Assembly: GCA_027619975.1 (NCBI GenBank)
Contig: JAQCGX010000010.1
Span: forward strand, 1-64,000
Length of the DNA: 64,000 bases
Reading direction: 5' to 3'
Source: Nitrospinota bacterium
GTDB lineage: Bacteria; Nitrospinota; Nitrospinia; Nitrospinales; VA-1
Every line of letters starts with the position of its first letter. The first letter of the stretch is position 1. Shown piece after piece: positions 1 to 64,000 of this stretch. The notes below the pieces were generated by a model that was not told the origin of the DNA, made no database searches, and saw nothing but the letters and a program-made list of their open reading frames with translations. The position numbers and the translations under genes were made by a program.

Positions 1-127
1 AGAAGAGTTCTCTTATTTTGACTTTGTAGAAGAAATGAGTGAAGATCTTGCTGATGATGATGAGGTAAAAGACAAGAAAAAATCTTTTGACTTTGATTCC
101 TACCTTAACTCAAACATTGATTACTGA
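1..127 (+). CDS. C-terminal end of an unknown acidic protein (partial)
   Basis: An open frame enters from the left edge (first full codon at position 2) and ends at TGA 125-127. It gives 41 residues that are rich in Asp, Glu, Ser and Phe with one short Lys cluster (DKKK). The composition suggests a disordered acidic tail. I cannot assign a family because the body of the protein lies outside the window. The TGA overlaps an ATG (TGATG) that opens only a 19-codon frame. Confidence 0.55.
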   Translation, partial: EEFSYFDFVEEMSEDLADDDEVKDKKKSFDFDSYLNSNIDY

Positions 128-385
128 TGAACTGGCCGGAACCGTACGAATCGCTTCCTGTGCTTAAATCCACGGGGATGGGATAACTGACTTTTACCTT
201 TTCCATAGCATGCCACCTTGCAAAAGTGTTAGACCTTTCTTGGCCTTTAAACTGCCTCTATTTTTTAACGGTATTGTTGAAAATAAACTTAATGCCTATT
301 TTGCAATATTTTTGAACCAATGAGAATTGAGTGATGGGATTTAATATTAATTTTCAAAAAGCAGCTTATTTTTTAATTAGATAGC

Positions 386-2332
386 TCAACTCTGATTCTC
401 TTGCAACCAGGCTTGAAACATTAATATATTCCATATCACATATTGCCAGTTTCTTTTCCCCGAAAGATGCTCAGACCATTTCAACCGCACCAACTCCGGG
501 TTGAAATAGCCTTCCCTTTGCAGCCTTTTTTCATCCATCAATTCCTCCGCCCATTCTCTTAGAGGTCCGCTCAGCCAGGTTCCCATTGGAACGCCAAACC
601 CCATCTTGGGCCTTTCGATCAGATTTCTGGGAACGTATTTATACAGAATTTGTTTCAACAGCCACTTGCTTTCCCCGTTTTTGACTTTCATGCTCATTGG
701 AATCCGCGCGGCAAACTCCACCACCCGATGGTCCAGCAGAGGGACTCTGGCCTCCAAACTGACCCCCATGCTGGCCCGGTCCACTTTGGTCAAAATATCG
801 TCCGGCAAATACGTGATGAGATCCAGAAACATCATTCGCGTGGTGTAATCGGGAAGAATTTTCCAGTCTTCTTTGGTCGAAAACGGGGTCGGGGGTTCCA
901 TCGACCCTAAAACCACGGACGATGGATTTTTCCAATGGGAAACCAGCCCGGTATAAAGGGCTTCACCATTTTCAGGATTCAACAAACTTGAAAGAACATG
1001 AAGCTTGTGCCCGGTATTTGCAAACCTCAGCTTGGGAGGAAGCATAAACCGGAGGCGATTGAAAATTCCATCCCAGATTTGCGGAGGAACGGTGACCAGG
1101 GCCTGGGAAATAAATTTTCTGAGCAAAAAAGGACACCACTTGATTTTATTCCAGATAATACTGGCCCGGTCGTAACGATGATAACCGGCTAAGAGCTCAT
1201 CTCCGCCATCCCCGGACAAACTCACGGTGACCTTTTTACGGGCTAATTCCGAAACGAGAAACGTCGGAATCTGCGAAGAGTCCGCAAACGGCTCGTCATA
1301 TAATGTGGGCAGTCGCGGTATGACCGCCCTGGCCTCCTCGGGAGTCACATAAAGTTCCGTATGATCGGTTCCCAGATGATTGGCCACCAGTTTGGCATGC
1401 TGGGCTTCGTTGTACTCATCCTCCAAAAACCCGATGGAAAAAGTTTTCACCGGTTGACTGCTTTGCGCCTGCATCAAGGCAACCACCGTGGATGAATCGA
1501 CGCCACCGGACAAAAAAGCCCCCAAGGGCACATCGGATATCATTCGCAGTTTGACGGCATCGGCCAGGAGGGTCTCAAATTGTTGCATGGCTTCCTGTTC
1601 CGATCCGGCAAATGGATTCCGTATTCCCTGCTCCACCACTTCCTTAGCCGACCAATAGGCGACAGAATCGGAAGCGTTTTTTGGGTCCTTCAGGGACAGG
1701 GTGAATATGTGACCGGGAAGAAGCTTTTTAATGCCTGCATAAATCGAATAGGGTGCGGGAATATAATTGTGGCGCATCAACAACGCCAGGGAGTTGCGGT
1801 CAATGACTCTTTTGAATTCAGGATGCGCTTGCAGCGCCTTCAATTCCGAGCCAAACAAAAAGGAATTTCCCTGCCAACCGTAGTAAAGGGGTTTAATGCC
1901 CAATCGGTCGCGCCCGAGGTGAAGCAACTGTTCTTTTTTATCCCACAGGGCAAAAGCGAACATGCCTATAAAATTCTTGACCGCTTTCTCTAATCCCCAT
2001 TCCTCGATGGCGGCCAGCATGACCTCGGTGTCTGAATGCCCTCGCCATTGGTTGCAACTCAATTGGTCACGCAGAGCCGCAAAGTTGTATACCTCTCCGT
2101 TATAAGCGATGACGTAACGCTCGCTGGCAGAGACCATGGGTTGGTGTCCCTGCGGCGAAAGATCCAGAATCGAGAGACGCCGGTGAGCCAACCCCAACGA
2201 CAATTGCGAATCCATCCAATAGCCTTCATCGTCCGGGCCCCGGTGGGTCAAGGCGGAATTCATTTGCCTTAAATAGTCCTCACACTTTGACCCGTCATTC
2301 GTTAAGTTGATGAAACCGGTAAGACCACACAT
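386..2332 (-). CDS. asnB: Asparagine synthase (glutamine-hydrolysing)
   Basis: Converts aspartate to asparagine with glutamine and ATP. Counting from the ATG at 2332, Cys2 (MCGLTGF) is the class II glutamine amidotransferase nucleophile, followed by RGPDDEG near 31-37 and YNGEVYNF near 77-84. The synthetase half has the PP-loop SGGVDSS at 275-281. I chose this start over an upstream TTG because Cys must follow the initiator Met. At 648 residues it matches the long AsnB type often found in exopolysaccharide or cell-surface loci, although no such cluster is visible here. It is a single gene with no close same-strand neighbour. The right side is a 690-bp gap that holds an inverted-repeat element. 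Confidence 0.93.
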   Translation of the reverse strand: MCGLTGFINLTNDGSKCEDYLRQMNSALTHRGPDDEGYWMDSQLSLGLAHRRLSILDLSPQGHQPMVSASERYVIAYNGEVYNFAALRDQLSCNQWRGHSDTEVMLAAIEEWGLEKAVKNFIGMFAFALWDKKEQLLHLGRDRLGIKPLYYGWQGNSFLFGSELKALQAHPEFKRVIDRNSLALLMRHNYIPAPYSIYAGIKKLLPGHIFTLSLKDPKNASDSVAYWSAKEVVEQGIRNPFAGSEQEAMQQFETLLADAVKLRMISDVPLGAFLSGGVDSSTVVALMQAQSSQPVKTFSIGFLEDEYNEAQHAKLVANHLGTDHTELYVTPEEARAVIPRLPTLYDEPFADSSQIPTFLVSELARKKVTVSLSGDGGDELLAGYHRYDRASIIWNKIKWCPFLLRKFISQALVTVPPQIWDGIFNRLRFMLPPKLRFANTGHKLHVLSSLLNPENGEALYTGLVSHWKNPSSVVLGSMEPPTPFSTKEDWKILPDYTTRMMFLDLITYLPDDILTKVDRASMGVSLEARVPLLDHRVVEFAARIPMSMKVKNGESKWLLKQILYKYVPRNLIERPKMGFGVPMGTWLSGPLREWAEELMDEKRLQREGYFNPELVRLKWSEHLSGKRNWQYVIWNILMFQAWLQENQS

Positions 2333-3028
2333 AAGCAATGATTTTTAATAAAATTTTTGGATAAATAAGTTTAGGGAGTTGGGCCAGAATTGAATGAGGA
2401 CGAAAAACGTCTGCAACCATACCAGCCCTGCGTAAATAGGTCCAGATTATATTAAAGAGACTTCTAAAATTGATATTCGCGGCCCTTCACAATCGCTTCC
2501 CTAGTTGCAAGGGATGGGATCATAGTCTTCGTTTGATTTTCAAGATGTCCTTTTATATTCCCCTGCAGGCAAGAGAGTGCGCTTTTATAGAAGTGATTCC
2601 CATACAAGGTCAATGGCAAATCCACAACTCAACCCATTGATTGTGACTTCTCCGCAACAACACCTGCATCAGATTTTAATATTCCTCGTCCATTCTCATC
2701 AAATCGGGAAGGGTTTGATTTTCTATCAAAAACTAGAAGAAGCAACAAATCATCCGCTGACAAAACCTGCCCCCGACTGCCCATCAACCGCCTAGAGCCC
2801 TTCCCAGGACTGGATTTCCACCCCACTCCCAGACATCAACAGATCATCACCCTATCGGATGTCAGAATTTATTCAACAGTGACATCGCCTTAACGAAATC
2901 TTAACACCCGCCCGGCATCATGAACCTCACGACAGTTTGATCCACATGGTTTCACACGGGCCGGATACCCATTTTGAATATTTCCCATGTTTCACAGTTA
3001 AAACAACTTTTAAAAAGAGAGGTCAATC
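2333..3028. other. Gene-poor interval
   Basis: About 700 bp lie between the asnB start and the small exported-protein gene. Short open frames exist on both strands (for example 2577-2795 plus and 2629-2826 minus), but they overlap each other, lack convincing ribosome sites and resemble nothing I know. The one structured object is the inverted-repeat element at 2456-2551. Confidence 0.5.
2456..2551. repeat. Inverted-repeat element, copy 1 (MITE-like)
   Basis: The left end reads AGAGACTTCTAAAATTGATA and the right end is GTTTGATTTTCAAGATGTCC, with a central hairpin TCCCT/AGGGA. It aligns along its whole length with the copy at 18653-18750. Flanks are TTAA on the left and TTTA on the right. It has no coding capacity. 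I infer a non-autonomous transposable element; a structured intergenic repeat of another kind is possible. Confidence 0.55.
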
Positions 3029-3448
3029 ATGTGTAAATTCCCAGGAAAAATTTTGATGCTTGCAACCATGGCTTTACTTCTGAGTGTCGGCTCAGCCGTT
3101 GCCGATCCCGCTTCCTCGGATTGGAACAACAGCTGGGGATTTCCTTCCCCTGCGGAAAAAGCCAACCTGCTAAACCAGGCGCTTGCCATTGAATTCGTTG
3201 AAGACGGCGGGTTCGACACTAATTACTATAGTACGGACAACAGCTCGAATTACAGCACGCAAAATTGCAACATCGATGGCGCTTGTTTTAATGGTAATGC
3301 GGTTGCCATTGGGAGCCAGGTAAATATTGATGTGAAAGGCGATGGCAATAACGTCGACGGCAATGCCACCACAGACGGAAACACAGCCGCGCAAAACAAC
3401 AATGGCGCAGGCTCCATCGATCAGAACAATGGCAACAACCCCTATTAA
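3029..3448 (+). CDS. Small exported Asn/Gly-rich protein of unknown function
   Basis: The 139-residue product begins with a clear signal peptide (MCKFPGKILMLATMALLLSVGSAVA, cleavage near residue 25). The mature part is short and dominated by Asn, Gly, Asp and Ser, with repeated N-N-G and D-G-N motifs from residue 70 onward and two Cys near 80 and 86. GAGAGG lies 8 bases before the ATG. Low-complexity Asn/Gly-rich secreted proteins include curlin-like and other surface adhesins, but I see no true curlin repeat and assign no function. A strongly led but truncated second frame follows at 3491. Confidence 0.75.
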   Translation: MCKFPGKILMLATMALLLSVGSAVADPASSDWNNSWGFPSPAEKANLLNQALAIEFVEDGGFDTNYYSTDNSSNYSTQNCNIDGACFNGNAVAIGSQVNIDVKGDGNNVDGNATTDGNTAAQNNNGAGSIDQNNGNNPY

Positions 3449-3490
3449 TTAATCATACAAACCTTTGAGATTTAGAAGGAGACGCTTCAT

Positions 3491-3529
3491 ATGTTTAACA
3501 AAAATTATAAAAAACTCATTCTGGTATAA
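3491..3529 (+). pseudogene. Truncated 12-residue frame with strong ribosome site
   Basis: AAGGAG at 3476-3481 sits 9 bases before an ATG that opens only MFNKNYKKLILV and then TAA. This basic and then hydrophobic start looks like the first half of a signal peptide. It follows the exported-protein gene by 42 bp. I read it as the remnant of a second exported-protein gene whose body has been lost; a tiny leader peptide is the alternative. Confidence 0.4.
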
Positions 3530-3648
3530 CCGCGCATTTAGTTTGGGAAAAAGTTGCAGTTAGTTTGGGATGGAAAGCCGGAAGGGAATTTACTGGGGTA
3601 TGAAAATTGCTTCAGGAAGAATTTGGCTAGTAAATTTCTCGGATTAAA

Positions 3649-4398
3649 TTATTTTTTGTCTTTCGGTAGGAAGTTTATGGAGTCGATCTGCCGCATGATT
3701 TTATCGGTTTCGGTCAAGGCCACGATAATGCCCTGCCAGTGGCGAATGTCGTCAATGGACAGCTTACGGCCTTTGCGGTCTTTCAGCCATTTCTGTGCCG
3801 GTTGATAACCGCCAATATAAAACTCCCACGCCACTTGCGGCACACCGCCGAAATACTGCGTGTCGTTGATCCAGACGTTTCCGTCCTCAAAGCGCGGCTT
3901 GTTAACCTCATGGTCGCCGTCCACCGGATAGGTGGTGATCGGGGCATTCAGCCTGTCGCTTTCCATTAAATGCAATTCACGAAGTTGTGTTCCGTATTCA
4001 GCCAAAGCATGGAAAGTTTCAGGATCGGATGGATACGGAATACGCGGAAAATCGGACTTTAAAAATTCAGCATAACGCTTGCGATAGGCAGAGCTGTGCA
4101 GGACGGCATAGATATAATCGAACAGGTTTTCCGGTGTCACATCTGAAACGGCATCTTTGAACTTTCCATAGATTTTTTGATCCAGATTTGGGGTCTTGGT
4201 TTCTAAAGCTTCAAGGTTCGCATGGTAAAGATAAAGAGGAAAAACACTGACACCACCACGACGATACAAATTTGTGTCCATCAGGGTATTAGACACAAAT
4301 ACAAGCTCCCACGGTCTTTCAGGTACTGCTAATCCTTGTCTTCCAACGCCAAGACATAAATTTTCCTTTTGTGGCGTGATCAACTCAGAAACCATCAC
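3649..4398 (-). pseudogene. Type ISP restriction-modification enzyme, C-terminal fragment
   Basis: The 249 residues resemble the C-terminal specificity region of single-chain type ISP restriction-modification enzymes: the VSN...FPLYLYH segment, then DVTPENLFDYIYAVLHS, DFPRIPYP, an L..LHLME stretch, VWIND..YFGGVP, and a WLKDRKGRKLS...HWQ end. Full-length members also carry nuclease, helicase and methyltransferase parts and run to well over 1000 residues. None of that is present. The same frame stays open upstream only to 4422, where a stop precedes it, and a divergent gene starts at 4485. This is therefore a 5'-truncated remnant that cannot act alone as a restriction system. Its 3' end is intact. 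Confidence 0.7.
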
Positions 4399-4484
4399 CT
4401 GTGACCATACTCTGGCCAGGTATCAATCCGAATACAATTGTGGATAAAGGAGAGTTTTTAATCCTCATGTCTGGAGTTTTTCAA

Positions 4485-5027
4485 ATGAAAAAAAATTTTC
4501 TGTTCCATAAATTACTTTTCGGCTTGCTATGTTTTTTAGTAACCCTCGTTTTTTCCGGTCCTCCGGTATCTGCAAATCAGAGTGTCACCCAATTCAAAAA
4601 GTTAAACCGCCATGTGGCCACTCTTTACAAATCCAAGCAATATGCGACAGCGGTTCCTTTTGCCTTACAGGCGTTGCAGTTGATGGACCATGATTTGCGG
4701 AGCAACCCCGCAGGGTTCGCTCAGGCCCTCAATAATCTTGGGGAGTTGAAGAGAAAAATGGGGGATCATACCACCGCCGAAGCCATGTTTTTACGCTCGC
4801 TTAAATTTTCTGCGAAGTTCCTCGATGAAAACCATCCATTGGTGGCTATTCTTTTCAACAACCTGGCTTTGCTCTATGAAAACCAGGGTAAATTTTCAGA
4901 GGCTCAATCGCTGTACCAGCGCTCCCTAAAAATAAGAGCGGAAACACTTGGCTCAAATCACCCGACAGTCGCAAATTTGGTCAATAAACTTTCAACTTTG
5001 AATAGAGACAGGGGTTTTCCTCAGTAA
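4485..5027 (+). CDS. Exported TPR-repeat protein
   Basis: From the ATG at 4485 (GGAG nine bases upstream) the product is 180 residues. It has a signal peptide (MKKNFLFHKLLFGLLCFLVTLVFSG...SANQ) and about three tetratricopeptide repeats of the kinesin-light-chain/CHAT type, seen as ALNNLGELKRKMGDHTTAEA and LFNNLALLYENQGKFSEAQS. An earlier ATG at 4467 is possible. TPRs mediate protein-protein contacts, probably in the periplasm; no enzymatic domain is present. It lies divergent from the type ISP remnant. Confidence 0.75.
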   Translation: MKKNFLFHKLLFGLLCFLVTLVFSGPPVSANQSVTQFKKLNRHVATLYKSKQYATAVPFALQALQLMDHDLRSNPAGFAQALNNLGELKRKMGDHTTAEAMFLRSLKFSAKFLDENHPLVAILFNNLALLYENQGKFSEAQSLYQRSLKIRAETLGSNHPTVANLVNKLSTLNRDRGFPQ

Positions 5028-5321
5028 AAAATTTTGACTGTTCAAATCAATCGGTCACTTAGGAATCAGTAAAGTCCCACATCCCAGATAAAATGGCCCC
5101 TTCCCTCAAATTTTACCGAAAATTCATAATCAATTTTCGAGTTCACCTTGTGTAAAATAAGGTTTGATGGTAACCTAGGCATGTTTTTTAGGCTGTTGAT
5201 TAATAGAGTCTTAAGTTTAAATTTCTTTCGTGGCCAAGTATCTGAAAATCTTTCTCTTTTAGGTTTTCAAAGTCTTTTAAAATCGAATCCAAAATTCTAC
5301 AGGTAAAAATTGCTTCCAGAC

Positions 5322-6653
5322 ATGGAGAAATATTTTAATCTTAATATTGCGGACGAAGTTCAAGACGATGTACCGCCGCATCTGAAGCGAAGCAAAATTG
5401 TTGCCCTCCTTAAAAAGGAATTCAATTTTGAGAACTCCCACCTACGGTTCACCTCCGAAAAGGGCAACGGCCTGCTCTCCAAATGTTTTAGTTACAACGC
5501 TCCCGACTTGGCAAAAGATCTGGGCATCTACCCATTTTTCCGGGAGATTGAGGAAACGGATGGAGCCTGGGTCACCATCAACGGGAAAAAAGTCCTTACT
5601 GTATCGACCAATAATTATCTGGGTTTGACTCAGGATTTGCGGGTGATCCGAGCCGGACAGGACGCTCTTGCCCGATTCGGCGCCGGTTGCACCGGCAGTC
5701 GCTTTTTGAACGGGACCTTCAGTCTGCATAATAATCTGGAAAAAGAGCTTTCCCGTTTTCTCAGTCGAGAAGATACCATTGTAATGTCCACCGGTTTCCA
5801 GGCCAACCAGGGAACCATTGCCTGTCTCCTGGGAAGAAAAGACATCGCTTTTTCGGACCGGGAAAACCATGCCAGCATTTATGAGGGATGCGCCATTTCC
5901 CCTGGGCAAACCGTCCGCTACCGTCATAACGACATGGATCACCTCGAACACAATCTAAAAAAATATTCCGACGTTGACGGCAAGCTCATTATTACCGACA
6001 GCATATTCAGTATGAGCGGGGACATCGCCAACCTTCCAGAAATTGTGCGGTTGGCCAGGGATTACAAGGCCACGGTCCTCGTGGACGAAGCCCACGGACT
6101 CGGTGTTTTAGGCGATCAAGGAAAAGGAGTGACCCATTATTTTAATCTGGAAAAAGAAGTCGATATCTATGTCGGAACTTTTTCCAAGAGCCTGGGGTCC
6201 ATCGGAGGGTTTGTTTCCGGCAAGAAAAAAGTCACTGAATTCATCCGTCACAAGGCATCCGCTTTCATATTCACAGCCGCGTTGCCCCCTGCATCCGTCG
6301 CTGGGGTTACAGAAGCTCTCGATATTATGATAAACGAACCGGAGCGCATGCAAACGCTCCATGAGAACACTTCTTATGTCAAAAAGGGATTCTTTGATAT
6401 GGGATTCCAGGTGAATAACAATCCCGTTCCCATTGTTCCCATTAAAATTGGCGGCGAAGAACTGACTTTATTGATGAATCAGCTTCTATTTGATGATGGG
6501 ATTTTTGCAGGCGTGGCGGTTTCCCCCGTAGTTCCTCCCCACAATGCCATGATCCGAACAAGTTTTACTTCCTGCCATAACCAAGAGGATTTGGACAAAG
6601 CGCTGGCGTCCTTTAAAAAGCTCGGAAAAAAATTGGGAATCATTTCTCAATAG
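5322..6653 (+). CDS. spt: Serine palmitoyltransferase-like PLP enzyme (alpha-oxoamine synthase)
   Basis: This is an alpha-oxoamine synthase (the fold-type I PLP enzymes that also include KBL and BioF), 443 residues from the ATG at 5322. Visible PLP features are His183 in the HASIYEG motif, the DEAHGLG motif at 255-261, and TFSKSLGSIGG with the Schiff-base Lys289. The combination of FLNGTFSLH, YRHNDM and SMSGDIANLPEIVRLA matches bacterial serine palmitoyltransferases, notably those of Bacteroidetes, better than KBL or BioF. The expected reaction condenses serine with an acyl thioester to give 3-ketosphinganine. The next gene encodes an NAD-dependent reductase/epimerase that could reduce the product. 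Another acyl-amino-acid condensation, such as autoinducer-type ketone synthesis, cannot be excluded. Confidence 0.75.
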   Translation: MEKYFNLNIADEVQDDVPPHLKRSKIVALLKKEFNFENSHLRFTSEKGNGLLSKCFSYNAPDLAKDLGIYPFFREIEETDGAWVTINGKKVLTVSTNNYLGLTQDLRVIRAGQDALARFGAGCTGSRFLNGTFSLHNNLEKELSRFLSREDTIVMSTGFQANQGTIACLLGRKDIAFSDRENHASIYEGCAISPGQTVRYRHNDMDHLEHNLKKYSDVDGKLIITDSIFSMSGDIANLPEIVRLARDYKATVLVDEAHGLGVLGDQGKGVTHYFNLEKEVDIYVGTFSKSLGSIGGFVSGKKKVTEFIRHKASAFIFTAALPPASVAGVTEALDIMINEPERMQTLHENTSYVKKGFFDMGFQVNNNPVPIVPIKIGGEELTLLMNQLLFDDGIFAGVAVSPVVPPHNAMIRTSFTSCHNQEDLDKALASFKKLGKKLGIISQ

Positions 6654-6858
6654 CGCGGGGCTGCGGCACCCCTCTCTATACGGTCCATTGTCCGAAGACC
6701 TATTCAGCATTCAGGATCATTCACAAATATTACGTGCCGATTAACGGCTCTATTTGGGCCGGTACCTCTCAATGTCCAAAGAAATACTGCCGTGCTGGGA
6801 AACCAGCGATTCCTGACCGTGGCTGAGGAAAAAGTTTATTCCTTAACTGAGATTATTC

Positions 6859-7866
6859 ATGAACCAAAAAGACACGCTGGGGCATTCCACCGTTTTGGTG
6901 ACAGGAGCTTCCGGATTTATTGGCAGTCACCTGGTCGATGCTCTGTTACAGCATCATTGCAAGGTTCATTGCCTGGTCCAGAGGACAAGCGACTTGCGCT
7001 GGCTCGACCGGACCAAAGTCCAGCTGCATTACGGAAGTTTAACAAAGTCCGTACCCCTCGAAGACTGTCTGGAAAAAATAGACTATGTATTTCATTGCGC
7101 CGGCCTGACCCGTGCAAAAACGAGGGAGGATTTTTTCCAGGTCAATGCCCATGCCTGTAAAGTTCTCTATGAAAAATGTGTCGCCCATGGGGAAAATATA
7201 AAACGAATCGTGCATATCAGCAGCCTGGCTGCCGTGGGCCCTTCTCTGCCGGGCCAACCGGTTGATGAGGACACCCCCTGCAAACCTCTCACCCATTATG
7301 GAAAATCCAAACTTGCCGGAGAGGAAATCGCCCGACACTATTCGACGTCACTGCCGATCGTAATCCTTCGTCCCCCTGTCGTTTATGGCCCCAGGGAAGT
7401 CAACTTTCTCTCTTTTATCAAAGGAATTTCCAAGGGCTGGAACCTGCAGTTAGGAAGCCGGCAACGCACCCTCTCCCTTATTTACATTACGGATCTTGTG
7501 CAAGCCATGCTCAGGGCCGCTGTTACTTCCTCGCCTAAAAATAATGTCTATTTCATTACCGATGGCGGCTACCACCTTTGGGACGAAGTGGTCGAAACAA
7601 CAACTCGACTGCTGAATGTTCGCATCCGCTCTATTCGAATTCCCGACGGTTTATTGATTTTTTTAGGACTCTTCATGGACTTTTTGTCCATCTACCTGAA
7701 AAACGCCCCGCTGTTGGATAGTCAAAGGATCACCGATATCCGACAAAGCACCTGGACCGCTTCATCCAATCGTTTTTTTGAAGATTTTAAATTTCAACCT
7801 CAATATGATTTGAAAAAAGGTTTATCGGAAACCGTGAACTGGAATAAAAAACACCGCTTCCTGTAA
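6859..7866 (+). CDS. NAD-dependent epimerase/3-beta-HSD-like reductase (CerR-like candidate)
   Basis: An extended short-chain dehydrogenase of 335 residues. The Rossmann motif GASGFIGSH lies near residues 16-24, and the catalytic YGKSK near 148-152 is preceded by an ISSLAA serine. A hydrophobic stretch around residues 255-280 (LLIFLGLFMDFLSIYL) suggests membrane association. It follows the serine palmitoyltransferase-like gene on the same strand after 205 bp. In Caulobacter-type sphingolipid synthesis an epimerase-like enzyme reduces the ketone, so CerR is the leading inference. The family also covers sterol dehydrogenases and sugar epimerases. Confidence 0.7.
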   Translation: MNQKDTLGHSTVLVTGASGFIGSHLVDALLQHHCKVHCLVQRTSDLRWLDRTKVQLHYGSLTKSVPLEDCLEKIDYVFHCAGLTRAKTREDFFQVNAHACKVLYEKCVAHGENIKRIVHISSLAAVGPSLPGQPVDEDTPCKPLTHYGKSKLAGEEIARHYSTSLPIVILRPPVVYGPREVNFLSFIKGISKGWNLQLGSRQRTLSLIYITDLVQAMLRAAVTSSPKNNVYFITDGGYHLWDEVVETTTRLLNVRIRSIRIPDGLLIFLGLFMDFLSIYLKNAPLLDSQRITDIRQSTWTASSNRFFEDFKFQPQYDLKKGLSETVNWNKKHRFL

Positions 7867-7952
7867 ACGCAGAACCCTGCCCAAGGATAGCCGGTCATCC
7901 TGAACCCACCCCGCGCACGGATTTTTTCCTCACCAAAAAAATAACCCGATCC

Positions 7953-8396
7953 TCATTCCTGCATCTTAAAGGACGATTTTGCATAGTAGGCCACCAGGTC
8001 TTTTACAGACAAGATGCCCACAATTTTTTCATCCTCGGTCACAGGCAAATGACGAATCTTATTGCTATGCATAAACTGGCTGGCCTCCTCAACCGGAAAA
8101 AACCGATCCATGGTTTGCAGTGGCTGGGCCATGATCTCGGTCACCTGTGTTGTTTCCGGATTCAATCCCAGGCCGACCACCTTGCGGGATAAATCGGTTT
8201 CGGTAACCATCCCCACATAAATATCAAACTCCTTGACCAGAAGGGAACCAATATTACTGGCCTGCATGTATTGCGCCGCCTCCTGGACCGTGGATTCGTG
8301 ATCTATACTGAATACCGGGGAACTCATAAACTCCCCAATCTCATCGAGCAAAATATCGGGATTCCCCGGTTCTTGTTTGGAAATATTTTTTGTCAT
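7953..8396 (-). CDS. CBS-domain pair protein
   Basis: 147 residues made almost entirely of two CBS domains: MSSPVFSIDHESTVQEAAQYM...VGMVTETDLSRKVV and then IMAQPLQTMDRFFPVEEASQFM...VGILSVKDLV. Such Bateman modules bind adenosine nucleotides and regulate partner proteins, but no effector domain is fused here. It is a close paralogue of the next gene upstream on the same strand (8498-8938), separated by about 100 bp. The pair probably arose by tandem duplication. Confidence 0.88.
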   Translation of the reverse strand: MTKNISKQEPGNPDILLDEIGEFMSSPVFSIDHESTVQEAAQYMQASNIGSLLVKEFDIYVGMVTETDLSRKVVGLGLNPETTQVTEIMAQPLQTMDRFFPVEEASQFMHSNKIRHLPVTEDEKIVGILSVKDLVAYYAKSSFKMQE

Positions 8397-8497
8397 GACT
8401 ATACGTCCCTTCTCAATAAGGAATAAAACTCAACATTATTTTGCTTTAATTTATTTTCCGTACATTCTCAGTTTAAATGAGCAGCCTTGACCATTTC

Positions 8498-8938
8498 CTA
8501 CCAGGTTCTCAATCTCGGATTGGCATAAAACGAAACCAGATCTTTGACAGATAGCACACCAATTATTTCACCATTTTTTGTTATCCCCAAATGGCGTATT
8601 TTTTTTTGGGCCATCAACTGATTGGCTTTTGCGACATGTTCCATACAATCCAAAGTGACTAAGGGTTCTGTCATTATTTGGGACACTTTTGTTGTTTCCG
8701 AATCCAGACCTTTGGCAACGACCTTGCGCGACAGATCATTTTCAGTGATAATTCCTACAAATTTGTCATTTTCCTTAACAAAAACAGATCCGATATGCTT
8801 CGTTTGCATGATTTGCGCCGCTTCCTGAACTGTGGAATCGTGGTCAATGCTGGACACTGGCGATGCCATGTAATCGCCGATTTCTTCCAAATGCGATTCA
8901 TGTTCTTTTGAAAAATGATGGGTCTCATGTCTGGTCAT
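8498..8938 (-). CDS. CBS-domain pair protein (paralogue)
   Basis: 146 residues from the ATG at 8938, which is preceded by AGAGGG; a GTG three codons earlier is less likely. It has two CBS domains with the same layout as its neighbour (ASPVSSIDHDSTVQEAAQIM..., ...IITENDLSRKVV, ...IGVLSVKDLVSFYA). The N-terminus is His-rich (RHETHHFSKEHESH), which could bind metal. A stand-alone regulatory nucleotide-binding protein is likely; the partner is unknown. Confidence 0.87.
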   Translation of the reverse strand: MTRHETHHFSKEHESHLEEIGDYMASPVSSIDHDSTVQEAAQIMQTKHIGSVFVKENDKFVGIITENDLSRKVVAKGLDSETTKVSQIMTEPLVTLDCMEHVAKANQLMAQKKIRHLGITKNGEIIGVLSVKDLVSFYANPRLRTW

Positions 8939-9227
8939 TCTAACCACCCTCTCTTCTCAAATATTTCATAAAAGAACGAGTATTGCGCTACTGAATGGGG
9001 AAACCGATCCCCATTCTTTAAAGTATTAAAATTTCAATTTATGGCGTATTTTTCATAACAACTCACAAGTTTTAATATAAGACCGGGATTTCAGCCCTGC
9101 CACTTTTTTTTATCCTTCAAGCCCTATTTGTTTGAAGTAAATTGATTTCATTGATAGTGGTTATAATTTCATAAAATCTGACTGCATTCAGGAACATTTT
9201 TTAAGACACGTAAAGGGTAATAAATCC

Positions 9228-9692
9228 ATGCCTCATAATTTGAACATCGTTTTGGTGGAACCCAAGATCCACGGGAATACCGGGTCCATCGGCAGGCTCT
9301 GCCTGGCAACCGGAAGCACATTGCATCTGATAGAGCCACTGGGCTTTGAAATCAATGACAAACAACTCAAACGCGCCGGGCTGGATTACTGGAAGCACGT
9401 TCAAGTAGTGATCCACAAAGACCTGAAAACCTTCTTTGAGTCTATCCCGGAGGACTCCCCCAAGGCCTTCTTTTCCACGAAAGCGGAAACTTCTTATTTT
9501 GATCATCAGTTTCAGGCAGGGTCTTATCTCTTTTTTGGCAGTGAGACGGAAGGATTTTCGGAAGAATTGAAAGGTATAGGGATTCAGCCTCTGTATCGTA
9601 TTCCCTTATACGATGACCGGGTGCGCTCGCTCAATCTGGCCAATGCGGTGAGTATCGTGGTGTATGAAGCCATCCGGCAACTGGGGCCTTAA
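9228..9692 (+). CDS. trmL: tRNA (cytidine/uridine-34 2'-O)-methyltransferase
   Basis: A 154-residue SPOUT-family enzyme with the length and motifs of TrmL: NIVLVEPKIHGNTGSIGRLC at the N-terminus, FGSETEGF near 105-112, and the knot-forming IPLYDDRVRSLNLANAVSIV at the C-terminus. It methylates the wobble ribose of tRNA-Leu isoacceptors. It converges with the TPR gene at 9702 with only nine bases between stops. Confidence 0.92.
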   Translation: MPHNLNIVLVEPKIHGNTGSIGRLCLATGSTLHLIEPLGFEINDKQLKRAGLDYWKHVQVVIHKDLKTFFESIPEDSPKAFFSTKAETSYFDHQFQAGSYLFFGSETEGFSEELKGIGIQPLYRIPLYDDRVRSLNLANAVSIVVYEAIRQLGP

Positions 9693-9701
9693 AGTTTCCC
9701 C

Positions 9702-10076
9702 TCAATCTTCAGGGAAATCTTCGGGCTTGAAACCGAATTTCTGGTAATAGTCCCGCAGGCGTTTCAAGGCTCGTTCTTTGTTGTGCGGGTCGCCCTTTTC
9801 CCCAAACAGGTTCCCGGCCTTGAGGATATGCAGGATGGCGTTTCTCCCGTCATTGACCTTTTCGTATAGAATCCCCAGATTAAAATGTGCTTCAGCGGAT
9901 TTAGGGTTTATGCGCAAAGTTTCCTTGAATTCGTTGATGGCGTCCTGGAGTCGTCCTTTTTCTTCATAGGCGGAGGCCAGGTAAAAATGCGCCTCGGCAT
10001 CGTCCGGATTACTTTGCAAACGTTCCTTGTGTTTTTTGAGGGTCCTTCCTTCTGCGAAAATATCCCAGATTCCCAT
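9702..10076 (-). CDS. Small TPR protein
   Basis: 124 residues, cytoplasmic, with two clear TPR units (AEAHFYLASAYEEKGRLQDA and AEAHFNLGILYEKVNDGRNA) after a short N-terminus MGIWDIFAEG. Its ATG overlaps the stop of the upstream STAS-like gene (TGATG), so the two are very likely cotranslated. Confidence 0.82.
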   Translation of the reverse strand: MGIWDIFAEGRTLKKHKERLQSNPDDAEAHFYLASAYEEKGRLQDAINEFKETLRINPKSAEAHFNLGILYEKVNDGRNAILHILKAGNLFGEKGDPHNKERALKRLRDYYQKFGFKPEDFPED

Positions 10077-10426
10077 CAGTCATCTCCCAGTTCATCTTCC
10101 TCAAACAGATCCTGCATCAACTCACGGGTCGTGGCCTCCGAGTTTTTTTTATGCTTGAAGTCGATAAACTCGTTGACTCTACGCAAATGATCCGCAGAAA
10201 TATGACAGAGGATCAATTTTTCCATCAACGTTTCTTTCTCGAATAGATCCAATAGCTTTCCGAGACTTGCGTTCAGAAAAGGGGTGATGACACTTGAGAC
10301 ATCGGTGAAATCCAACTCCACAGATCTGCCGTTTCGCAATTCCACAATAAGAAGTTGATACAGTTTTTCGCCATCATCAATGGATTCGCATTTTTCGCCG
10401 ATCAACTCGGCCATTTTGATCTTCAT
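10076..10426 (-). CDS. STAS-like (DUF4325-type) protein
   Basis: From the ATG at 10426 the protein has 116 residues. The core SVELDFTDVSSVITPFLNASLGKLL matches the STAS-like DUF4325 family, small alpha/beta proteins related to anti-sigma-factor antagonists and often placed with signalling or regulatory genes. A longer frame to 10507 would need a TTG start and adds a segment unlike the family. Its stop overlaps the start of the TPR gene, which suggests a shared function that I cannot name. Confidence 0.65.
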   Translation of the reverse strand: MKIKMAELIGEKCESIDDGEKLYQLLIVELRNGRSVELDFTDVSSVITPFLNASLGKLLDLFEKETLMEKLILCHISADHLRRVNEFIDFKHKKNSEATTRELMQDLFEEDELGDD

Positions 10427-10677
10427 TAAGTGTCTCTTTATGGTTATGGCGTTTTCCTTTTTTATCCAACCTAAGGAAAAACGACCGATAAAATATTTTA
10501 AGGACAAAAGTTCCGTTATTTCATCATATCTAACCCGCCCGGTAAAGCCTGAATTGAAAACTTAAAAATCCTGCAAAAAAAGTTGAGGTTCTTCAGGAAA
10601 CCTATAAAATACCTGCAACCCAACTATTTCACGATTCTGTTCAACTCCGGCGACTCGGCCTTTAGAAAGAAGGACTT

Positions 10678-10827
10678 ATGAATTCTACTGCAACCAAACA
10701 GGCGAAAGTTTCCAATTCCCCATCCCGGCCTCTTAAAGAAACTCTTTGGAACCTTTTCGGGATTTTGTTTTACATCACTGTAGCCGTGGGAGCGGTGTAT
10801 CATCTGATTCCCTTATTCAATAAATAA
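10678..10827 (+). CDS. Small single-pass membrane protein
   Basis: A 49-residue frame starts at ATG 10678 with GAAGGA just upstream. It has a polar N-terminus (MNSTATKQAKVSNSPS) and one membrane segment (LFGILFYITVAVGAVYHLI). The ribosome site, hydrophobic pattern and clean stop support a real gene. Function is unknown. The GDSL hydrolase gene starts 31 bp downstream on the same strand. Confidence 0.6.
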   Translation: MNSTATKQAKVSNSPSRPLKETLWNLFGILFYITVAVGAVYHLIPLFNK

Positions 10828-10858
10828 CCTGCTGACACCTAAAGCACCTTCCGCTGCA

Positions 10859-11608
10859 ATGGCTACCGTTTGCGTAGCAGTTGATACGGTTCCAAAAAAT
10901 GTTCCAGAGATGAGTCCAGGAGAAATATCCCAATGGGTCTTCGCATCAATCGTCTTTGGGGTTTTTATTCTATCAGGTGCAAATTTATTTCCCGCCCACG
11001 CGGAAACGATCCGCTATGTCGCCGTCGGCGATTCCTATACGATCTGTGAGGGAGTTGCCGAAAAGGACTGCTGGCCGGCGTTGTTGACCCGTCACCTGGT
11101 TTCTTCTGGAGTTGATATCGAACTGACAGCCAATCCCTCACAAACGGGCTGGAAGGTGGAGGACGCTATCCGGGACGAGCTTCCGGCATTTGAGAACGCC
11201 AACCCCACGTTTGTTACCTTATTGATCGGGGTGAACGATTGGATTCACGGATCGGGAAGAAACAAATTTATTGCTAACTTGAGAATTTTGCTAGATCGCA
11301 TGCAGAAGGAACTCCCTCGTCCTGAGCGGTTGCTGATCGTCACCTTGCCCGACTTTTCCTGCGCACCCCGAGGGGAAATCCACGGCTATGGCCGTAATAT
11401 CTCCAGGGGAATTTTAAAATACAACGCGATCATTCAAAAGGAAGCAACGGTAAGAGGGCTCCCCGTGGCGGATATTTTTCCGTTATCGCAAACCTTTTGC
11501 GATCAGAAGAACATGTTTGTGGAAGATGGGATCCATCCTTCCGCCCGGCAGTATATACTTTGGGAGCAACTTATTTTTCCCGAGGCCTACAAACTTTTGC
11601 GACAATGA
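10859..11608 (+). CDS. Exported GDSL/SGNH-family hydrolase
   Basis: 249 residues with the SGNH blocks in order: GDSYT with nucleophile Ser59, GVND with Asn126, and DGIHPS with Asp223 and His226. The closest sense is a small-molecule or lipid esterase. A hydrophobic segment at 26-47 ending PAHAET looks like a signal peptide or anchor, so it probably acts outside the cytoplasm. A second ATG at 10910 would put this hydrophobic stretch nearer the N-terminus and may be the true start. The substrate is unknown. Confidence 0.82.
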   Translation: MATVCVAVDTVPKNVPEMSPGEISQWVFASIVFGVFILSGANLFPAHAETIRYVAVGDSYTICEGVAEKDCWPALLTRHLVSSGVDIELTANPSQTGWKVEDAIRDELPAFENANPTFVTLLIGVNDWIHGSGRNKFIANLRILLDRMQKELPRPERLLIVTLPDFSCAPRGEIHGYGRNISRGILKYNAIIQKEATVRGLPVADIFPLSQTFCDQKNMFVEDGIHPSARQYILWEQLIFPEAYKLLRQ

Positions 11609-11643
11609 AAGGCTTCCGACTTCCCTCTTGAAAGGAATTTCCG

Positions 11644-12168
11644 ATGAAAGTGACCCCTCAACTTATCAAGGTTTTTTTTATCTTTCCTTTCAATGTCATG
11701 GTTGTCATTCCAGGGCTGATACTTTGGGTTTCCAGTCAATCCGATTTTCTTACACCCTTCAATTATGGTTTTGATCTGGTTCGCGGAATACCGGGAGGTC
11801 TCTTAATTGCAGTGGGGATCGTTATCGCTTATTCCTGTGTTTCTCTTTTCACCGATCATGGCGATGGGACGCCCTCCCCCTGGGACCCACCCAAAAACCT
11901 GGTCATTCGCGGGATTTACCGCCATGTTCGCAACCCGATGATGGAAGGCGTCTTCTGCGTTCTGCTGGGAGAAAGTCTGCTATCGGGCTCCCTGCTTATA
12001 TTCCTGTGGTTCTCGTTTTTTGTGGCTGCCAACCTGCTCTATATTCCTCTGATCGAGGAACCAAAACTGCTCAGCCGGTTTGGCGACCCTTACCACCTTT
12101 ACATGCAAAACGTGTCTCGATGGCTTCCCCGGAAACACCCCTGGAAAGGGTCGAACGAAAAAAATTAA
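11644..12168 (+). CDS. Isoprenylcysteine carboxyl methyltransferase-like membrane protein
   Basis: 174 residues with about four membrane segments and the signature RHVRNPMMEGV followed by the C-terminal EEPKLLSRFGDPYHLYMQNVSRWLP. This is typical of the ICMT/PEMT-like integral membrane methyltransferases common in bacteria, where the substrate is generally unknown. It follows the GDSL hydrolase by 35 bp and is probably cotranscribed. Confidence 0.83.
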   Translation: MKVTPQLIKVFFIFPFNVMVVIPGLILWVSSQSDFLTPFNYGFDLVRGIPGGLLIAVGIVIAYSCVSLFTDHGDGTPSPWDPPKNLVIRGIYRHVRNPMMEGVFCVLLGESLLSGSLLIFLWFSFFVAANLLYIPLIEEPKLLSRFGDPYHLYMQNVSRWLPRKHPWKGSNEKN

Positions 12169-12341
12169 ATGCTACCGGACTGAAACTTGTGGACAGCCCT
12201 GGGCTGGACCCAACTCGCAGCAAACCCTCCTCGCGAGCCGCTGAACCAGCTACAGTTTCAAATTTCTACAGCAGAGACTCCACCCACTCCTTCAGCTAGT
12301 TTGCTCACGACGCACAATGCATTCTGATTTCGGTTCGAACT

Positions 12342-12842
12342 TTATCGCCGAAACTCCACCATCCGCGTCAGAGCCAGTTTGCGAATATAGAGAATCAATT
12401 GCCAGATCTCTTCATCTTCAAGTTTCTTAAAGGCTGGCATTCCAGTCCCTTTTGAACCGTTCTGGATGATCCAGAAAAGCTGTCCATCCGGCACCCCCTT
12501 GATGGTTTGAGCGCAGGTGAAATTTCTCGGGCGAGGGTTCAGCCCGAATGCCATGGGACCGTTTCCGGTTCCATCCAAACTGTGACACTGCATGCAGGGC
12601 AGGGGCTTGGCTTTTTTCTCGAAAAGAACTTTTCCGGCAAGGATATTTTCAGGATCCGCAGGCAACGGATTTTCCTTTTGGTAATATTCAGCCGGAGCTC
12701 TTTTTGTGTTTCTGGGCTGAGGACATTCATCGGCATATACAAGGAAAGGGCATAAAACCCAAGCCAGAATGAATGACACGACAAACCACCTTCCCTGTAT
12801 CAAATGTGCGCAGCCCTCAGATTTTCTAATCTCTTGAGTCAT
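12342..12842 (-). CDS. Exported class I c-type cytochrome
   Basis: 166 residues. A hydrophobic export segment at about 20-37 (FVVSFILAWVLCPFLVYA) precedes the mature domain. One haem site CMQCH at 83-87 and a likely axial Met in GTGMPAF (Met133) define a monohaem class I cytochrome. The LPADPENILAGKVLFEKK start is typical of electron-transfer cytochromes. The redox partner is not evident from neighbours. Confidence 0.88.
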   Translation of the reverse strand: MTQEIRKSEGCAHLIQGRWFVVSFILAWVLCPFLVYADECPQPRNTKRAPAEYYQKENPLPADPENILAGKVLFEKKAKPLPCMQCHSLDGTGNGPMAFGLNPRPRNFTCAQTIKGVPDGQLFWIIQNGSKGTGMPAFKKLEDEEIWQLILYIRKLALTRMVEFRR

Positions 12843-13000
12843 CCTGGCCTCCGTTCTTAAGTTAACCCCATTGCAAACTCCCTGTTTTTAAGAGGGCAAA
12901 AATAACGGAAAAATTCTATAAAAATCAGAATTTAATCCACTTTTAATAATCACCTCTTCAAAAATTAAATCCCTCGGCCTCCCATATCCATCCAAATATT

Positions 13001-13009
13001 TGATATAAT
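13001..13009 (+). promoter_or_regulatory. Extended -10 promoter candidate
   Basis: TGATATAAT fits the extended -10 consensus (TGn-TATAAT) in an AT-rich stretch 80 bp before the gene at 13091. No good -35 box is visible, which is usual for extended -10 promoters. Confidence 0.4.
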
Positions 13010-13090
13010 TAATACTAATTATATGGAAATACCGCGCACCTTTTATTTGAGGGTTTTCTGCTCCAATTAAAGCCCCATAGATTTAATAAA

Positions 13091-14137
13091 ATGACTTTCC
13101 GACTTTTTCAGAATTTAACTTTTCTTCTCCTCGCCTTGTTGATTGCTGGGACATCCACCCAGGCTCAGGAGAGCGCTTCCCGGAGCGAGAGGATCAGCGC
13201 CCCCGCTGAAAACCTTATCGAAGTGGAAGTGGAAGCTTTTCAATCCGAAGCCTTGGGAGATTTTTTGAAGGATTACCGGCAGGTTTTAAAACAATCCAAA
13301 TTTGATACTTCAATCGTTTTGAAAAATCAAAGGAAAGATTTTTCAACTCTTAAAGAGGAAAATTTTCAGGCTTTGACATCCATAAGTAAAGATAAGCTTC
13401 CAAAAGTTGTTTTAAAAAGAATCCGTCCAGTAAAATATCAAATACCTCAGTCCGTTCCAAAACCAACCCCGCCAACAAGTCTCGGGCCCGATTTTATTTT
13501 TCATGGAGTTTTATCCAAACAAAATTTAGACCAGCACCCTCAACCCCACCACAAAGACAAGCCGTTGAGCCTTAAAGAAAGACAACGCCTCGCAGACATT
13601 AAAAAACTGCACCTGAGTGAAACTCTTCACTTCCGGCAAAGTGAAATAGGCCAACTTAAAACAGAAATAGAACAGGGTTCGCTAAGAGAGCATCAGACCA
13701 AACTCATCGAGTTCAGTCGGCTGATAAAAAAGTTGCAGAAGCAACTCAGTCGCGAGCGACGAGATAACCGCAAGATTTTTCTTGATTTGGGAAACGCTTA
13801 TCTTGAGTCCCAACAGTATCTGAATTCTTTGGATCATGCAGAACGGGTCAAGTTAACCCGCTACGCGCCGCATTCAGGGATCGCCCTGGGCAGTTACGAG
13901 CTGGCTCTCTGGACTTTTAAAATGGCCCTCACGCGGAATCCTAATGACGGCGATACCAACTTTCTTATGGGGAAGGTTTTTTCTAAAATTGGAAATAGAA
14001 ACGAGGCTCTTGAAAGGGCAAAAAACGCGGAATATCTATTCACTAAAAACCGCGAACTGGAGAGAGCCGCCGAAACGCGAAGTTTTATAGATTCTTTGGT
14101 AACTGCCTCACCCAAAAATTATAAAACCGAATTTTAG
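13091..14137 (+). CDS. Exported protein with C-terminal TPR-like region
   Basis: 348 residues. A signal peptide (MTFRLFQNLTFLLLALLIAGTSTQAQ) precedes a Lys/Glu-rich, partly coiled-coil middle (about 170-240). The C-terminal third has TPR-like helices (LDLGNAYLESQQYLNSLDHA, ALGSYELALWTFKMALTRNP, DTNFLMGKVFSKIGNRNEAL). No enzymatic domain. It is followed after 15 bp by the broken MORN gene and probably formed an operon with it. Confidence 0.72.
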   Translation: MTFRLFQNLTFLLLALLIAGTSTQAQESASRSERISAPAENLIEVEVEAFQSEALGDFLKDYRQVLKQSKFDTSIVLKNQRKDFSTLKEENFQALTSISKDKLPKVVLKRIRPVKYQIPQSVPKPTPPTSLGPDFIFHGVLSKQNLDQHPQPHHKDKPLSLKERQRLADIKKLHLSETLHFRQSEIGQLKTEIEQGSLREHQTKLIEFSRLIKKLQKQLSRERRDNRKIFLDLGNAYLESQQYLNSLDHAERVKLTRYAPHSGIALGSYELALWTFKMALTRNPNDGDTNFLMGKVFSKIGNRNEALERAKNAEYLFTKNRELERAAETRSFIDSLVTASPKNYKTEF

Positions 14138-14152
14138 CAAGCAAAATACCTC

Positions 14153-14958
14153 ATGCAAAAAATCGGATGGCCCTTATATTTTTTAGTAGGAACTCTGGCT
14201 TTATCCGTTCCAGCGTTTGCCGAACCGCTTGTCAAATACCACTCCAACGGAAAATTGAGCGTCAAAGGCCATCTGGATGAAAATGGCCTGCCTCATGAAA
14301 TCATCCGCAAATACGATGAGGAAGGCAACCTGCTCTCGGAAGGAAATTTTCATCATGGAGTTTTAGAAGGAGTGAGTAAACTTTACTATCCTTCCGGAGA
14401 GTTGATGACCCACTGGACCTACAAACATGGAAAACGACATGGCATCAGCCACGGGTATTTCCGCAATGGAAAATTGAAAGATGAGGGGTTCTACCAAGAC
14501 GACACCCTCGATGGAAAGGTCAAAATGTATTACGAGGACGGCATCCTGAAAACGGAAATGAACTTTAGGGCATCTCTAAAAATTAGTTTATTACAGGAAA
14601 TCGAACACTGTACAAGGATTTCTTATATTGGTGGCACGGGCTTTCTAGCCCGTGCGAACAGGCTGGAAAGGCGGAATTAAATTCCGCACTTCCGTATAAC
14701 CTTTAAGGGCAGGTCGCCTGTTCCACTAAAACAAAACCATCTCCTTAAGTTGACGATTAGGAGCATTTAGTCAATTTTTAGAGATACCCTTTAAAAAAAG
14801 ATCGGCAGGAAGGCCAGACAAAAACCTATAGAAGAGACGGAAAATTGGAATTCATTTACACCCATAGCAAAGGACGGTTGCTCAACCGAAAAAAATTCGA
14901 TTCCCAGAAAAAACTCGTTCTCGACCAGGATTACCCGGTCCTGCAGGTCCAGCCCTGA
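14153..14958 (+). pseudogene. Exported MORN-repeat protein, split by a 222-bp element
   Basis: A signal peptide (MQKIGWPLYFLVGTLALSVPAFA) is followed by about five MORN/toxin-antitoxin-type repeats (YHSNGKLSVKGHL, YDEEGNLLSEGNF, YYPSGELMTHWTY, YFRNGKLKDEGFY, YYEDGILKTEMNF). At 14568 an inverted-repeat element interrupts the frame; reading continues into it and stops at 14680. The original 3' end resumes after 14789 as KDRQEGQTKTYRRDGKLEF and runs to TGA 14956-14958. Removing the element and one TTTA copy leaves an A7 run that is one base out of frame, so a second lesion seems to have followed the insertion. Confidence 0.8.
14568..14789. mobile_element. 222-bp inverted-repeat element in the MORN gene
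   Basis: Terminal inverted repeats GGGCATCTCTAAAAATT and AATTTTTAGAGATACCC match at 16 of 17 positions. The element is bounded by TTTA on both sides (14564-14567 and 14790-14793), a good 4-bp target duplication. Inside are perfect hairpins: GCACGGGCT/AGCCCGTGC near 14635-14655 and GCGGAAT/ATTCCGC near 14670-14688. No transposase fits, so it is non-autonomous. Confidence 0.75.
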
Positions 14959-15073
14959 ATCCTTCCTGCCTTAATTCGGCACCGGTTCCAGGCGCGTAAT
15001 GCAATATTTCCAGTTTTCACAGCAAACACTTCACGCTTGTCCCTAAAAATCCGCTATAATCGAACGGAATCCT

Positions 15074-16366
15074 ATGACAATCACCTTTTCTCAAAATAGA
15101 CAACCGGCTCCTGCAGAAAAGAAAGCGGTCCTCGTTGGCGTCGAGTTGCCGCGGGCAACCTCCATGTCGGTTTCTTTTGAGGAACTGGAGGGGTTGGCCA
15201 CCACCGCGAACTACCACCCCGTCGCCCGGCTTTCGCAGAAGTTGTCCACCATCAACCCCAAAACCTTTTTGGGAAGCGGCAAGGTGGAAGAACTCGGTCA
15301 GGCAGTCAGCCACCACGAGCCTGACGCGGTTATTTTTGATGCCGAACTTTCACCGGGACAAAACCGCAACCTGGAAAATATCCTCAAATGCCGGGTCATC
15401 GACCGGTCCTGGCTCATTCTGGAAATTTTCAACGACCACGCGCACACCAGGGAGGCTAAAACCCAGGTCGAACTGGCGCGGTTGAGATATGCCCTGCCCC
15501 GGCTGACCCGCATGTGGGGTCATCTGTCGCGGCAACGCGGCGGTATTGGTCTTAAGGACGTGGGGGAAACGCAGATCCAGTTGGACCGGCGTCTCATCCG
15601 CAACGAGATCACCAAACTGGAACGCAAACTGATACAAATCGACAAAGAGAAAGTCACCCAAAGAAAAAGCCGACAGGGGATCTACCGCGTAGCTCTTGTG
15701 GGTTACACCAATGTCGGCAAATCCACCTTGATGAATCGGTTGACCGGAGCCGACACCCTGGTGGAAGACAAACTGTTTGCAACTTTGGACCCCACCATTC
15801 GCAAAATTAAGAAAAACTTCCCCTATCCGGTGCTTCTTGCGGATACCGTCGGCCTCATAGATAAACTACCGCATGATCTGGTGGCGTCTTTTAAAAGCAC
15901 GTTGGACGAGGTGCGCGAAGCGGATCTTCTGATCAAGCTGGTGGATTTCAGCCATCCTCATTACCGCAAGCAAATGGAAACTGTCGATCAGGTGCTCACT
16001 GAACTTGGGGCCCAGGAAATAGACTCTCTTCTGGTATTCAACAAAATCGATCAAATCAGCGACCCGGAACTTCTCGCCAAGGCCCGGTATTTATCCCCGG
16101 AAGCGGTTATGATCTCATGCAAAACGGGTGACGGTATCGAACACCTTCAACAGGCGATCATTCGTTGTTATGAAAACCGTTTGATCCCCTACACCCTCGA
16201 ACTGAAATATTCGCAAACCGATTTGATTTCTGAAATCCGCAAACAGGCTATTATCGTCAAGGAAGACTATGAGGAGGACCGCATCGTTCTCAGCCTGAGA
16301 CTGCCGCCGGGGGAGAAAGACCGACTGAGTAAACTTTTACAGCAAAAATCCAGTACCCCCCTGTGA
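15074..16366 (+). CDS. hflX: Ribosome-splitting GTPase HflX
   Basis: 430 residues with an N-terminal HflX domain (NPKTFLGSGKVEEL, FDAELSPGQNRNLE), the glycine-rich linker RQRGGIGLKDVGETQ near 154-167, and a GTPase domain with G1 GYTNVGKST at 210-218, the DTVG G3 near 256-259 and NKID G4. HflX binds and splits stalled 70S or hibernating ribosomes, especially under heat or antibiotic stress. It is a single gene with about 60 bp to the converging helicase gene. Confidence 0.96.
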   Translation: MTITFSQNRQPAPAEKKAVLVGVELPRATSMSVSFEELEGLATTANYHPVARLSQKLSTINPKTFLGSGKVEELGQAVSHHEPDAVIFDAELSPGQNRNLENILKCRVIDRSWLILEIFNDHAHTREAKTQVELARLRYALPRLTRMWGHLSRQRGGIGLKDVGETQIQLDRRLIRNEITKLERKLIQIDKEKVTQRKSRQGIYRVALVGYTNVGKSTLMNRLTGADTLVEDKLFATLDPTIRKIKKNFPYPVLLADTVGLIDKLPHDLVASFKSTLDEVREADLLIKLVDFSHPHYRKQMETVDQVLTELGAQEIDSLLVFNKIDQISDPELLAKARYLSPEAVMISCKTGDGIEHLQQAIIRCYENRLIPYTLELKYSQTDLISEIRKQAIIVKEDYEEDRIVLSLRLPPGEKDRLSKLLQQKSSTPL

Positions 16367-16373
16367 CCTTCAA

Positions 16374-16400
16374 TTCCCCTGCACCTCAGGGAAGTTTTTA
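16374..16400 (+). terminator. Weak intrinsic terminator after hflX
   Basis: CCCTG/CAGGG hairpin with a 5-base loop, then AAGTTTTTA. It lies just past the hflX stop and before the converging helicase stop. The short stem makes this a modest call. Confidence 0.35.
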
Positions 16401-16432
16401 AAAGCCCTCATTGTTGTGAGAAATGCAATGGG

Positions 16433-18628
16433 TTACATGGGAATCAATTTAGCATGCTTGACGGCGATTTTTTTCTTCCCATGCGGTCGCTTGAAAAATA
16501 TTTCCAGCTTCAAGTCGTCTTCATTGCCTGTGCGGTTCATCACCACCCCCGTGCCAAAGGCCGGATGCAAAAGTTTGGAGCCGATGGAATAAGGCTGATC
16601 CACCGCCGCGGACCTTGATTGTGAACGTATGGCGTAGGCAGGACCTGAAGGGACATTCGATGCCGAATTTGATGAAAAGGAAGGCATCGTTTTTTCTCCT
16701 CCCAGACTGCTTTCTTTCTCCAGGATATCTTCTGGAATTGACAGCAAAAATTGCGACGGTGAATAGTTAAATACGTTTCCATAAATTTTCCGGCGCCGGG
16801 CGTTGCTGACGAACAACATTTTTTTTGCCCGCGTGAATCCCACATAGCAAAGCCGCCGCTCTTCTTCATATTCGGCAGGGTCCGACATGGAACTGCCATG
16901 CGGCAGCAGCCCGTCCTCCATGCCGATGATAAACACCGCGTCAAACTCCAGACCCTTGCAGGTATGAAGCGTCATCAACGGCAGGACCCCACGGGAATCA
17001 TCGAGAGAATCGATGTCCGCAACCAACGCGGTGGAATCTAAAAACTCCTGCAGACTTTGGCCCTGCGTTTCCACCGACTGCTCCACAGCCGAGCACAATT
17101 CCTGCAGATTCTCTTTTCGGGTCCGGCTTTCAATCGTATTCTCTTTATCCAGCATGGCCTCATACCCTGAACGCACAATCACCTCGCGCACCAGATCGAC
17201 GGGAGACCCGCTTTGGAACAAGGCGGAAAAGCCGTCCATCATCTCGACAAATGCCGTGATTTTTTTGCTCACCGCCGTGGACAGCAGACCGTTTGTCCCC
17301 ACGTCTCGCAACCCTTGCATGAGAGAAATATTCGTTTGTTCACAATGGACTTCGACTTTATCCAGCGATGTTTTTCCGATCCCCCGGACGGGCAGATTGA
17401 TGATGCGTTTCAAAGCCACGGAATCATCCGGGTTCAACATCACCTTCAAATAGGAAAGAATGTCCTTGTTCTCTTTGCGAGCGTAAAATTTCAATCCACC
17501 GAATACCTGATACTGAATTCTTTCGCGGCGCAACGCATCCTCCATCACCCGCGATTGCGCATTGGTGCGATACAACACCGCCATATCGTTGAACGAAATG
17601 CCTTTCTCCCGGCTCAACATGACAATTTTTTTGCAGACGTTTCTGGCTTCATCGACCTCGTCTTCCGCCCGGTAATAAACGATCGGATCACCCGCTACAT
17701 TTTTGGTCCACAGGGTTTTGGGTTTGCGGTTGAGGTTTTCCTTGACCACTTCACCGGCGGCTTTCAAAATGTTTTGCGTCGAGCGGTAGTTTTCCTCCAG
17801 CTTGATCACCGTGGTTCCCGGATAATCTCTTTCGAAATGCGAAAGGTTTTCCAGGTTGGCTCCGCGCCAGCGGTAGATACTTTGATCGTCATCTCCCACC
17901 ACGCAAACATTTTTGTGCTTTTTCGAAATGAGTTGGAGTAAATGGTACTGAGTGAGGTTAGTGTCCTGAAACTCATCCACCATGATGTATTGAAACCGAT
18001 CATTGTAAAGCTCGCTCACCTCCCCCACTTCTCGAAGCAGGCGCACGGTCCACATCAGCAGGTCATCGAAATCGAGGGCGTTATTTTTTTTCAGTTCTTC
18101 CTGATACACCACATAGACTTCTGCGGCTTTCATCTTGTTGCCAAAGGGAAGCGAGTCGCGATCTATATCTTTCGGAAAAAGGAAATCGTTCTTGAATCCG
18201 CTGATGTGATTGAGAATCGATTTAGGCGGGAACGCCTCCACATTCATCGACATTTTCTTCATGCATTGTTTGACCAAAGACAACTGGTCCTGGGAATCAT
18301 AAATGACAAAGTCACCGGGAAACCCCAGGGTGGAAATATGCCGTCTCAATATTCTCAGACAAAACGAATGAAAGGTGCTGATCCACGGGGGCGAGTCGGT
18401 GTTACCCAGTATTTTTCGGACCCGTTCTTTCATCTCGGCGGCGGCCTTGTTGGTGAAGGTGATCGCCAGAATACGTTGCCCCGAAACTCCTTTTTCCAAT
18501 ACCAGATGGGCGATCCGGGTGGTGATCACCCGCGTCTTGCCCGATCCGGCGCCGGCGACCACGATGAGCGGACCATCGACATGACATACGGATTGCAACT
18601 GCTGAGGATTCAGCAAATCCTTATTCAT
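16433..18628 (-). CDS. pcrA: UvrD/PcrA-type ATP-dependent DNA helicase
   Basis: 731-residue superfamily 1A helicase. Walker A AGAGSGKT at 25-32, DEFQDTN motif II, GDDDQSIYRWRGA motif III, LEENYRST motif IV, TLHTCKGLEFD motif V and VGFTRAKKML motif VI are all present. The C-terminal tail with GSKLLHPAFGTGVV is the RNA-polymerase/UvrB-binding Tudor-like region of UvrD/PcrA. It unwinds DNA 3'-5' in repair and removes RecA or stalled polymerase. Its start lies 25 bp from an inverted-repeat element that separates it from htrA. Confidence 0.95.
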   Translation of the reverse strand: MNKDLLNPQQLQSVCHVDGPLIVVAGAGSGKTRVITTRIAHLVLEKGVSGQRILAITFTNKAAAEMKERVRKILGNTDSPPWISTFHSFCLRILRRHISTLGFPGDFVIYDSQDQLSLVKQCMKKMSMNVEAFPPKSILNHISGFKNDFLFPKDIDRDSLPFGNKMKAAEVYVVYQEELKKNNALDFDDLLMWTVRLLREVGEVSELYNDRFQYIMVDEFQDTNLTQYHLLQLISKKHKNVCVVGDDDQSIYRWRGANLENLSHFERDYPGTTVIKLEENYRSTQNILKAAGEVVKENLNRKPKTLWTKNVAGDPIVYYRAEDEVDEARNVCKKIVMLSREKGISFNDMAVLYRTNAQSRVMEDALRRERIQYQVFGGLKFYARKENKDILSYLKVMLNPDDSVALKRIINLPVRGIGKTSLDKVEVHCEQTNISLMQGLRDVGTNGLLSTAVSKKITAFVEMMDGFSALFQSGSPVDLVREVIVRSGYEAMLDKENTIESRTRKENLQELCSAVEQSVETQGQSLQEFLDSTALVADIDSLDDSRGVLPLMTLHTCKGLEFDAVFIIGMEDGLLPHGSSMSDPAEYEEERRLCYVGFTRAKKMLFVSNARRRKIYGNVFNYSPSQFLLSIPEDILEKESSLGGEKTMPSFSSNSASNVPSGPAYAIRSQSRSAAVDQPYSIGSKLLHPAFGTGVVMNRTGNEDDLKLEIFFKRPHGKKKIAVKHAKLIPM

Positions 18629-18652
18629 AAGATTTCCATTTTAAAGTTTTTA

Positions 18653-18750
18653 GGGGACTTTTAAAAATTGATATTTTTTGGCTTTTGCAATCGCCAATCC
18701 ATTAGATAAGGGATTGGCTCAGAGTCAAAGTTGAGTTTTTCGAGATATTC
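18653..18750. repeat. Inverted-repeat element, copy 2 (MITE-like)
   Basis: Left end GGGGACTTTTAAAAATTGAT after TTTA, central stem CCAATCC/GGATTGG, and right end GTTGAGTTTTTCGAGATATT followed by TAAA. It aligns from end to end with the copy at 2456-2551. It sits in the htrA-uvrD gap, just beyond the expected htrA stop. Confidence 0.6.
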
Positions 18751-18811
18751 TAAAGATTGATCCCTGCAGGCGCTTCAAGATGGAATCCAGTCAAAAGCAT
18801 TTCGTATCTGC

Positions 18812-19946
18812 CTAACGTTCTCCAAGATCGGGAATTTCCTCCACTTCTACATTGAGCATCATCTTTTTGTTTTTGCGAAACAGGATAACCGCTATTTTTT
18901 CCCCGGGGGGGGGTGTGTGCGATCAGTTTCGGAAGTTCCCGCGAGTTTTTGATCGGCTGTCCGTCAAACTTCAGGATGACATCATTGGCTTTGATCCCTG
19001 CCCGGTAGGCCGGACTGCCCGCCACCACTTCCGTGACCAGAGATCCCTGATCCACGGGCAGGCGCAGGGTTTCCTTGACGGCCAAAGTAATGTCCTGCAC
19101 GGTGACACCCAGCCAACTACGAATTACCCGGCCTTTTTCCAGCAATTGCGGAATGAGTTTCTTGACCAGATCGATCGGCAGGGAAAACCCAAGCCCTTGA
19201 CCCTGAGGAAGAATGGCGGTGTTTATCCCAACCACCTCGCCTTCGGTATTGATCAAAGGACCGCCGCTATTGCCGGGATTGATCGGGGCATCCGTTTGAA
19301 TGAAGTCATCAAACACGCTCATCCCCAGAGACCGCCCCTTGCCGCTGACTATGCCGGCGGTTACCGTCAAATCAAATCCGAAGGGACTGCCAATGGCCAT
19401 CACCCATTCTCCAGGTTTCAACTTATCGGAACTTCCCAACGGCAAAACCGGCAAATCATACCCCGCATCGATCTTGATGAGCGCAATATCCGTTATCGAA
19501 TCGATCCCCACGGGCTTACCGCGAAATAACTTTCCGTCCGACAACGCCACCTGAACCGCATCGGAACCCAGCACCACATGGGCATTGGTCAAAATATACC
19601 CATCCTTATGGATGACAAAACCCGACCCTTCGCCTTTTTGCTGGTAATCTCCTGAAGACGGCTGATCTGGTTTTCGCGGAATCCCAAAAGGAGTATCGCC
19701 ATAGAAACGACGGTTGACCTCCTGCAGGGAACGGATGTTGACCACCGCCGGACTCAGATTTTCCGCCAGCCGGCTGAAAAGATCGCCGCCGATAATAACT
19801 TTTTCAGGTTTTGAAGGTTGCTTTTTTTCCGTCCATAGCTTGTCGGTTTTTGACTGCACGGGGGCCACCCCCACTGCCAAAGAAACAAACAAGGCCCCAA
19901 CCAATACGGCTGTCAAGGGTGCACGCAGCAATTTTGCATTTCCCAT
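18812..19946 (-). pseudogene. HtrA/DegP-type serine protease with homopolymer frameshift
   Basis: Exported trypsin-like protease of the HtrA family. It has an N-terminal signal/anchor segment, catalytic His123 (TNAHVV), Asp153 (TDIALI) and Ser227 (GNSGGP), then one PDZ domain (GVTVQDI...GSPAYRAGIKANDVILKFDG). As written, a run of nine C on the coding strand (18905-18913) shifts the frame near residue 346, so the product would end in unrelated sequence at 18750. With eight C the frame continues to GEKIAVILFRKNKK...EEIPDLGER and stops at 18812, giving about 377 residues and the normal PDZ end. Most of the protein is intact, so this may be a sequence error or a slippage-prone site. Confidence 0.85.
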
Positions 19947-20054
19947 ATCACAGGTTCCTTATCCCAGTTAGAGTGTCGGTTCCTTTTAAGATTAAAAAAA
20001 ACAAAATTGAATTTGGATTAAATTGGAATTAAAAGTTTTTAATCCCAATGAATT

Positions 20055-20987
20055 TCAAACCTGGTTTTCCCACACCACCGCAGCCATGGCTTCTATGAAG
20101 GCAGGGGAAAGGTTCATGGACTCTGTCCGGTGAAGGTCGAGCTTGCGTTCCCTTGCATAATTTTTGAAGTCGATATCGATATCGTAAAGAATTTCGATAT
20201 GATCAGAAACAAAACCCACCGGAACCACCAAAACCGTCTTAGAGCCAGTACGGGCAATTTTATCAAGAACTGCTTCGACCTTCGGCCCCAACCAGGGGAC
20301 CGGAATCATTCCCTGACTCTGGTAAGCCATGGTCCAGCGGTCCGGTTTTACCCGCTCCACGATTTTGCGTACGGTTTTTTCATATTCCTCGGCGTAAGGG
20401 TCGCCTGCATCCAAAGAAGATGCGGGTATGCTGTGCACGGTGAATATAGTGTGAACCTCGTCTTTGCCTTGTTGTCGCAACGTTTCGATGGCCTGCTCAT
20501 ATTTTTCAACAAACGCATCGGTCAGGCAGGGATGGTCGCACCAGCTTGATATATAATGAACCTCCAAATCTTCCGCATCACATGCCGTCAACGCTTCCTT
20601 GAAAGATTTAAAGTAACGCTCGGTACTCCATGTGCTGTATTGCGGGGCGAGGCAGAGGGCATAAACCTTTTTCACGCCATCGTTTACCATCTGCTGAACA
20701 ACGTCCCGAATATAGGGGCTCCAGCTACGCATGCCAAAATAGACTTTGAAGGCGTTTTTCCCATCCTGATTGACGAACTTTTCCAGCGCCTCGGCCTGCC
20801 CCCTTGTGATGTCCAGCAAAGGCGAACTGCCACCGATGGCCCGGTAACGCTCCTGGATCAATTGGATGACCTCAGGGGTGGAGTCTTTCCCGCCCCGAAT
20901 ATTCTTCAGATACAGGGGAATGTCCGCAACCGCGTTGGGCGCCCCGTGGGCCATCAAGAACAAAGCGGTGGTTGGACGCTCACCCAT
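20055..20987 (-). CDS. hemH: Ferrochelatase
   Basis: 310 residues. LFLMAHGAPNAVADIPLYL at the N-terminus, KVYFGMRSWSPYI near residue 80, APQYSTWSTERY and the active-site FTVHSIPASSL place it in the ferrochelatase family. It inserts iron into protoporphyrin (or coproporphyrin) as the last metal step of haem synthesis. Its ATG overlaps the end of hemE by eight bases, so the two form an operon. Confidence 0.94.
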   Translation of the reverse strand: MGERPTTALFLMAHGAPNAVADIPLYLKNIRGGKDSTPEVIQLIQERYRAIGGSSPLLDITRGQAEALEKFVNQDGKNAFKVYFGMRSWSPYIRDVVQQMVNDGVKKVYALCLAPQYSTWSTERYFKSFKEALTACDAEDLEVHYISSWCDHPCLTDAFVEKYEQAIETLRQQGKDEVHTIFTVHSIPASSLDAGDPYAEEYEKTVRKIVERVKPDRWTMAYQSQGMIPVPWLGPKVEAVLDKIARTGSKTVLVVPVGFVSDHIEILYDIDIDFKNYARERKLDLHRTESMNLSPAFIEAMAAVVWENQV

Positions 20988-22020
20988 GACGGTAGTTGTG
21001 AACCATATCGCAAACGGCTTTTACATGATCCACTGGGGTGTGTTGCAATATGCCATGTCCCAGATTAAAAATATGACCGGGCCGACCTTCGGCGCGGCGC
21101 ATGATGTCGTGCACCCTTTCTTTAATAACAGGAAGCGGTGCAAACAAAGTCACGGGATCGAGATTGCCTTGAATCGGCTGATCATGACCCACTTGTCGCC
21201 ACGCATCATCGAGATTGATGCGCCAGTCAAAACTGATCACGTCACCGCCTGCCTTAGCCACACGGTCCAGCATGGTCGATGTGCCGGTGCTGAAATTGAT
21301 GACCGGAACGCCGCAATCCTTCAACCCATCAATCACTCGCTTGGTGTGAGGCAGAACATAACGGCTGTAGTCCTCCGGGCTTAAGCATCCCACCCAGCTG
21401 TCGAATATCTGCAAGGCCTGAGCGCCTGCATTCACCTGCATCTTCAAATAGTCGATCAGCATAACGCAAACTTTATCCATCAAGCGTTCCCACAGATCCG
21501 GGGTCTCAAACATCATCATTTTGGTGGTTTTGAATTCTCTGGATTTACCGCCTTCCACCATATAACTGCACAGGGTGAAGGGCGCTCCGGCAAAACCGAT
21601 CAAAGGAACTTTTCCCGATATTTCACTGCGCACCATGCGGATAGCATCGCCAACAAATCCTAATTGTTCCTCCGCATTGACCGGGCGCAGGTTATCGACC
21701 GCCTTGACATCCCTGACGGGGCGGGGAATCGAGGGGCCATCTCCAGCGACAAACTCCAGTCCCGTTCCCATCGGTTCCAGGGGCAGGAGGATATCCGCGA
21801 ATATAATTGCGGCGTCAATGTCGAGGGCGTTCACCGGTTGCAGGGTCACCTGGGTGGCCAGTTCCGGGGTTTTACACATTTCCAGGAAAGAATATTTTTC
21901 CTTGAGATCGCGGTAGGCCTTCATATAACGTCCCGCCTGGCGCATGAACCACACTGGAGTCGCGTCTACCGGCTCGCCACGGCACGCTTTTAAGAATCGG
22001 AAATTATTGTCTTCGCTCAT
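20980..22020 (-). CDS. hemE: Uroporphyrinogen decarboxylase
   Basis: 346 residues, standard for HemE, with the family signatures VWFMRQAGRYM near 22-32, IIFADILLPLEPMG and GFAGAPFTLCSYMVEG. It decarboxylates uroporphyrinogen III to coproporphyrinogen III. It is the first gene of the hemE-hemH pair; a hairpin lies 26 bp upstream. No hemG/hemY is adjacent. Confidence 0.96.
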   Translation of the reverse strand: MSEDNNFRFLKACRGEPVDATPVWFMRQAGRYMKAYRDLKEKYSFLEMCKTPELATQVTLQPVNALDIDAAIIFADILLPLEPMGTGLEFVAGDGPSIPRPVRDVKAVDNLRPVNAEEQLGFVGDAIRMVRSEISGKVPLIGFAGAPFTLCSYMVEGGKSREFKTTKMMMFETPDLWERLMDKVCVMLIDYLKMQVNAGAQALQIFDSWVGCLSPEDYSRYVLPHTKRVIDGLKDCGVPVINFSTGTSTMLDRVAKAGGDVISFDWRINLDDAWRQVGHDQPIQGNLDPVTLFAPLPVIKERVHDIMRRAEGRPGHIFNLGHGILQHTPVDHVKAVCDMVHNYRHG

Positions 22021-22045
22021 GAGTCCTTTGTATGTTTGGGATTAA

Positions 22046-22060
22046 CCCCGCTACGCGGGG
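22046..22060 (-). terminator. GC hairpin between queG and hemE
   Basis: CCCCGC-TAC-GCGGGG, a perfect 6-bp stem. It lies downstream of queG and upstream of hemE on the minus strand. There is no clear U-run, so it may be an attenuating or RNA-end hairpin rather than an efficient terminator. Confidence 0.35.
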
Positions 22061-22188
22061 AGGAAATACAGGGCAGGCGCTTGTGACACCCTATCCATTG
22101 CCTTCATGCCCCTGTGATATCCTTTGGTTCTTTGGGATCAAACGGAGTCAATTATAGGCTTTAGACAGTCATTTTACCAATGAGTTTA

Positions 22189-23352
22189 TTATTCGCTAGA
22201 AAAATACGAGCCGGACGTCCGACGGAAGGTTTTATCAACATTCCGAATTTCCGTCAACACCATTTCATCGGTTTCTTCCCGGAGGTTCTCCCACAAAACC
22301 GTGGGTGCTTTTTCTTGCAACAATTCTCCCAATGCCCAAACCGCGTGGGCGCGAATGAGGGGCTCTTTGTCATTGAGAACCTCAATGAGAGGGGAAACCG
22401 CGTCAAGGTTTCCTGAATTCCCCAGAGCCACCGCAACGTTGCGCAACAAGCCCCGGCGTTTGATGCGTTTGACGGGGCTTTTGCGAAACCGACGACTGAA
22501 ACCTTCGTCATCGAGACGCATCAAGTCGATGAGACGACGAACGCCCTCCCGCTCGTGAAAGGCTTCCTCATCGGTTTTTACTGCATAGGAATTCCACGGG
22601 CAAACGATCTGACAATCGTCGCAGCCATAAATCCGATTGCCAATAGCTTTGCGGTACCTCACAGGAATCACGCCCTTGAGCTCGATGGTCAAATAGGAAA
22701 TGCACCTTCTGGAGTCCAGAACATAGGGCGCTATGATCGCCTGTGTGGGGCAGATGTCGATGCAATCGCGGCAGGTGCCACAACGGTTCACAGCTTTCTG
22801 GCTTTCGGGAAGTGGAATGTCGGTCAGGATCTCAGAAAGGAAATACCAGGACCCGACGCCCTCTGAGATCAGGTTGGTGTGCTTGCCCACCCAGCCGATG
22901 CCGGCTTGCTCGGCCAGCGGTTTTTCCAGCACCGGGCCGGTGTCCACATAGACTTTGGTTTGGCAGTCGTTGAATCCCTGATGGATTTTTTCTTCGAGCT
23001 GTTTGAGCCGTGGAGTCAAAATATCGTGATAATCGTCGTTGAGCGCGTAAAGCGAAATATCGCCCTGATCGGTGTCGTCCAGAAAGGTCAGGTCTTTTTC
23101 TTTGGGGAAATAATTGGTCCGCAAGCAGATCACGCTTTGAACGCCGGGGAGAACCTTGTCTAAATCCGCTCTTTTTTCTGCCCAGCGGCTCATATACCCC
23201 ATTTCGCCTTCGTATTGAAGCGCGAGCCAGCGCTGGTATCTTTCCACCGCTTGCGGAATCTTGGGGCGGGTGATGCCAAAGCCGTCAAACCCAAGGTTCC
23301 TGGCCGCCTTTTCGATTGCTCTCACTTTTTCTTGCAATATCGTAGAATCCAT
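22189..23352 (-). CDS. queG: Epoxyqueuosine reductase
   Basis: From the ATG at 23352 the product has 387 residues; a longer frame needs a TTG start and adds an atypical N-terminus. Cobalamin-binding region motifs (RTNYFP, YHDIL, KVYVDTGPVLEKPLAEQAGIG) are followed by two 4Fe-4S ferredoxin clusters (CGTCRDCIDICPTQA and YGCDDCQIVCPWN). A C-terminal HEAT-like region (VAVALGNSGNLDAVSPLIEVL) recognises tRNA. It performs the last step of queuosine synthesis on tRNA. Confidence 0.93.
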   Translation of the reverse strand: MDSTILQEKVRAIEKAARNLGFDGFGITRPKIPQAVERYQRWLALQYEGEMGYMSRWAEKRADLDKVLPGVQSVICLRTNYFPKEKDLTFLDDTDQGDISLYALNDDYHDILTPRLKQLEEKIHQGFNDCQTKVYVDTGPVLEKPLAEQAGIGWVGKHTNLISEGVGSWYFLSEILTDIPLPESQKAVNRCGTCRDCIDICPTQAIIAPYVLDSRRCISYLTIELKGVIPVRYRKAIGNRIYGCDDCQIVCPWNSYAVKTDEEAFHEREGVRRLIDLMRLDDEGFSRRFRKSPVKRIKRRGLLRNVAVALGNSGNLDAVSPLIEVLNDKEPLIRAHAVWALGELLQEKAPTVLWENLREETDEMVLTEIRNVDKTFRRTSGSYFSSE

Positions 23353-23465
23353 TCCAGCCGCGCTTGTCCTGAATTTTTTATTCTGATATTCTCTCACCGA
23401 TTCGTATGTAAACAAAGAATAACCTGTTTGCCTGGGGAACTCCTAAAATTAAGGAAGCGACCGTT

Positions 23466-24401
23466 ATGGGAAAAACCAGCTTTATATATAATCCGCTCTA
23501 CCTGAAACACGAAACCAGCCCGCACCCGGAGAATCCGGGAAGGCTGGAAGCCATTTATGGCAAAATTCAGGGTTCGGATATTTCCCCGGACCTGATTTTT
23601 ACCGAGCCCCGGCCCGCGACCCCTGAGCAGATCGCCATGAACCACAGCGCCGGATACATCGACCAGGTGAAAGCCTCCTGTGAACAAGGGGTGCGGAACC
23701 TCGACGCCGACACGGTCATCAGCAAAGACTCTTATGACGCCGCTATTCTGGCCGCAGGAGCCGGGTTGACAGCGGTGGATTTAGTTCTGGATGGAGAGGC
23801 GGATAATGTTTTCTGCGCCGTGCGTCCTCCCGGCCACCATGCGGAACAGAACCGCGCTATGGGGTTTTGCCTGTTCAACAACGTTGCCATCGCCGCCCGC
23901 TATGCTATCCGCGAAAGGGATCTGAACCGGGTGTTTATTTTCGACTGGGACGTTCATCATGGCAACGGCACCCAGCATTCCTTTTACTCAGACCCCTCGG
24001 TTTTTTATTCCAGCATCCACCAGTTTCCGTTTTATCCCGGAACGGGGGATAAAGACGAAACCGGCTCCGGCGATGGCTTGGGAACCACGCTCAATTTTCC
24101 TTTGCGGGCGTATTGCGGCGATGCAGAGTATATCGATCTCATTGAAAACAAGCTCATTCCTGAGATGACCCGGTTTAAACCCGATCTGATCATTATTTCA
24201 GCGGGCTTCGACGCCCATGAAGATGATCCTTTGGCCAACATGGAAGTGACGACGGAGGGTTTCGGTAAAATGACGGAACTGCTCAAGAATGCGGCTCAGG
24301 AAATTTGTGCAGGACGGTTGATTTCCATGCTCGAAGGCGGATACAACTTACAGGCATTGAGCGATTCGGTTCAGTGCCATTTAAAATATCTGTTAAAGTG
24401 A
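23466..24401 (+). CDS. Histone deacetylase-like zinc amidohydrolase
   Basis: 311 residues of the class II HDAC/acetoin-utilisation/acetylpolyamine amidohydrolase family. Active-site features are RPPGHHAE with His124-His125, FDWDVHHGNG with zinc ligands Asp162 and His164, and SAGFDAHEDDPL with the third ligand. Bacterial members remove acyl groups from lysines, polyamines or other small amines. It is divergent from queG and runs 33 bp ahead of the clpC-like gene. Confidence 0.92.
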   Translation: MGKTSFIYNPLYLKHETSPHPENPGRLEAIYGKIQGSDISPDLIFTEPRPATPEQIAMNHSAGYIDQVKASCEQGVRNLDADTVISKDSYDAAILAAGAGLTAVDLVLDGEADNVFCAVRPPGHHAEQNRAMGFCLFNNVAIAARYAIRERDLNRVFIFDWDVHHGNGTQHSFYSDPSVFYSSIHQFPFYPGTGDKDETGSGDGLGTTLNFPLRAYCGDAEYIDLIENKLIPEMTRFKPDLIIISAGFDAHEDDPLANMEVTTEGFGKMTELLKNAAQEICAGRLISMLEGGYNLQALSDSVQCHLKYLLK

Positions 24402-24434
24402 TGGCACTATAAATCAAACTCAATCCGGGAAAAT

Positions 24435-26900
24435 ATGCTTCAACAATACGTTCGCTATTTCACTAATAAAGTCGTCGAAGCCCTGAACATCGGGTCCATG
24501 GAAATGGTCAACCTGCATCAGAATCTGCTCACCCCGGATTTCATCCTGCTGGGGTTGCTGGAACAGGAAGAATCCATGGTTGCCGAATTGCTGACCAGGC
24601 TCCGTCCGGAAGAAAAACATCTTGCCAACAGTTTGGTGGAAGCCATCTATGAAGCGCAACAGGGTCAACAAAAAATAAAGGGCCACCCCGTCCAGAACAT
24701 CCAGCTCGCCCAGGAAACCGAAACTCTGTTCGAAATCGCCCAGGGGGAAATGAAGAAAATGGGGGACACGTTCATCGGCGTGGGTGCGGTTTTTCTTGCC
24801 CTTTTAGATCCTCGCGTCGGAAAAGTATCTTCGATCCTCAAAGAAGTCGGCCTTCATTACGACAAGGTCAGGGAAGAGCTGGAGATCATGCGAGGCGGTC
24901 GAGCCGTCGACGCCAAAGATGCGGAGGGACAGTTCAACGCTTTGGATCAATTCACCACGGATTTGACGGACCTCGCCCGCAAAGGTCAACTGGACCCGGT
25001 GATCGGCAGGGAAAATGAAATCAACCGCCTCATTCAAATCCTCACCCGCCGGAAAAAGAACAACCCCGTTCTGATCGGTGAAACCGGCGTGGGGAAAACC
25101 GTGATCGTAGACCGATTGGCGCAGAGAATCGTCAATGCTGAAGTGCCAAAAACCTTGTTGAACAAGCGCGTCAAGGTGCTGGATATGTCGGAGGTCATCG
25201 CCGGAGCCAAGATGCGCGGCGAGTTCGAGGAACGCATGAAAATGATCAAGGATGAAATCATCGCCGCCAAGGGCAACATCATTCTGTTCATCGACGAGTT
25301 GCATACCATCGTCAGCGCCGGAGGGGGCGCCGGTGGCGTGGATGCGTCCAATATGCTGAAATCAGCTCTCGCCAAGGGGCAGTTGCAATGCATTGGCGCC
25401 ACCACCACGGATGAATACAAAAAACATATCGAAGAGGACAAAGCACTGGCCAGACGGTTTCAGCCGGTTCTGGTCCAGGAACCTTCGGTGGAAATGACCA
25501 TTAAAATTCTCGAAGGGCTTAAATCGAAATACGAACAGCATCACGAGATAACTTATAAACCCGCGGCAATTGTGGCCGCAGCAAATTTATCCGAAAAACA
25601 TATCTCCGACCGGGCGTTGCCGGACAAGGCCATCGACCTGCTGGATGAGTCAGGCGCGCAAAAACACCTGCCTCTCATCAATGTTCCCGTTCCCATTCGC
25701 GAATTGGAAAATGAAAAAAACAGTCTGATGCAGAGGCAGAATGAAGAATTCGCCAAACAGGATTTCGAGGAGGTGGCGGAACTTCGGCAAAAAATTCTCG
25801 AACTGGATAAAAAGCTCAGCGAAGAAAAAAAGAAGTGGAAAGAAGAGCTGAACGGCATAGACGCCTACGTAACGGAAAACGATATTGCAAATATCGTTGC
25901 GACCTGGACGGGCATCCCGGTCAGCAAAATCAAGGAAACGGAAAAAGACAAACTGATGCACATGGAGGAGAACCTCCACAAACGGGTGATCGGACAAAAC
26001 AACGCCATCATCGCGGTCAGCAATGCCATCCGTAGAAACCGCGCGGGCCTCAAAGAAAAAAATAAACCCATCGGCAGTTTTCTCTTTCTGGGGCCGACCG
26101 GCGTCGGAAAAACCGAACTTGCCAAGGCGCTGGCTGAGTTTCTGCTTGATGACGAAAACCGCATCATCCGCCTGGACATGTCGGAGTATATGGAAAGACA
26201 CACGGTTTCCAAAATCATCGGCTCTCCACCGGGGTACGTGGGCTAGGACGAAGGCGGACAATTGACCGAGAAAATCCGGCGCAATCCATACAGCGTCATC
26301 CTGCTCGACGAACTGGAAAAAGCCCATCCGGATATTTTCAATATCCTCCTGCAACTTCTCGACGACGGGCGGTTGACCGACGCTCATGGGCGAGTGGCCA
26401 GTTTCAAGAACGCCATCATCATAGGCACCTCCAACATCGGCTCCAAAGCCATCTCGGAAACGCAAAAGGGCATCGGCTTCGGGACCGCGACCGAAACCAC
26501 AAAAAAATACAAACAGATCCAGGCCATGGTGTTGAGCGAGGCGAAAAAGCTGTTTAAGCCGGAATTCCTGAACCGCCTGGACGATCTGATGGTTTTTCAC
26601 AATCTGACGCCGGAGAACGTCCGTGCCATCGCCGATCTCATGATCAACAACCTCAATAAACGCCTGACCGACCAAAAACTCAGCATCGAGGTTTCCACCG
26701 AGGCGAAAGACAAACTGGCGGAAGACGGGTTCAGCGAAATGTACGGCGCGCGGCCTTTGAAACGGCTGATTGAAGATCAGATCGAAAACCCGATATCCAT
26801 GAAAATCATCACTGGCGAGTTCGATTTTGGCCATACCATCAAGGTCGACCTCGAAAATGATGAATACACTTTTACCAAAGTGCCCCACCCTTCCGATTGA
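24435..26900 (+). pseudogene. clpC: ClpC-like AAA+ unfoldase interrupted by an in-frame TAG
   Basis: Two frames in the same phase add up to a full Hsp100 protein of about 821 residues. They show an N-domain, a first AAA+ module (Walker A GETGVGKT at 215-222, Walker B ILFIDELH near 283-290), a UVR-like helical segment ([20 protein letters not shown]), and a second AAA+ module ([16 protein letters not shown] near 554). After PPGYVG at residues 598-603 a TAG stands where the family has Tyr (GYVGYDEGGQLTE). The sequence then resumes as DEGGQLTEKIRR with no base gained or lost. A single TAC or TAT to TAG change explains it. Real inactivation, a sequence error or amber readthrough are all possible. 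Confidence 0.88.
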
Positions 26901-27028
26901 GCATTTCCGTTCTCGAAGCGCAACCTCCCGTACCTGAAAATCCCCTTGGCCCAAAATTGCTAGAGTGGTAAAGTGGGGCGATCCATATAAAATAAAAATT
27001 TTGATGAATTTTAACGGGTGGGCCTTTT

Positions 27029-27877
27029 ATGTCTGAGCGAGAAATACAGAACATACCAGAGTGGATATCACAAGTTATCCTATTCTTATTTGGAGGATGG
27101 CTTTTTAAATTGGGTTCTGACCTTATTAGCGCAAACCAACCTTGGCTTACAGTATCTATTTTTGGATTAGGAGTTTTATTAATTGGTATGGCAGGTGTGG
27201 GACCAACTAGGATTGCAAATTTTGGAGCTAAATGGGGGAAAGGGGGTGGGGAGTTCGGCGTTAGCGTTAGGAATCAACCTACAGAAAAGGAACGGGAACT
27301 TGTCCTCAAAGTATCTCAAGATCAACTTTCCCCTGAAATCGAAAAAGAAGAGCAAGATTACATTAAAGAGGCAGAAGAGCGGGCTCCTGAAAGACGCTCG
27401 CCGGAGGATTATCTGGCGTTGGCCACTGAAAAATGGCGTGCCAAAGACTACGACGGCGCATTGGCTGACGTGTTTGCCGGTTTAGCCTTGAATCCAAAAA
27501 ATATCCGCATCAAGGCCAGTTTGATTCATAGAAAAGGTAGCGCCTTTCATGATCTTGGGCTGATGGATCAGGCAAAAAAATACTATAAAGAAGCCATTGA
27601 GCTTGACCCCAGTTTTTCGTTGCCCCACTCCAACCTGGGATACCTTTATCAGGGTCAAGGGAACCTTGAGGCAGCAAAAAAGGAGTATAAAGAAGCCATT
27701 GAGCTTGACCCCAGTTTTTCGTTGCCCCACCACAACCTGGGAAACCTTTATAAGGGTCAAGGGAACCTTGAGGCAGCAAAAAAGGAGTATGAAGAAGCCT
27801 TGCGATTAGATCCTGAATTAACTCTGGCAAGAAAATACCTTGAGAAATTAAAAAAAGAAATGGAGAAGGGGGAATAA
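27029..27877 (+). CDS. Membrane-anchored TPR protein with tandem unit duplication
   Basis: 282 residues: two membrane segments at about 11-29 and 38-58 (ISQVILFLFGGWLFKLG; LTVSIFGLGVLLIGMAG), a charged linker, then at least three TPRs. The last units (YKEAIELDPSFSLPHSNLGY and its copies) are nearly identical at the DNA level with a 102-bp period. It appears to be a cytoplasmic-face scaffold; there is no catalytic domain. Confidence 0.78.
   Translation: MSEREIQNIPEWISQVILFLFGGWLFKLGSDLISANQPWLTVSIFGLGVLLIGMAGVGPTRIANFGAKWGKGGGEFGVSVRNQPTEKERELVLKVSQDQLSPEIEKEEQDYIKEAEERAPERRSPEDYLALATEKWRAKDYDGALADVFAGLALNPKNIRIKASLIHRKGSAFHDLGLMDQAKKYYKEAIELDPSFSLPHSNLGYLYQGQGNLEAAKKEYKEAIELDPSFSLPHHNLGNLYKGQGNLEAAKKEYEEALRLDPELTLARKYLEKLKKEMEKGE
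27584..27787 (+). repeat. 102-bp tandem repeat inside the TPR gene
   Basis: Two almost identical 102-bp units (27584-27685 and 27686-27787), each encoding one 34-residue TPR, followed by a third more diverged unit from 27788. Identity at silent positions shows a recent duplication. Confidence 0.85.
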
Positions 27878-27928
27878 AAATTGTTCCTTTCACCCATCCC
27901 TTCCTTTCGGGGCATGCAGGATGATATA

Positions 27929-28000
27929 AAATCCCCCCGGCCCCCTTCATGGAAGGGGGAGAAACTGGTTCCCCCTTTCTAAAGGGGGTTAGGGGGATTT
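27929..28000. repeat. Compound C/G-run palindromic repeat
   Basis: Two perfect hairpins, CCCCCTTC-ATG-GAAGGGGG and CCCCCTTT-CT-AAAGGGGG, are nested in an outer AAATCCCCC/GGGGGATTT pair. This matches a widespread type of intergenic repeat seen in many bacterial genomes. It may also end transcription of the TPR gene, although the U-run is poor. Confidence 0.6.
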
Positions 28001-28058
28001 AGAAAAACACCAACAGCAATTAAAGGAAATTTACCAATCAAACCTTTCACAAATAATC

Positions 28059-28592
28059 ATGCCTCCCATTACCCCACAATTCCCCGATAAAAAACTGGTC
28101 ACCCTAGCGCTGATGGTGGCCCTGGGGGTCATCCTGCACCGCGTTGAAGCTTTGCTTCCGCTGCCCACGCCGTGGATCAAGCTGGGGCTGGCCAACATCA
28201 TGACGTTGTTGGCGCTGGTGTTTCTCGGCTTCAAGGAAGCTCTGATGGTCACGGGACTCAGGGTTTTTCTGGGTTCCATCATCGGCGGGACGTTTCTGGG
28301 GCCGACGTTTTTTCTAAGTCTCACAGGGGGATTAGCCGCCGCCTTGCTCATGGCTCTGGCGTATCGACGGGGAGCTGGCCCGTTCAGCATGATCGGCGTC
28401 AGCATTACAGGAGCCACTGCCCACATTCTGGCGGTCACGTTTTGCGTTTACTTTGTATTCATCCCACAGGATGCGTTTCTCCGCCTGCTCCCGGTATTTT
28501 TGTCTTTAGCCCTTATCTCCGGCCTGCTGACGGGAATCGTCGCAAATATTTTGACCGATCGGCTGATTGGGGAAAATGTTTCTTTCCGGTGA
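28059..28592 (+). CDS. Gx transporter family membrane protein
   Basis: 177 residues with five to six membrane segments and the LHRVEALLPLPTPWIKLGLAN signature. This family was once annotated as heptaprenyl diphosphate synthase component I and is now called Gx transporter. It resembles S-components of ECF-type vitamin importers, but the substrate is unknown. Confidence 0.85.
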   Translation: MPPITPQFPDKKLVTLALMVALGVILHRVEALLPLPTPWIKLGLANIMTLLALVFLGFKEALMVTGLRVFLGSIIGGTFLGPTFFLSLTGGLAAALLMALAYRRGAGPFSMIGVSITGATAHILAVTFCVYFVFIPQDAFLRLLPVFLSLALISGLLTGIVANILTDRLIGENVSFR

Positions 28593-28696
28593 AATTTCAA
28601 GGTGTTTCGTCCAGAATTGCACGCATAGAAAAATTTCCCTCCCATAATTCAAAAATTTTATTAGACAACAAGGGTTTCATCCATTAAACTTTTTCT

Positions 28697-28870
28697 ATGA
28701 GCGAACATACTAACAGCAAATTTTCTATTCTTTCCGAATTCTGGGGCTTCATGAAGGCCCGAAAAAAGTGGTGGCTGGGTCCCATTATTCTGGTCATGCT
28801 GCTCATGAGCCTCCTGATAATTTTGAGTGAGGGAAGCGCTGTAGCGCCATTCATCTACACCCTTTTCTAA
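28697..28870 (+). CDS. DUF5989-family small membrane protein
   Basis: 57 residues: LSEFWGFMKARKKWWLGP, a single membrane segment (IILVMLLMSLLIILSEG) and the conserved end SAVAPFIYTLF. This pattern is that of the DUF5989 family, found near carbamoyltransferase and surface-polysaccharide genes. It precedes the GT2 glycosyltransferase by 15 bp and is likely in one operon with it. Confidence 0.75.
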   Translation: MSEHTNSKFSILSEFWGFMKARKKWWLGPIILVMLLMSLLIILSEGSAVAPFIYTLF

Positions 28871-28885
28871 TTCCCCTTCTTCAAT

Positions 28886-29568
28886 TTGAAACTTTCTGTC
28901 GTCATTCCCGTCTACAACGAGAAGGCTTTCCTGAGAGACGTGGTTCGCAGGGTCGAAGCTACGGACTATGACAAGGAAATCCTTTTAATCGACGATTGTT
29001 CCACCGACGGAACGCAGGAAATTCTTGCGGAGTATAAGCACCGGGAGGGATTTCGCGTGATTTACCATTCCCGCAATCAAGGCAAGGGAGCCGCTCTCAG
29101 GACGGGGTTCACCCACGCGACGGTCGACATCATAATCATTCAGGACGCTGATCTGGAATACGACCCTAAAGATTACGGGGCGCCTCTGGAACCGATTCTG
29201 GACGGACGCGCCGATGTGGTGTATGGCTCCCGGTTTCTAGGCGGACCGCACCGGGTCATGTTTTACTGGCATTACGTCGGCAACAAACTTCTCACCACGC
29301 TCTCCAATATGTTCACCAACCTGAATCTGACGGACATGGAAACGGGTTATAAAGTTTTTTCCAAAAAAGTAATCGACTCCATCACGCTGAAATGCAACCG
29401 CTTTGGTTTTGAGCCGGAGATTACCAATAAAATCGCTAAAAAAATTTCAGGATCTACGAGGTCCCGATCTCGTACAGCGGACGGGACTATTCAGAAGGTA
29501 AAAAAATTACCTGGAAGGATGGAGTGGCGGCTCTGTGGTTCATCATCAAATTCCGGTTCTTCGATTGA
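28886..29568 (+). pseudogene. Family 2 glycosyltransferase with A-run frameshift
   Basis: A dolichol-phosphate-mannose-synthase-like GT2. [12 protein letters not shown] at the start, IDDCSTDGT, the DAD motif ([10 protein letters not shown]) and a YGSRFLGG segment are intact. An A7 run at 29438-29444 puts the frame out by one base after KIAKK. The expected end [20 protein letters not shown]...[10 protein letters not shown] lies in another frame and stops at 29568. As written the frame runs on to 29683. One extra A would restore about 227 residues. The start is TTG 28886 because an in-frame stop lies just upstream. It transfers sugar from a nucleotide donor to a lipid carrier or acceptor. Confidence 0.82.
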
Positions 29569-29619
29569 TGCGACTCGCAATCTGAGCGGAAGGTTTGGCC
29601 TTCCCTGCCAGAGTCGTTT

Positions 29620-29925
29620 TCAAGTCGGCTCCAAAGTTTCCCCGCAAAAATCACAAGTCATGTCCTCGGGAAAAACCACGTGACCGCAGGAGGAGCAGGA
29701 ATCAAACTGCTCGGCTTCTTTAATCAATTGCCGGGCTCTTTCCACATCTGATTTTTTTGTCCATAAGCGGACTTTGGTGAGTCCGGCCACCGGGATCGGC
29801 TCTGCATGAAACGTCAGGTTTTCCAGTTGGCAGGGAATTCCCGCATTTTCTAAAAATCCACGCAGGATGTAAGCGTTTTCTTCCTGAAGAACCGTGTAGG
29901 CAATTTCAAGATCTTCCGTTGCCAT
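29620..29925 (-). CDS. DUF2007-type protein with zinc ribbon
   Basis: 101 residues. The N-terminal part ([22 protein letters not shown]...[15 protein letters not shown]) matches the DUF2007/putative signal-transducing family. A C-terminal CSSCG...CDFCG zinc ribbon follows. It converges with the GT2 gene. Confidence 0.82.
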
Positions 29926-29992
29926 TTTTTCCTCGCTCAGTCAATTGATGGGACCAAAACAGGTTACTCTCTTCCCCGGCAAAAACCAAGTT

Positions 29993-31351
29993 TCAATCGT
30001 ATTTGTCGATGGACCCGTCCTTAACCCCTTTTTCGAAAATTTTGGTTTCCCGTGCCAGCAGACCGCTTAAAAACAGAAGCCCGATCAGGTTAGGGATAGC
30101 CATCAAACCATTCATCACATCGGAAAAATTCCACACCAGTTCCAGCTTGACCACCGCCCCGATAAAAACAAACACCACCCAGACATAGCGGTAATAGGGA
30201 ACGTATTTCTCACCGGCTAAATATTCAAAACATTTTTCTCCGTAATAACTCCAGCCCAGGATGGTGGAAAAAGCAAAATTGATGATTCCAAGCGTCACGA
30301 TCCATTGCCCCCACTGGCCGGGCAACCCGGCGGAAAATGCCTGAATGGTCAATGCCACCCCGGTCGCACCGGATTCCCAGGCTCCCGTGGCCGCCAATGC
30401 CAGCGCCGTCAAAGAGCAGACAATGAGGGTGTCCAGAAACGTTCCTGTCATGGAGACCAGAGCCTGCTTGGCAGGGTGATTCGTCCGGGCTGCAGCGGCG
30501 GCGATGGGAGCGCTTCCAAGGCCGGATTCGTTAGAAAACAAGCCGCGTGCGATCCCATAACGAACCGTTTGGGCTAATGTCGCCCCGGCAAACCCTCCGG
30601 TGACCGCCGTTCCCGTGAATGCCTGTTCAAAGATCATCTTAAGCCCCGGCCCGACTTGGGAAAAATTTTTGATGAGGATGATGACGACACCGCCAAAATA
30701 AATCATCACCAGAACCGGGACCAGTATGCAGGATACGTTGGCGATGCGCTTGATGCCGCCCAGGATCACCATTGCAGTTAACCAGGCAAGAAAGATGCCC
30801 ACGGGAACCTTGCCGATGCCCGAAACTTCCGTGATCGCCTCCGCCGTCGTGTTGGCCTGCGCCATGTTGCCGATGCCAAACGCCGCCAGCGCACCAAAAA
30901 ATGCGAAGCACATCCCCAGCCATTTTTGTCCCAATCCATGCTCAAGGTAATACATGGGGCCGCCGGAAATCTCTCCGTTGCCATTGACTTTACGAAACTT
31001 CACCGCCAGAAACCCTTCGCTGTATTTGGTGGCCATGCCAAACAGCGCCGTGATCCACATCCAGAATATGGCACCCGGTCCGCCGAGCGCCACGGCGGTA
31101 CTGACGCCTGCGATGTTGCCAACGCCGATCGTGGCGGCCAGCGTCGTCATCAACGCACCAAAATGGGAGATGTCTCCCTCGCCATCGCGCTCCTTTGAAA
31201 AAGCCAGACGCAGCGCATAAAAAAGACAACGAAACTGAATTCCGCGCAGGCGAATGGTCAGCAGGATTCCGGTCCCCACCAGCAAACACAAGAGCCAGGG
31301 ACCCCAGACCATGCCGCTCAAATCTGCAAAAAATTTATCTAATGAAGCCAT
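29993..31351 (-). CDS. Alanine/glycine:cation symporter (AGCS family)
   Basis: 452 residues with about ten membrane segments and the family hallmarks TIGVGNIAGVSTAVALGGPG, GPMYYLEHGLG and NESGLGSAPIAAAAART. It imports alanine or glycine with Na+ or H+. There is no glycine riboswitch upstream as far as I can see. Single gene. Confidence 0.93.
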   Translation of the reverse strand: MASLDKFFADLSGMVWGPWLLCLLVGTGILLTIRLRGIQFRCLFYALRLAFSKERDGEGDISHFGALMTTLAATIGVGNIAGVSTAVALGGPGAIFWMWITALFGMATKYSEGFLAVKFRKVNGNGEISGGPMYYLEHGLGQKWLGMCFAFFGALAAFGIGNMAQANTTAEAITEVSGIGKVPVGIFLAWLTAMVILGGIKRIANVSCILVPVLVMIYFGGVVIILIKNFSQVGPGLKMIFEQAFTGTAVTGGFAGATLAQTVRYGIARGLFSNESGLGSAPIAAAAARTNHPAKQALVSMTGTFLDTLIVCSLTALALAATGAWESGATGVALTIQAFSAGLPGQWGQWIVTLGIINFAFSTILGWSYYGEKCFEYLAGEKYVPYYRYVWVVFVFIGAVVKLELVWNFSDVMNGLMAIPNLIGLLFLSGLLARETKIFEKGVKDGSIDKYD

Positions 31352-31485
31352 AGAGGGAGGGAGATTATTATCTAAAAGGAAGCCGCCTCAAAATTTTGAC
31401 TGAGAAGTCATCCAGAAAATATCTACAGAGAACAATACGTTAGATGGAGTGGAAACTGCAAATTTTTTTTTACGAGGTCTCAATA

Positions 31486-32241
31486 CTATTCAGTTCTGCC
31501 TGGGCCAACTTCCTTTTTTTCAATTTCTGGATTTTTTACTCCCGGCTCTTTGTTGTCGGGGCTTGTAGGAGATGGTTTGGGTTGGGCGGGATCGGATTTC
31601 GGTAGAGAAGCGATCTCAACTTCCAGTTTTTCTACCAGCGTGTTTTTTTGCGGGAGCTCTTCATTGATGCGGGATCGTTCGTTTATGAAAATCAAGCGGC
31701 GCGGGTACTCCCGGCTTTTCGCTTCGTAGTCCTTTTGCAGGCTTTGCTTGAGAAAACTTTTGACATCCTTGAGAAGCCCGGAGTCAAAGGGTTCCAGTGT
31801 TTTGTCCAACGCTTCCTTTTCAGGAAGAACCTCTACGATTTCGTTTCTCAGCAAGACGGCATGGCGTTGTTGCGGAACGTAATCTGCGTATTTTTTGTAA
31901 CGCTGGATATCGCTTTTCAAAAAACTGAGCGCGCCCTGCATCGCCGCCTGCTCCTCTTCACTGACCTTTTTGCCCAGGTCAACCTTTGCTTTTTCCGGCG
32001 CTTCCGGGGAATCGACAGGCTCCGACTTTGGAGCCGACAGTCCACGCCTTTTTTCCACCTTGTCAGAAGAGCGGTATTGGGTGGGGATCTTCAAGGGATC
32101 ATCAGTGAAATGGACTTTTCCCTGATCGTCCTTCCATTTATAAAAACTTGAAACTCCAGCAAAACCCTGAACGTAAAAAAGCAACACTCCACCCAGTACA
32201 ATGACTGATTTCAGAAAACCGATTTTCAGTTTCGCGTTCAT
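31486..32241 (-). CDS. Exported DUF4124 protein
   Basis: 251 residues. A signal-anchor segment (LKSVIVLGGVLLFYVQGFAG) precedes the DUF4124 motif FYKWKDDQGKVHFTDDP. A charged, mostly helical region and a Pro/Lys-rich tail follow. DUF4124 proteins are periplasmic or envelope-associated and of unknown function. Confidence 0.8.
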   Translation of the reverse strand: MNAKLKIGFLKSVIVLGGVLLFYVQGFAGVSSFYKWKDDQGKVHFTDDPLKIPTQYRSSDKVEKRRGLSAPKSEPVDSPEAPEKAKVDLGKKVSEEEQAAMQGALSFLKSDIQRYKKYADYVPQQRHAVLLRNEIVEVLPEKEALDKTLEPFDSGLLKDVKSFLKQSLQKDYEAKSREYPRRLIFINERSRINEELPQKNTLVEKLEVEIASLPKSDPAQPKPSPTSPDNKEPGVKNPEIEKKEVGPGRTE

Positions 32242-32262
32242 GTCACTCCTGATAAGACTTAA

Positions 32263-32360
32263 GGGTATCTATAATAATTCGATATTTTTATGGCAGGCAA
32301 CTCGCGGACCCTTATTTCATAAAATCCGCTCATGGCCCGGAACCATTTTTAGAGATGTCC
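32263..32360. repeat. Inverted-repeat element, copy 3 (MITE-like)
   Basis: Bounded on both sides by TTAA (32259-32262 and 32361-32364). The left end GGGTATCTATAATAATTCGA matches the right-end complement GGACATCTCTAAAAATGG, with a GCGGA/TCCGC stem in between. It sits between the divergent DUF4124 and PRC-barrel genes. Confidence 0.65.
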
Positions 32361-32427
32361 TTAAGGGTTCCAAGCTGGGTTCCGATGCCCCAAGCTCAAG
32401 GTTATTATAACAATTTCCAGCCAGCTA

Positions 32428-32436
32428 TGCTATAAT
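32428..32436 (+). promoter_or_regulatory. Extended -10 promoter candidate
   Basis: TGCTATAAT is a full extended -10 match, 77 bp before the PRC-barrel gene. No strong -35 box. Confidence 0.45.
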
Positions 32437-32512
32437 AAAAACCTTAAGATACAAGTACTTAACGAACCCATTTAAATAATGGAAATTCAATCTTTCTGAT
32501 GACCCCGGCGGC

Positions 32513-32956
32513 ATGAGCATACATCGACTGACCTATATTTCAGAAAATATTTATAAACTCCGCGAGCAGGACCGGATCATCGGATGCTATCTTTACGATG
32601 AATTTGACGATGCGTTGTCCCGAATCGAAGCCCTGGTGGTGGAATCGGGGACCCTTCTTGCCCGCTACGCAGTGGTCACCCTCGGTGGGATGCTGAATAT
32701 CAAAGGTAAAACCTTGCTTCTTCCTATAGAGGTTTGCCGGTCCATCGATTTGGGGAAAGTGCGAACTGCCTGGCGCAAGGAATCCCTCATGGACGCGCCC
32801 ACGCCTCACAACCCACAACAAGTGACGATTGCGGAAGAGGAACTCATTTTAGGATATTTTGATCTGAAACCCTATTGGGCGGTTGAACCTGAGCCACCGG
32901 AAGAAAAACCAGGCGACAAAAACTCCGACCCGAAATCCCGTAAGCCGGGATATTAG
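32513..32956 (+). CDS. PRC-barrel-like domain protein
   Basis: 147 residues. The first part (DRIIGCYLYDEFDDALSRIEALVVESGTLLARYAVVTLGG) and the following KTLLLPIEVCRSID resemble a PRC-barrel domain, a small beta-barrel used in RNA-processing (RimM) and regulatory proteins. The Pro/Glu/Lys-rich C-terminus is probably disordered. Function unknown. It precedes the SIR2-TPR gene by 117 bp on the same strand. Confidence 0.65.
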   Translation: MSIHRLTYISENIYKLREQDRIIGCYLYDEFDDALSRIEALVVESGTLLARYAVVTLGGMLNIKGKTLLLPIEVCRSIDLGKVRTAWRKESLMDAPTPHNPQQVTIAEEELILGYFDLKPYWAVEPEPPEEKPGDKNSDPKSRKPGY

Positions 32957-33073
32957 TTCAAACTATCCCACTCTCGAACGTCCACCCTCAAATTTCTTCC
33001 TTCAAAGATCTACGAAATTAATATATCCTCGTTTTATCTCTAACGCCCAATTGAACTTAACGCAGGTAGGCCT

Positions 33074-34729
33074 ATGGACCAGAAATTTGAACGCCAGATT
33101 GAAGATATTGTTTTTCAATTGAGAGCCGCGAAAGATAAGGGCAGAAAGTGCACCTTGTTAATCGGAGCCGGTTGCTCGGTCACAGCAGGAATTCCCACCG
33201 CCAGGGAATTTGTAGAGGAAATTGAGAAGGATCACACACGCGCTTATGAAAGAGCAAAACAAAAAGACTACGCCCATTGCATGGAGGAACTCCTCCCCGG
33301 TGAAAGGCATGATTTGATTGTCAAATATATTGGTGGGGCTAAGGTCAACTGGGCGCACATGTGCATCGGTCTTCTCATCCAACAAGGTTACGTGGACCGG
33401 GTATTGACCGTCAACTTCGATCCCCTGGTGGCCAGGGCCTGCGCTCTACTGCGTGAATTTCCCGCCATCTATGATTTCGCCGCGTCCAAACATTTTGATC
33501 CCGATCGAATTCCCGATAAAGCGGTGTTTCACTTGCACGGCCAGCACACCGGTTTCGTTCTCCTTCACACCACTAAAGATGTGGAAGGACATGTGGATAC
33601 TTTTGCACCGGTTTTTGAGGATGCGGGACGGGAACGAACCTGGATGGTTGTGGGCTACAGTGGGGAATGCGACCCGGTATTTAAACACCTCGAAAAAGTC
33701 AAAGAGTTTAGCAGGGGGCTTTACTGGATTGGGCACGACCAAAAAGAACCTTCGGAACATGTGCGCGAAGGTCTTCTGGTTTCCGGAAAGGGAGCCTTTT
33801 ATACCAAGGGGTATGATGCGGACTCTTTTTTCATCAAGCTGACGCAAGAGCTGGAAATTTTTCCTCCCAAGTTTGTCACTCATCCTTTTACCCACCTCCA
33901 GGATACTTTTGAGGATTTAGAGCCCCTCATTCTTCCAGACCAATCCGAGGATATCCTCAGTGATACCCGATCGAACATCAATAAGGCCATTGAAAAATAT
34001 GAAGCTGGTGATGAGGAAAAACTCGTTGCCGAGGCCTTGCGCCTGTCGATGGCTGGTGATGATGAAGAACTTGTGCAATTTTGTATTAAGCACCAACTAA
34101 CCACCCACCCCCAACTCATCGAACCGTTAGCCTGGGCTTATATAGACTTGGCAAAAGCTCTCTACGATCAGGCGAGGACCAAAAGCGAGAAAGAAGCCGA
34201 CCTTCTCTTCACCCAGACCGAGGAAAAACTTCAGGAAGCCTTGAAGATCAAACCCAACCTCCACGAGGCTCTATACAATTTGGGCCTTGCCCTTCATGAA
34301 CACGCAAAGACCAAAACCGGTGAGGAAGAGAAAGCGGAAGCGAACAAACTCTTCACCCAGGCCGTAGAAAAATATCAGCAAGCCTTGGAAATCAAACCCG
34401 AAAAACACGAGGCTCTCAATAATTGGGGCCTTGCCCTTCATGAACACGCAAAGACCAAAACCGGGGAGGAGGCGGACGAACTCTTCGTTAAGGCAAGAGA
34501 AAAATATCAAGAAGCCTTGAAAATCAAACCAGACATGTACGAGGCTCTTTTTAATATGGCATGCCTGGCCGCTTTGACGGGAGATGAAAAGGGGTGCCAG
34601 GATTGGCTGGAGAAGAGTATCAAAATGGAGCCTTTAACTGAAGAAAATATCAACGACTCTGATTTTGACAATGTGCGGGAGTTGGGTTGGTTCAAAAAAC
34701 TGGTGGCTGAATCTAAGAAGAAGGAGTGA
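33074..34729 (+). CDS. SIR2-domain protein with C-terminal TPR array
   Basis: 551 residues. The first 270 form a SIR2-type Rossmann domain: GAGCSVTAGIP at 31-41 (NAD binding), TVNFD at 112-116 with Asn114 and Asp116, and HLHGQ at 153-157 with the likely catalytic His155. After a linker come four or more long TPRs from about residue 340 to 525 (ALYNLGLALHEHAKTKTGEE, ALNNWGLALHEHAKTKTGEE, ALFNMACLAALTGDEKG). Two of these share a 144-bp near-identical DNA unit. Stand-alone SIR2 proteins of this type degrade NAD in phage-defence systems, with the C-terminal repeats acting as sensor. The ATG has GCAGGTAGG upstream. A strong terminator follows at once, so it seems to act as a single-gene unit. It could also be a regulatory deacylase. 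Confidence 0.85.
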   Translation: MDQKFERQIEDIVFQLRAAKDKGRKCTLLIGAGCSVTAGIPTAREFVEEIEKDHTRAYERAKQKDYAHCMEELLPGERHDLIVKYIGGAKVNWAHMCIGLLIQQGYVDRVLTVNFDPLVARACALLREFPAIYDFAASKHFDPDRIPDKAVFHLHGQHTGFVLLHTTKDVEGHVDTFAPVFEDAGRERTWMVVGYSGECDPVFKHLEKVKEFSRGLYWIGHDQKEPSEHVREGLLVSGKGAFYTKGYDADSFFIKLTQELEIFPPKFVTHPFTHLQDTFEDLEPLILPDQSEDILSDTRSNINKAIEKYEAGDEEKLVAEALRLSMAGDDEELVQFCIKHQLTTHPQLIEPLAWAYIDLAKALYDQARTKSEKEADLLFTQTEEKLQEALKIKPNLHEALYNLGLALHEHAKTKTGEEEKAEANKLFTQAVEKYQQALEIKPEKHEALNNWGLALHEHAKTKTGEEADELFVKAREKYQEALKIKPDMYEALFNMACLAALTGDEKGCQDWLEKSIKMEPLTEENINDSDFDNVRELGWFKKLVAESKKKE

Positions 34730-34780
34730 TACAAAATCCCTTCCAGGCTCTTTGCTAAGGGGCGAGGCCCCTCATCCCAG

Positions 34781-34812
34781 CCTTCTCCCCACAGGGGAGA
34801 AGGGGATTTTTT
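34781..34812 (+). terminator. Strong intrinsic terminator after the SIR2-TPR gene
   Basis: A perfect 10-bp stem CCTTCTCCCC-ACA-GGGGAGAAGG is followed by GGATTTTTTAT. It is preceded by a second GGGGC/GCCCC hairpin at about 34759-34771. The CTCATCCCAGCCTTCTCCCC wording is that of a common dispersed bacterial repeat. Confidence 0.8.
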
Positions 34813-34817
34813 ATCAA

Positions 34818-35927
34818 TCATCCGCCGACGGCTTTTTTGCCTTCCAGTTTTTTCATCAGCCGGACTACGGCTTCGGACACATCTTTGACGCTGATATCTT
34901 CCAGGCAATAGGGTTTGTTGTGCGGCGAGGGTTTGCATTCCTTGAAAAATTTCTGCCGACAGGGAGAGCATTCGAAGTTTTTGGTCACGATTTCCTGTTT
35001 CGCCTTATCTATATAAGGCCCGCTGGTGAGAGAACTCCCCGGACCAAATATGCCCACCAACGGAGTGCCCACCATGCTGGTGAGGTGCATCATGCCACTG
35101 TCGTTGCCAATGAACAGGTGACTTTTCTCCAGAAGCGCGGCCACTTCCCGCAAGTCCATATTCGGCGGTACGGGAACCACATGCCCAGGAGAAAACTTTC
35201 GTATCTGCGCCAAGAGGCCCGCATCTTTTTCGTTGCCTAGAAGAATGATTTTGACAGGATACTCCTTGACCAGTTTCTGACACAGTATTCCAAAACGTTC
35301 TGAATGCCAGCCGCGTTGCGGCTTGGATGTCCCCGGATGCACCACGATCAACAACTGGTTCTTCTCCCAGCCTGAACGGGACAGGAATTCCTCCACGAAC
35401 TTATCTTCCCCGTTTTTATTTAACGGCAGGAATTTTTTTTCGTCCGGGTCAAGTTTAAGTGGCTCCATCAGATCAAAAAAATAATCGACCCGGTAGGCGG
35501 TCCTTTTGGCAAGAGAGGTGACGGAAACCGGGTGGGTCAGGAAAATTTCCCGGCCTTCGGTATTATATCCCAGCCGGTTTTTGACCCCGGCAAGAGACAT
35601 CATAAACGCAGTGTGGATCGAGTTGGGAAACACGATTCCAAGATCAAACCTGTATTTTCTAAGTTTTCGTGCAAACCGCAACCCCGCCAGATAACCGCCT
35701 TTCGACTTGGAGGGAATCTGGATCACGGTGTCCACCGCCGGGTGGGCCATCAGGATCTGGTCGGCTGGAGCCTTTACCACCGCCGTTATGCGAGAATGGG
35801 GATATTTTGCGCGCAGGGACTGCAATGCGGGCAATGCCAGAATGACATCGCCGATCCAATTGGGCATCCACAAAAGGATATTATGGAAATTCTGTTCGTG
35901 TAATGGTTTTTCCTCAGGCTCACTCAT
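34818..35927 (-). CDS. waaF: Lipopolysaccharide heptosyltransferase (GT9)
   Basis: 369 residues from the ATG at 35927; a GTG at 35993 that overlaps the murA stop is an alternative. WMPNWIGDVILALPALQSLR at the N-terminus, VVHPGTSKPQRGW near the middle and FIGNDSGMMHLTSMVGTPLVGIFG at the C-terminus are typical of ADP-heptose:LPS heptosyltransferase II. It adds the second heptose to the LPS inner core and shows the cell has an LPS outer membrane. It lies downstream of murA and is likely cotranscribed. Confidence 0.88.
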   Translation of the reverse strand: MSEPEEKPLHEQNFHNILLWMPNWIGDVILALPALQSLRAKYPHSRITAVVKAPADQILMAHPAVDTVIQIPSKSKGGYLAGLRFARKLRKYRFDLGIVFPNSIHTAFMMSLAGVKNRLGYNTEGREIFLTHPVSVTSLAKRTAYRVDYFFDLMEPLKLDPDEKKFLPLNKNGEDKFVEEFLSRSGWEKNQLLIVVHPGTSKPQRGWHSERFGILCQKLVKEYPVKIILLGNEKDAGLLAQIRKFSPGHVVPVPPNMDLREVAALLEKSHLFIGNDSGMMHLTSMVGTPLVGIFGPGSSLTSGPYIDKAKQEIVTKNFECSPCRQKFFKECKPSPHNKPYCLEDISVKDVSEAVVRLMKKLEGKKAVGG

Positions 35928-35982
35928 CGCGTTATTGGCCTTTTTATAAAAAAACTCATACCGTTTTTGCTTTGTCCTCAGG

Positions 35983-37239
35983 TCATCTGGCACGCCGGAT
36001 GGTCGCGCCCAGCTGGACTAATTTATTTTCCATCGCTTCATACCCCCGGTCAATATGATAGACGCGGGATATCACCGACTCTCCCTTCGCCGCCAGTGCC
36101 GCCAACACCAGAGACGCGCTCGCTCTCAGGTCGGTCGCCATCAAGGGAGCGCCGGACAACTGCCCGACTCCTTTGATAATGGCGGTGCGCCCATCCAATG
36201 TAATTTTTGCTCCCATGCGCCTGAGTTCCGCCGCATGCATGAATCGGTTCTCAAACACATTCTCCACAATGATACTCTGCCCGTCCGCTAAAGTCATTAA
36301 CGCCATCATCTGAGCCTGGAGATCTGTTGGAAACCCTGGGTGTGGCTGGGTCTTTATGTCAACCCCCTTAAAGGAATTTCCTCCTTTGACCCGGATGCTG
36401 GTGCCACTGATTTCTACACACACTCCCGCTTCCTGTAATTTGTGTATGAGCGGTTCCACATGTTGAGAAATGCAGTTGGTGATTTCCACGTCTCCGCCAG
36501 TGATGGCCGCCGCAATCATGTAGGTTCCCGCTTCTATACGGTCGGGGAAGACCCTGCACTCGATAGGTTTGAGGCCACTGACTCCCTGAATGGTGATGAC
36601 ATCCGTTCCCTGACCTTCAATTTTAGCGCCAGACTGGACCAAAACATCGGCCAGAAAAACAACTTCCGGTTCCTTGGCGGCATTTTCCAGCACAGTTTCA
36701 CCCTCGGAAAGCACTGCGGCCATCATCAGGTTGACTGTTCCAGTCACCGTCACCGTATCAAAATAAATATGCTCGCCCTTCAATCCTTTTCCAGCGGTTC
36801 CGTGGATGTAACCTTGAACCAGTTCGATATCGGCTCCCATCGTCTGCAATCCCTTGATGTGCAAATCCATGGGACGCGCACCGATGGCACAGCCGCCGGG
36901 CAAAGAAACTTTGGCTTTCCCCAGACGGGAGAGAAGCGGACCCAAAACCAAACAAGACGCGCGCATGGTCGATACCAGCTCGTACGGAGCTTCCGAATTG
37001 TTCACTCCGGAGGTATCGATTATCAGGGTGTCGCCTTCAAAGCTTTCCAGGCGGGCGCCAAGTTCTTCAAGCAGGCGGATCATGGTGGTGACATCGCGGA
37101 CACGGGGAACGCCTTCAATCACATTCCTGCCTGCCGTCAACAGGGTGGCGGCCAAAATGGGCAAGACCGCATTTTTAGCTCCGCTGATCGCGACCTGTCC
37201 TGTAAGCCGCCGTCCACCTGCAATGATGAGTTTATCCAT
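35983..37239 (-). CDS. murA: UDP-N-acetylglucosamine 1-carboxyvinyltransferase
   Basis: 418 residues, standard for MurA. It catalyses the first committed step of peptidoglycan synthesis. KNAVLPILAATLL near 22-34 binds substrate, and Cys117 in LPGGCAIGARP is the fosfomycin-reactive residue, so the enzyme should be fosfomycin-sensitive. Its start overlaps the prmC stop by 8 bp. Confidence 0.96.
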   Translation of the reverse strand: MDKLIIAGGRRLTGQVAISGAKNAVLPILAATLLTAGRNVIEGVPRVRDVTTMIRLLEELGARLESFEGDTLIIDTSGVNNSEAPYELVSTMRASCLVLGPLLSRLGKAKVSLPGGCAIGARPMDLHIKGLQTMGADIELVQGYIHGTAGKGLKGEHIYFDTVTVTGTVNLMMAAVLSEGETVLENAAKEPEVVFLADVLVQSGAKIEGQGTDVITIQGVSGLKPIECRVFPDRIEAGTYMIAAAITGGDVEITNCISQHVEPLIHKLQEAGVCVEISGTSIRVKGGNSFKGVDIKTQPHPGFPTDLQAQMMALMTLADGQSIIVENVFENRFMHAAELRRMGAKITLDGRTAIIKGVGQLSGAPLMATDLRASASLVLAALAAKGESVISRVYHIDRGYEAMENKLVQLGATIRRAR

Positions 37240-38104
37240 TTTTACGTTTCCGTGCAGAAACCACCCGTTCCACTCCTGTGTAATCCAAAGTCACTTGCGG
37301 CGTCTGATAGCCGCCATACTCTGCAAAAAGAGATCGCACCGCCGGTGCCTGCTGGTCACCAACTTCTAAAAACAAAGCCCCGCCTTCGATCAAATGGGTT
37401 AAGGCCTCTGGCAGAATGCGTTTATAAAGTTCCAATCCTTGCTCGCCACCATCAAGGGCCCGTTTCGGCTCAAAATTTTTAACATCGGGCATTAAAGATT
37501 CCATTTCTCCATCTTCAATATATGGGGGATTTGAAAGAATGGCATGAAAGGGACCCTTCAGATCACAGGTAAACAAATCGCCCTGGACAAACTTGATACG
37601 GTCCGCCACGCCATGAACCCAGGCATTGGTCTGGGCAACCTCCAGGGCCGGTGGAGAAATATCAACCGCCGTCACCTGCGCATTGGGAAGCTCTCTTGCG
37701 GCCACAACGGCGATGTTTCCTGAACCGGTGCCGATGTCCAAAATTTGCAGGGGGGAAGATAACGGGGTGGCTCGCACCCATTGAAGAAACTGCTCCAACA
37801 AAACTTCGGTTTCCCAACGGGGAACCAGGACATCTGGAGTCACCTGAAAATCCATGCCCCAGAATTCCCGGCAGCCGAGGATATAGGCCACGGGTTCTCT
37901 AAGAAAACGCCGCTCCACGAAACTTTTAGAAAGGACGATTTCTTCTTCTTTTAATTTGCGTTCCGGCTCTCGGTAAAGGTCCTCTCGGCTTGCGTGCAGC
38001 CCTTTAGCCAATAAAACTTCAGCCTCCAGTTGCGGAGATTCTATGCCCGCCTGAGTGAGACGCTCGGCAGACCATTTTAAAAAAGCTTTTGTTGTCCAAG
38101 TCAT
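37232..38104 (-). CDS. prmC: Release-factor glutamine methyltransferase
   Basis: From the ATG at 38104 (290 residues). It contains the SAM motif ILDIGTGSGNIAVVAA and the NPPY catalytic motif. It methylates the GGQ glutamine of release factors. The adjacent prfA gene encodes one of its substrates. A longer upstream frame has no family similarity. Confidence 0.94.
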   Translation of the reverse strand: MTWTTKAFLKWSAERLTQAGIESPQLEAEVLLAKGLHASREDLYREPERKLKEEEIVLSKSFVERRFLREPVAYILGCREFWGMDFQVTPDVLVPRWETEVLLEQFLQWVRATPLSSPLQILDIGTGSGNIAVVAARELPNAQVTAVDISPPALEVAQTNAWVHGVADRIKFVQGDLFTCDLKGPFHAILSNPPYIEDGEMESLMPDVKNFEPKRALDGGEQGLELYKRILPEALTHLIEGGALFLEVGDQQAPAVRSLFAEYGGYQTPQVTLDYTGVERVVSARKRKNG

Positions 38105-38159
38105 TTTTTTGAACTGCCTTAAACTGGGAAAATACCCAACCTTGCCTGTTGACTTGCCG

Positions 38160-39266
38160 TTACGCTCTGGTTTTTTCCGATTTTCCTTTTTCCAGTTCGA
38201 GAATATTTTGTTTGAGAGTCTCGGCCTGGTTGTGAAGGGTGAGTTCATCGATAATTTCGTCCAGATCGCCTTCAAGAATCTGAGAAAGTTTGTGCAGGGT
38301 CAATCCGATGCGATGGTCGCTCATCCGCTCCTGTGGGAAATTATAGGTGCGGATGCGTTCACTGCGATCCCCGGTTCCCACCTGTTGTTTGCGGTTTTTT
38401 GCCATTTCGTCATGCTGTTTTTGCTGCACCTCGTCGTAGAGTCTGGCGCGCAGCACTTTCATCGCCTTTTCCCGGTTTTTGTGTTGCGACTTCTCATCCT
38501 GACAGATCACCACCAGCCCGGTCGGGATATAGGTGATGCGTACCGCCGAATCGGTGGTGTTGACGCTCTGGCCTCCCGGACCGGAGGACCGATACACATC
38601 GATTTTTAAATCTGACGGATTGATTTTGATATCCACCTCTTCAGCTTCCGGCAGAATCGCAATCGTCACGGCAGAGGTGTGGACCCGCCCTTGAGTCTCG
38701 GTTTCCGGAACCCTTTGCACACGATGGGTTCCGCTTTCAAATTTTAGCCGGCTGAATACGCCTTTGCCGCTGACACTGAGAATGATTTCCTTGAATCCGC
38801 CCTTGCCACTGATATTAGTGCTGAGGAGTTCTGTCTTCCATTTACGGAGTTCCGCGTATCGGGAGTACATGCGAAACAAATCCGCCGCGAACAGGGCCGA
38901 CTCTTCTCCACCGGTGCCGGCGCGAATCTCCATGATAACGCTTTTTTCATCCCGGGGATCTTTGGGCAACAACAGTCGTTTCAAATTTGCTTCAACTTTT
39001 TGACGTTTTTCCGTCAACGTGTTGAGTTCGTCCTGAGCCATCTCCACCATTTCCGCATCGGTTTCCTCGGCCACGATTTTTTTATTTTCTTCCAATTGAA
39101 CGACAATCGTTTTCAGCACTTTGGCCGCGGCCACGATAGGAGCCAGTTCCGATTGCTCGCGGGCATACTTCTTGTATTCGGATTGCTGGGCGATGATTTG
39201 CGGATCGCTCAGCAATCCGTTGAGCTGATCGTAGCGTTTTTCAATGGAATCAAGTTTTTTAAGCAT
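38160..39266 (-). CDS. prfA: Peptide chain release factor 1
   Basis: 368 residues. GGQ lies in [10 protein letters not shown], and the stop-codon-reading tripeptide reads PET in [10 protein letters not shown], matching the P-x-T of RF1 that recognises UAA and UAG. It is relevant to the amber codon in clpC, since RF1 is present and should terminate there. It sits between rpmE and prmC in the classical order. Confidence 0.96.
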
Positions 39267-39369
39267 CGAACGGCCTCACAGTGTGAGGGGGTGGGGATAT
39301 CGTTAAACGAATATTACCGAAAATTCATGCCGCAATTACTGCGGCAAGGATTTGGTTGTGAGGAATAGG

Positions 39370-39606
39370 CTAATTGGGGGCGACAGTTTCCTGATCGCTT
39401 GTGGTATTTTTCTTGGAGTATTTGCGGTTGAATTTTTCAATGCGACCAGCGGTGTCCAGCAGTTTCTGCTTTCCGGTAAAGAACGGATGACACGCCGAGC
39501 AAATTTCTAGATGCAGGTCTTTTACGGTAGAACCGATTGACACTTTATTCCCGCAAGCGCAAGTTATTTCGGTTTCAAAATACTCTGGATGAATGCCCTC
39601 TTTCAT
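39370..39606 (-). CDS. rpmE: 50S ribosomal protein L31, zinc type
   Basis: 78 residues. MKEGIHPEY start, Cys16, Cys18, Cys36 and Cys39 for zinc, and PFFTGKQKL. The cysteines mark the C+ form used when zinc is available. Located between rho and prfA. Confidence 0.95.
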
Positions 39607-39624
39607 TACTTCGTTCCTCTAAAA

Positions 39625-40884
39625 TCAAGTGTTCATGGCGGCCAAAAATTCGGCATTAGTTTTCGTCTCTTTAATCTTCTGCAGGAGAAGGTCCATCGTA
39701 TCATGAATCCCCATCGGCAGTAAAACTTTTCTTAATAGCCATACCCGTTGCAAGTCTTCTGGCGGCAGAAGCAGTTCTTCTTTCCGCGTTCCGGAGCGAT
39801 TGATATCGATCGACGGAAACGTTCTCTTGTCCGCCAGTTTGCGATCCAGAACAATCTCGAGGTTACCGGTTCCCTTGAATTCCTCAAAGATGACGTCATC
39901 CATGCGGCTTCCCGTATCGATCAGAGCTGTCGCAATAATGGTCAAACTGCCACCTTCTTCCAAATTACGGGCGGCGCCGAAAAACCTCTTTGGGCGTTGC
40001 AGGGCGTTGGAATCGACACCACCTGAAAGCACCTTGCCGCTGGGCGGGACGATGGCATTGTAGGCACGGGCCAGACGCGTGATACTGTCCAGCAGAATCA
40101 CCACGTCTTTTTTATGCTCCACCAGACGTTTGGCCTTCTCGATCACCATTTCAGCCACCTGAACGTGGCGTTGGGCTGGCTCGTCAAATGTGGAGCTGAT
40201 TACCTCTCCCTTTACCGAACGTTGCATGTCCGTCACTTCCTCCGGGCGCTCGTCGATCAGCAAAACGATCAGCACGACCTCGGGGAAATTGGTGCTGATG
40301 CTGTTGGCGATCGACTGTAAAAGCATGGTTTTACCCGTTCTTGGAGGAGCCACGATCAATCCGCGCTGGCCTTTGCCGATAGGGGTCATCAAATCCATGA
40401 CTCTGGCGCTGTAGTCCTTACAGTTTGGCGTCTCCAGACGCAGACGTTCCTCCGGGTACAGAGGCGTCAGATTGTCAAACAGGATTTTATCCTTGGTTTT
40501 TTCGGGATTCTCAAAATTGATAGCCTCGACCTTTAACAGCGCAAAATAACGTTCACTGTCCTTCGGGGGTCGAATCTGCCCGGAAATGGTGTCACCTGTG
40601 CGCATATCAAATTTACGGATCTGTGACGGCGATACATAGATATCATCTGGGCCCGGCAAATAGTTGTAGGTCGGGGCCCGGAGAAAACCGAAACCGTCTG
40701 GAAGGATCTCCAGAACTCCCTGGCCAAACATCAAGCCATCCTTTTCCGTCTTGGCTTCCAGGATCTTAAAAATAAGGTCCTGTTTGCGTAGCCCGCTATG
40801 CCCCTGAATTTTTAATTCCTTGGCTATATTAGTGAGCTCGGAGATGGTTTTTGACTTTAATTCTTCAATATTCATTTGGCTCAT
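39625..40884 (-). CDS. rho: Transcription termination factor Rho
   Basis: 419 residues. An N-terminal Rho helical and cold-shock RNA-binding domain ([16 protein letters not shown]) precedes the RecA-like ATPase with [16 protein letters not shown] (Walker A) and [10 protein letters not shown] (Walker B). As the first gene of rho-rpmE-prfA-prmC-murA it probably drives the operon from a promoter about 225 bp upstream. Confidence 0.97.
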
Positions 40885-41623
40885 AGGTCTTGGTCTCTCT
40901 GAAGTAGAGATTTTTGGAAGAAGTTGATTATTATTTTGGGTTTGGAGTATTTAATTGATTGTCTGGATTGTGGGCAGAAAGAAAGCTTTCGATATTTTTT
41001 TAGGTTTATTGCAAATAGATATGTTTATTTATGGAAGCGTAGAATAAAAGCTGGGTTGCTTGATTGAGCTTCGGAGTTGTTTTGGGAGCTTGGAGATCTT
41101 CATTTAGGTTATCCAGTTAAATCACTTTTGTCAACATTTTTCTTATACTCCCTCGTTTCCTGTTTCAGGCAAGATACCCTCTGGCTTATTTTTCTTTAGA
41201 TATCCATAAATGCAGACATCTTTGGAAAGAACGGATTTATTTTACCGATCCACATATTTTTGCTTTTTATTCGCTGAAACGTTTGTACCTCTGAACTATC
41301 ACAACAATTCCTGACTGGAGAGAGCAGACAGGATCGACAACCTGGATCAGCAACCAGCCGATGGCAAAGTTTATAGGCCCTTGCGGTTTGACTTAAAACA
41401 CAATTAAAGGCAGAATACCGGACTGGAGTTTACGGATGCAGGATTTTATTTTCTCTGAACGGAGAGGGCAGGCAGGCACATCTCGCCGTTGTGAATGGAG
41501 CCTGGAAGTCCTGCAAGAATAAACTCTTTTTATATTTCAGCCCTGTTGAAAGAAAAAGAAGCTATCAGACCGGTGGTTTGAGCTTCTGCAAATAGTGAAT
41601 TTTGAGTGCAAAAGGAAAATTGG
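40885..41623. other. Long rho leader and divergent intergenic region
   Basis: About 740 bp without a supported gene between divergent rho and the cysteine-cluster gene. I see AT-rich sequence, a candidate rho promoter at 41106-41134, and no tRNA, transposon end or convincing small frame. The rho leader would be about 215 nt, enough for the autoregulation known for rho in other bacteria. Confidence 0.45.
41106..41134 (-). promoter_or_regulatory. Sigma-70-type promoter candidate for rho
   Basis: On the minus strand TTGACA (41134-41129) is followed after 17 bases by TAACCT (41111-41106). The -35 box is perfect and the -10 box weak. It would direct transcription into rho. Confidence 0.4.
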
Positions 41624-42037
41624 ATGAAAACGAAGAGTAATAGAGATGACACGAACCAATGTGAAAAATGTTTACCGGCGTATTGCTGCAATTATTTCGC
41701 TTTTGGAATCGATGAACCGGAAGAACGAAGGGACTACGAGAGCCTACTCTGGAAACTGGCTCATGACAAAGTTTCCATTTATATCTATCGCAAGTCCTGG
41801 TATATCATGATTCATACACGGTGCAACTTTTTAACCATCGACAACAAATGCGCCATTTACGAAACCCGCCCCTACATGTGCCGCGAACACAGTACGGATA
41901 ACTGTGAATACACAGGCTCCGACTACGGTTTCACAGAACATTTTAAAAGCTACGACGATTTGCTGATCTGGATTAAGGAAAACACCAACTTCCGGTTCAC
42001 GCAAGAGCCCACTGGTATTCCAGCGAACTGTCTCTGA
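41624..42037 (+). CDS. Cysteine-cluster (YkgJ-like) protein
   Basis: 137 residues from the ATG at 41624 with AAGGA upstream; a GTG at 41606 is less likely. Cys pattern NQCEKCLPAYCC near the start, then TRCNFL...NKCAIYETRPYMCREH. This matches the YkgJ/UPF0153 zinc- or iron-binding cysteine-cluster family of unknown role. It is divergent from rho and converges on the rplQ terminator. Confidence 0.82.
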   Translation: MKTKSNRDDTNQCEKCLPAYCCNYFAFGIDEPEERRDYESLLWKLAHDKVSIYIYRKSWYIMIHTRCNFLTIDNKCAIYETRPYMCREHSTDNCEYTGSDYGFTEHFKSYDDLLIWIKENTNFRFTQEPTGIPANCL

Positions 42038-42048
42038 TAAAAATAGAA

Positions 42049-42078
42049 AATCCCACCCGGCTCAAGCTGGGTGGGATT
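42049..42078. terminator. Bidirectional terminator at the end of the ribosomal block
   Basis: A perfect 10-bp stem AATCCCACCC/GGGTGGGATT. On the minus strand, after rplQ, it is followed by TTCTATTTTTA. It closes the long ribosomal transcription unit and can serve the converging plus-strand gene as well. Confidence 0.8.
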
Positions 42079-42101
42079 CCGAAATAAGGCGGGTACTATT
42101 T

Positions 42102-42641
42102 CTACTCTTTATCAGTGGATTCTTTTTTAGCCGGGGCCGTTTCCCCTTTTTTTTCCGAGGATTTTTTAGTTTTACCGGTTTCTGTTTTCTTCGCCGTTTC
42201 CTTCTTTGCATCGGCCTTTTTTGCACCAGCCTTGGGCTTGGCTTCTTTCTTAACTTTAGCCGACTTTGGGCTCTGTATTTCGCTATCGGCTTCTACAAGC
42301 TCGATGAATGCCATGGGCGCATCGTCCCCTTTGCGGCTGCCGATCTTAATGATGCGCGTATAACCGCCATTTCTTGTTGCAAATCGCTCGGCAATGGGAC
42401 CAAAAAGTTTCTTAAGCGCTTCTTTTTCCTGAACGGTTCGAAAGGCCAGCCGTCTTGCATGGAGCGTCCCTTTTTTCCCAAGGGTGATCGTTTTTTCCGC
42501 TTTACTACGCAATTCTTTGGCTTTGGCGAGTGTCGTTTGAATTCGTTCTCTTACGATAAGAGCCGTAACCAGGTTGCGGAATAAGGCTTTTCTATGAGCG
42601 GATGTCCGCCCTAATTTCCTACCGGCTTTTAAATGACGCAT
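42102..42641 (-). CDS. rplQ: 50S ribosomal protein L17 with basic/acidic tail
   Basis: The first about 118 residues are ordinary L17 ([20 protein letters not shown]...). A 60-residue tail of Lys, Ala, Glu, Thr and Ser follows ([20 protein letters not shown]), giving 179 residues against the usual 120-130. The tail is probably disordered and rRNA-exposed. Last gene of the alpha cluster, directly before the terminator. Confidence 0.96.
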
Positions 42642-42688
42642 GAGCCTTTTTATTCTCCAGAAATGGATTTAACTGCAGGAGTAAATTT

Positions 42689-43717
42689 TCATCCTGCAAC
42701 ATCGGTTTCAACTTCTTTCTTTTTTCTCGCCAGATTGATTTGCTTCAAATCCTCTTCATCGATTTTCATTCCGAGATGCAGCCCCATTTCCTCCAGAATC
42801 TCCTTGATTTCGTTCAAGGATTTTCTGCCAAAGTTTCTGGTTTTGAGCATTTCACCATCGGTCTTTTGAATCAATTCAGAAATGGTTTGAATATTGGCAT
42901 TTTTCAGGCAATTATAAGAACGAACCGAAAGCTCCAGTTCCTCAACACATTTTGCCATATTGACCAGAACCTTCTGTTTCTTTTCATCGACTTGCGGCTG
43001 AACAGCTTCAGGTTCTTCATCGAAGTTAATGAAGATTTGCATGTGGTCCTTCACGATCTTGGCCGCGTGAGCCACCGCATCGTCGGGCGTGATGCCGCCA
43101 TTGGTCCAAAGCTCCATAACCAACTGATCGTAATCAGTGGACTGCTCCACCCGGGTCTTTTCGACCGTGAAGGTGACTTTTTCGATGGGAGAAAATATCG
43201 CGTCTATCGGAATCATCTGAACCGACTCATCCTCCAGACTGTGCTGTTCAGAAGGAACATACCCTCTTCCCCTGTGAACCACCATTTCCATATCAATGGA
43301 GCCATTTGTATCCAAAGTGGCGATGTGATGATCGGGGTTCAAAACGATCACATCAGGATCAGCAGTAATATCCGCCGCTGTCAATACGCCCGGTGTGCTT
43401 TTCTTGATATAAATTCTTTTACTGGATGCTTCCCCACGCAATGTAAGATTCACCTGTTTCAAATTAAGAATGATCTCGGTGACATCTTCAATGACTCCAG
43501 GGATGGAAGAAAACTCGTGGTAAACCCCCTCAAACTTGACTCCGATGATCGCGGCTCCCTCAATTGAGGATAACAGCATCCGCCGCAAAGAGTTACCAAT
43601 CGTCACCCCATACCCTCTTTCGAAGGGACCTGCAGTAAATTTTCCGTAATTAGCGGATTTATCTTTTTTATCGAATTCCAAACGCTTGGGTTTGATAATT
43701 CCCTGGGCTGTGTACAT
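42689..43717 (-). CDS. rpoA: RNA polymerase alpha subunit
   Basis: 342 residues. N-terminal dimerisation domain with [16 protein letters not shown], and C-terminal domain ([20 protein letters not shown]...[12 protein letters not shown]) that contacts UP elements and activators. Placed between rpsD and rplQ, as in most bacteria. Confidence 0.98.
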
Positions 43718-43800
43718 TAAGCCTCCGGTGCTTGTTCTATTTTAGCGTTAACTAATTATTGCAGTAATAATGAGCCAACAAATTGACGAACGGAAATTCG

Positions 43801-44427
43801 TTACCGAGAATATAGCTCTACGATCAACTGTTCTTGAACGGGAATAGCAACATCTTCTCGGGTAGGTAAGGCCTGAACCAGCCCTTGTTTACTTTCCAAA
43901 TCAAAAGCAAGCCAATGTGGCAAGGTTTTACTTTTTAATCGTTCCAGTGCATTTTTCACAGGAGCCTTTGCAACTTTCCTGGGGTCAGGAGCGATTGTAT
44001 CGCCTTTCTTGACAGCATACGATGGAATATTAACGCGCTTCCCGTTTACCATGAAGTGGTTGTGCCGAATCAACTGCCTTGCAGAGTTTCTGGATTCGCC
44101 CAACCCCATGCGATAAACAACATTATCCAGCCGCAACTCAAGACTCTGCAATAAATTCTCTCCTGTAATGCCCTTTTTTCTATCCGCAGCAGCAAAGGTA
44201 ATTCTGAATTGCTTTTCAAGTATCCCGTAAAATCTTTTAAGTTTCTGCTTTTCTCTAAGCTGAACCCCATATTCGGAAAATTGCTTGCGGCCCTGCCCAT
44301 GTTGACCGGGAAGATAGGCTCTCCGCTCAATGGCGCATTTCGCCGTCTCACAACGGCTGCCCTTCAAGAACAGTTTGATACCTTCTCTGCGGCACAAACG
44401 ACAAACAGACCCCGTATATCTTGCCAA
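43801..44427 (-). CDS. rpsD: 30S ribosomal protein S4, zinc type
   Basis: 208 residues. N-terminal Cys9, Cys12, Cys26 and Cys31 form a zinc site (C+ S4). The S4 RNA-binding domain follows ([20 protein letters not shown]). In many bacteria S4 represses the alpha operon. A primary 16S rRNA binder. Confidence 0.97.
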
Positions 44428-44457
44428 GTTAAATCTCCCGTGAAAAATAGTTGCACA

Positions 44458-44859
44458 TTATACTCTTCTCCGCTTTCTAGGACGGCATCCATTATGCGGA
44501 ATCGGAGTTTTGTCGCGGATAACAAGGACTTCCATGCCTGCCGCCTGCAACGATCGAATCGCGGACTCTCGCCCTGGCCCAGGACCTCTAACATGAACTT
44601 CCAGCTTCCTCATACCCATATCCCTAGCCTTAATCGCGGCTTTTTCGGAAGCCACCTGGGCGGCAAATGGGGTACTCTTCCGGGAGCCCTTAAAACCTTG
44701 CGCCCCTGCACTGGACCATGAAATGACGTTTCCAGATGTATCACTGATGGTCACCAACGTATTATTAAACGTTGCCTGGATGTGCGCAATTCCCGTTTCG
44801 GGAGCGGTCTTTTGTTTCTTTTTACCGCCGCCCTTGCCTGCTTTGCCTTTATCCGCCAT
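44458..44859 (-). CDS. rpsK: 30S ribosomal protein S11
   Basis: 133 residues. A Lys/Gly-rich start precedes [17 protein letters not shown] and the conserved end [11 protein letters not shown]. Platform protein of the small subunit. 18 bp after rpsM in the alpha cluster. Confidence 0.97.
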
Positions 44860-44877
44860 GTTTCATCTTCCCTTTAT

Positions 44878-45252
44878 TTATTTTTTAGAGGCTCTGGCCC
44901 CAACGGTTTTCTTGGGTCCTTTGCGTGTTCGGGCATTAGTGTGAGACCGCTGCCCTCTAACCGGCAACCCTTTTCGATGGCGCAAACCGCGGTAACTTCC
45001 AATATCCATCAGACGCTTGATATTCAAGGCTACTTCACGCCGCACGTCACCCTCTACCTCGCAATCCTTATCGATAATAGTTCGGATTCGAGAAATTTCA
45101 TCTTCGGTCATGTCCTTCATCCGCACATCTTCAGAAATCTTAGCCTTAACCAGTATTTGCTTTGATGTGGTTGCCCCTATCCCATGAATATAGGTAAGCG
45201 CGATCACTGCTCTTTTATCTCTCGGAATGTCTATTCCCGCAATTCTTGCCAC
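44878..45252 (-). CDS. rpsM: 30S ribosomal protein S13
   Basis: 124 residues. [14 protein letters not shown] start, helix-two-turn-helix core, and basic end [14 protein letters not shown]. It contacts 23S rRNA and L5 as an intersubunit bridge. Confidence 0.97.
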
Positions 45253-45310
45253 GGTTTCTCCTTTTTCCCTTCAACAGCGTATGTCTATTTGGCACACCCG
45301 CTTTTTTAAA

Positions 45311-45424
45311 TTATCCCTGCCGTTGCTTGTGCTTCGGGTTTTCACAAAGAACCCGCACAACGCCGCGCCTTCGGATCACTTTACACTTTTTACAGATGGG
45401 CTTTACTGAGGATCTAACTTTCAT
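45311..45424 (-). CDS. rpmJ: 50S ribosomal protein L36, zinc type
   Basis: 37 residues: [20 protein letters not shown] followed by an [10 protein letters not shown] end. Cys11, Cys14, Cys27 and His32 bind zinc. It lies between infA and rpsM in the standard position. Confidence 0.95.
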
Positions 45425-45454
45425 TTTTTCGATCGAGGTTATTGTATCTGATTT

Positions 45455-45673
45455 TTATTTATAACGATAAGTAATTCGTCCACGAGACAGATCGTAGGGT
45501 GAAAGCTCAACCTTAACCTTATCGCCTGACAGAATGCGGATGAAATGCATCCTCATTTTTCCCGAAATGTGCGCTAGAATTTTATGACCATTTTCCAACT
45601 CCACCCGAAACATCGCGTTCGGCAGGGGTTCCAAAACCGTTCCTTCAACTTCAATCGATTGTTCCTTCGACAT
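45455..45673 (-). CDS. infA: Translation initiation factor IF-1
   Basis: 72 residues from the ATG at 45673, just after the adk stop (an earlier start would overlap adk). An S1-like OB fold with [20 protein letters not shown] and the [12 protein letters not shown] end. It blocks the A site during initiation. Confidence 0.96.
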
Positions 45674-45675
45674 AT

Positions 45676-46317
45676 TTACGATACCAGGCTGCAAACTTGG
45701 GAAAAAATTTCTTCTACGGAGCCACGACCTTCCAGGCTTTTCAGATTCCCCTTCTTTCTATAAAATTCCTTAAGAGGAGCGGTTTCCTTTTCGTACACAT
45801 CAAGACGTTTGATGATGGTTTCTCTATTGTCATCGAGGCGCTGATAAAGCACATCACCACAAACATCGCAGATTCCGGTTTTTTTCGGCTGACGTGTTTC
45901 ATCGTGAAACATGGCACCACAGTTGGAACAGGATCTTCTTCCTGTGAGCCGTTCTAACAACTCCTGGGGATTGACTTCAAAGTCGATGACGGTGTCTATT
46001 GACAAGTTCATCTCATCCAGGGTTTCACTGAGCTTTTCCGCCTGCACAATGGTTCTCGGAAAACCGTCCAGAATAAAACCTCGGGAGCAATCCTTATCCC
46101 TTATTCTTTCAGTGATCAACCCGATGACTATCTCATCCGGAACCAATTGACCATCATCCATTACCGCTTTAGCTTGTTTACCAAGTTCGGTGTCATTGCT
46201 GACGGCTTTCCTTAAAATATCACCTGTCGATATTTGCGGAATACCAAATTTATCCGTCAACATCTTTGCTTGCGTTCCTTTCCCCGCTCCCGGAGGACCC
46301 AATAAGATCAACCTCAT
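45676..46317 (-). CDS. adk: Adenylate kinase
   Basis: 213 residues. P-loop [10 protein letters not shown] at 7-16, NMP-binding region, and a LID with four cysteines (CSNCGA...CDVCG) that binds zinc. It interconverts AMP, ADP and ATP. Located between secY and infA, where it usually lies in this operon. Confidence 0.97.
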
Positions 46318-46320
46318 GAA

Positions 46321-47637
46321 TTAGCCTCGACGGCTTTTCAATCTGCCCTTTTTAACAAAACCGTCATAACTTCTCATTACCATGTGGGATTCTATCTGCT
46401 GCATTGTGTCCAAAGAAACACCGACAACGATCAACAAACTGGTTCCACCAAAATAAAATGGGATGTTGAAATATTTAATCAAAATATCAGGCAAAATACA
46501 AACTAACGAAAGGTAAACAGCACCATAAAAAGTCAATCGTGAAAGTATAGCATCGATGTATTCCGAGGTCTTGCTTCCAGGCCGTATACCAGGTACATAC
46601 CCGCCGTGTTTCTTCATATTGTCAGCAACATCCACCGGGTTAAAAATTACGGCGGTATAGAAATAACAAAAGAAGAATATGGCACCAATGAATATAGCGC
46701 TGTAAATGATCGTCCCCGGAGTCAAACTGGAGGATACGACCTGCATCCAGGGGTGGTCCACAAATTGTGCAATGGTCGCCGGGAACATGATGATAGAAGA
46801 TGCAAAAATTGGAGGAATAACACCCGAAGTATTAACCTTTAAAGGCAGATGTGTGCTCTGTCCGCCATACATCTTCCGTCCGACGACGCGCTTCGCATAT
46901 TGAATCGGGATCCTTCTCTGCCCTCCTTCTGTAAATACAATCGCACCAATCACCACGATCATAAGTACAACCAATAACATCACGATGAGAACGGAAAGTT
47001 CTCCTGTTCCCATGAGGTCCAAGGATTGAAAAATTGCTGCCGGAGTACCCGCTACAATTCCCGCAAATATGATCAGGGAAATTCCGTTACCAATTCCTCT
47101 TTCAGTGATCTGCTCACCCAACCACATGAGAAACGTTGTTCCGGCTGTGAGAGTGAGGATAGCCATCAGCCGGAATTCCCAACCCGGCTCTGGAACTATC
47201 GGCGTACCACCAGGACTTCTCATTGCCTCCAGACCCACGGCAATGCCCGATCCCTGCACCATACACAGAAGGACTGTCCCATAACGAGTGTACTGGGTGA
47301 TCTTTTTTTGCCCCTGCTCTCCTTCCTTCTTCAATCGAGAAAGATAAGGAGACACCATGGTCATTAGCTGAATAATAATCGATGCACTAATATACGGCAT
47401 GATGCCAAGTGCAAAGATTGTCAAGCGGCTCAGCGCCCCGCCGGAAAACATATCAAAAAAACCAAGAATAGTTCCCTGCGCCTGAGCAAAAAGCTCTGCA
47501 AGTGCCTGTGAATTAATTCCGGGTGTGGGTATATGAGCACCGATCCTGTAAACGATCAGAATCACAAGTGTGAACAAAACCCGTTTTTTTAATTCCGGAA
47601 TTTGGAAAATATTACCAAATGCAGCAGCACCACTCAT
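46321..47637 (-). CDS. secY: Protein translocase subunit SecY
   Basis: 438 residues with ten membrane segments and the MPYISASIIIQLM and LMWLGEQITERGIGNG signatures. It forms the protein-export channel with SecE and SecG. Its ATG overlaps the rplO stop (TAATG), so translation is coupled. Confidence 0.97.
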   Translation of the reverse strand: MSGAAAFGNIFQIPELKKRVLFTLVILIVYRIGAHIPTPGINSQALAELFAQAQGTILGFFDMFSGGALSRLTIFALGIMPYISASIIIQLMTMVSPYLSRLKKEGEQGQKKITQYTRYGTVLLCMVQGSGIAVGLEAMRSPGGTPIVPEPGWEFRLMAILTLTAGTTFLMWLGEQITERGIGNGISLIIFAGIVAGTPAAIFQSLDLMGTGELSVLIVMLLVVLMIVVIGAIVFTEGGQRRIPIQYAKRVVGRKMYGGQSTHLPLKVNTSGVIPPIFASSIIMFPATIAQFVDHPWMQVVSSSLTPGTIIYSAIFIGAIFFFCYFYTAVIFNPVDVADNMKKHGGYVPGIRPGSKTSEYIDAILSRLTFYGAVYLSLVCILPDILIKYFNIPFYFGGTSLLIVVGVSLDTMQQIESHMVMRSYDGFVKKGRLKSRRG

Positions 47638-48077
47638 TAAACTATTACGGCCTTTCCTCCAGATTTCTCAATTTTCTCTATTGCCGACTTACTGAACTTA
47701 TGCGCATGCACTGTGATCACTCCGGATACATCTCCATTTGCTAAAATCTTAACGGCAGCTGAACTTTTGACGAGGCCGTGTTCTTTCATAATTTCTGGAG
47801 TGATGGGAAGATCGCCGGTTACTTTGCAAAGCCTGCTAATGTCGACAATTTCATATTCTTTTCTAAATATATTAGTGAAGCCTCGCTTCGGTAAACGTCT
47901 GTGCAGAGGCGTCTGGCCCCCTTCAAACCAAGGATGCGGGTTGCCGCCGGAGCGGGACTTTTGCCCCTTTTGGCCTTTACCGCTGGTCTTTCCAGTTCCC
48001 GATCCGGGACCACGACCAATTCTTTTCCGGTTCTTCTGAACCCCGGGCGCTCTTTTTAAATTTGAAAGTGTTATCAT
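47637..48077 (-). CDS. rplO: 50S ribosomal protein L15
   Basis: 146 residues. The basic Gly-rich N-terminus (RIGRGPGSGTGKTSGKGQKG) and the GFTNIF segment are typical. It follows rpsE directly with no rpmD between them. Confidence 0.97.
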   Translation of the reverse strand: MITLSNLKRAPGVQKNRKRIGRGPGSGTGKTSGKGQKGQKSRSGGNPHPWFEGGQTPLHRRLPKRGFTNIFRKEYEIVDISRLCKVTGDLPITPEIMKEHGLVKSSAAVKILANGDVSGVITVHAHKFSKSAIEKIEKSGGKAVIV

Positions 48078-48127
48078 GGGTTTGGCTCAATCTTTCTCGC
48101 TGAATTCCAATCGTCTGATTGGAAGTT

Positions 48128-48631
48128 TTACTTTGTTGCTTTAGCTGAAACAGGTTTCCCGCGCATCCGTGCAAAGTCTTTTGAATCTCGCAGGGAAATC
48201 AGGCCTTCAATGGTAGCCTTAACCACATTATGCGGGTTGTTGGTTCGAATACATTTAGTCAAAATATCGCGAACACCAACAGCCTCCAAGACCGCTCGAA
48301 CGGCGCCGCCAGCGATCATCCCGGTTCCTCGGGATGCTGGCTTTAATAACACTCGACCTGCTCCAAAACGGCCGATAGTTTCATGGGGAATGGTTGATCC
48401 GTCAAGACTGACCTTAACAATATTTTTCTTTGCCTTTTCCACACCCTTGCGGATAGCTTCCGGAACTTCGTTGGCCTTCCCCAGCCCCCAACCTACCTCA
48501 CCTTCATGGTTACCAACCACAACAAGGGCGCTGAAACTAAACCGACGTCCACCTTTGACCACCTTCGCAACTCGGTTGATTTTTACTACCTTATCAACAT
48601 ATTCCTGTTTATTTTCGCGTTGTTCTGCCAA
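48128..48631 (-). CDS. rpsE: 30S ribosomal protein S5
   Basis: 167 residues. The start is TTG at 48631 with a strong GGAGG five bases upstream. S5 signature [17 protein letters not shown] is present. The upstream gap of 155 bp to rplR is unusual and holds an inverted-repeat element. Confidence 0.96.
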
Positions 48632-48690
48632 TGCAACCTCCGGTCAACCGCAAGCATTCCTTTTCAGGTACACGCTACGGCGCAGCTTAA

Positions 48691-48785
48691 GGGAACTTCT
48701 AATAATTGATATTTTTTGGCTATTATAACTACCACCCTTAAAATATTTCGGGCCGGATTATAATCCAAGTTATTTACTGGGTATC
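48691..48785. repeat. Inverted-repeat element, copy 4, within the spc operon
   Basis: Left end GGGAACTTCTAATAATTGAT after TTAA, sharing GATATTTTTTGGC with the copy at 18653. The right end, more degraded, is AAGTTATTTACTGGGTATC followed by TTTA at the rplR stop. It lengthens the rplR-rpsE gap without a polar stop. Confidence 0.5.
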
Positions 48786-48786
48786 T

Positions 48787-49152
48787 TTAGAATTTAACGC
48801 CCTTTTCCCTGACCCCGTCGGCAAGGGCTTTCACCCTGCCCGCATAAATAAAACCGTTGCGATCGTAGTAGATTTCCTTGATCCCCTGTTTAACGGCTTT
48901 CTCTCCGAGGAGATTACCCACCAAAGCCGCTGCCGCAACATTGCCCCCATTTTTCATTTTCTCTTTAAACATTGGAGATAATGAAGACTCTGCCGCAAGG
49001 GTTTTTCCCCCCTTATCATCTATGATTTGCGCATAAATATGTTTCGAGCTCTTAAATACGGTCAGGCGAAGTCTCTCAGTATTGGTCTGGACTTTCTTTT
49101 TGACCCTTCTTTTCCTAGCTTCTCTTAAGCGTTGTCTTTCTGAAGTTTTCAT
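48787..49152 (-). CDS. rplR: 50S ribosomal protein L18
   Basis: 121 residues. RLTVFKSSKHIYAQIIDD, and the standard end ...REKGVKF. It binds 5S rRNA with L5. Its stop codon coincides with the boundary of the inverted-repeat element. Confidence 0.97.
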   Translation of the reverse strand: MKTSERQRLREARKRRVKKKVQTNTERLRLTVFKSSKHIYAQIIDDKGGKTLAAESSLSPMFKEKMKNGGNVAAAALVGNLLGEKAVKQGIKEIYYDRNGFIYAGRVKALADGVREKGVKF

Positions 49153-49155
49153 AAG

Positions 49156-49710
49156 TTATTTACCTTTGCTCCCAGCGCCGGCTTTACCAGCCTTTCTTTG
49201 AATCCGTTCTGTTGAGTACATAACCCCTTTTCCTTTATAGGGTTCTGGGGGCCGGAAACTCCTTATTTCTGCCGCCGCCTGCCCGACTTTTTCCTTGTCA
49301 ATGCCCTTCACGATGATCGTGTTCTTTTTTGGATCCACTTCGAACTCGATCCCATCGACGGCAGGGTAATCAATTGAGTGGGAAAACCCAAGGTTGAGAA
49401 GCAGGTTTTTTCCTTTGAGTTCCACCTTGTATCCAACACCAACAATATTGAGCTGTTTAGAAAAACCATCGGTGACGCCGGTGACCATGTTACTGACCAG
49501 TGTCCGGGTCAAACCGTGAAGGGATCGGTCCAGTCTTCCGTCGCTTGGACGAATAACTCGTATCTCTTCCCCTTCCAACTCAAGCTTCATGTTAGTGTGC
49601 AAAGCTCGCTGCATTTGTCCCTTGGGGCCCTTTACCCGAAATACATCACCTTCGGATTTGCAGTCCACCCCAGAGGGTATTTTAATTGGTAGTTTTCCGA
49701 TTCTTGACAT
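49156..49710 (-). CDS. rplF: 50S ribosomal protein L6
   Basis: 184 residues, the usual length. MSRIGKLPIKIPSGV start, central LLNLGFSHS and C-terminal EIRSFRPPEPYKGKGV. The last about ten residues are Lys/Gly-rich. Three bases separate it from rplR. Confidence 0.97.
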   Translation of the reverse strand: MSRIGKLPIKIPSGVDCKSEGDVFRVKGPKGQMQRALHTNMKLELEGEEIRVIRPSDGRLDRSLHGLTRTLVSNMVTGVTDGFSKQLNIVGVGYKVELKGKNLLLNLGFSHSIDYPAVDGIEFEVDPKKNTIIVKGIDKEKVGQAAAEIRSFRPPEPYKGKGVMYSTERIQRKAGKAGAGSKGK

Positions 49711-49720
49711 AATTAGTTAT

Positions 49721-50116
49721 CTACCAGACGAAGCCCAGCACTTCTCCGCCTATGCCTTTTTCTCTACATTTCTGACCGGTGAGTACACCGGAGGATGTAG
49801 ACACGATGGCTGTTCCCAAACCATTCAATACTCTGGGAACTTCCTCTCGTCCAACATAGTGACGTCGACCAGGCTTGCTGATTCTTTTAATACCGTGAAT
49901 AACAGGTTCATCATTATGATATTTCAAAAAGACCCGCAATATTCCCTGCTTATTATCTTCATACACCTTGAAGTTCTTGATATAACCTTCATCCTTCAAA
50001 ATCTCGACGATGCGGGTTTTCATGCGGGAATTGGGAATATCAATCTTTGTATGGCTGACCATAAGACCGTTTCGAATGCGTGTGAAAAGGTCTGCAATGG
50101 GATCTGTCATGGACAT
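49721..50116 (-). CDS. rpsH: 30S ribosomal protein S8
   Basis: 131 residues. [17 protein letters not shown] start and [22 protein letters not shown] at the end. Central-domain 16S rRNA binder and, in other bacteria, the repressor of the spc operon. Confidence 0.97.
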
Positions 50117-50153
50117 GTTCTAATGAATCTCCTAATTTTAAACTGACTGTCTA

Positions 50154-50339
50154 TTACCAACTTGCTTTGGTCACACCGGGGATCTCCCCGCGCAGCGCCC
50201 GCTCTCTGAAACAAATGCGGCACATGCCGAATTTCCTGAGAAACGCCCGGGGCCTTCCACATACCCGGCACCGATTATAATTTCTGACTTCAAACTTGGG
50301 TTTTCTTTCTGATTTCGCAATCAGTGATTTCTTTGCCAT
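50154..50339 (-). CDS. rpsZ: 30S ribosomal protein S14, short zinc type
   Basis: 61 residues with CRVCGRP...CRICF, the four-cysteine zinc form typical of many non-gamma bacteria. Placed between rplE and rpsH. Confidence 0.96.
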
Positions 50340-50379
50340 TTAAACTACCGTGGTTAGCACATCCGCAAATGGATGATAA

Positions 50380-50919
50380 TTATTTTCTTAAAGGAAAGCC
50401 CATGCTTTTCAGCAGACACCTTCCCTCTTCATCGTTCTTGGCAGTGGTGCAAATGGTGATATTCATCCCCTTAATTTGATCAATTTTATCGAAATCAATT
50501 TCCGGGAAAATCAATTGCTCTTTGACACCGACCGTGTAGTTCCCACGTCCGTCAAATGCTTTTGGGGGCAAACCTTTAAAGTCACGAACCCTGGGCAATG
50601 AGAAGGTCACAAATCTTTCAAAGAATTCGTACATTCGATGACCGCGCATGGTGACCATAACTCCAATGGGCACGCCCTCTCGCAATTTGAAATTAGATAT
50701 CGCCTTTTTAGCCTTTGTGACAACAGGTTTTTGACCGGTAATCAATCTCAATTGCTCCACACCTGCTTCGATCAACTTTGCGTTTTGCAACGCTTCCCCT
50801 AGCCCCATATTAATTACGATTTTCTCTAACCGGGGAACCAGCATTACATTTCCCAACCCGAGGTCTTTTTGAATTTGAGCCCGGTGTTTCTCTTTAAAAT
50901 TACTTTCAAAATTTGCCAT
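50380..50919 (-). CDS. rplE: 50S ribosomal protein L5
   Basis: 179 residues. [16 protein letters not shown] near the N-terminus and a typical [17 protein letters not shown] end. It binds 5S rRNA at the central protuberance. Confidence 0.97.
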
Positions 50920-50920
50920 A

Positions 50921-51262
50921 TCAGACCTTGTCCATCACGTCGTTACACTTAACACAAACGCGAACACGCTTTCCATCTTCAAGCTTTTTCCGTTTGATGC
51001 GAACTCCTTTGCCACATTTATCGCAAAACAGAAGCACATTGGAAATATTCATTTTTCCTTCGCGCTCAACAATACCGCTCTGCTGGGATTTACCATCACC
51101 CTTCAAATGGCGCTTATACATGTTCAGTTTTTCTACGAGCAATCTGTTTTCCGCAGGAATCAGAGAAAGTATTTTGCCTTTCTTTCCCTTCTCGCGCCCG
51201 GATATCACCTGAACAATATCATCTTTCTTTAACTTCATCTTCTTGGGAGCAGCTTGTATCAT
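50921..51262 (-). CDS. rplX: 50S ribosomal protein L24
   Basis: 113 residues. The ATG at 51262 overlaps the rplN stop (ATGA) and has AGAGG upstream, so it is preferred over an internal ATG at 51238. KOW motif [16 protein letters not shown]. An unusual Cys pair (FCDKCG and CVKC) near the C-terminus may bind zinc. Confidence 0.95.
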
Positions 51263-51627
51263 AAAACCTCTGGCGCCAGGGAAAGAATTTTCATAAATCT
51301 CTTGGCCCGCAACTCCCTGGCAACAGGACCAAATATACGGGTGCCGACAGGCTCTTTGTTTTCATTGATCAAGACTGCCGCATTACCGTCAAATTTAATA
51401 TAACTACCATTGGGACGGCGGATTTCTTTTCTGGTTCGCACGACAACGGCTTTCTTGACCTCGCCCTTTTTAATCGCACCGTTAGGCTCTACCTCGCGCA
51501 CCGCAACGACAATGATGTCCCCGACTCTGGCATAACGCCGACGAGACCCGCCTAACACCTTAATACACTGAACCACTCGGGCTCCTGAATTGTCAGCAAC
51601 ATCTAAAACGGTTCTCAACTGTATCAT
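51259..51627 (-). CDS. rplN: 50S ribosomal protein L14
   Basis: 122 residues. [20 protein letters not shown] start and FGPVARELR end. Its ATG overlaps the rpsQ stop (ATGA). Confidence 0.97.
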
Positions 51628-51905
51628 TTCGCTCGTCCTTGCTCTGCAACTGCGGCCCGTTTAACGATTTCAATAAGACGCCAGCGCTTGTCTTTGCTCA
51701 AAGGGCGGGTTTCACAAACAGTGATAAGATCGCCTGGCTCGCACTCATTTTTCTCATCGTGAACTTTATATTTCTTTGTCGTATTCACGACTTTCTTAAA
51801 AGTCGGGTCCGTAAAGCGGCGCGCGACTTTGATCACAACGGTCTTTTGCATCTTGTTACTGACAACCGTTCCCGTTAATGTCTTTTTTCTTGCTTCGATA
51901 TTCAA
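51624..51905 (-). CDS. rpsQ: 30S ribosomal protein S17
   Basis: 93 residues. [21 protein letters not shown] and [18 protein letters not shown] are typical. OB-fold 16S rRNA binder with a short basic tail. Confidence 0.97.
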
Positions 51906-51954
51906 AAGAATCTCCTTAATAATAATCTTCTATCCACGCTCAAACCATCCGCCC

Positions 51955-52173
51955 TCAGGACTTAACTTCTTCCTCTTTACAGGCAATATTCCGTGCTTGA
52001 TTCTGGATGGTTTTGATACGGGCAATATCCCGGCGAATGAGGCGCAACCGGCTGGGATTTTCAATCTTTCCTGTCGCCAATTGGAACTTCAGATTAAAAA
52101 ACTCCTGCTGCAAATCATCTACTTTTTCCTGCCTCTCCTTTTCGGAGAGATCTCTGACATCCGCCGTTTTCAT
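51955..52173 (-). CDS. rpmC: 50S ribosomal protein L29
   Basis: 72 residues. Helical hairpin VRDLSEKERQEKVDDLQQEF with FNLKFQLATGKIENPSRLR. Located at the polypeptide exit tunnel. Confidence 0.96.
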   Translation of the reverse strand: MKTADVRDLSEKERQEKVDDLQQEFFNLKFQLATGKIENPSRLRLIRRDIARIKTIQNQARNIACKEEEVKS

Positions 52174-52207
52174 ATTTCTTCCTGGAAATTAACTAAATTT
52201 TTCAACA

Positions 52208-52612
52208 TCAGTTTGTAATAAATCGCGTTGCCAAAGGCAACTTATGAGCGGCAAGCCGAAACGCTTCCTTCGCAACCACTTCGGAAACTCCTTCCATTTC
52301 ATACAGAATCCGGCCTGGTTTTATCACGGCCACCCAGTATTCAGGATTTCCCTTTCCCTTACCCATTCTTGTCTCAGCAGGCTTCTTCGAAACTGGCTTA
52401 TCAGGAAATATCCTGAGCCAGATCTTACCACCACGCTTGATATAACGAGTCATGGCAATTCGAGCTGCCTCGATTTGCCGGTCAGTGATCCGGCCACATT
52501 CGGACGCCTGCAAACCAAAAGAACCGAAACTGATCGTACCACCACGATACGCAGTACCACGCATTCGGCCCTTATGCCGCTTCCGATACTTAACTTTTTT
52601 GGGCATCAACAT
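52208..52612 (-). CDS. rplP: 50S ribosomal protein L16
   Basis: 134 residues. Starts [11 protein letters not shown] like most L16 proteins; GGAGGG lies nine to ten bases upstream of the first ATG. The conserved [20 protein letters not shown] is present. Confidence 0.97.
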
Positions 52613-52690
52613 GATGCCAGCCCTCCAAATTAAAACTACAACTAGTTTATTTATTCAAAAGAATGCTCAATACGCCAACACATTCTCAAA

Positions 52691-53377
52691 TTAACTCTGT
52701 TCTCGCTCGCCTTTTTTCTTGGCAAATTCAGTAATAACAACACCTTTTTCAGGAAGAATGTCGCCGCGATAGACCCACACCTTGACTCCAATGATCCCAT
52801 AAGTGGTTTTTGAAGAAGCTGTGCCATAATCAATATCAGCTCGCAGGGTGTGCAAGGGAACTCGTCCCTGCCGATACCACTCACTTCGCGCAATTTCAGC
52901 TCCTCCCAGTCGACCCGAAACTCGAATCTTGATCCCCTTAGCTCCAAACCGAAGGGCCGATACAACACTTTTCTTCATAGCCCTTCGAAATGCGATCCTT
53001 TTCATTAACTGCAATGCAATATTCTGGGCGATGAGGGCCGCATCAAGTTCCGCCCTGCGGACCTCCTTGATATTGAGGCTGACCTGCTTGCCATTCATCA
53101 ACTTTTGCAACTCTTCTTTCAGACGATCGACTTCCGTACCTTTTTTGCCGATGATGATACCTGGTCGAGCCGTATGAATATTGACTCGCACACGGTTGGC
53201 AGAACGCTCGATCTCCACTTTAGATATCCCCGCATGCCCCAGGGTATCATTGATAAATTTCCTGATCTTTATATCATCGATCAGAAAATCTGCGTAATCC
53301 TTACGAGCGTACCAGTTTGAAATCCACGTCTTGTTGTAGCCCAGGCGAAAACCATAGGGGTGAACTTTTTGACCCAC
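52691..53377 (-). CDS. rpsC: 30S ribosomal protein S3
   Basis: 228 residues. [18 protein letters not shown] start, KH domain with [14 protein letters not shown] and C-terminal RADIDYGTA. Part of the mRNA entry channel. Confidence 0.97.
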
Positions 53378-53378
53378 T

Positions 53379-53729
53379 TTATTCCTCCGAAACCAGTTTT
53401 TCGTCTAATATCATGGTGATATGACTTGTTCTCTTACGAATCACAGTCGCCATTCCACGTGCGCGAGGCATGTTGCGTTTCCAGGTAACACCTTCGTCAA
53501 CAGTTATCCTCTTTACAACCAAATCATCCACATCCACCACCTTATGATTCTCCTCAGCATTAGCAATGGCCGATTTCAGCAGTTTCTGAAACTGCAAGGC
53601 CACACGTTTGCGCAAAAAGACCAGGGTATTCATCGCGTCATTAACATTCTTACCGCGAATCATATTTGCAACCAACCGAGCCTTCTGAGGGGTAGTTCTA
53701 GTGTGTCTAAGGATAGCTTTAACTTCCAT
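53379..53729 (-). CDS. rplV: 50S ribosomal protein L22
   Basis: 116 residues. The [15 protein letters not shown] motif and the loop [17 protein letters not shown] that reaches into the exit tunnel and affects macrolide binding. Confidence 0.97.
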
Positions 53730-53752
53730 AATAACCTGTTATTCCTGTCTAT

Positions 53753-54034
53753 TTATTTAGGGGCTGCTTTTTTGGTCTTCCCGCCATGAGACTTAAATGT
53801 TCTCGTTGGCGAAAATTCCCCTAGCTTGTGTCCCACCATGTTTTCAGATACAAAAACCGGAATGAATTTTTTCCCGTTATGCACGGCCATTGTATGACCG
53901 ACAAAGTCGGGTGTCACAGTGGAACGGCGAGACCAGGTCTTCATGATCTTTCTCTCGTTCAACCGATTCATTTCGTCTATTTTCTTTTGTAGATGATCAT
54001 CTACAAAAGCGCCTTTTTTTAATGAACGTGCCAT
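53753..54034 (-). CDS. rpsS: 30S ribosomal protein S19
   Basis: 93 residues. [15 protein letters not shown] start, [19 protein letters not shown] core and [15 protein letters not shown] end. Forms the small-subunit head with S13. Confidence 0.97.
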
Positions 54035-54062
54035 ATTTTTCCTGATCTAGCCTAGCGGCTTA

Positions 54063-54893
54063 TTATTTCTTTTTCCGTTTAGACACAATATACTTGCTTG
54101 AATCTTTCTTTTTCTTTCTTGTCTTCAACCCCTTGGCAAGCTGCCCCCAGGGACTACAAGGATGACGCCCGCCAGAGGACCTTCCTTCTCCACCACCCAT
54201 TGGATGATCCACCGGATTCATCGCTACCGCTCGAACCCTGGGCCGACGTCCCAACCATCGAGTCCTGCCGGCTTTGCCCATGGAAATATTTTCAAAGTCG
54301 GCATTCCCTACTATCCCGATAGTGGCACGGCATTTCTTTTCAACCCTACGAACTTCTCCGGATGAAAGCTTCAAGGTGGCATACTGACCATCCTTGGCCA
54401 TTAACTGCGTTGAGTTACCAGCAGTACGGGCCAATTGGCCACCTTTTCCAGGGCGCATCTCAACATTGTGAACAAGAGTTCCATCGGGGATATTCTCGAG
54501 AGGGAGGCAATTACCAACCTTGATCTCAACATCTTTTCCCGAGGATACCATGTCTCCGACAACGAGTTTGGAAGGAGATAGAATATACCTCTTTTCACCA
54601 TCTTTGTAAAATAAAAGTGCAATATTTGCGGACCGATTGGGATCATATTCGATTCCAGCAACGCGGGCTTCGATATTATCCTTATTCCTCTTGAAGTCAA
54701 TCAGACGATACTGCTTACGGTGCCCTCCACCTCGGCGCTTGGCTGTAATCCTGCCGTGGTTATTTCGCCCACCCTTTCGGGCAATTGAAACCAGAAGGCT
54801 TTTCTCCGGAGTGGATTTAGTGATTTCGTCAAAACCGGAATAAGTTAGAAACCTAACTCCGGCAGACCTTGGATTTAATTTCCTGATGGGCAT
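54063..54893 (-). CDS. rplB: 50S ribosomal protein L2
   Basis: 276 residues. [18 protein letters not shown] near the N-terminus and the conserved [19 protein letters not shown] near the peptidyl-transferase-adjacent loop. Confidence 0.98.
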
Positions 54894-54898
54894 ACCAA

Positions 54899-55186
54899 TC
54901 AGACTCCCTCAAACATTTCTATTTTATCGCCGTCTTTCAAGCGAAGCATTGCCTTTTTCCAATTCTTAGATACACCGACCGTTTTCCCGAAACGCCGACT
55001 TTTACCTCGCACGTTTACCGTGTTGACCTGAAGCACGGTGACACTAAAAATCTTTTCAACGGCATTTTTGATTTGAATTTTGTTTGCATCAGGATTCACA
55101 CGAAACACCAGCCAATTGCCATCCTCCTGCAAAAGTGTGCTTTTTTCTGTGATCATGGGTTTTACTAGAACACGATATTTATCCAT
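54899..55186 (-). CDS. rplW: 50S ribosomal protein L23
   Basis: 95 residues. [20 protein letters not shown] and the loop [20 protein letters not shown]. Docking site for trigger factor and SRP at the exit tunnel. Confidence 0.97.
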
Positions 55187-55812
55187 CAGGCCAACCGCTC
55201 CTCAATTTTTTTCAACGCCTGCGGGGTACAGAATATTTTATCATGCACCGCCAGATCGTAAACGTTAAGCCCATCTACCAAGAGAACATCCACACCCTGC
55301 AAATTGCGAACCCCCAATTCCAAGTTATGGTTCCTTTCGGAAAGTAAAAACAAAGTTTTCCTGGGAGAACCAAGACTCTTCAATAGCTGCACAACTTCAC
55401 TGGTTTTAGGATTATCAATGCTGAGCTTGTCAACCACATGGAATTTATCAGATTTAACCCCGTCGGTAAGAATTGACTTGAGGGCAAGTTGCTTCGTCTT
55501 CTTTGACATCTTGAAGCTATAATCCCTTGGTGTGGGACCAAAAACCGTCATTCCGCCTCGCCAAATAGGAGACCTGGAATTTCCCGCGCGAGCACGGCCC
55601 GTCCCCTTTTGCTTCCAAGGCTTCTTGCCGCTGCCATGCAACTCCCCCTTGTTGCGCTTGGTGGCAGCCGATCCGCTTCTGCGGGCGGCGAGCTGATACA
55701 CCACGTACTGCTGAACCAAGTGCTCCTTGACTTCAACATCAAACACTGCGGGGGACGCGCTAACAGTTCCTACCTTTTTTTTATTTACGTCCAATAATTC
55801 CAGTTCCGGCAT
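55186..55812 (-). CDS. rplD: 50S ribosomal protein L4
   Basis: 208 residues. The loop KPWKQKGTGRARAGNSRSP reaches the exit tunnel. L4 represses the S10 operon in enterics; such regulation is not evident here. Confidence 0.97.
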   Translation of the reverse strand: MPELELLDVNKKKVGTVSASPAVFDVEVKEHLVQQYVVYQLAARRSGSAATKRNKGELHGSGKKPWKQKGTGRARAGNSRSPIWRGGMTVFGPTPRDYSFKMSKKTKQLALKSILTDGVKSDKFHVVDKLSIDNPKTSEVVQLLKSLGSPRKTLFLLSERNHNLELGVRNLQGVDVLLVDGLNVYDLAVHDKIFCTPQALKKIEERLA

Positions 55813-55815
55813 TCT

Positions 55816-56445
55816 TTACACTCTTTCGGATTTAAAAATTCTCACAATACGACCGTTTGCTCCCGGTACCGCGCCTCGCACCAAAAGAACATTATTCTCA
55901 CTGTCCACCCGAACAACCTTAAGGTTTTGGACCTGGATGGACTCGCCACCCATACGGCCTGGCATTTTTTTACCTTTTAAAACGCGACCCGGATAGGTGT
56001 GCATACCTATGGATCCACCGCCGCGAAATATTTCCGCATGACCATGAGAGGCAGGTGCCCCTCCAAACCCGTGGCGCTTCAAGACTCCGGCAAATCCACG
56101 TCCCTTGGACGTCCCGATGACATTAACCAAGTCGCCCTCGTTGAACATATCAACGTTCAACGGTTTGCCGATATCCGCGTCTTCAAGAACTTGCCCTCTA
56201 AATTCCGCAAGAAATTTCGCTGGGGGGAATTTGATTTTGTCATAAAACCCTTGCAAGGGCTTGTTGGTATGCTTTGATTTTCTTTCACCATAAGCCACTA
56301 GAACAGCCTCATAGCCATCTTTCGCAACGGTTTTCTTAAGAACAGGAACACACTTGTCCACCTGAATCACCGTCACCGGGACACAGTCCCCTGTCTCAGA
56401 GAAGATTTGCGTCATCCCCACTTTTTTACCGAATATGCCTTTCAT
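55816..56445 (-). CDS. rplC: 50S ribosomal protein L3
   Basis: 209 residues. MKGIFGKKVGMTQIF start and GTSKGRGFAGVLKRHGFGG, including the conserved Gln/His-rich tip near the peptidyl-transferase centre. Confidence 0.97.
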   Translation of the reverse strand: MKGIFGKKVGMTQIFSETGDCVPVTVIQVDKCVPVLKKTVAKDGYEAVLVAYGERKSKHTNKPLQGFYDKIKFPPAKFLAEFRGQVLEDADIGKPLNVDMFNEGDLVNVIGTSKGRGFAGVLKRHGFGGAPASHGHAEIFRGGGSIGMHTYPGRVLKGKKMPGRMGGESIQVQNLKVVRVDSENNVLLVRGAVPGANGRIVRIFKSERV

Positions 56446-56481
56446 AATTCCTCAATACCTTCCTGGATATGCCGCCTGGGA

Positions 56482-56790
56482 TTAAAGCTTGATTTCGATG
56501 TCCACTCCGCCGGACAAATCAAGTTTCATCAAAGCATCCACCGTTTGCGGTGTTGGCTCCAGAATTTCTAAGATCCGCTTGTGCGTCCGAATCTCGAATT
56601 GTTCACGAGACTTTTTATCAACATGCGGGGACCGCAAAACAGTCCATTTATTTCTTACCGTTGGCAAAGGAATCGGCCCCACCACCTTGGCACCTGTGCG
56701 CTTTGTGGTTTCCACGATTTCACTTACCGACCAATCCAGCAGCTTATGGTCATACGCCTTGAGCTTTATCTTTATTTTTTGATCGTTCAT
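56482..56790 (-). CDS. rpsJ: 30S ribosomal protein S10
   Basis: 102 residues. [17 protein letters not shown] start and [16 protein letters not shown]10 also forms the NusB/NusE antitermination partner. Its ATG overlaps the tuf stop (TAATG). Confidence 0.97.
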
Positions 56791-57980
56791 TATTCCAGTA
56801 TCTTGTTAACGACCCCAGCCCCAACGGTACGGCCGCCTTCGCGAATAGCGAATCGAAGCCCTTCCGCCATCGCTACCGGCGTGATCAATTGAATTTCTAA
56901 AGTTACATTATCGCCGGGCATTACCATCTCCACCCCTGTAGGCAGGGTCGAGACACCGGTTACGTCCGTGGTCCGAAAATAAAACTGAGGGCGATAGCCG
57001 TTGAAAAATGGTGTGTGCCGCCCGCCTTCATCCTTTGTCAAAATATAAACTTCAGCGCTGAATTTTGTATGCGGAGTGATTGTTCCGGGCTTTGCCAGAA
57101 CCTGCCCGCGCTCAATATCATCCCGCTTGGTTCCCCTGAGCAGAATACCAACATTCTCTCCCGCGCGACCTTCATCGAGCAACTTGCGGAACATTTCAAC
57201 GCCAGTCGCCGTGGTTTTGGTTGTAGGGCGAAATCCTACAATCTCCACCTCATCACCAACCTTCAGAATTCCAGTCTCGATACGACCCGTAGCAACCGTC
57301 CCACGACCCGAGATACTAAAAATATCCTCGATAGGCATCAAGAAAGGCTTATCGACCGGGCGCTCAGGAACAGGGAAGTAAGTATCCAAAGCTTCCATCA
57401 AATCCCAGATACATTTGGCTTTTCCTTCATCGGTCGGATTCTGCAAAGCATGCAGGGCACTGCCGCGTATCACCGGAACTTCATCTCCAGGGAACTCATA
57501 TTTATCAAGCAATTCCCTGACTTCCATTTCAACCAGATCCAGCAATTCAGGATCATCCACCATATCGCACTTGTTCATGAACACGAGAATCTTGGGAACA
57601 CCGACCTGACGCGCCAGCAGAATGTGCTCACGCGTTTGTGGCATTGGACCGTCCGATGCATTCAAAACCAGGATAGCTCCATCCATTTGCGCCGCACCGG
57701 TAATCATGTTTTTCACGTAATCCGCATGCCCAGGACAATCTACGTGAGCATAATGCCGGTTCACCGTATTGTACTCAACATGGGCGATGGCGATCGTGAT
57801 ACCGCGTTCTTTTTCCTCAGGAGCCTTGTCGATTTGATCAAAGGCAATTTTTGTCGCCAAACCTTTGGTCGCCAATACTTCTGTAATCGCTGCCGTCAAA
57901 GTTGTCTTACCATGATCTACGTGACCGATGGTTCCAACATTTATGTGAGGCTTATCTCGGACAAATTTTTCTTTTGCCAT
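56790..57980 (-). CDS. tuf: Elongation factor Tu
   Basis: 396 residues. G1 GHVDHGKT at 19-26, [11 protein letters not shown] (G3) and NKCDMVD (G4). It carries aminoacyl-tRNA to the ribosome. Placed between fusA and rpsJ; no second tuf copy lies in this window. Confidence 0.98.
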
Positions 57981-58022
57981 GCTGATCTACTCCAAAATTA
58001 TGTTATTTTATAAGGTAATTAG

Positions 58023-60122
58023 CTAGACCGTTGATTTTTCTTTTCCTGTCGCCTTGGCAATCAATTCTTCCGCTATCGCCGAGGGGACGGATTCGTATTT
58101 GGTAAATTCCATGGTATAACTGGCTCGACCCTGCGTTGCCGACCGCAAATCGGTCGAATATCCAAACATTCCAGAAAGCGGCACGTCCGCCTTCACAACC
58201 TTGGCGCCCGCCCTGTCACTAAGATCTTTTATCTTCGCTCGCTTGGAACTCAAGTTTCCAATAACCTCTCCCATAAAGTCCTCGGGAGTCACAACTTCCA
58301 CTTCCATGATCGGCTCCAGCAAAACCGGAGCGGCCCTCTTACACGCATCGCGAAAAGCAATGGACGCACAAATCTTAAATGCCATTTCCGACGAATCCAC
58401 ATCATGATAAGAACCGTCGAGCAGAACCACTCCCACATCCACAACGTTATATCCGCAAAGGATTCCTCGTCCCATAGCTTCTTCAACACCTTTCTGAATC
58501 GCCGGGATAAACTCCTTAGGGATGGCTCCACCAACTATCTTATTAACGAACTCAAATCCGGTCCCGGACTCTCTAGGCTCGACTCGAATCTCAACGTGCC
58601 CATACTGGCCACGGCCTCCGGTTTGCTTAATATACTTAAATTCATGCTCTACGGATTTAGTGATGGTTTCTTTATAGGCGACCTGAGGCTTGGAAACATT
58701 CACATCCAGAGAAAACTCGCGGCGCATCCTGTCAACCAGAATCTCAAGGTGCAACTCACCCATGCCCGACATGATGGTCTGATTGGTTTCCTTATCCACC
58801 TTGACCTTAAAGGTCGGATCTTCCTGCAGAAGTTTGATAAGACAATCGGAAAGCTTATCCTGCTCGGCCTTTGTTTTAGGCTCGATTGCCACTGAGATAA
58901 CAGGCTCCGGAAAGATAATTGACTCCAGAATGACCGGCTTATCCTGATCACAAAGGGTATCCCCGGTAAACGTCTTCTTCAAACCTACCGCCGCGGCAAT
59001 ATCCCCCGCTTTCACAAACTGAACCTCTTCCCTCTTATTGGCATGCATTCTAAGCAGACGACCCACACGCTCCCGCTGATTTTTCGTGGCGTTATAGACA
59101 TAGGAACCGCTTTTCATTTCCCCGGAATACACACGAACAAACGCCAACTGCCCAACAAAAGGATCCGTCATGATCTTAAATGCAAGAGCCGAAAGAGGCT
59201 CACTGGAATCCGGCTCCCGCACCACCTCTTTCAAAGTATCAGGATCAATCGCTTTGATCGGCGGAACCTCTATTGGAGAAGGAAGATAAGCAACAACAGC
59301 ATCAAGAAGTTGTTGCACACCCTTATTCTTAAAAGCCGAACCACACAATATAGGAGTGAACTTTAACTCAAGCGTGCCCTTACGCAAAGCCGCGTAAATT
59401 TCCTCAGCGGAAACTTCCTCCTCGGCAAGAAACTTCTCCATAATCTTCTCATCAACATCGGAGATCGCCTCTATCATCAATTCCCTATATTCCAAAGCCT
59501 CTTCCATAAACTCTTCAGGAATATCAACTTCTTCGTAAATCTCACCCTTATCTTTTTTGTCGCTATACACATTGGCGTTCATCTTCACCAGATCGATAAT
59601 ACCAAGATAACTATCTTCACGACCCAGAGGCAATTGTATAGGAACAGGGTTCGCATTCAGCCTTTCTCTTATCTGACCAACACAGCCAAGAAAATTCGCT
59701 CCCGCGCGATCCATCTTATTCACAAAGCCAATTCGCGGAACTCCATACTTGGAAGCCTGACGCCAGACAGTCTCGGACTGCGGCTCCACCCCACCGACAG
59801 CACAAAAAACACCAATCGCGCCATCGAGAACACGCAATGAACGCTCAACCTCTGCTGTAAAATCTACATGACCCGGCGTGTCGATGATATTGATCTGATG
59901 ATCCGCCCAGAAACATGTCGTAGCCGCAGAAGTGATAGTGATGCCACGCTCCTGCTCCTGCTCCATCCAGTCCATGGTTGCAGTTCCCTCGTGCACTTCG
60001 CCGATCTTATGACTCCGACCGGTGTAATACAGGATACGCTCCGTCGTCGTGGTCTTCCCCGCGTCTATATGGGCAATGATCCCTATATTACGCCTCTTGT
60101 CAACTCGCAGATTCTTAGACAT
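58023..60122 (-). CDS. fusA: Elongation factor G
   Basis: 699 residues from the ATG at 60122; an upstream TTG would overlap rpsG and is not family-like. G1 AHIDAGKT at 17-24, [12 protein letters not shown] (G3) and NKMDRAG (G4). Translocase of the ribosome. Confidence 0.97.
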
Positions 60123-60156
60123 GCTTTTTACGATTCTTCCAGGATATTTATTAGAA

Positions 60157-60627
60157 TTACCAACGATAGTGGGCAAACGCCTTATTAGCTTCCGCCATGC
60201 GATGAACTTCTTCCCGCTTCTTTATCGCGCCACCGGCATTATTGTACGCGTCCACAATTTCCCCTGTCAGCTTTTCCGACATGGTCTTTCCAGCCCGTGA
60301 TCTCGCATTCTGAATCATCCAACGAATACTTAGAGCAATTCGCCGACTCTCATTCACCTCTACGGGAACCTGGTAGGTAGCGCCACCCACTCGCCTAGAC
60401 CGAACCTCCAGCATAGGAGAGGCATTGTTTATAGCCTTGCGAAAGACCATAACAGGATCTTCCTTAATCTTCTCCTCAACAGCAGTCAACGCGGTGTAGA
60501 AAATTCTCTCAGCCAGACTTTTCTTCCCCGCCTTAAGAAGGCTATTAATAAACCGCCCGACAAGGATATCGTTGTACTTAGGATCCGGGGAAACTTTTCT
60601 TTTTTGAGCTTCTCGTCTTCTTGCCAT
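60157..60627 (-). CDS. rpsG: 30S ribosomal protein S7
   Basis: 156 residues. [20 protein letters not shown] and [12 protein letters not shown]. Primary 3'-domain binder; S7 represses the str operon in enterics. Confidence 0.97.
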
Positions 60628-60664
60628 GACTTCCGATTCGGTTAAATTAACTTACAAATTATAT

Positions 60665-61042
60665 TTAAGAGGCTTTCGGCCTTTTAGTTCCGTACTTGGA
60701 TCGACTCTGCTTCCGACTCTCCACACCCAAGGTGTCGAGCAATCCCCTCACAACATGATAACGGACCCCGGGAAGATCTTTCACACGACCTCCCCGAATC
60801 ACAACTATGGAATGCTCCTGCAAATTATGCCCCACACCGGGGATATAAGTAGTCACTTCCATACCATTCGTCAAGCGAACTCGAGCAACCTTCCGCAATG
60901 CTGAATTTGGCTTTTTGGGAGTGGAGGTATAAACCCTCACACACACGCCTCTCTTCTGAGGACATGACTTCAAGGCCGGGCTCGCGGTTTTCTTGATCGG
61001 CGTCTTTCGGCCCGACCGGACTAGTTGATTGATTGTAGGCAA
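60665..61042 (-). CDS. rpsL: 30S ribosomal protein S12
   Basis: 125 residues. [14 protein letters not shown] start, and [11 protein letters not shown] with the lysine equivalent to Lys43 intact, so the sequence predicts streptomycin sensitivity. Located between rpoC and rpsG. Confidence 0.97.
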
Positions 61043-61210
61043 AGGTTACTCTCCTTAAAAATAACCACAGGAACACCGGATCGCCTGAAGCAGGCGCCAG
61101 ATGCCGCAATAAAATCAAATGGTTATTATTCGATTGTTCGAGGCGTGAAAGTGGATGATTCTATCATTATTTCTCGACGAGTCAAGCAAAATACGCTCAT
61201 ATTATAATGT

Positions 61211-64000
61211 TTATTCCACTTCCAAAGGAATCTCTTCAATTTTCTTTTCGGCTTCTTCAATTTCCGGTTCTTCAATGCGGATTCCCATATAGGCTGCGCA
61301 TCCCGTACCCGCTGGAATCAGGCGTCCCATAATGACATTTTCTTTCAGCCCTTGCAGGTTGTCCCGCTTGCCGCTGACACTGACCTCTGTCAATACCCGG
61401 GTCGTTTCCTGGAAGGAAGCCGCCGATATAAAACTTTCGGTACTCAAAGAGGATTTTGTGATCCCCAGGAGAACCGCCACGCCTTTAGCGGGTTTCTTCT
61501 TATTCTTGATTGCTTCCTGGTTTGCTTTATTGAATATTTTTTTGGTCACCTGCTCGCCCACCAGGAAATCCGTTTCACCAGGATCCTCGACAACAAGATG
61601 CCTGAGCATCTGGCGGACGATAACTTCAATATGCTTGTCGTTGATGGCAACACCCTGCAATCGATAAACCTCCTGAACTTCGTTAACGAGGTAATTCTGC
61701 AGTTCCTTTTCTCCCAATACCCTCAGAATGTCATGCGGGTTAGAGGCTCCATCCATCAGGGCTTCACCTGCAACCACTTCGTCGTCCTCATGGACATTGA
61801 TGTGCTTTCCACGGGGAATCAGGTACTCGCATTCCTCACCGGATTCGCTCACGATAATGACTTTCCTCATTCCCTTGACAAAACCACCAAACTTTACCTT
61901 TCCCGAAATTTCCGAGATCGTGGCCTGCTCATGCGGCTTTCTGGCCTCAAACAACTCGGCTACCCGAGGAAGCCCGCCAGTAATATCCTTTGTCTTAGCC
62001 GATTCCCGAGGTATCTTGACGATAACATCGCCGGCATTGACCGTATCCCCTTCGTGAACATGGACGTTCGCCCCTGCTGGAAGAAGGTACCTGCGGACGG
62101 TTTCACCTTGCGCGTCCTTGATTGAGATTCGCGGTTGTTTCTTTTCATCCCTGTGGCTTACGATGACCTTGGTGGACAAACCGGTAATCTCATCGAAATC
62201 CTCTTTCATGGTCAGGCCTTCTATGATATCTCCAAAGGCGATCGTGCCATCTACTTCCGTTAGAATGGAATTGGTGTATGGATCCCATTCCACCAGGGTT
62301 TGACTTTTCTGCACTTCTTGGCCGTCTATGACTTTTAACTTGGCTCCATAAACCACGGAATATTTTTCTTTTTCCCGACCATTCTCATCCTGAATGATCA
62401 GGTGCCCATTCCGATTCATAACAATGATATCGCCCCGGTTGTTCTTGATGGTGCGCAGTCCCTTGTACCTGGCCACCCCGCTCCTCTTGGCGCTCAGGGT
62501 GGTTTGCTCCACCACGCGGCTCGCAGTTCCACCGATATGGAACGTTCGCATGGTGAGCTGAGTTCCCGGTTCGCCGATGGATTGCGCGGCGATAACACCT
62601 ACAGGCTCTCCCACTTCCGCCCAGTCCAGTGTCGCCATATTGCGGCCGTAACATTTAATGCAGATTCCGTGTGTTGATTCGCAGGTGAGACAAGAGCGGA
62701 TCCAAACGCTTTCAATGCCAGCATTATCAATGGCCTCTACCTTGGCTTCATCGAGCAGTTCATTTGCGCTCATCAGCACTTCATTGGTGAAAGGATCGAT
62801 AACATCTTCCAGAGTCGTACGCCCAAGGATTCTCTCATTAAGGGGCTGGATGATCTCACCCGCCTCTACGAGGGAGGACACAAGCGCCCCTTTCATGGTT
62901 CCGCAATCATCTTCCTGAATAATAATATCCTGGGCAACATCCACCAGACGCCGGGTCAAATAGCCTGAGTTCGCGGTTTTCAGCGCCGTATCGGCCAGTC
63001 CCTTTCGCGCTCCATGCGTCGAAATAAAATACTGGATCACCGACAAGCCTTCACGGAAATTTGCTGTAATAGGGGTTTCAATGATTTCGCCAGACGGCTT
63101 GGCCATCAGGCCGCGCATTCCCGCCAATTGACGAAGCTGTTGTGCGCTTCCCCTGGCGCCCGAATCCGCCATGATAAAGATGGAGTTGAAATTCTTATCC
63201 ATTTCACCGGATCCGATTTTTTCATCCTCTTCCTCCAGCTCCCGAAACATTTCTTCAGATACTTTTTCGGTCACATGCGCCCAGATATCGATAACTTTAT
63301 TGTAGCGCTCACCATTGGTGATGAGTCCGTCGCGATATTGATTGTATACCTTGAGAACCTCTTCATTGGTCTGACTGACCAGTTTGTTTTTTGCCTGCGG
63401 GATGCGCATTTGGTCCATCGAAATGGTCAGACCCGCCTCGGTCGCGTATTTAAAGCCCAGAGATTTAACACCATCAAGCAGGATCACGGTTTTTTCACGG
63501 CCCATACGCAGAAAGGTCTGGGAAATCAGGTCGGAAAGAGATTTCTTGTCCAACAGCCGGTTCACTACAGAAAACGGCATTCCCTTAGGTAATATTTCTC
63601 CCATAATGACACGGCCAGTCGTGGTCTGGACCAGTTCCTTGTCAATTCTTACCAGAATACGGGCTTGAAGATCGAGCGCATCGTGATCGTAGGCGGTAAT
63701 CACTTCTTTAGGTGACGAGAAGACTTTTCCCTCTCCCTTCATTCCGCCACGAATCTTGGTCATGTAATAACATCCCAAAACAATGTCCTGAGAGGGCACA
63801 GCAATGGGCCGACCATTCGACGGAGACAAAATATTGTTGGACGACATCAGCAGCAATTTACATTCGACCCTCGCCTCCATGGACAAAGGGACATGAACTG
63901 CCATTTGATCGCCATCAAAATCGGCGTTGAAAGCGGTACAAACCAGAGGATGAAGCTGTATCGCCTTGCCTTCTATGAGAATGGGCATGAACGCCTGTAT
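61211..64000 (-). CDS. rpoC: RNA polymerase beta' subunit, C-terminal part (runs past the window)
   Basis: The frame is open to the right edge; about 929 residues are visible. The catalytic [12 protein letters not shown] with three Mg-binding Asp lies at the right end. The trigger-loop/bridge-helix region, the C-terminal zinc motif [14 protein letters not shown] and the usual closing region are present. The N-terminal part and rpoB are expected beyond the window. A 168-bp gap separates it from rpsL. Confidence 0.97.

Follow-up and report, generated by a model that had tools for sequence, protein, structure and literature searches.

The gene at positions 33074-34729 (+ strand) of the window, as we call the whole 64,000-nucleotide stretch of Nitrospinota DNA analyzed here, probably encodes a single protein that is both immune receptor and effector, a SIR2 NADase joined to a TPR sensor of invaders. 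The N-terminal SIR2 domain is proposed to be a NAD-cleaving enzyme that would be held inactive before infection, while the array of 44-residue TPR-like repeats would bind a protein of a phage or of another invading mobile element. Docking of this ligand in the TPR groove may then change the assembly state of the protein, probably through oligomerization, and this change would switch on NAD hydrolysis and arrest the infected cell. NAD hydrolysis, the identity of the ligand, oligomerization and protection are proposed by analogy with known SIR2 defense proteins (PMC12931631 and PMC10981675). The proposal builds on the domain layout, the catalytic motifs, insertion as a single gene, a scattered occurrence across phyla, carriage by phages and the evolution of the repeats in other members of the family.

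A NAD-depleting defense gene is also what a preliminary description of this locus had suggested. In favor of such a role are folds typical of defense SIR2s, the retention of catalytic residues, the occurrence of family members in temperate phages and diversification at the ligand face of the repeats; against it stand the position of the gene outside any accessory patch and that of its relatives elsewhere outside defense islands. SIR2 NADases are established effectors of phage defense, and many of the sensors described to date work via a partner, a nucleotide signal or a STAND ATPase. If the proposed function is correct, a single-protein family with hypervariable, homogenized TPR arrays would exist in bacteria, an archaeon and phages, and would offer a compact system for testing how repeat recombination creates recognition diversity, since repeats could be swapped and the loss of NAD read out.

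Domain organization of the SIR2-TPR protein

The open reading frame is genuine; it starts with ATG, encodes 551 amino acids, is matched by Pfam models and has a copy at the same site in another genome (G004). The SIR2-like domain (aa 1-289; 33074-33940, on the + strand like all parts of the gene described here) was recognized by Pfam SIR2_2 (26.0 bits for a cut-off of 24.5), PADLOC, a PDB profile search and Foldseek. The intact SIR2 core reported in the preliminary description is in place: the translation and an alignment of about 50 homologs reveal a GAGxS-type nucleotide-binding loop (GAGCS, aa 31-35; 33164-33178), the catalytic Asn114 within TVNFD (aa 112-116; 33407-33421) and the catalytic His155 within HLHGQ (aa 153-157; 33530-33544). 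A linker that is helical in the AlphaFold2 model (aa 290-352; 33941-34129) leads to the repeats (aa 353-488), which repeat analysis divides into units of 44, 48 and 44 residues (34130-34261, 34262-34405 and 34406-34537), the second with a four-residue insertion, compared with the usual TPR length of 34. Several Pfam TPR models match residues 360-520, and successive repeats share 83% DNA identity over 134 nt. The 63-residue C-terminal cap that follows (aa 489-551; 34538-34726) is of the TPR_END_plus type (NCBIfam NF047558, 41.2 bits for a cut-off of 32) and is conserved in both the dispersed and the long forms of the family discussed below. By its NWAH plus HLHGQ SIR2 signature, its 44-residue repeats and its cap, the window protein belongs to the dispersed family as defined here. 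Its array, first described as long, consists of only three repeats and the cap and is among the shortest of the family.

Relationship to known SIR2 systems

The AlphaFold2 model of the window protein (mean pLDDT 84.7; pTM 0.52) retrieved defense SIR2s as the top structures in Foldseek, SPARSA and DSR2 followed by KomC and ThsA, and a PDB profile search placed the SPARSA SIR2 first (E 1.6e-13), with deacetylases at 1.3e-5. Comparison with profiles of SIR2 defense families, a check proposed in the preliminary description, gave a match to the PADLOC SPARSA-type SIR2 model (83.7 bits) that covers the SIR2 part only (positions 72-252 of 558). The same description had asked whether metabolic sirtuins would be the best matches, which is not the case. 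A sirtuin deacylase of the CobB type was rejected, as the deacylase models scored 12-20 bits where their cut-offs lie at 221-395, and the four-Cys zinc site of deacylases is absent, the SIR2 domain having a single Cys after His155. A BFVD fold search returned mostly generic repeat proteins.

Several described systems were considered and set aside. For Thoeris ThsA, which combines a SLOG domain with a ThsB (TIR) partner, no SLOG or TIR domain was found in the protein or its scanned neighbors, and the flanks are core genes; for SIR2-HerA, the neighbors are PRC and heptosyltransferase genes and include no HerA partner. SPARSA has the SIR2 domain nearest to that of the window protein, by sequence profile as well as by fold, but differs in its APAZ domain and Argonaute gene, and we found neither an APAZ/PNTD region in the protein nor a short pAgo gene among the neighbors. 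Avs5 shares a SIR2 effector and the use of C-terminal repeats, TPR included, as sensor (PMC12931631) but has a STAND ATPase domain, whereas a Pfam scan detected no STAND NTPase between the SIR2 domain and the repeats of the window protein, so that assignment to Avs5 or to other SIR2-STAND proteins was rejected. DSR2, for which recognition of a phage tail tube protein and depletion of NAD have been reported (PMC10981675), is like the window protein a single large protein with an N-terminal SIR2 NADase and a C-terminal helical sensor, and two of its structures (8w56 and 8wyb) were among the top fold matches, although superposition over the whole length is poor (rmsd about 20, TM 0.35). PDB searches gave no sequence match between DSR2 and the window protein, and the sensor of the window family, unlike that of DSR2, is an array of 44-residue TPRs that varies in length. 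The window protein may resemble DSR2 and Avs5 in its workings; membership in either group goes beyond the present evidence. Literature searches for the exact SIR2-TPR architecture, in a collection with few subscription papers, found no dedicated paper.

Insertion of a single gene into a core locus

The SIR2-TPR gene is flanked by a usually single-copy gene for a PRC-barrel protein on the left (32513-32956, + strand) and by a family 9 glycosyltransferase (heptosyltransferase) gene on the right (34818-35993, - strand), both assigned from Pfam and synteny, which converge on it from both sides. A genome of the same genus (G003) lacks the SIR2 gene at this site: only about 7 bp separate its two flanking genes, and its clpC-rho block is otherwise collinear with the window. 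The pair is also present without a SIR2 gene in G008 and G013, and the PRC gene of G005 is followed by murA, the next syntenic gene, with no SIR2 gene between. In G004 the SIR2-TPR gene is found at the same site, with 82% identity over the first 90 residues up to the contig end. The adjacency of the two flanking genes in G003 and the same-site copy in G004 show the insertion of a single gene into a core region, and this insertion is common to two species of the genus. The patch with repeats and accessory genes of the preliminary description is thus not what surrounds the gene: the flanks (ClpC-like, symporter, PRC, heptosyltransferase, murA, prmC, prfA and rho) are core genes that are syntenic in other genera of the family, and of the DNA repeats close by, most are the TPR units of the gene itself or belong to a second TPR gene, at 27029-27877.

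The gene does stand alone, as had been stated. The tight terminator of its own that was also attributed to it is only partly confirmed: a hairpin with a T run at 34781-34803, 52 bases downstream of the gene, is a possible shared terminator between convergent genes, but the palindrome recurs in the window genome at about eight exact and 12 near-exact sites, so the hairpin is a dispersed element rather than a private terminator. The palindrome reads CCTTCTCCCC-NNN-GGGGAGAAGG, and about a dozen sites in the genome make up this dispersed hairpin family.

A non-functional or neutral insertion would be compatible with the patchy presence of the gene and with its short array. Such an explanation appears highly improbable given that the frame is open and the catalytic residues are intact, and given an identity to the same-site G004 ortholog of 82% over its first 90 residues, which compares with 53-86% for the flanking proteins.

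As a separate observation, the TPR gene at 27029-27877 adjoins clpC and encodes a possible membrane segment together with TPRs, its 102-nt repeats being 93% identical to each other.

Dispersed relatives and carriage by temperate phages

One genome from each of 84,980 species was scanned, and 70 loci related to the window gene emerged. The best relatives (50-61% identity) are from Myxococcota, Planctomycetota, a Methanosarcinaceae archaeon, Thiosymbion, Armatimonadota, Chloroflexota, Actinomycetota, Azospirillum and Mesorhizobium, with more distant dispersed clades in rhizobia, Psychrobacter and Acinetobacter. The nearest relatives of the window gene in the tree are those of Myxococcota, a methanogen and Planctomycetota, and the sequences indicate that the SIR2-TPR gene has been transferred between phyla. 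All dispersed members that align retain Asn and His in the active site, the catalytic loop being conserved across them as well, and in the outgroup (24-29% identity) HG is replaced by NG in only two rows of the alignment. Dispersed members measure from about 450 to more than 1100 residues, and the family as a whole extends up to 1185 aa.

No constant partner gene was found across the dispersed loci, save for local synteny inside genera. Most of the 108 nearest neighbors are unrelated housekeeping genes and only a handful match any PADLOC model at 1e-15, on which ground a location in defense islands was rejected. Conserved housekeeping neighbors, which the preliminary description regarded as an argument against defense, characterize the long form of Nitrospinota and not the dispersed members nearest the window gene. 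In seven Acinetobacter genomes (L134, L135, L136, L137, L140, L141 and L142), SIR2-TPR genes of differing lengths occupy what is apparently a single shared chromosomal site, between genes for proteins of about 404 and 626 aa; this site is possibly a fixed hotspot.

Among 2.9 million viral contigs, a single-protein query found no match, and a query with an alignment recovered six viral records with SIR2-TPR, representing three independent temperate phages. The phage-borne members share 31-39% identity with the window SIR2 domain and are not close copies of it. In the first phage (L161), the gene follows an integrase and an Apea-like HEPN gene and precedes a CI-type repressor and a CII-like activator. 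In the second (L162:6010-9567), it encodes a 1185-aa protein whose 44-residue repeats, about 17 in number, are very similar to each other, and is preceded by replication genes, a Holliday resolvase, a methyltransferase and a late activator, and followed by an endolysin and a small terminase. The order in the third (L165) is tail fiber, baseplate, catalase, SIR2-TPR and baseplate hub. In all three, the gene appears to occupy a cargo position. More distantly related SIR2 proteins adjoin the integrase of a P2-like Vibrio phage and lie near that of a haloarchaeal pleolipovirus, and BLAST searches of plasmids and phages returned only relatives of about 24% identity, which belong to another branch of SIR2 proteins, nearer to the SPARSA models, and point weakly to phage carriage. 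The catalase gene of the third phage is long and lies beside SIR2-TPR in the tail region (L165:3733-7872), an odd pair of cargo genes.

Carriage by temperate phages would also be expected of a gene that phages spread for superinfection exclusion or for their own fitness and that chromosomes have captured, acting through protein ADP-ribosylation rather than NAD depletion; ADP-ribosyl transfer by sirtuin domains has been reported in conflict systems (PMC9503650). We consider this explanation improbable, as the viral contigs contain only the six records mentioned (three independent) against 70 genome loci, and as the nearest folds are those of NADases.

Homogenization of the repeats and change at the ligand face

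The 44-residue repeats are homogenized in many members of the family, with DNA identities of up to 99%. The DNA identity of adjacent repeats, taken from the best window of each array, was 0.82 at the median among 52 dispersed members, with values up to 1.0, and 0.55 among 17 long forms (Mann-Whitney p = 7e-5). By the rule applied to fungal NLRs, at least 85% internal repeat identity over 100 aa, a level rare in ordinary proteins (PMC4986451), arrays are homogenized in 19 of the 52 dispersed members and in none of the 17 long forms; the window protein itself, with three repeats, falls below this level.

With the repeat register set by a conserved Gly (TPR 8) and a conserved Pro (TPR 32), seven positions of the repeat correspond to TPR 2, 5, 9, 12, 13, 33 and 34, which form the concave ligand face (PMC1261162). 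In the 11 most homogenized arrays (mean identity at least 0.75), a set that leaves out the window copy because of its too few repeats, these positions make up 16% of sites and carry 41% of the nonsynonymous change (p = 5e-5 against random sets of seven), compared with 21% in the long forms, long arrays being near saturation in this test; the set is a published one, yet was tested after the ranking had been seen. Nonsynonymous difference per site amounts to 0.33 at the seven positions versus 0.10 elsewhere and is higher there in 11 of 11 arrays, which, where related, are not fully independent. The excess of nonsynonymous over synonymous change at the ligand positions is found in only seven of the 11 arrays and is non-significant, so relaxed constraint is possible too. 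As far as the sequences indicate, ligand-face change combined with homogenization is the pattern of a diversifying recognition array, and it is seen in other members than the window protein. Fungal NLRs of the HNWD and TPR types share with this family homogenized, superstructure-forming repeats, variation in length and ligand-facing change (PMC4986451), but have a NOD-type NTPase, which is absent from the present prokaryotic family with its SIR2 effector.

A long form fixed in a Nitrospinota lipid operon

A second SIR2-TPR form, of about 950-1000 aa, occurs once per genome across the order and shares about 32-44% identity with the window gene (38-44% for the SIR2 domain where the active site is intact). 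It resembles the window protein in its homologous SIR2 domain, 44-residue repeats and C-terminal cap, but differs in its size (about 980 aa), its diverged and seemingly frozen repeats, its fixed place in a lipid operon and, in family f2, the loss of the active site. In most cases, one or two genes with a CDP-alcohol phosphatidyltransferase domain stand immediately upstream of the long-form gene, frequently preceded by a TonB-like gene, and a DinG-like helicase lies near. The long forms make up one clade (100/99), and the sequences indicate vertical inheritance across Nitrospinota; the window gene falls outside this clade, and its derivation by duplication of the long form was therefore rejected. 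As these nearest paralogues belong to a lipid operon, the architecture by itself does not imply defense.

All 12 genomes of family f2 that were searched contain the long form, which is fragmented in two assemblies. Its Asn114 is changed to Cys or Ser in most of these proteins and its His155 to Asn or Lys. Since Avs5 uses NG, a SIR2 NADase may survive a His-to-Asn change alone, but Avs5 immunity was abolished when the Asn was lost (PMC12931631); by this analogy, f2 proteins without both residues are probably inactive. A conserved probable pseudoenzyme thus sits in an envelope-lipid operon at L054:7849-10815 and at other f2 loci.

The vertical inheritance of the long forms with a TonB-like gene, two CDP-alcohol phosphatidyltransferases and a DinG-like helicase would suit a cellular regulator, a NAD-dependent signaling or scaffold protein of envelope or lipid metabolism, of which the window copy would replace a lost long form. 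Consistent with this, the window genome has the lipid operon without the long gene (165 bp separate the second CDP-alcohol open reading frame from the helicase) and the short gene elsewhere. We nevertheless regard such a function as unlikely for the window gene: both forms are present in G004, the short form lies outside the lipid operon and has kin in other phyla without such neighbors, the repeat dynamics of the two forms differ strongly, and many Nitrospinota genomes contain neither.

Beyond the immune receptor proposed for the window gene, it is conceivable, if somewhat short of probable, that the family as a whole is a widely transferred group of prokaryotic receptors in which a SIR2 NADase is joined directly to a self-rewriting TPR array, with no STAND ATPase or second subunit. 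Recognition would be altered by repeat duplication, homogenization and ligand-face diversification, as in the repeats of fungal NLRs, and Nitrospinota would separately have tamed one copy into a lipid operon, one of their families making it a pseudoenzyme. The Nitrospinota branch raises the question of what role a catalytically degraded protein of immune type plays once fixed in an envelope-lipid operon.

In the window genome (G000), the lipid operon looks eroded; on contig C43 (L083:7525-8900), an in-frame stop cuts the second CDP-alcohol phosphatidyltransferase gene short in comparison with its relatives.
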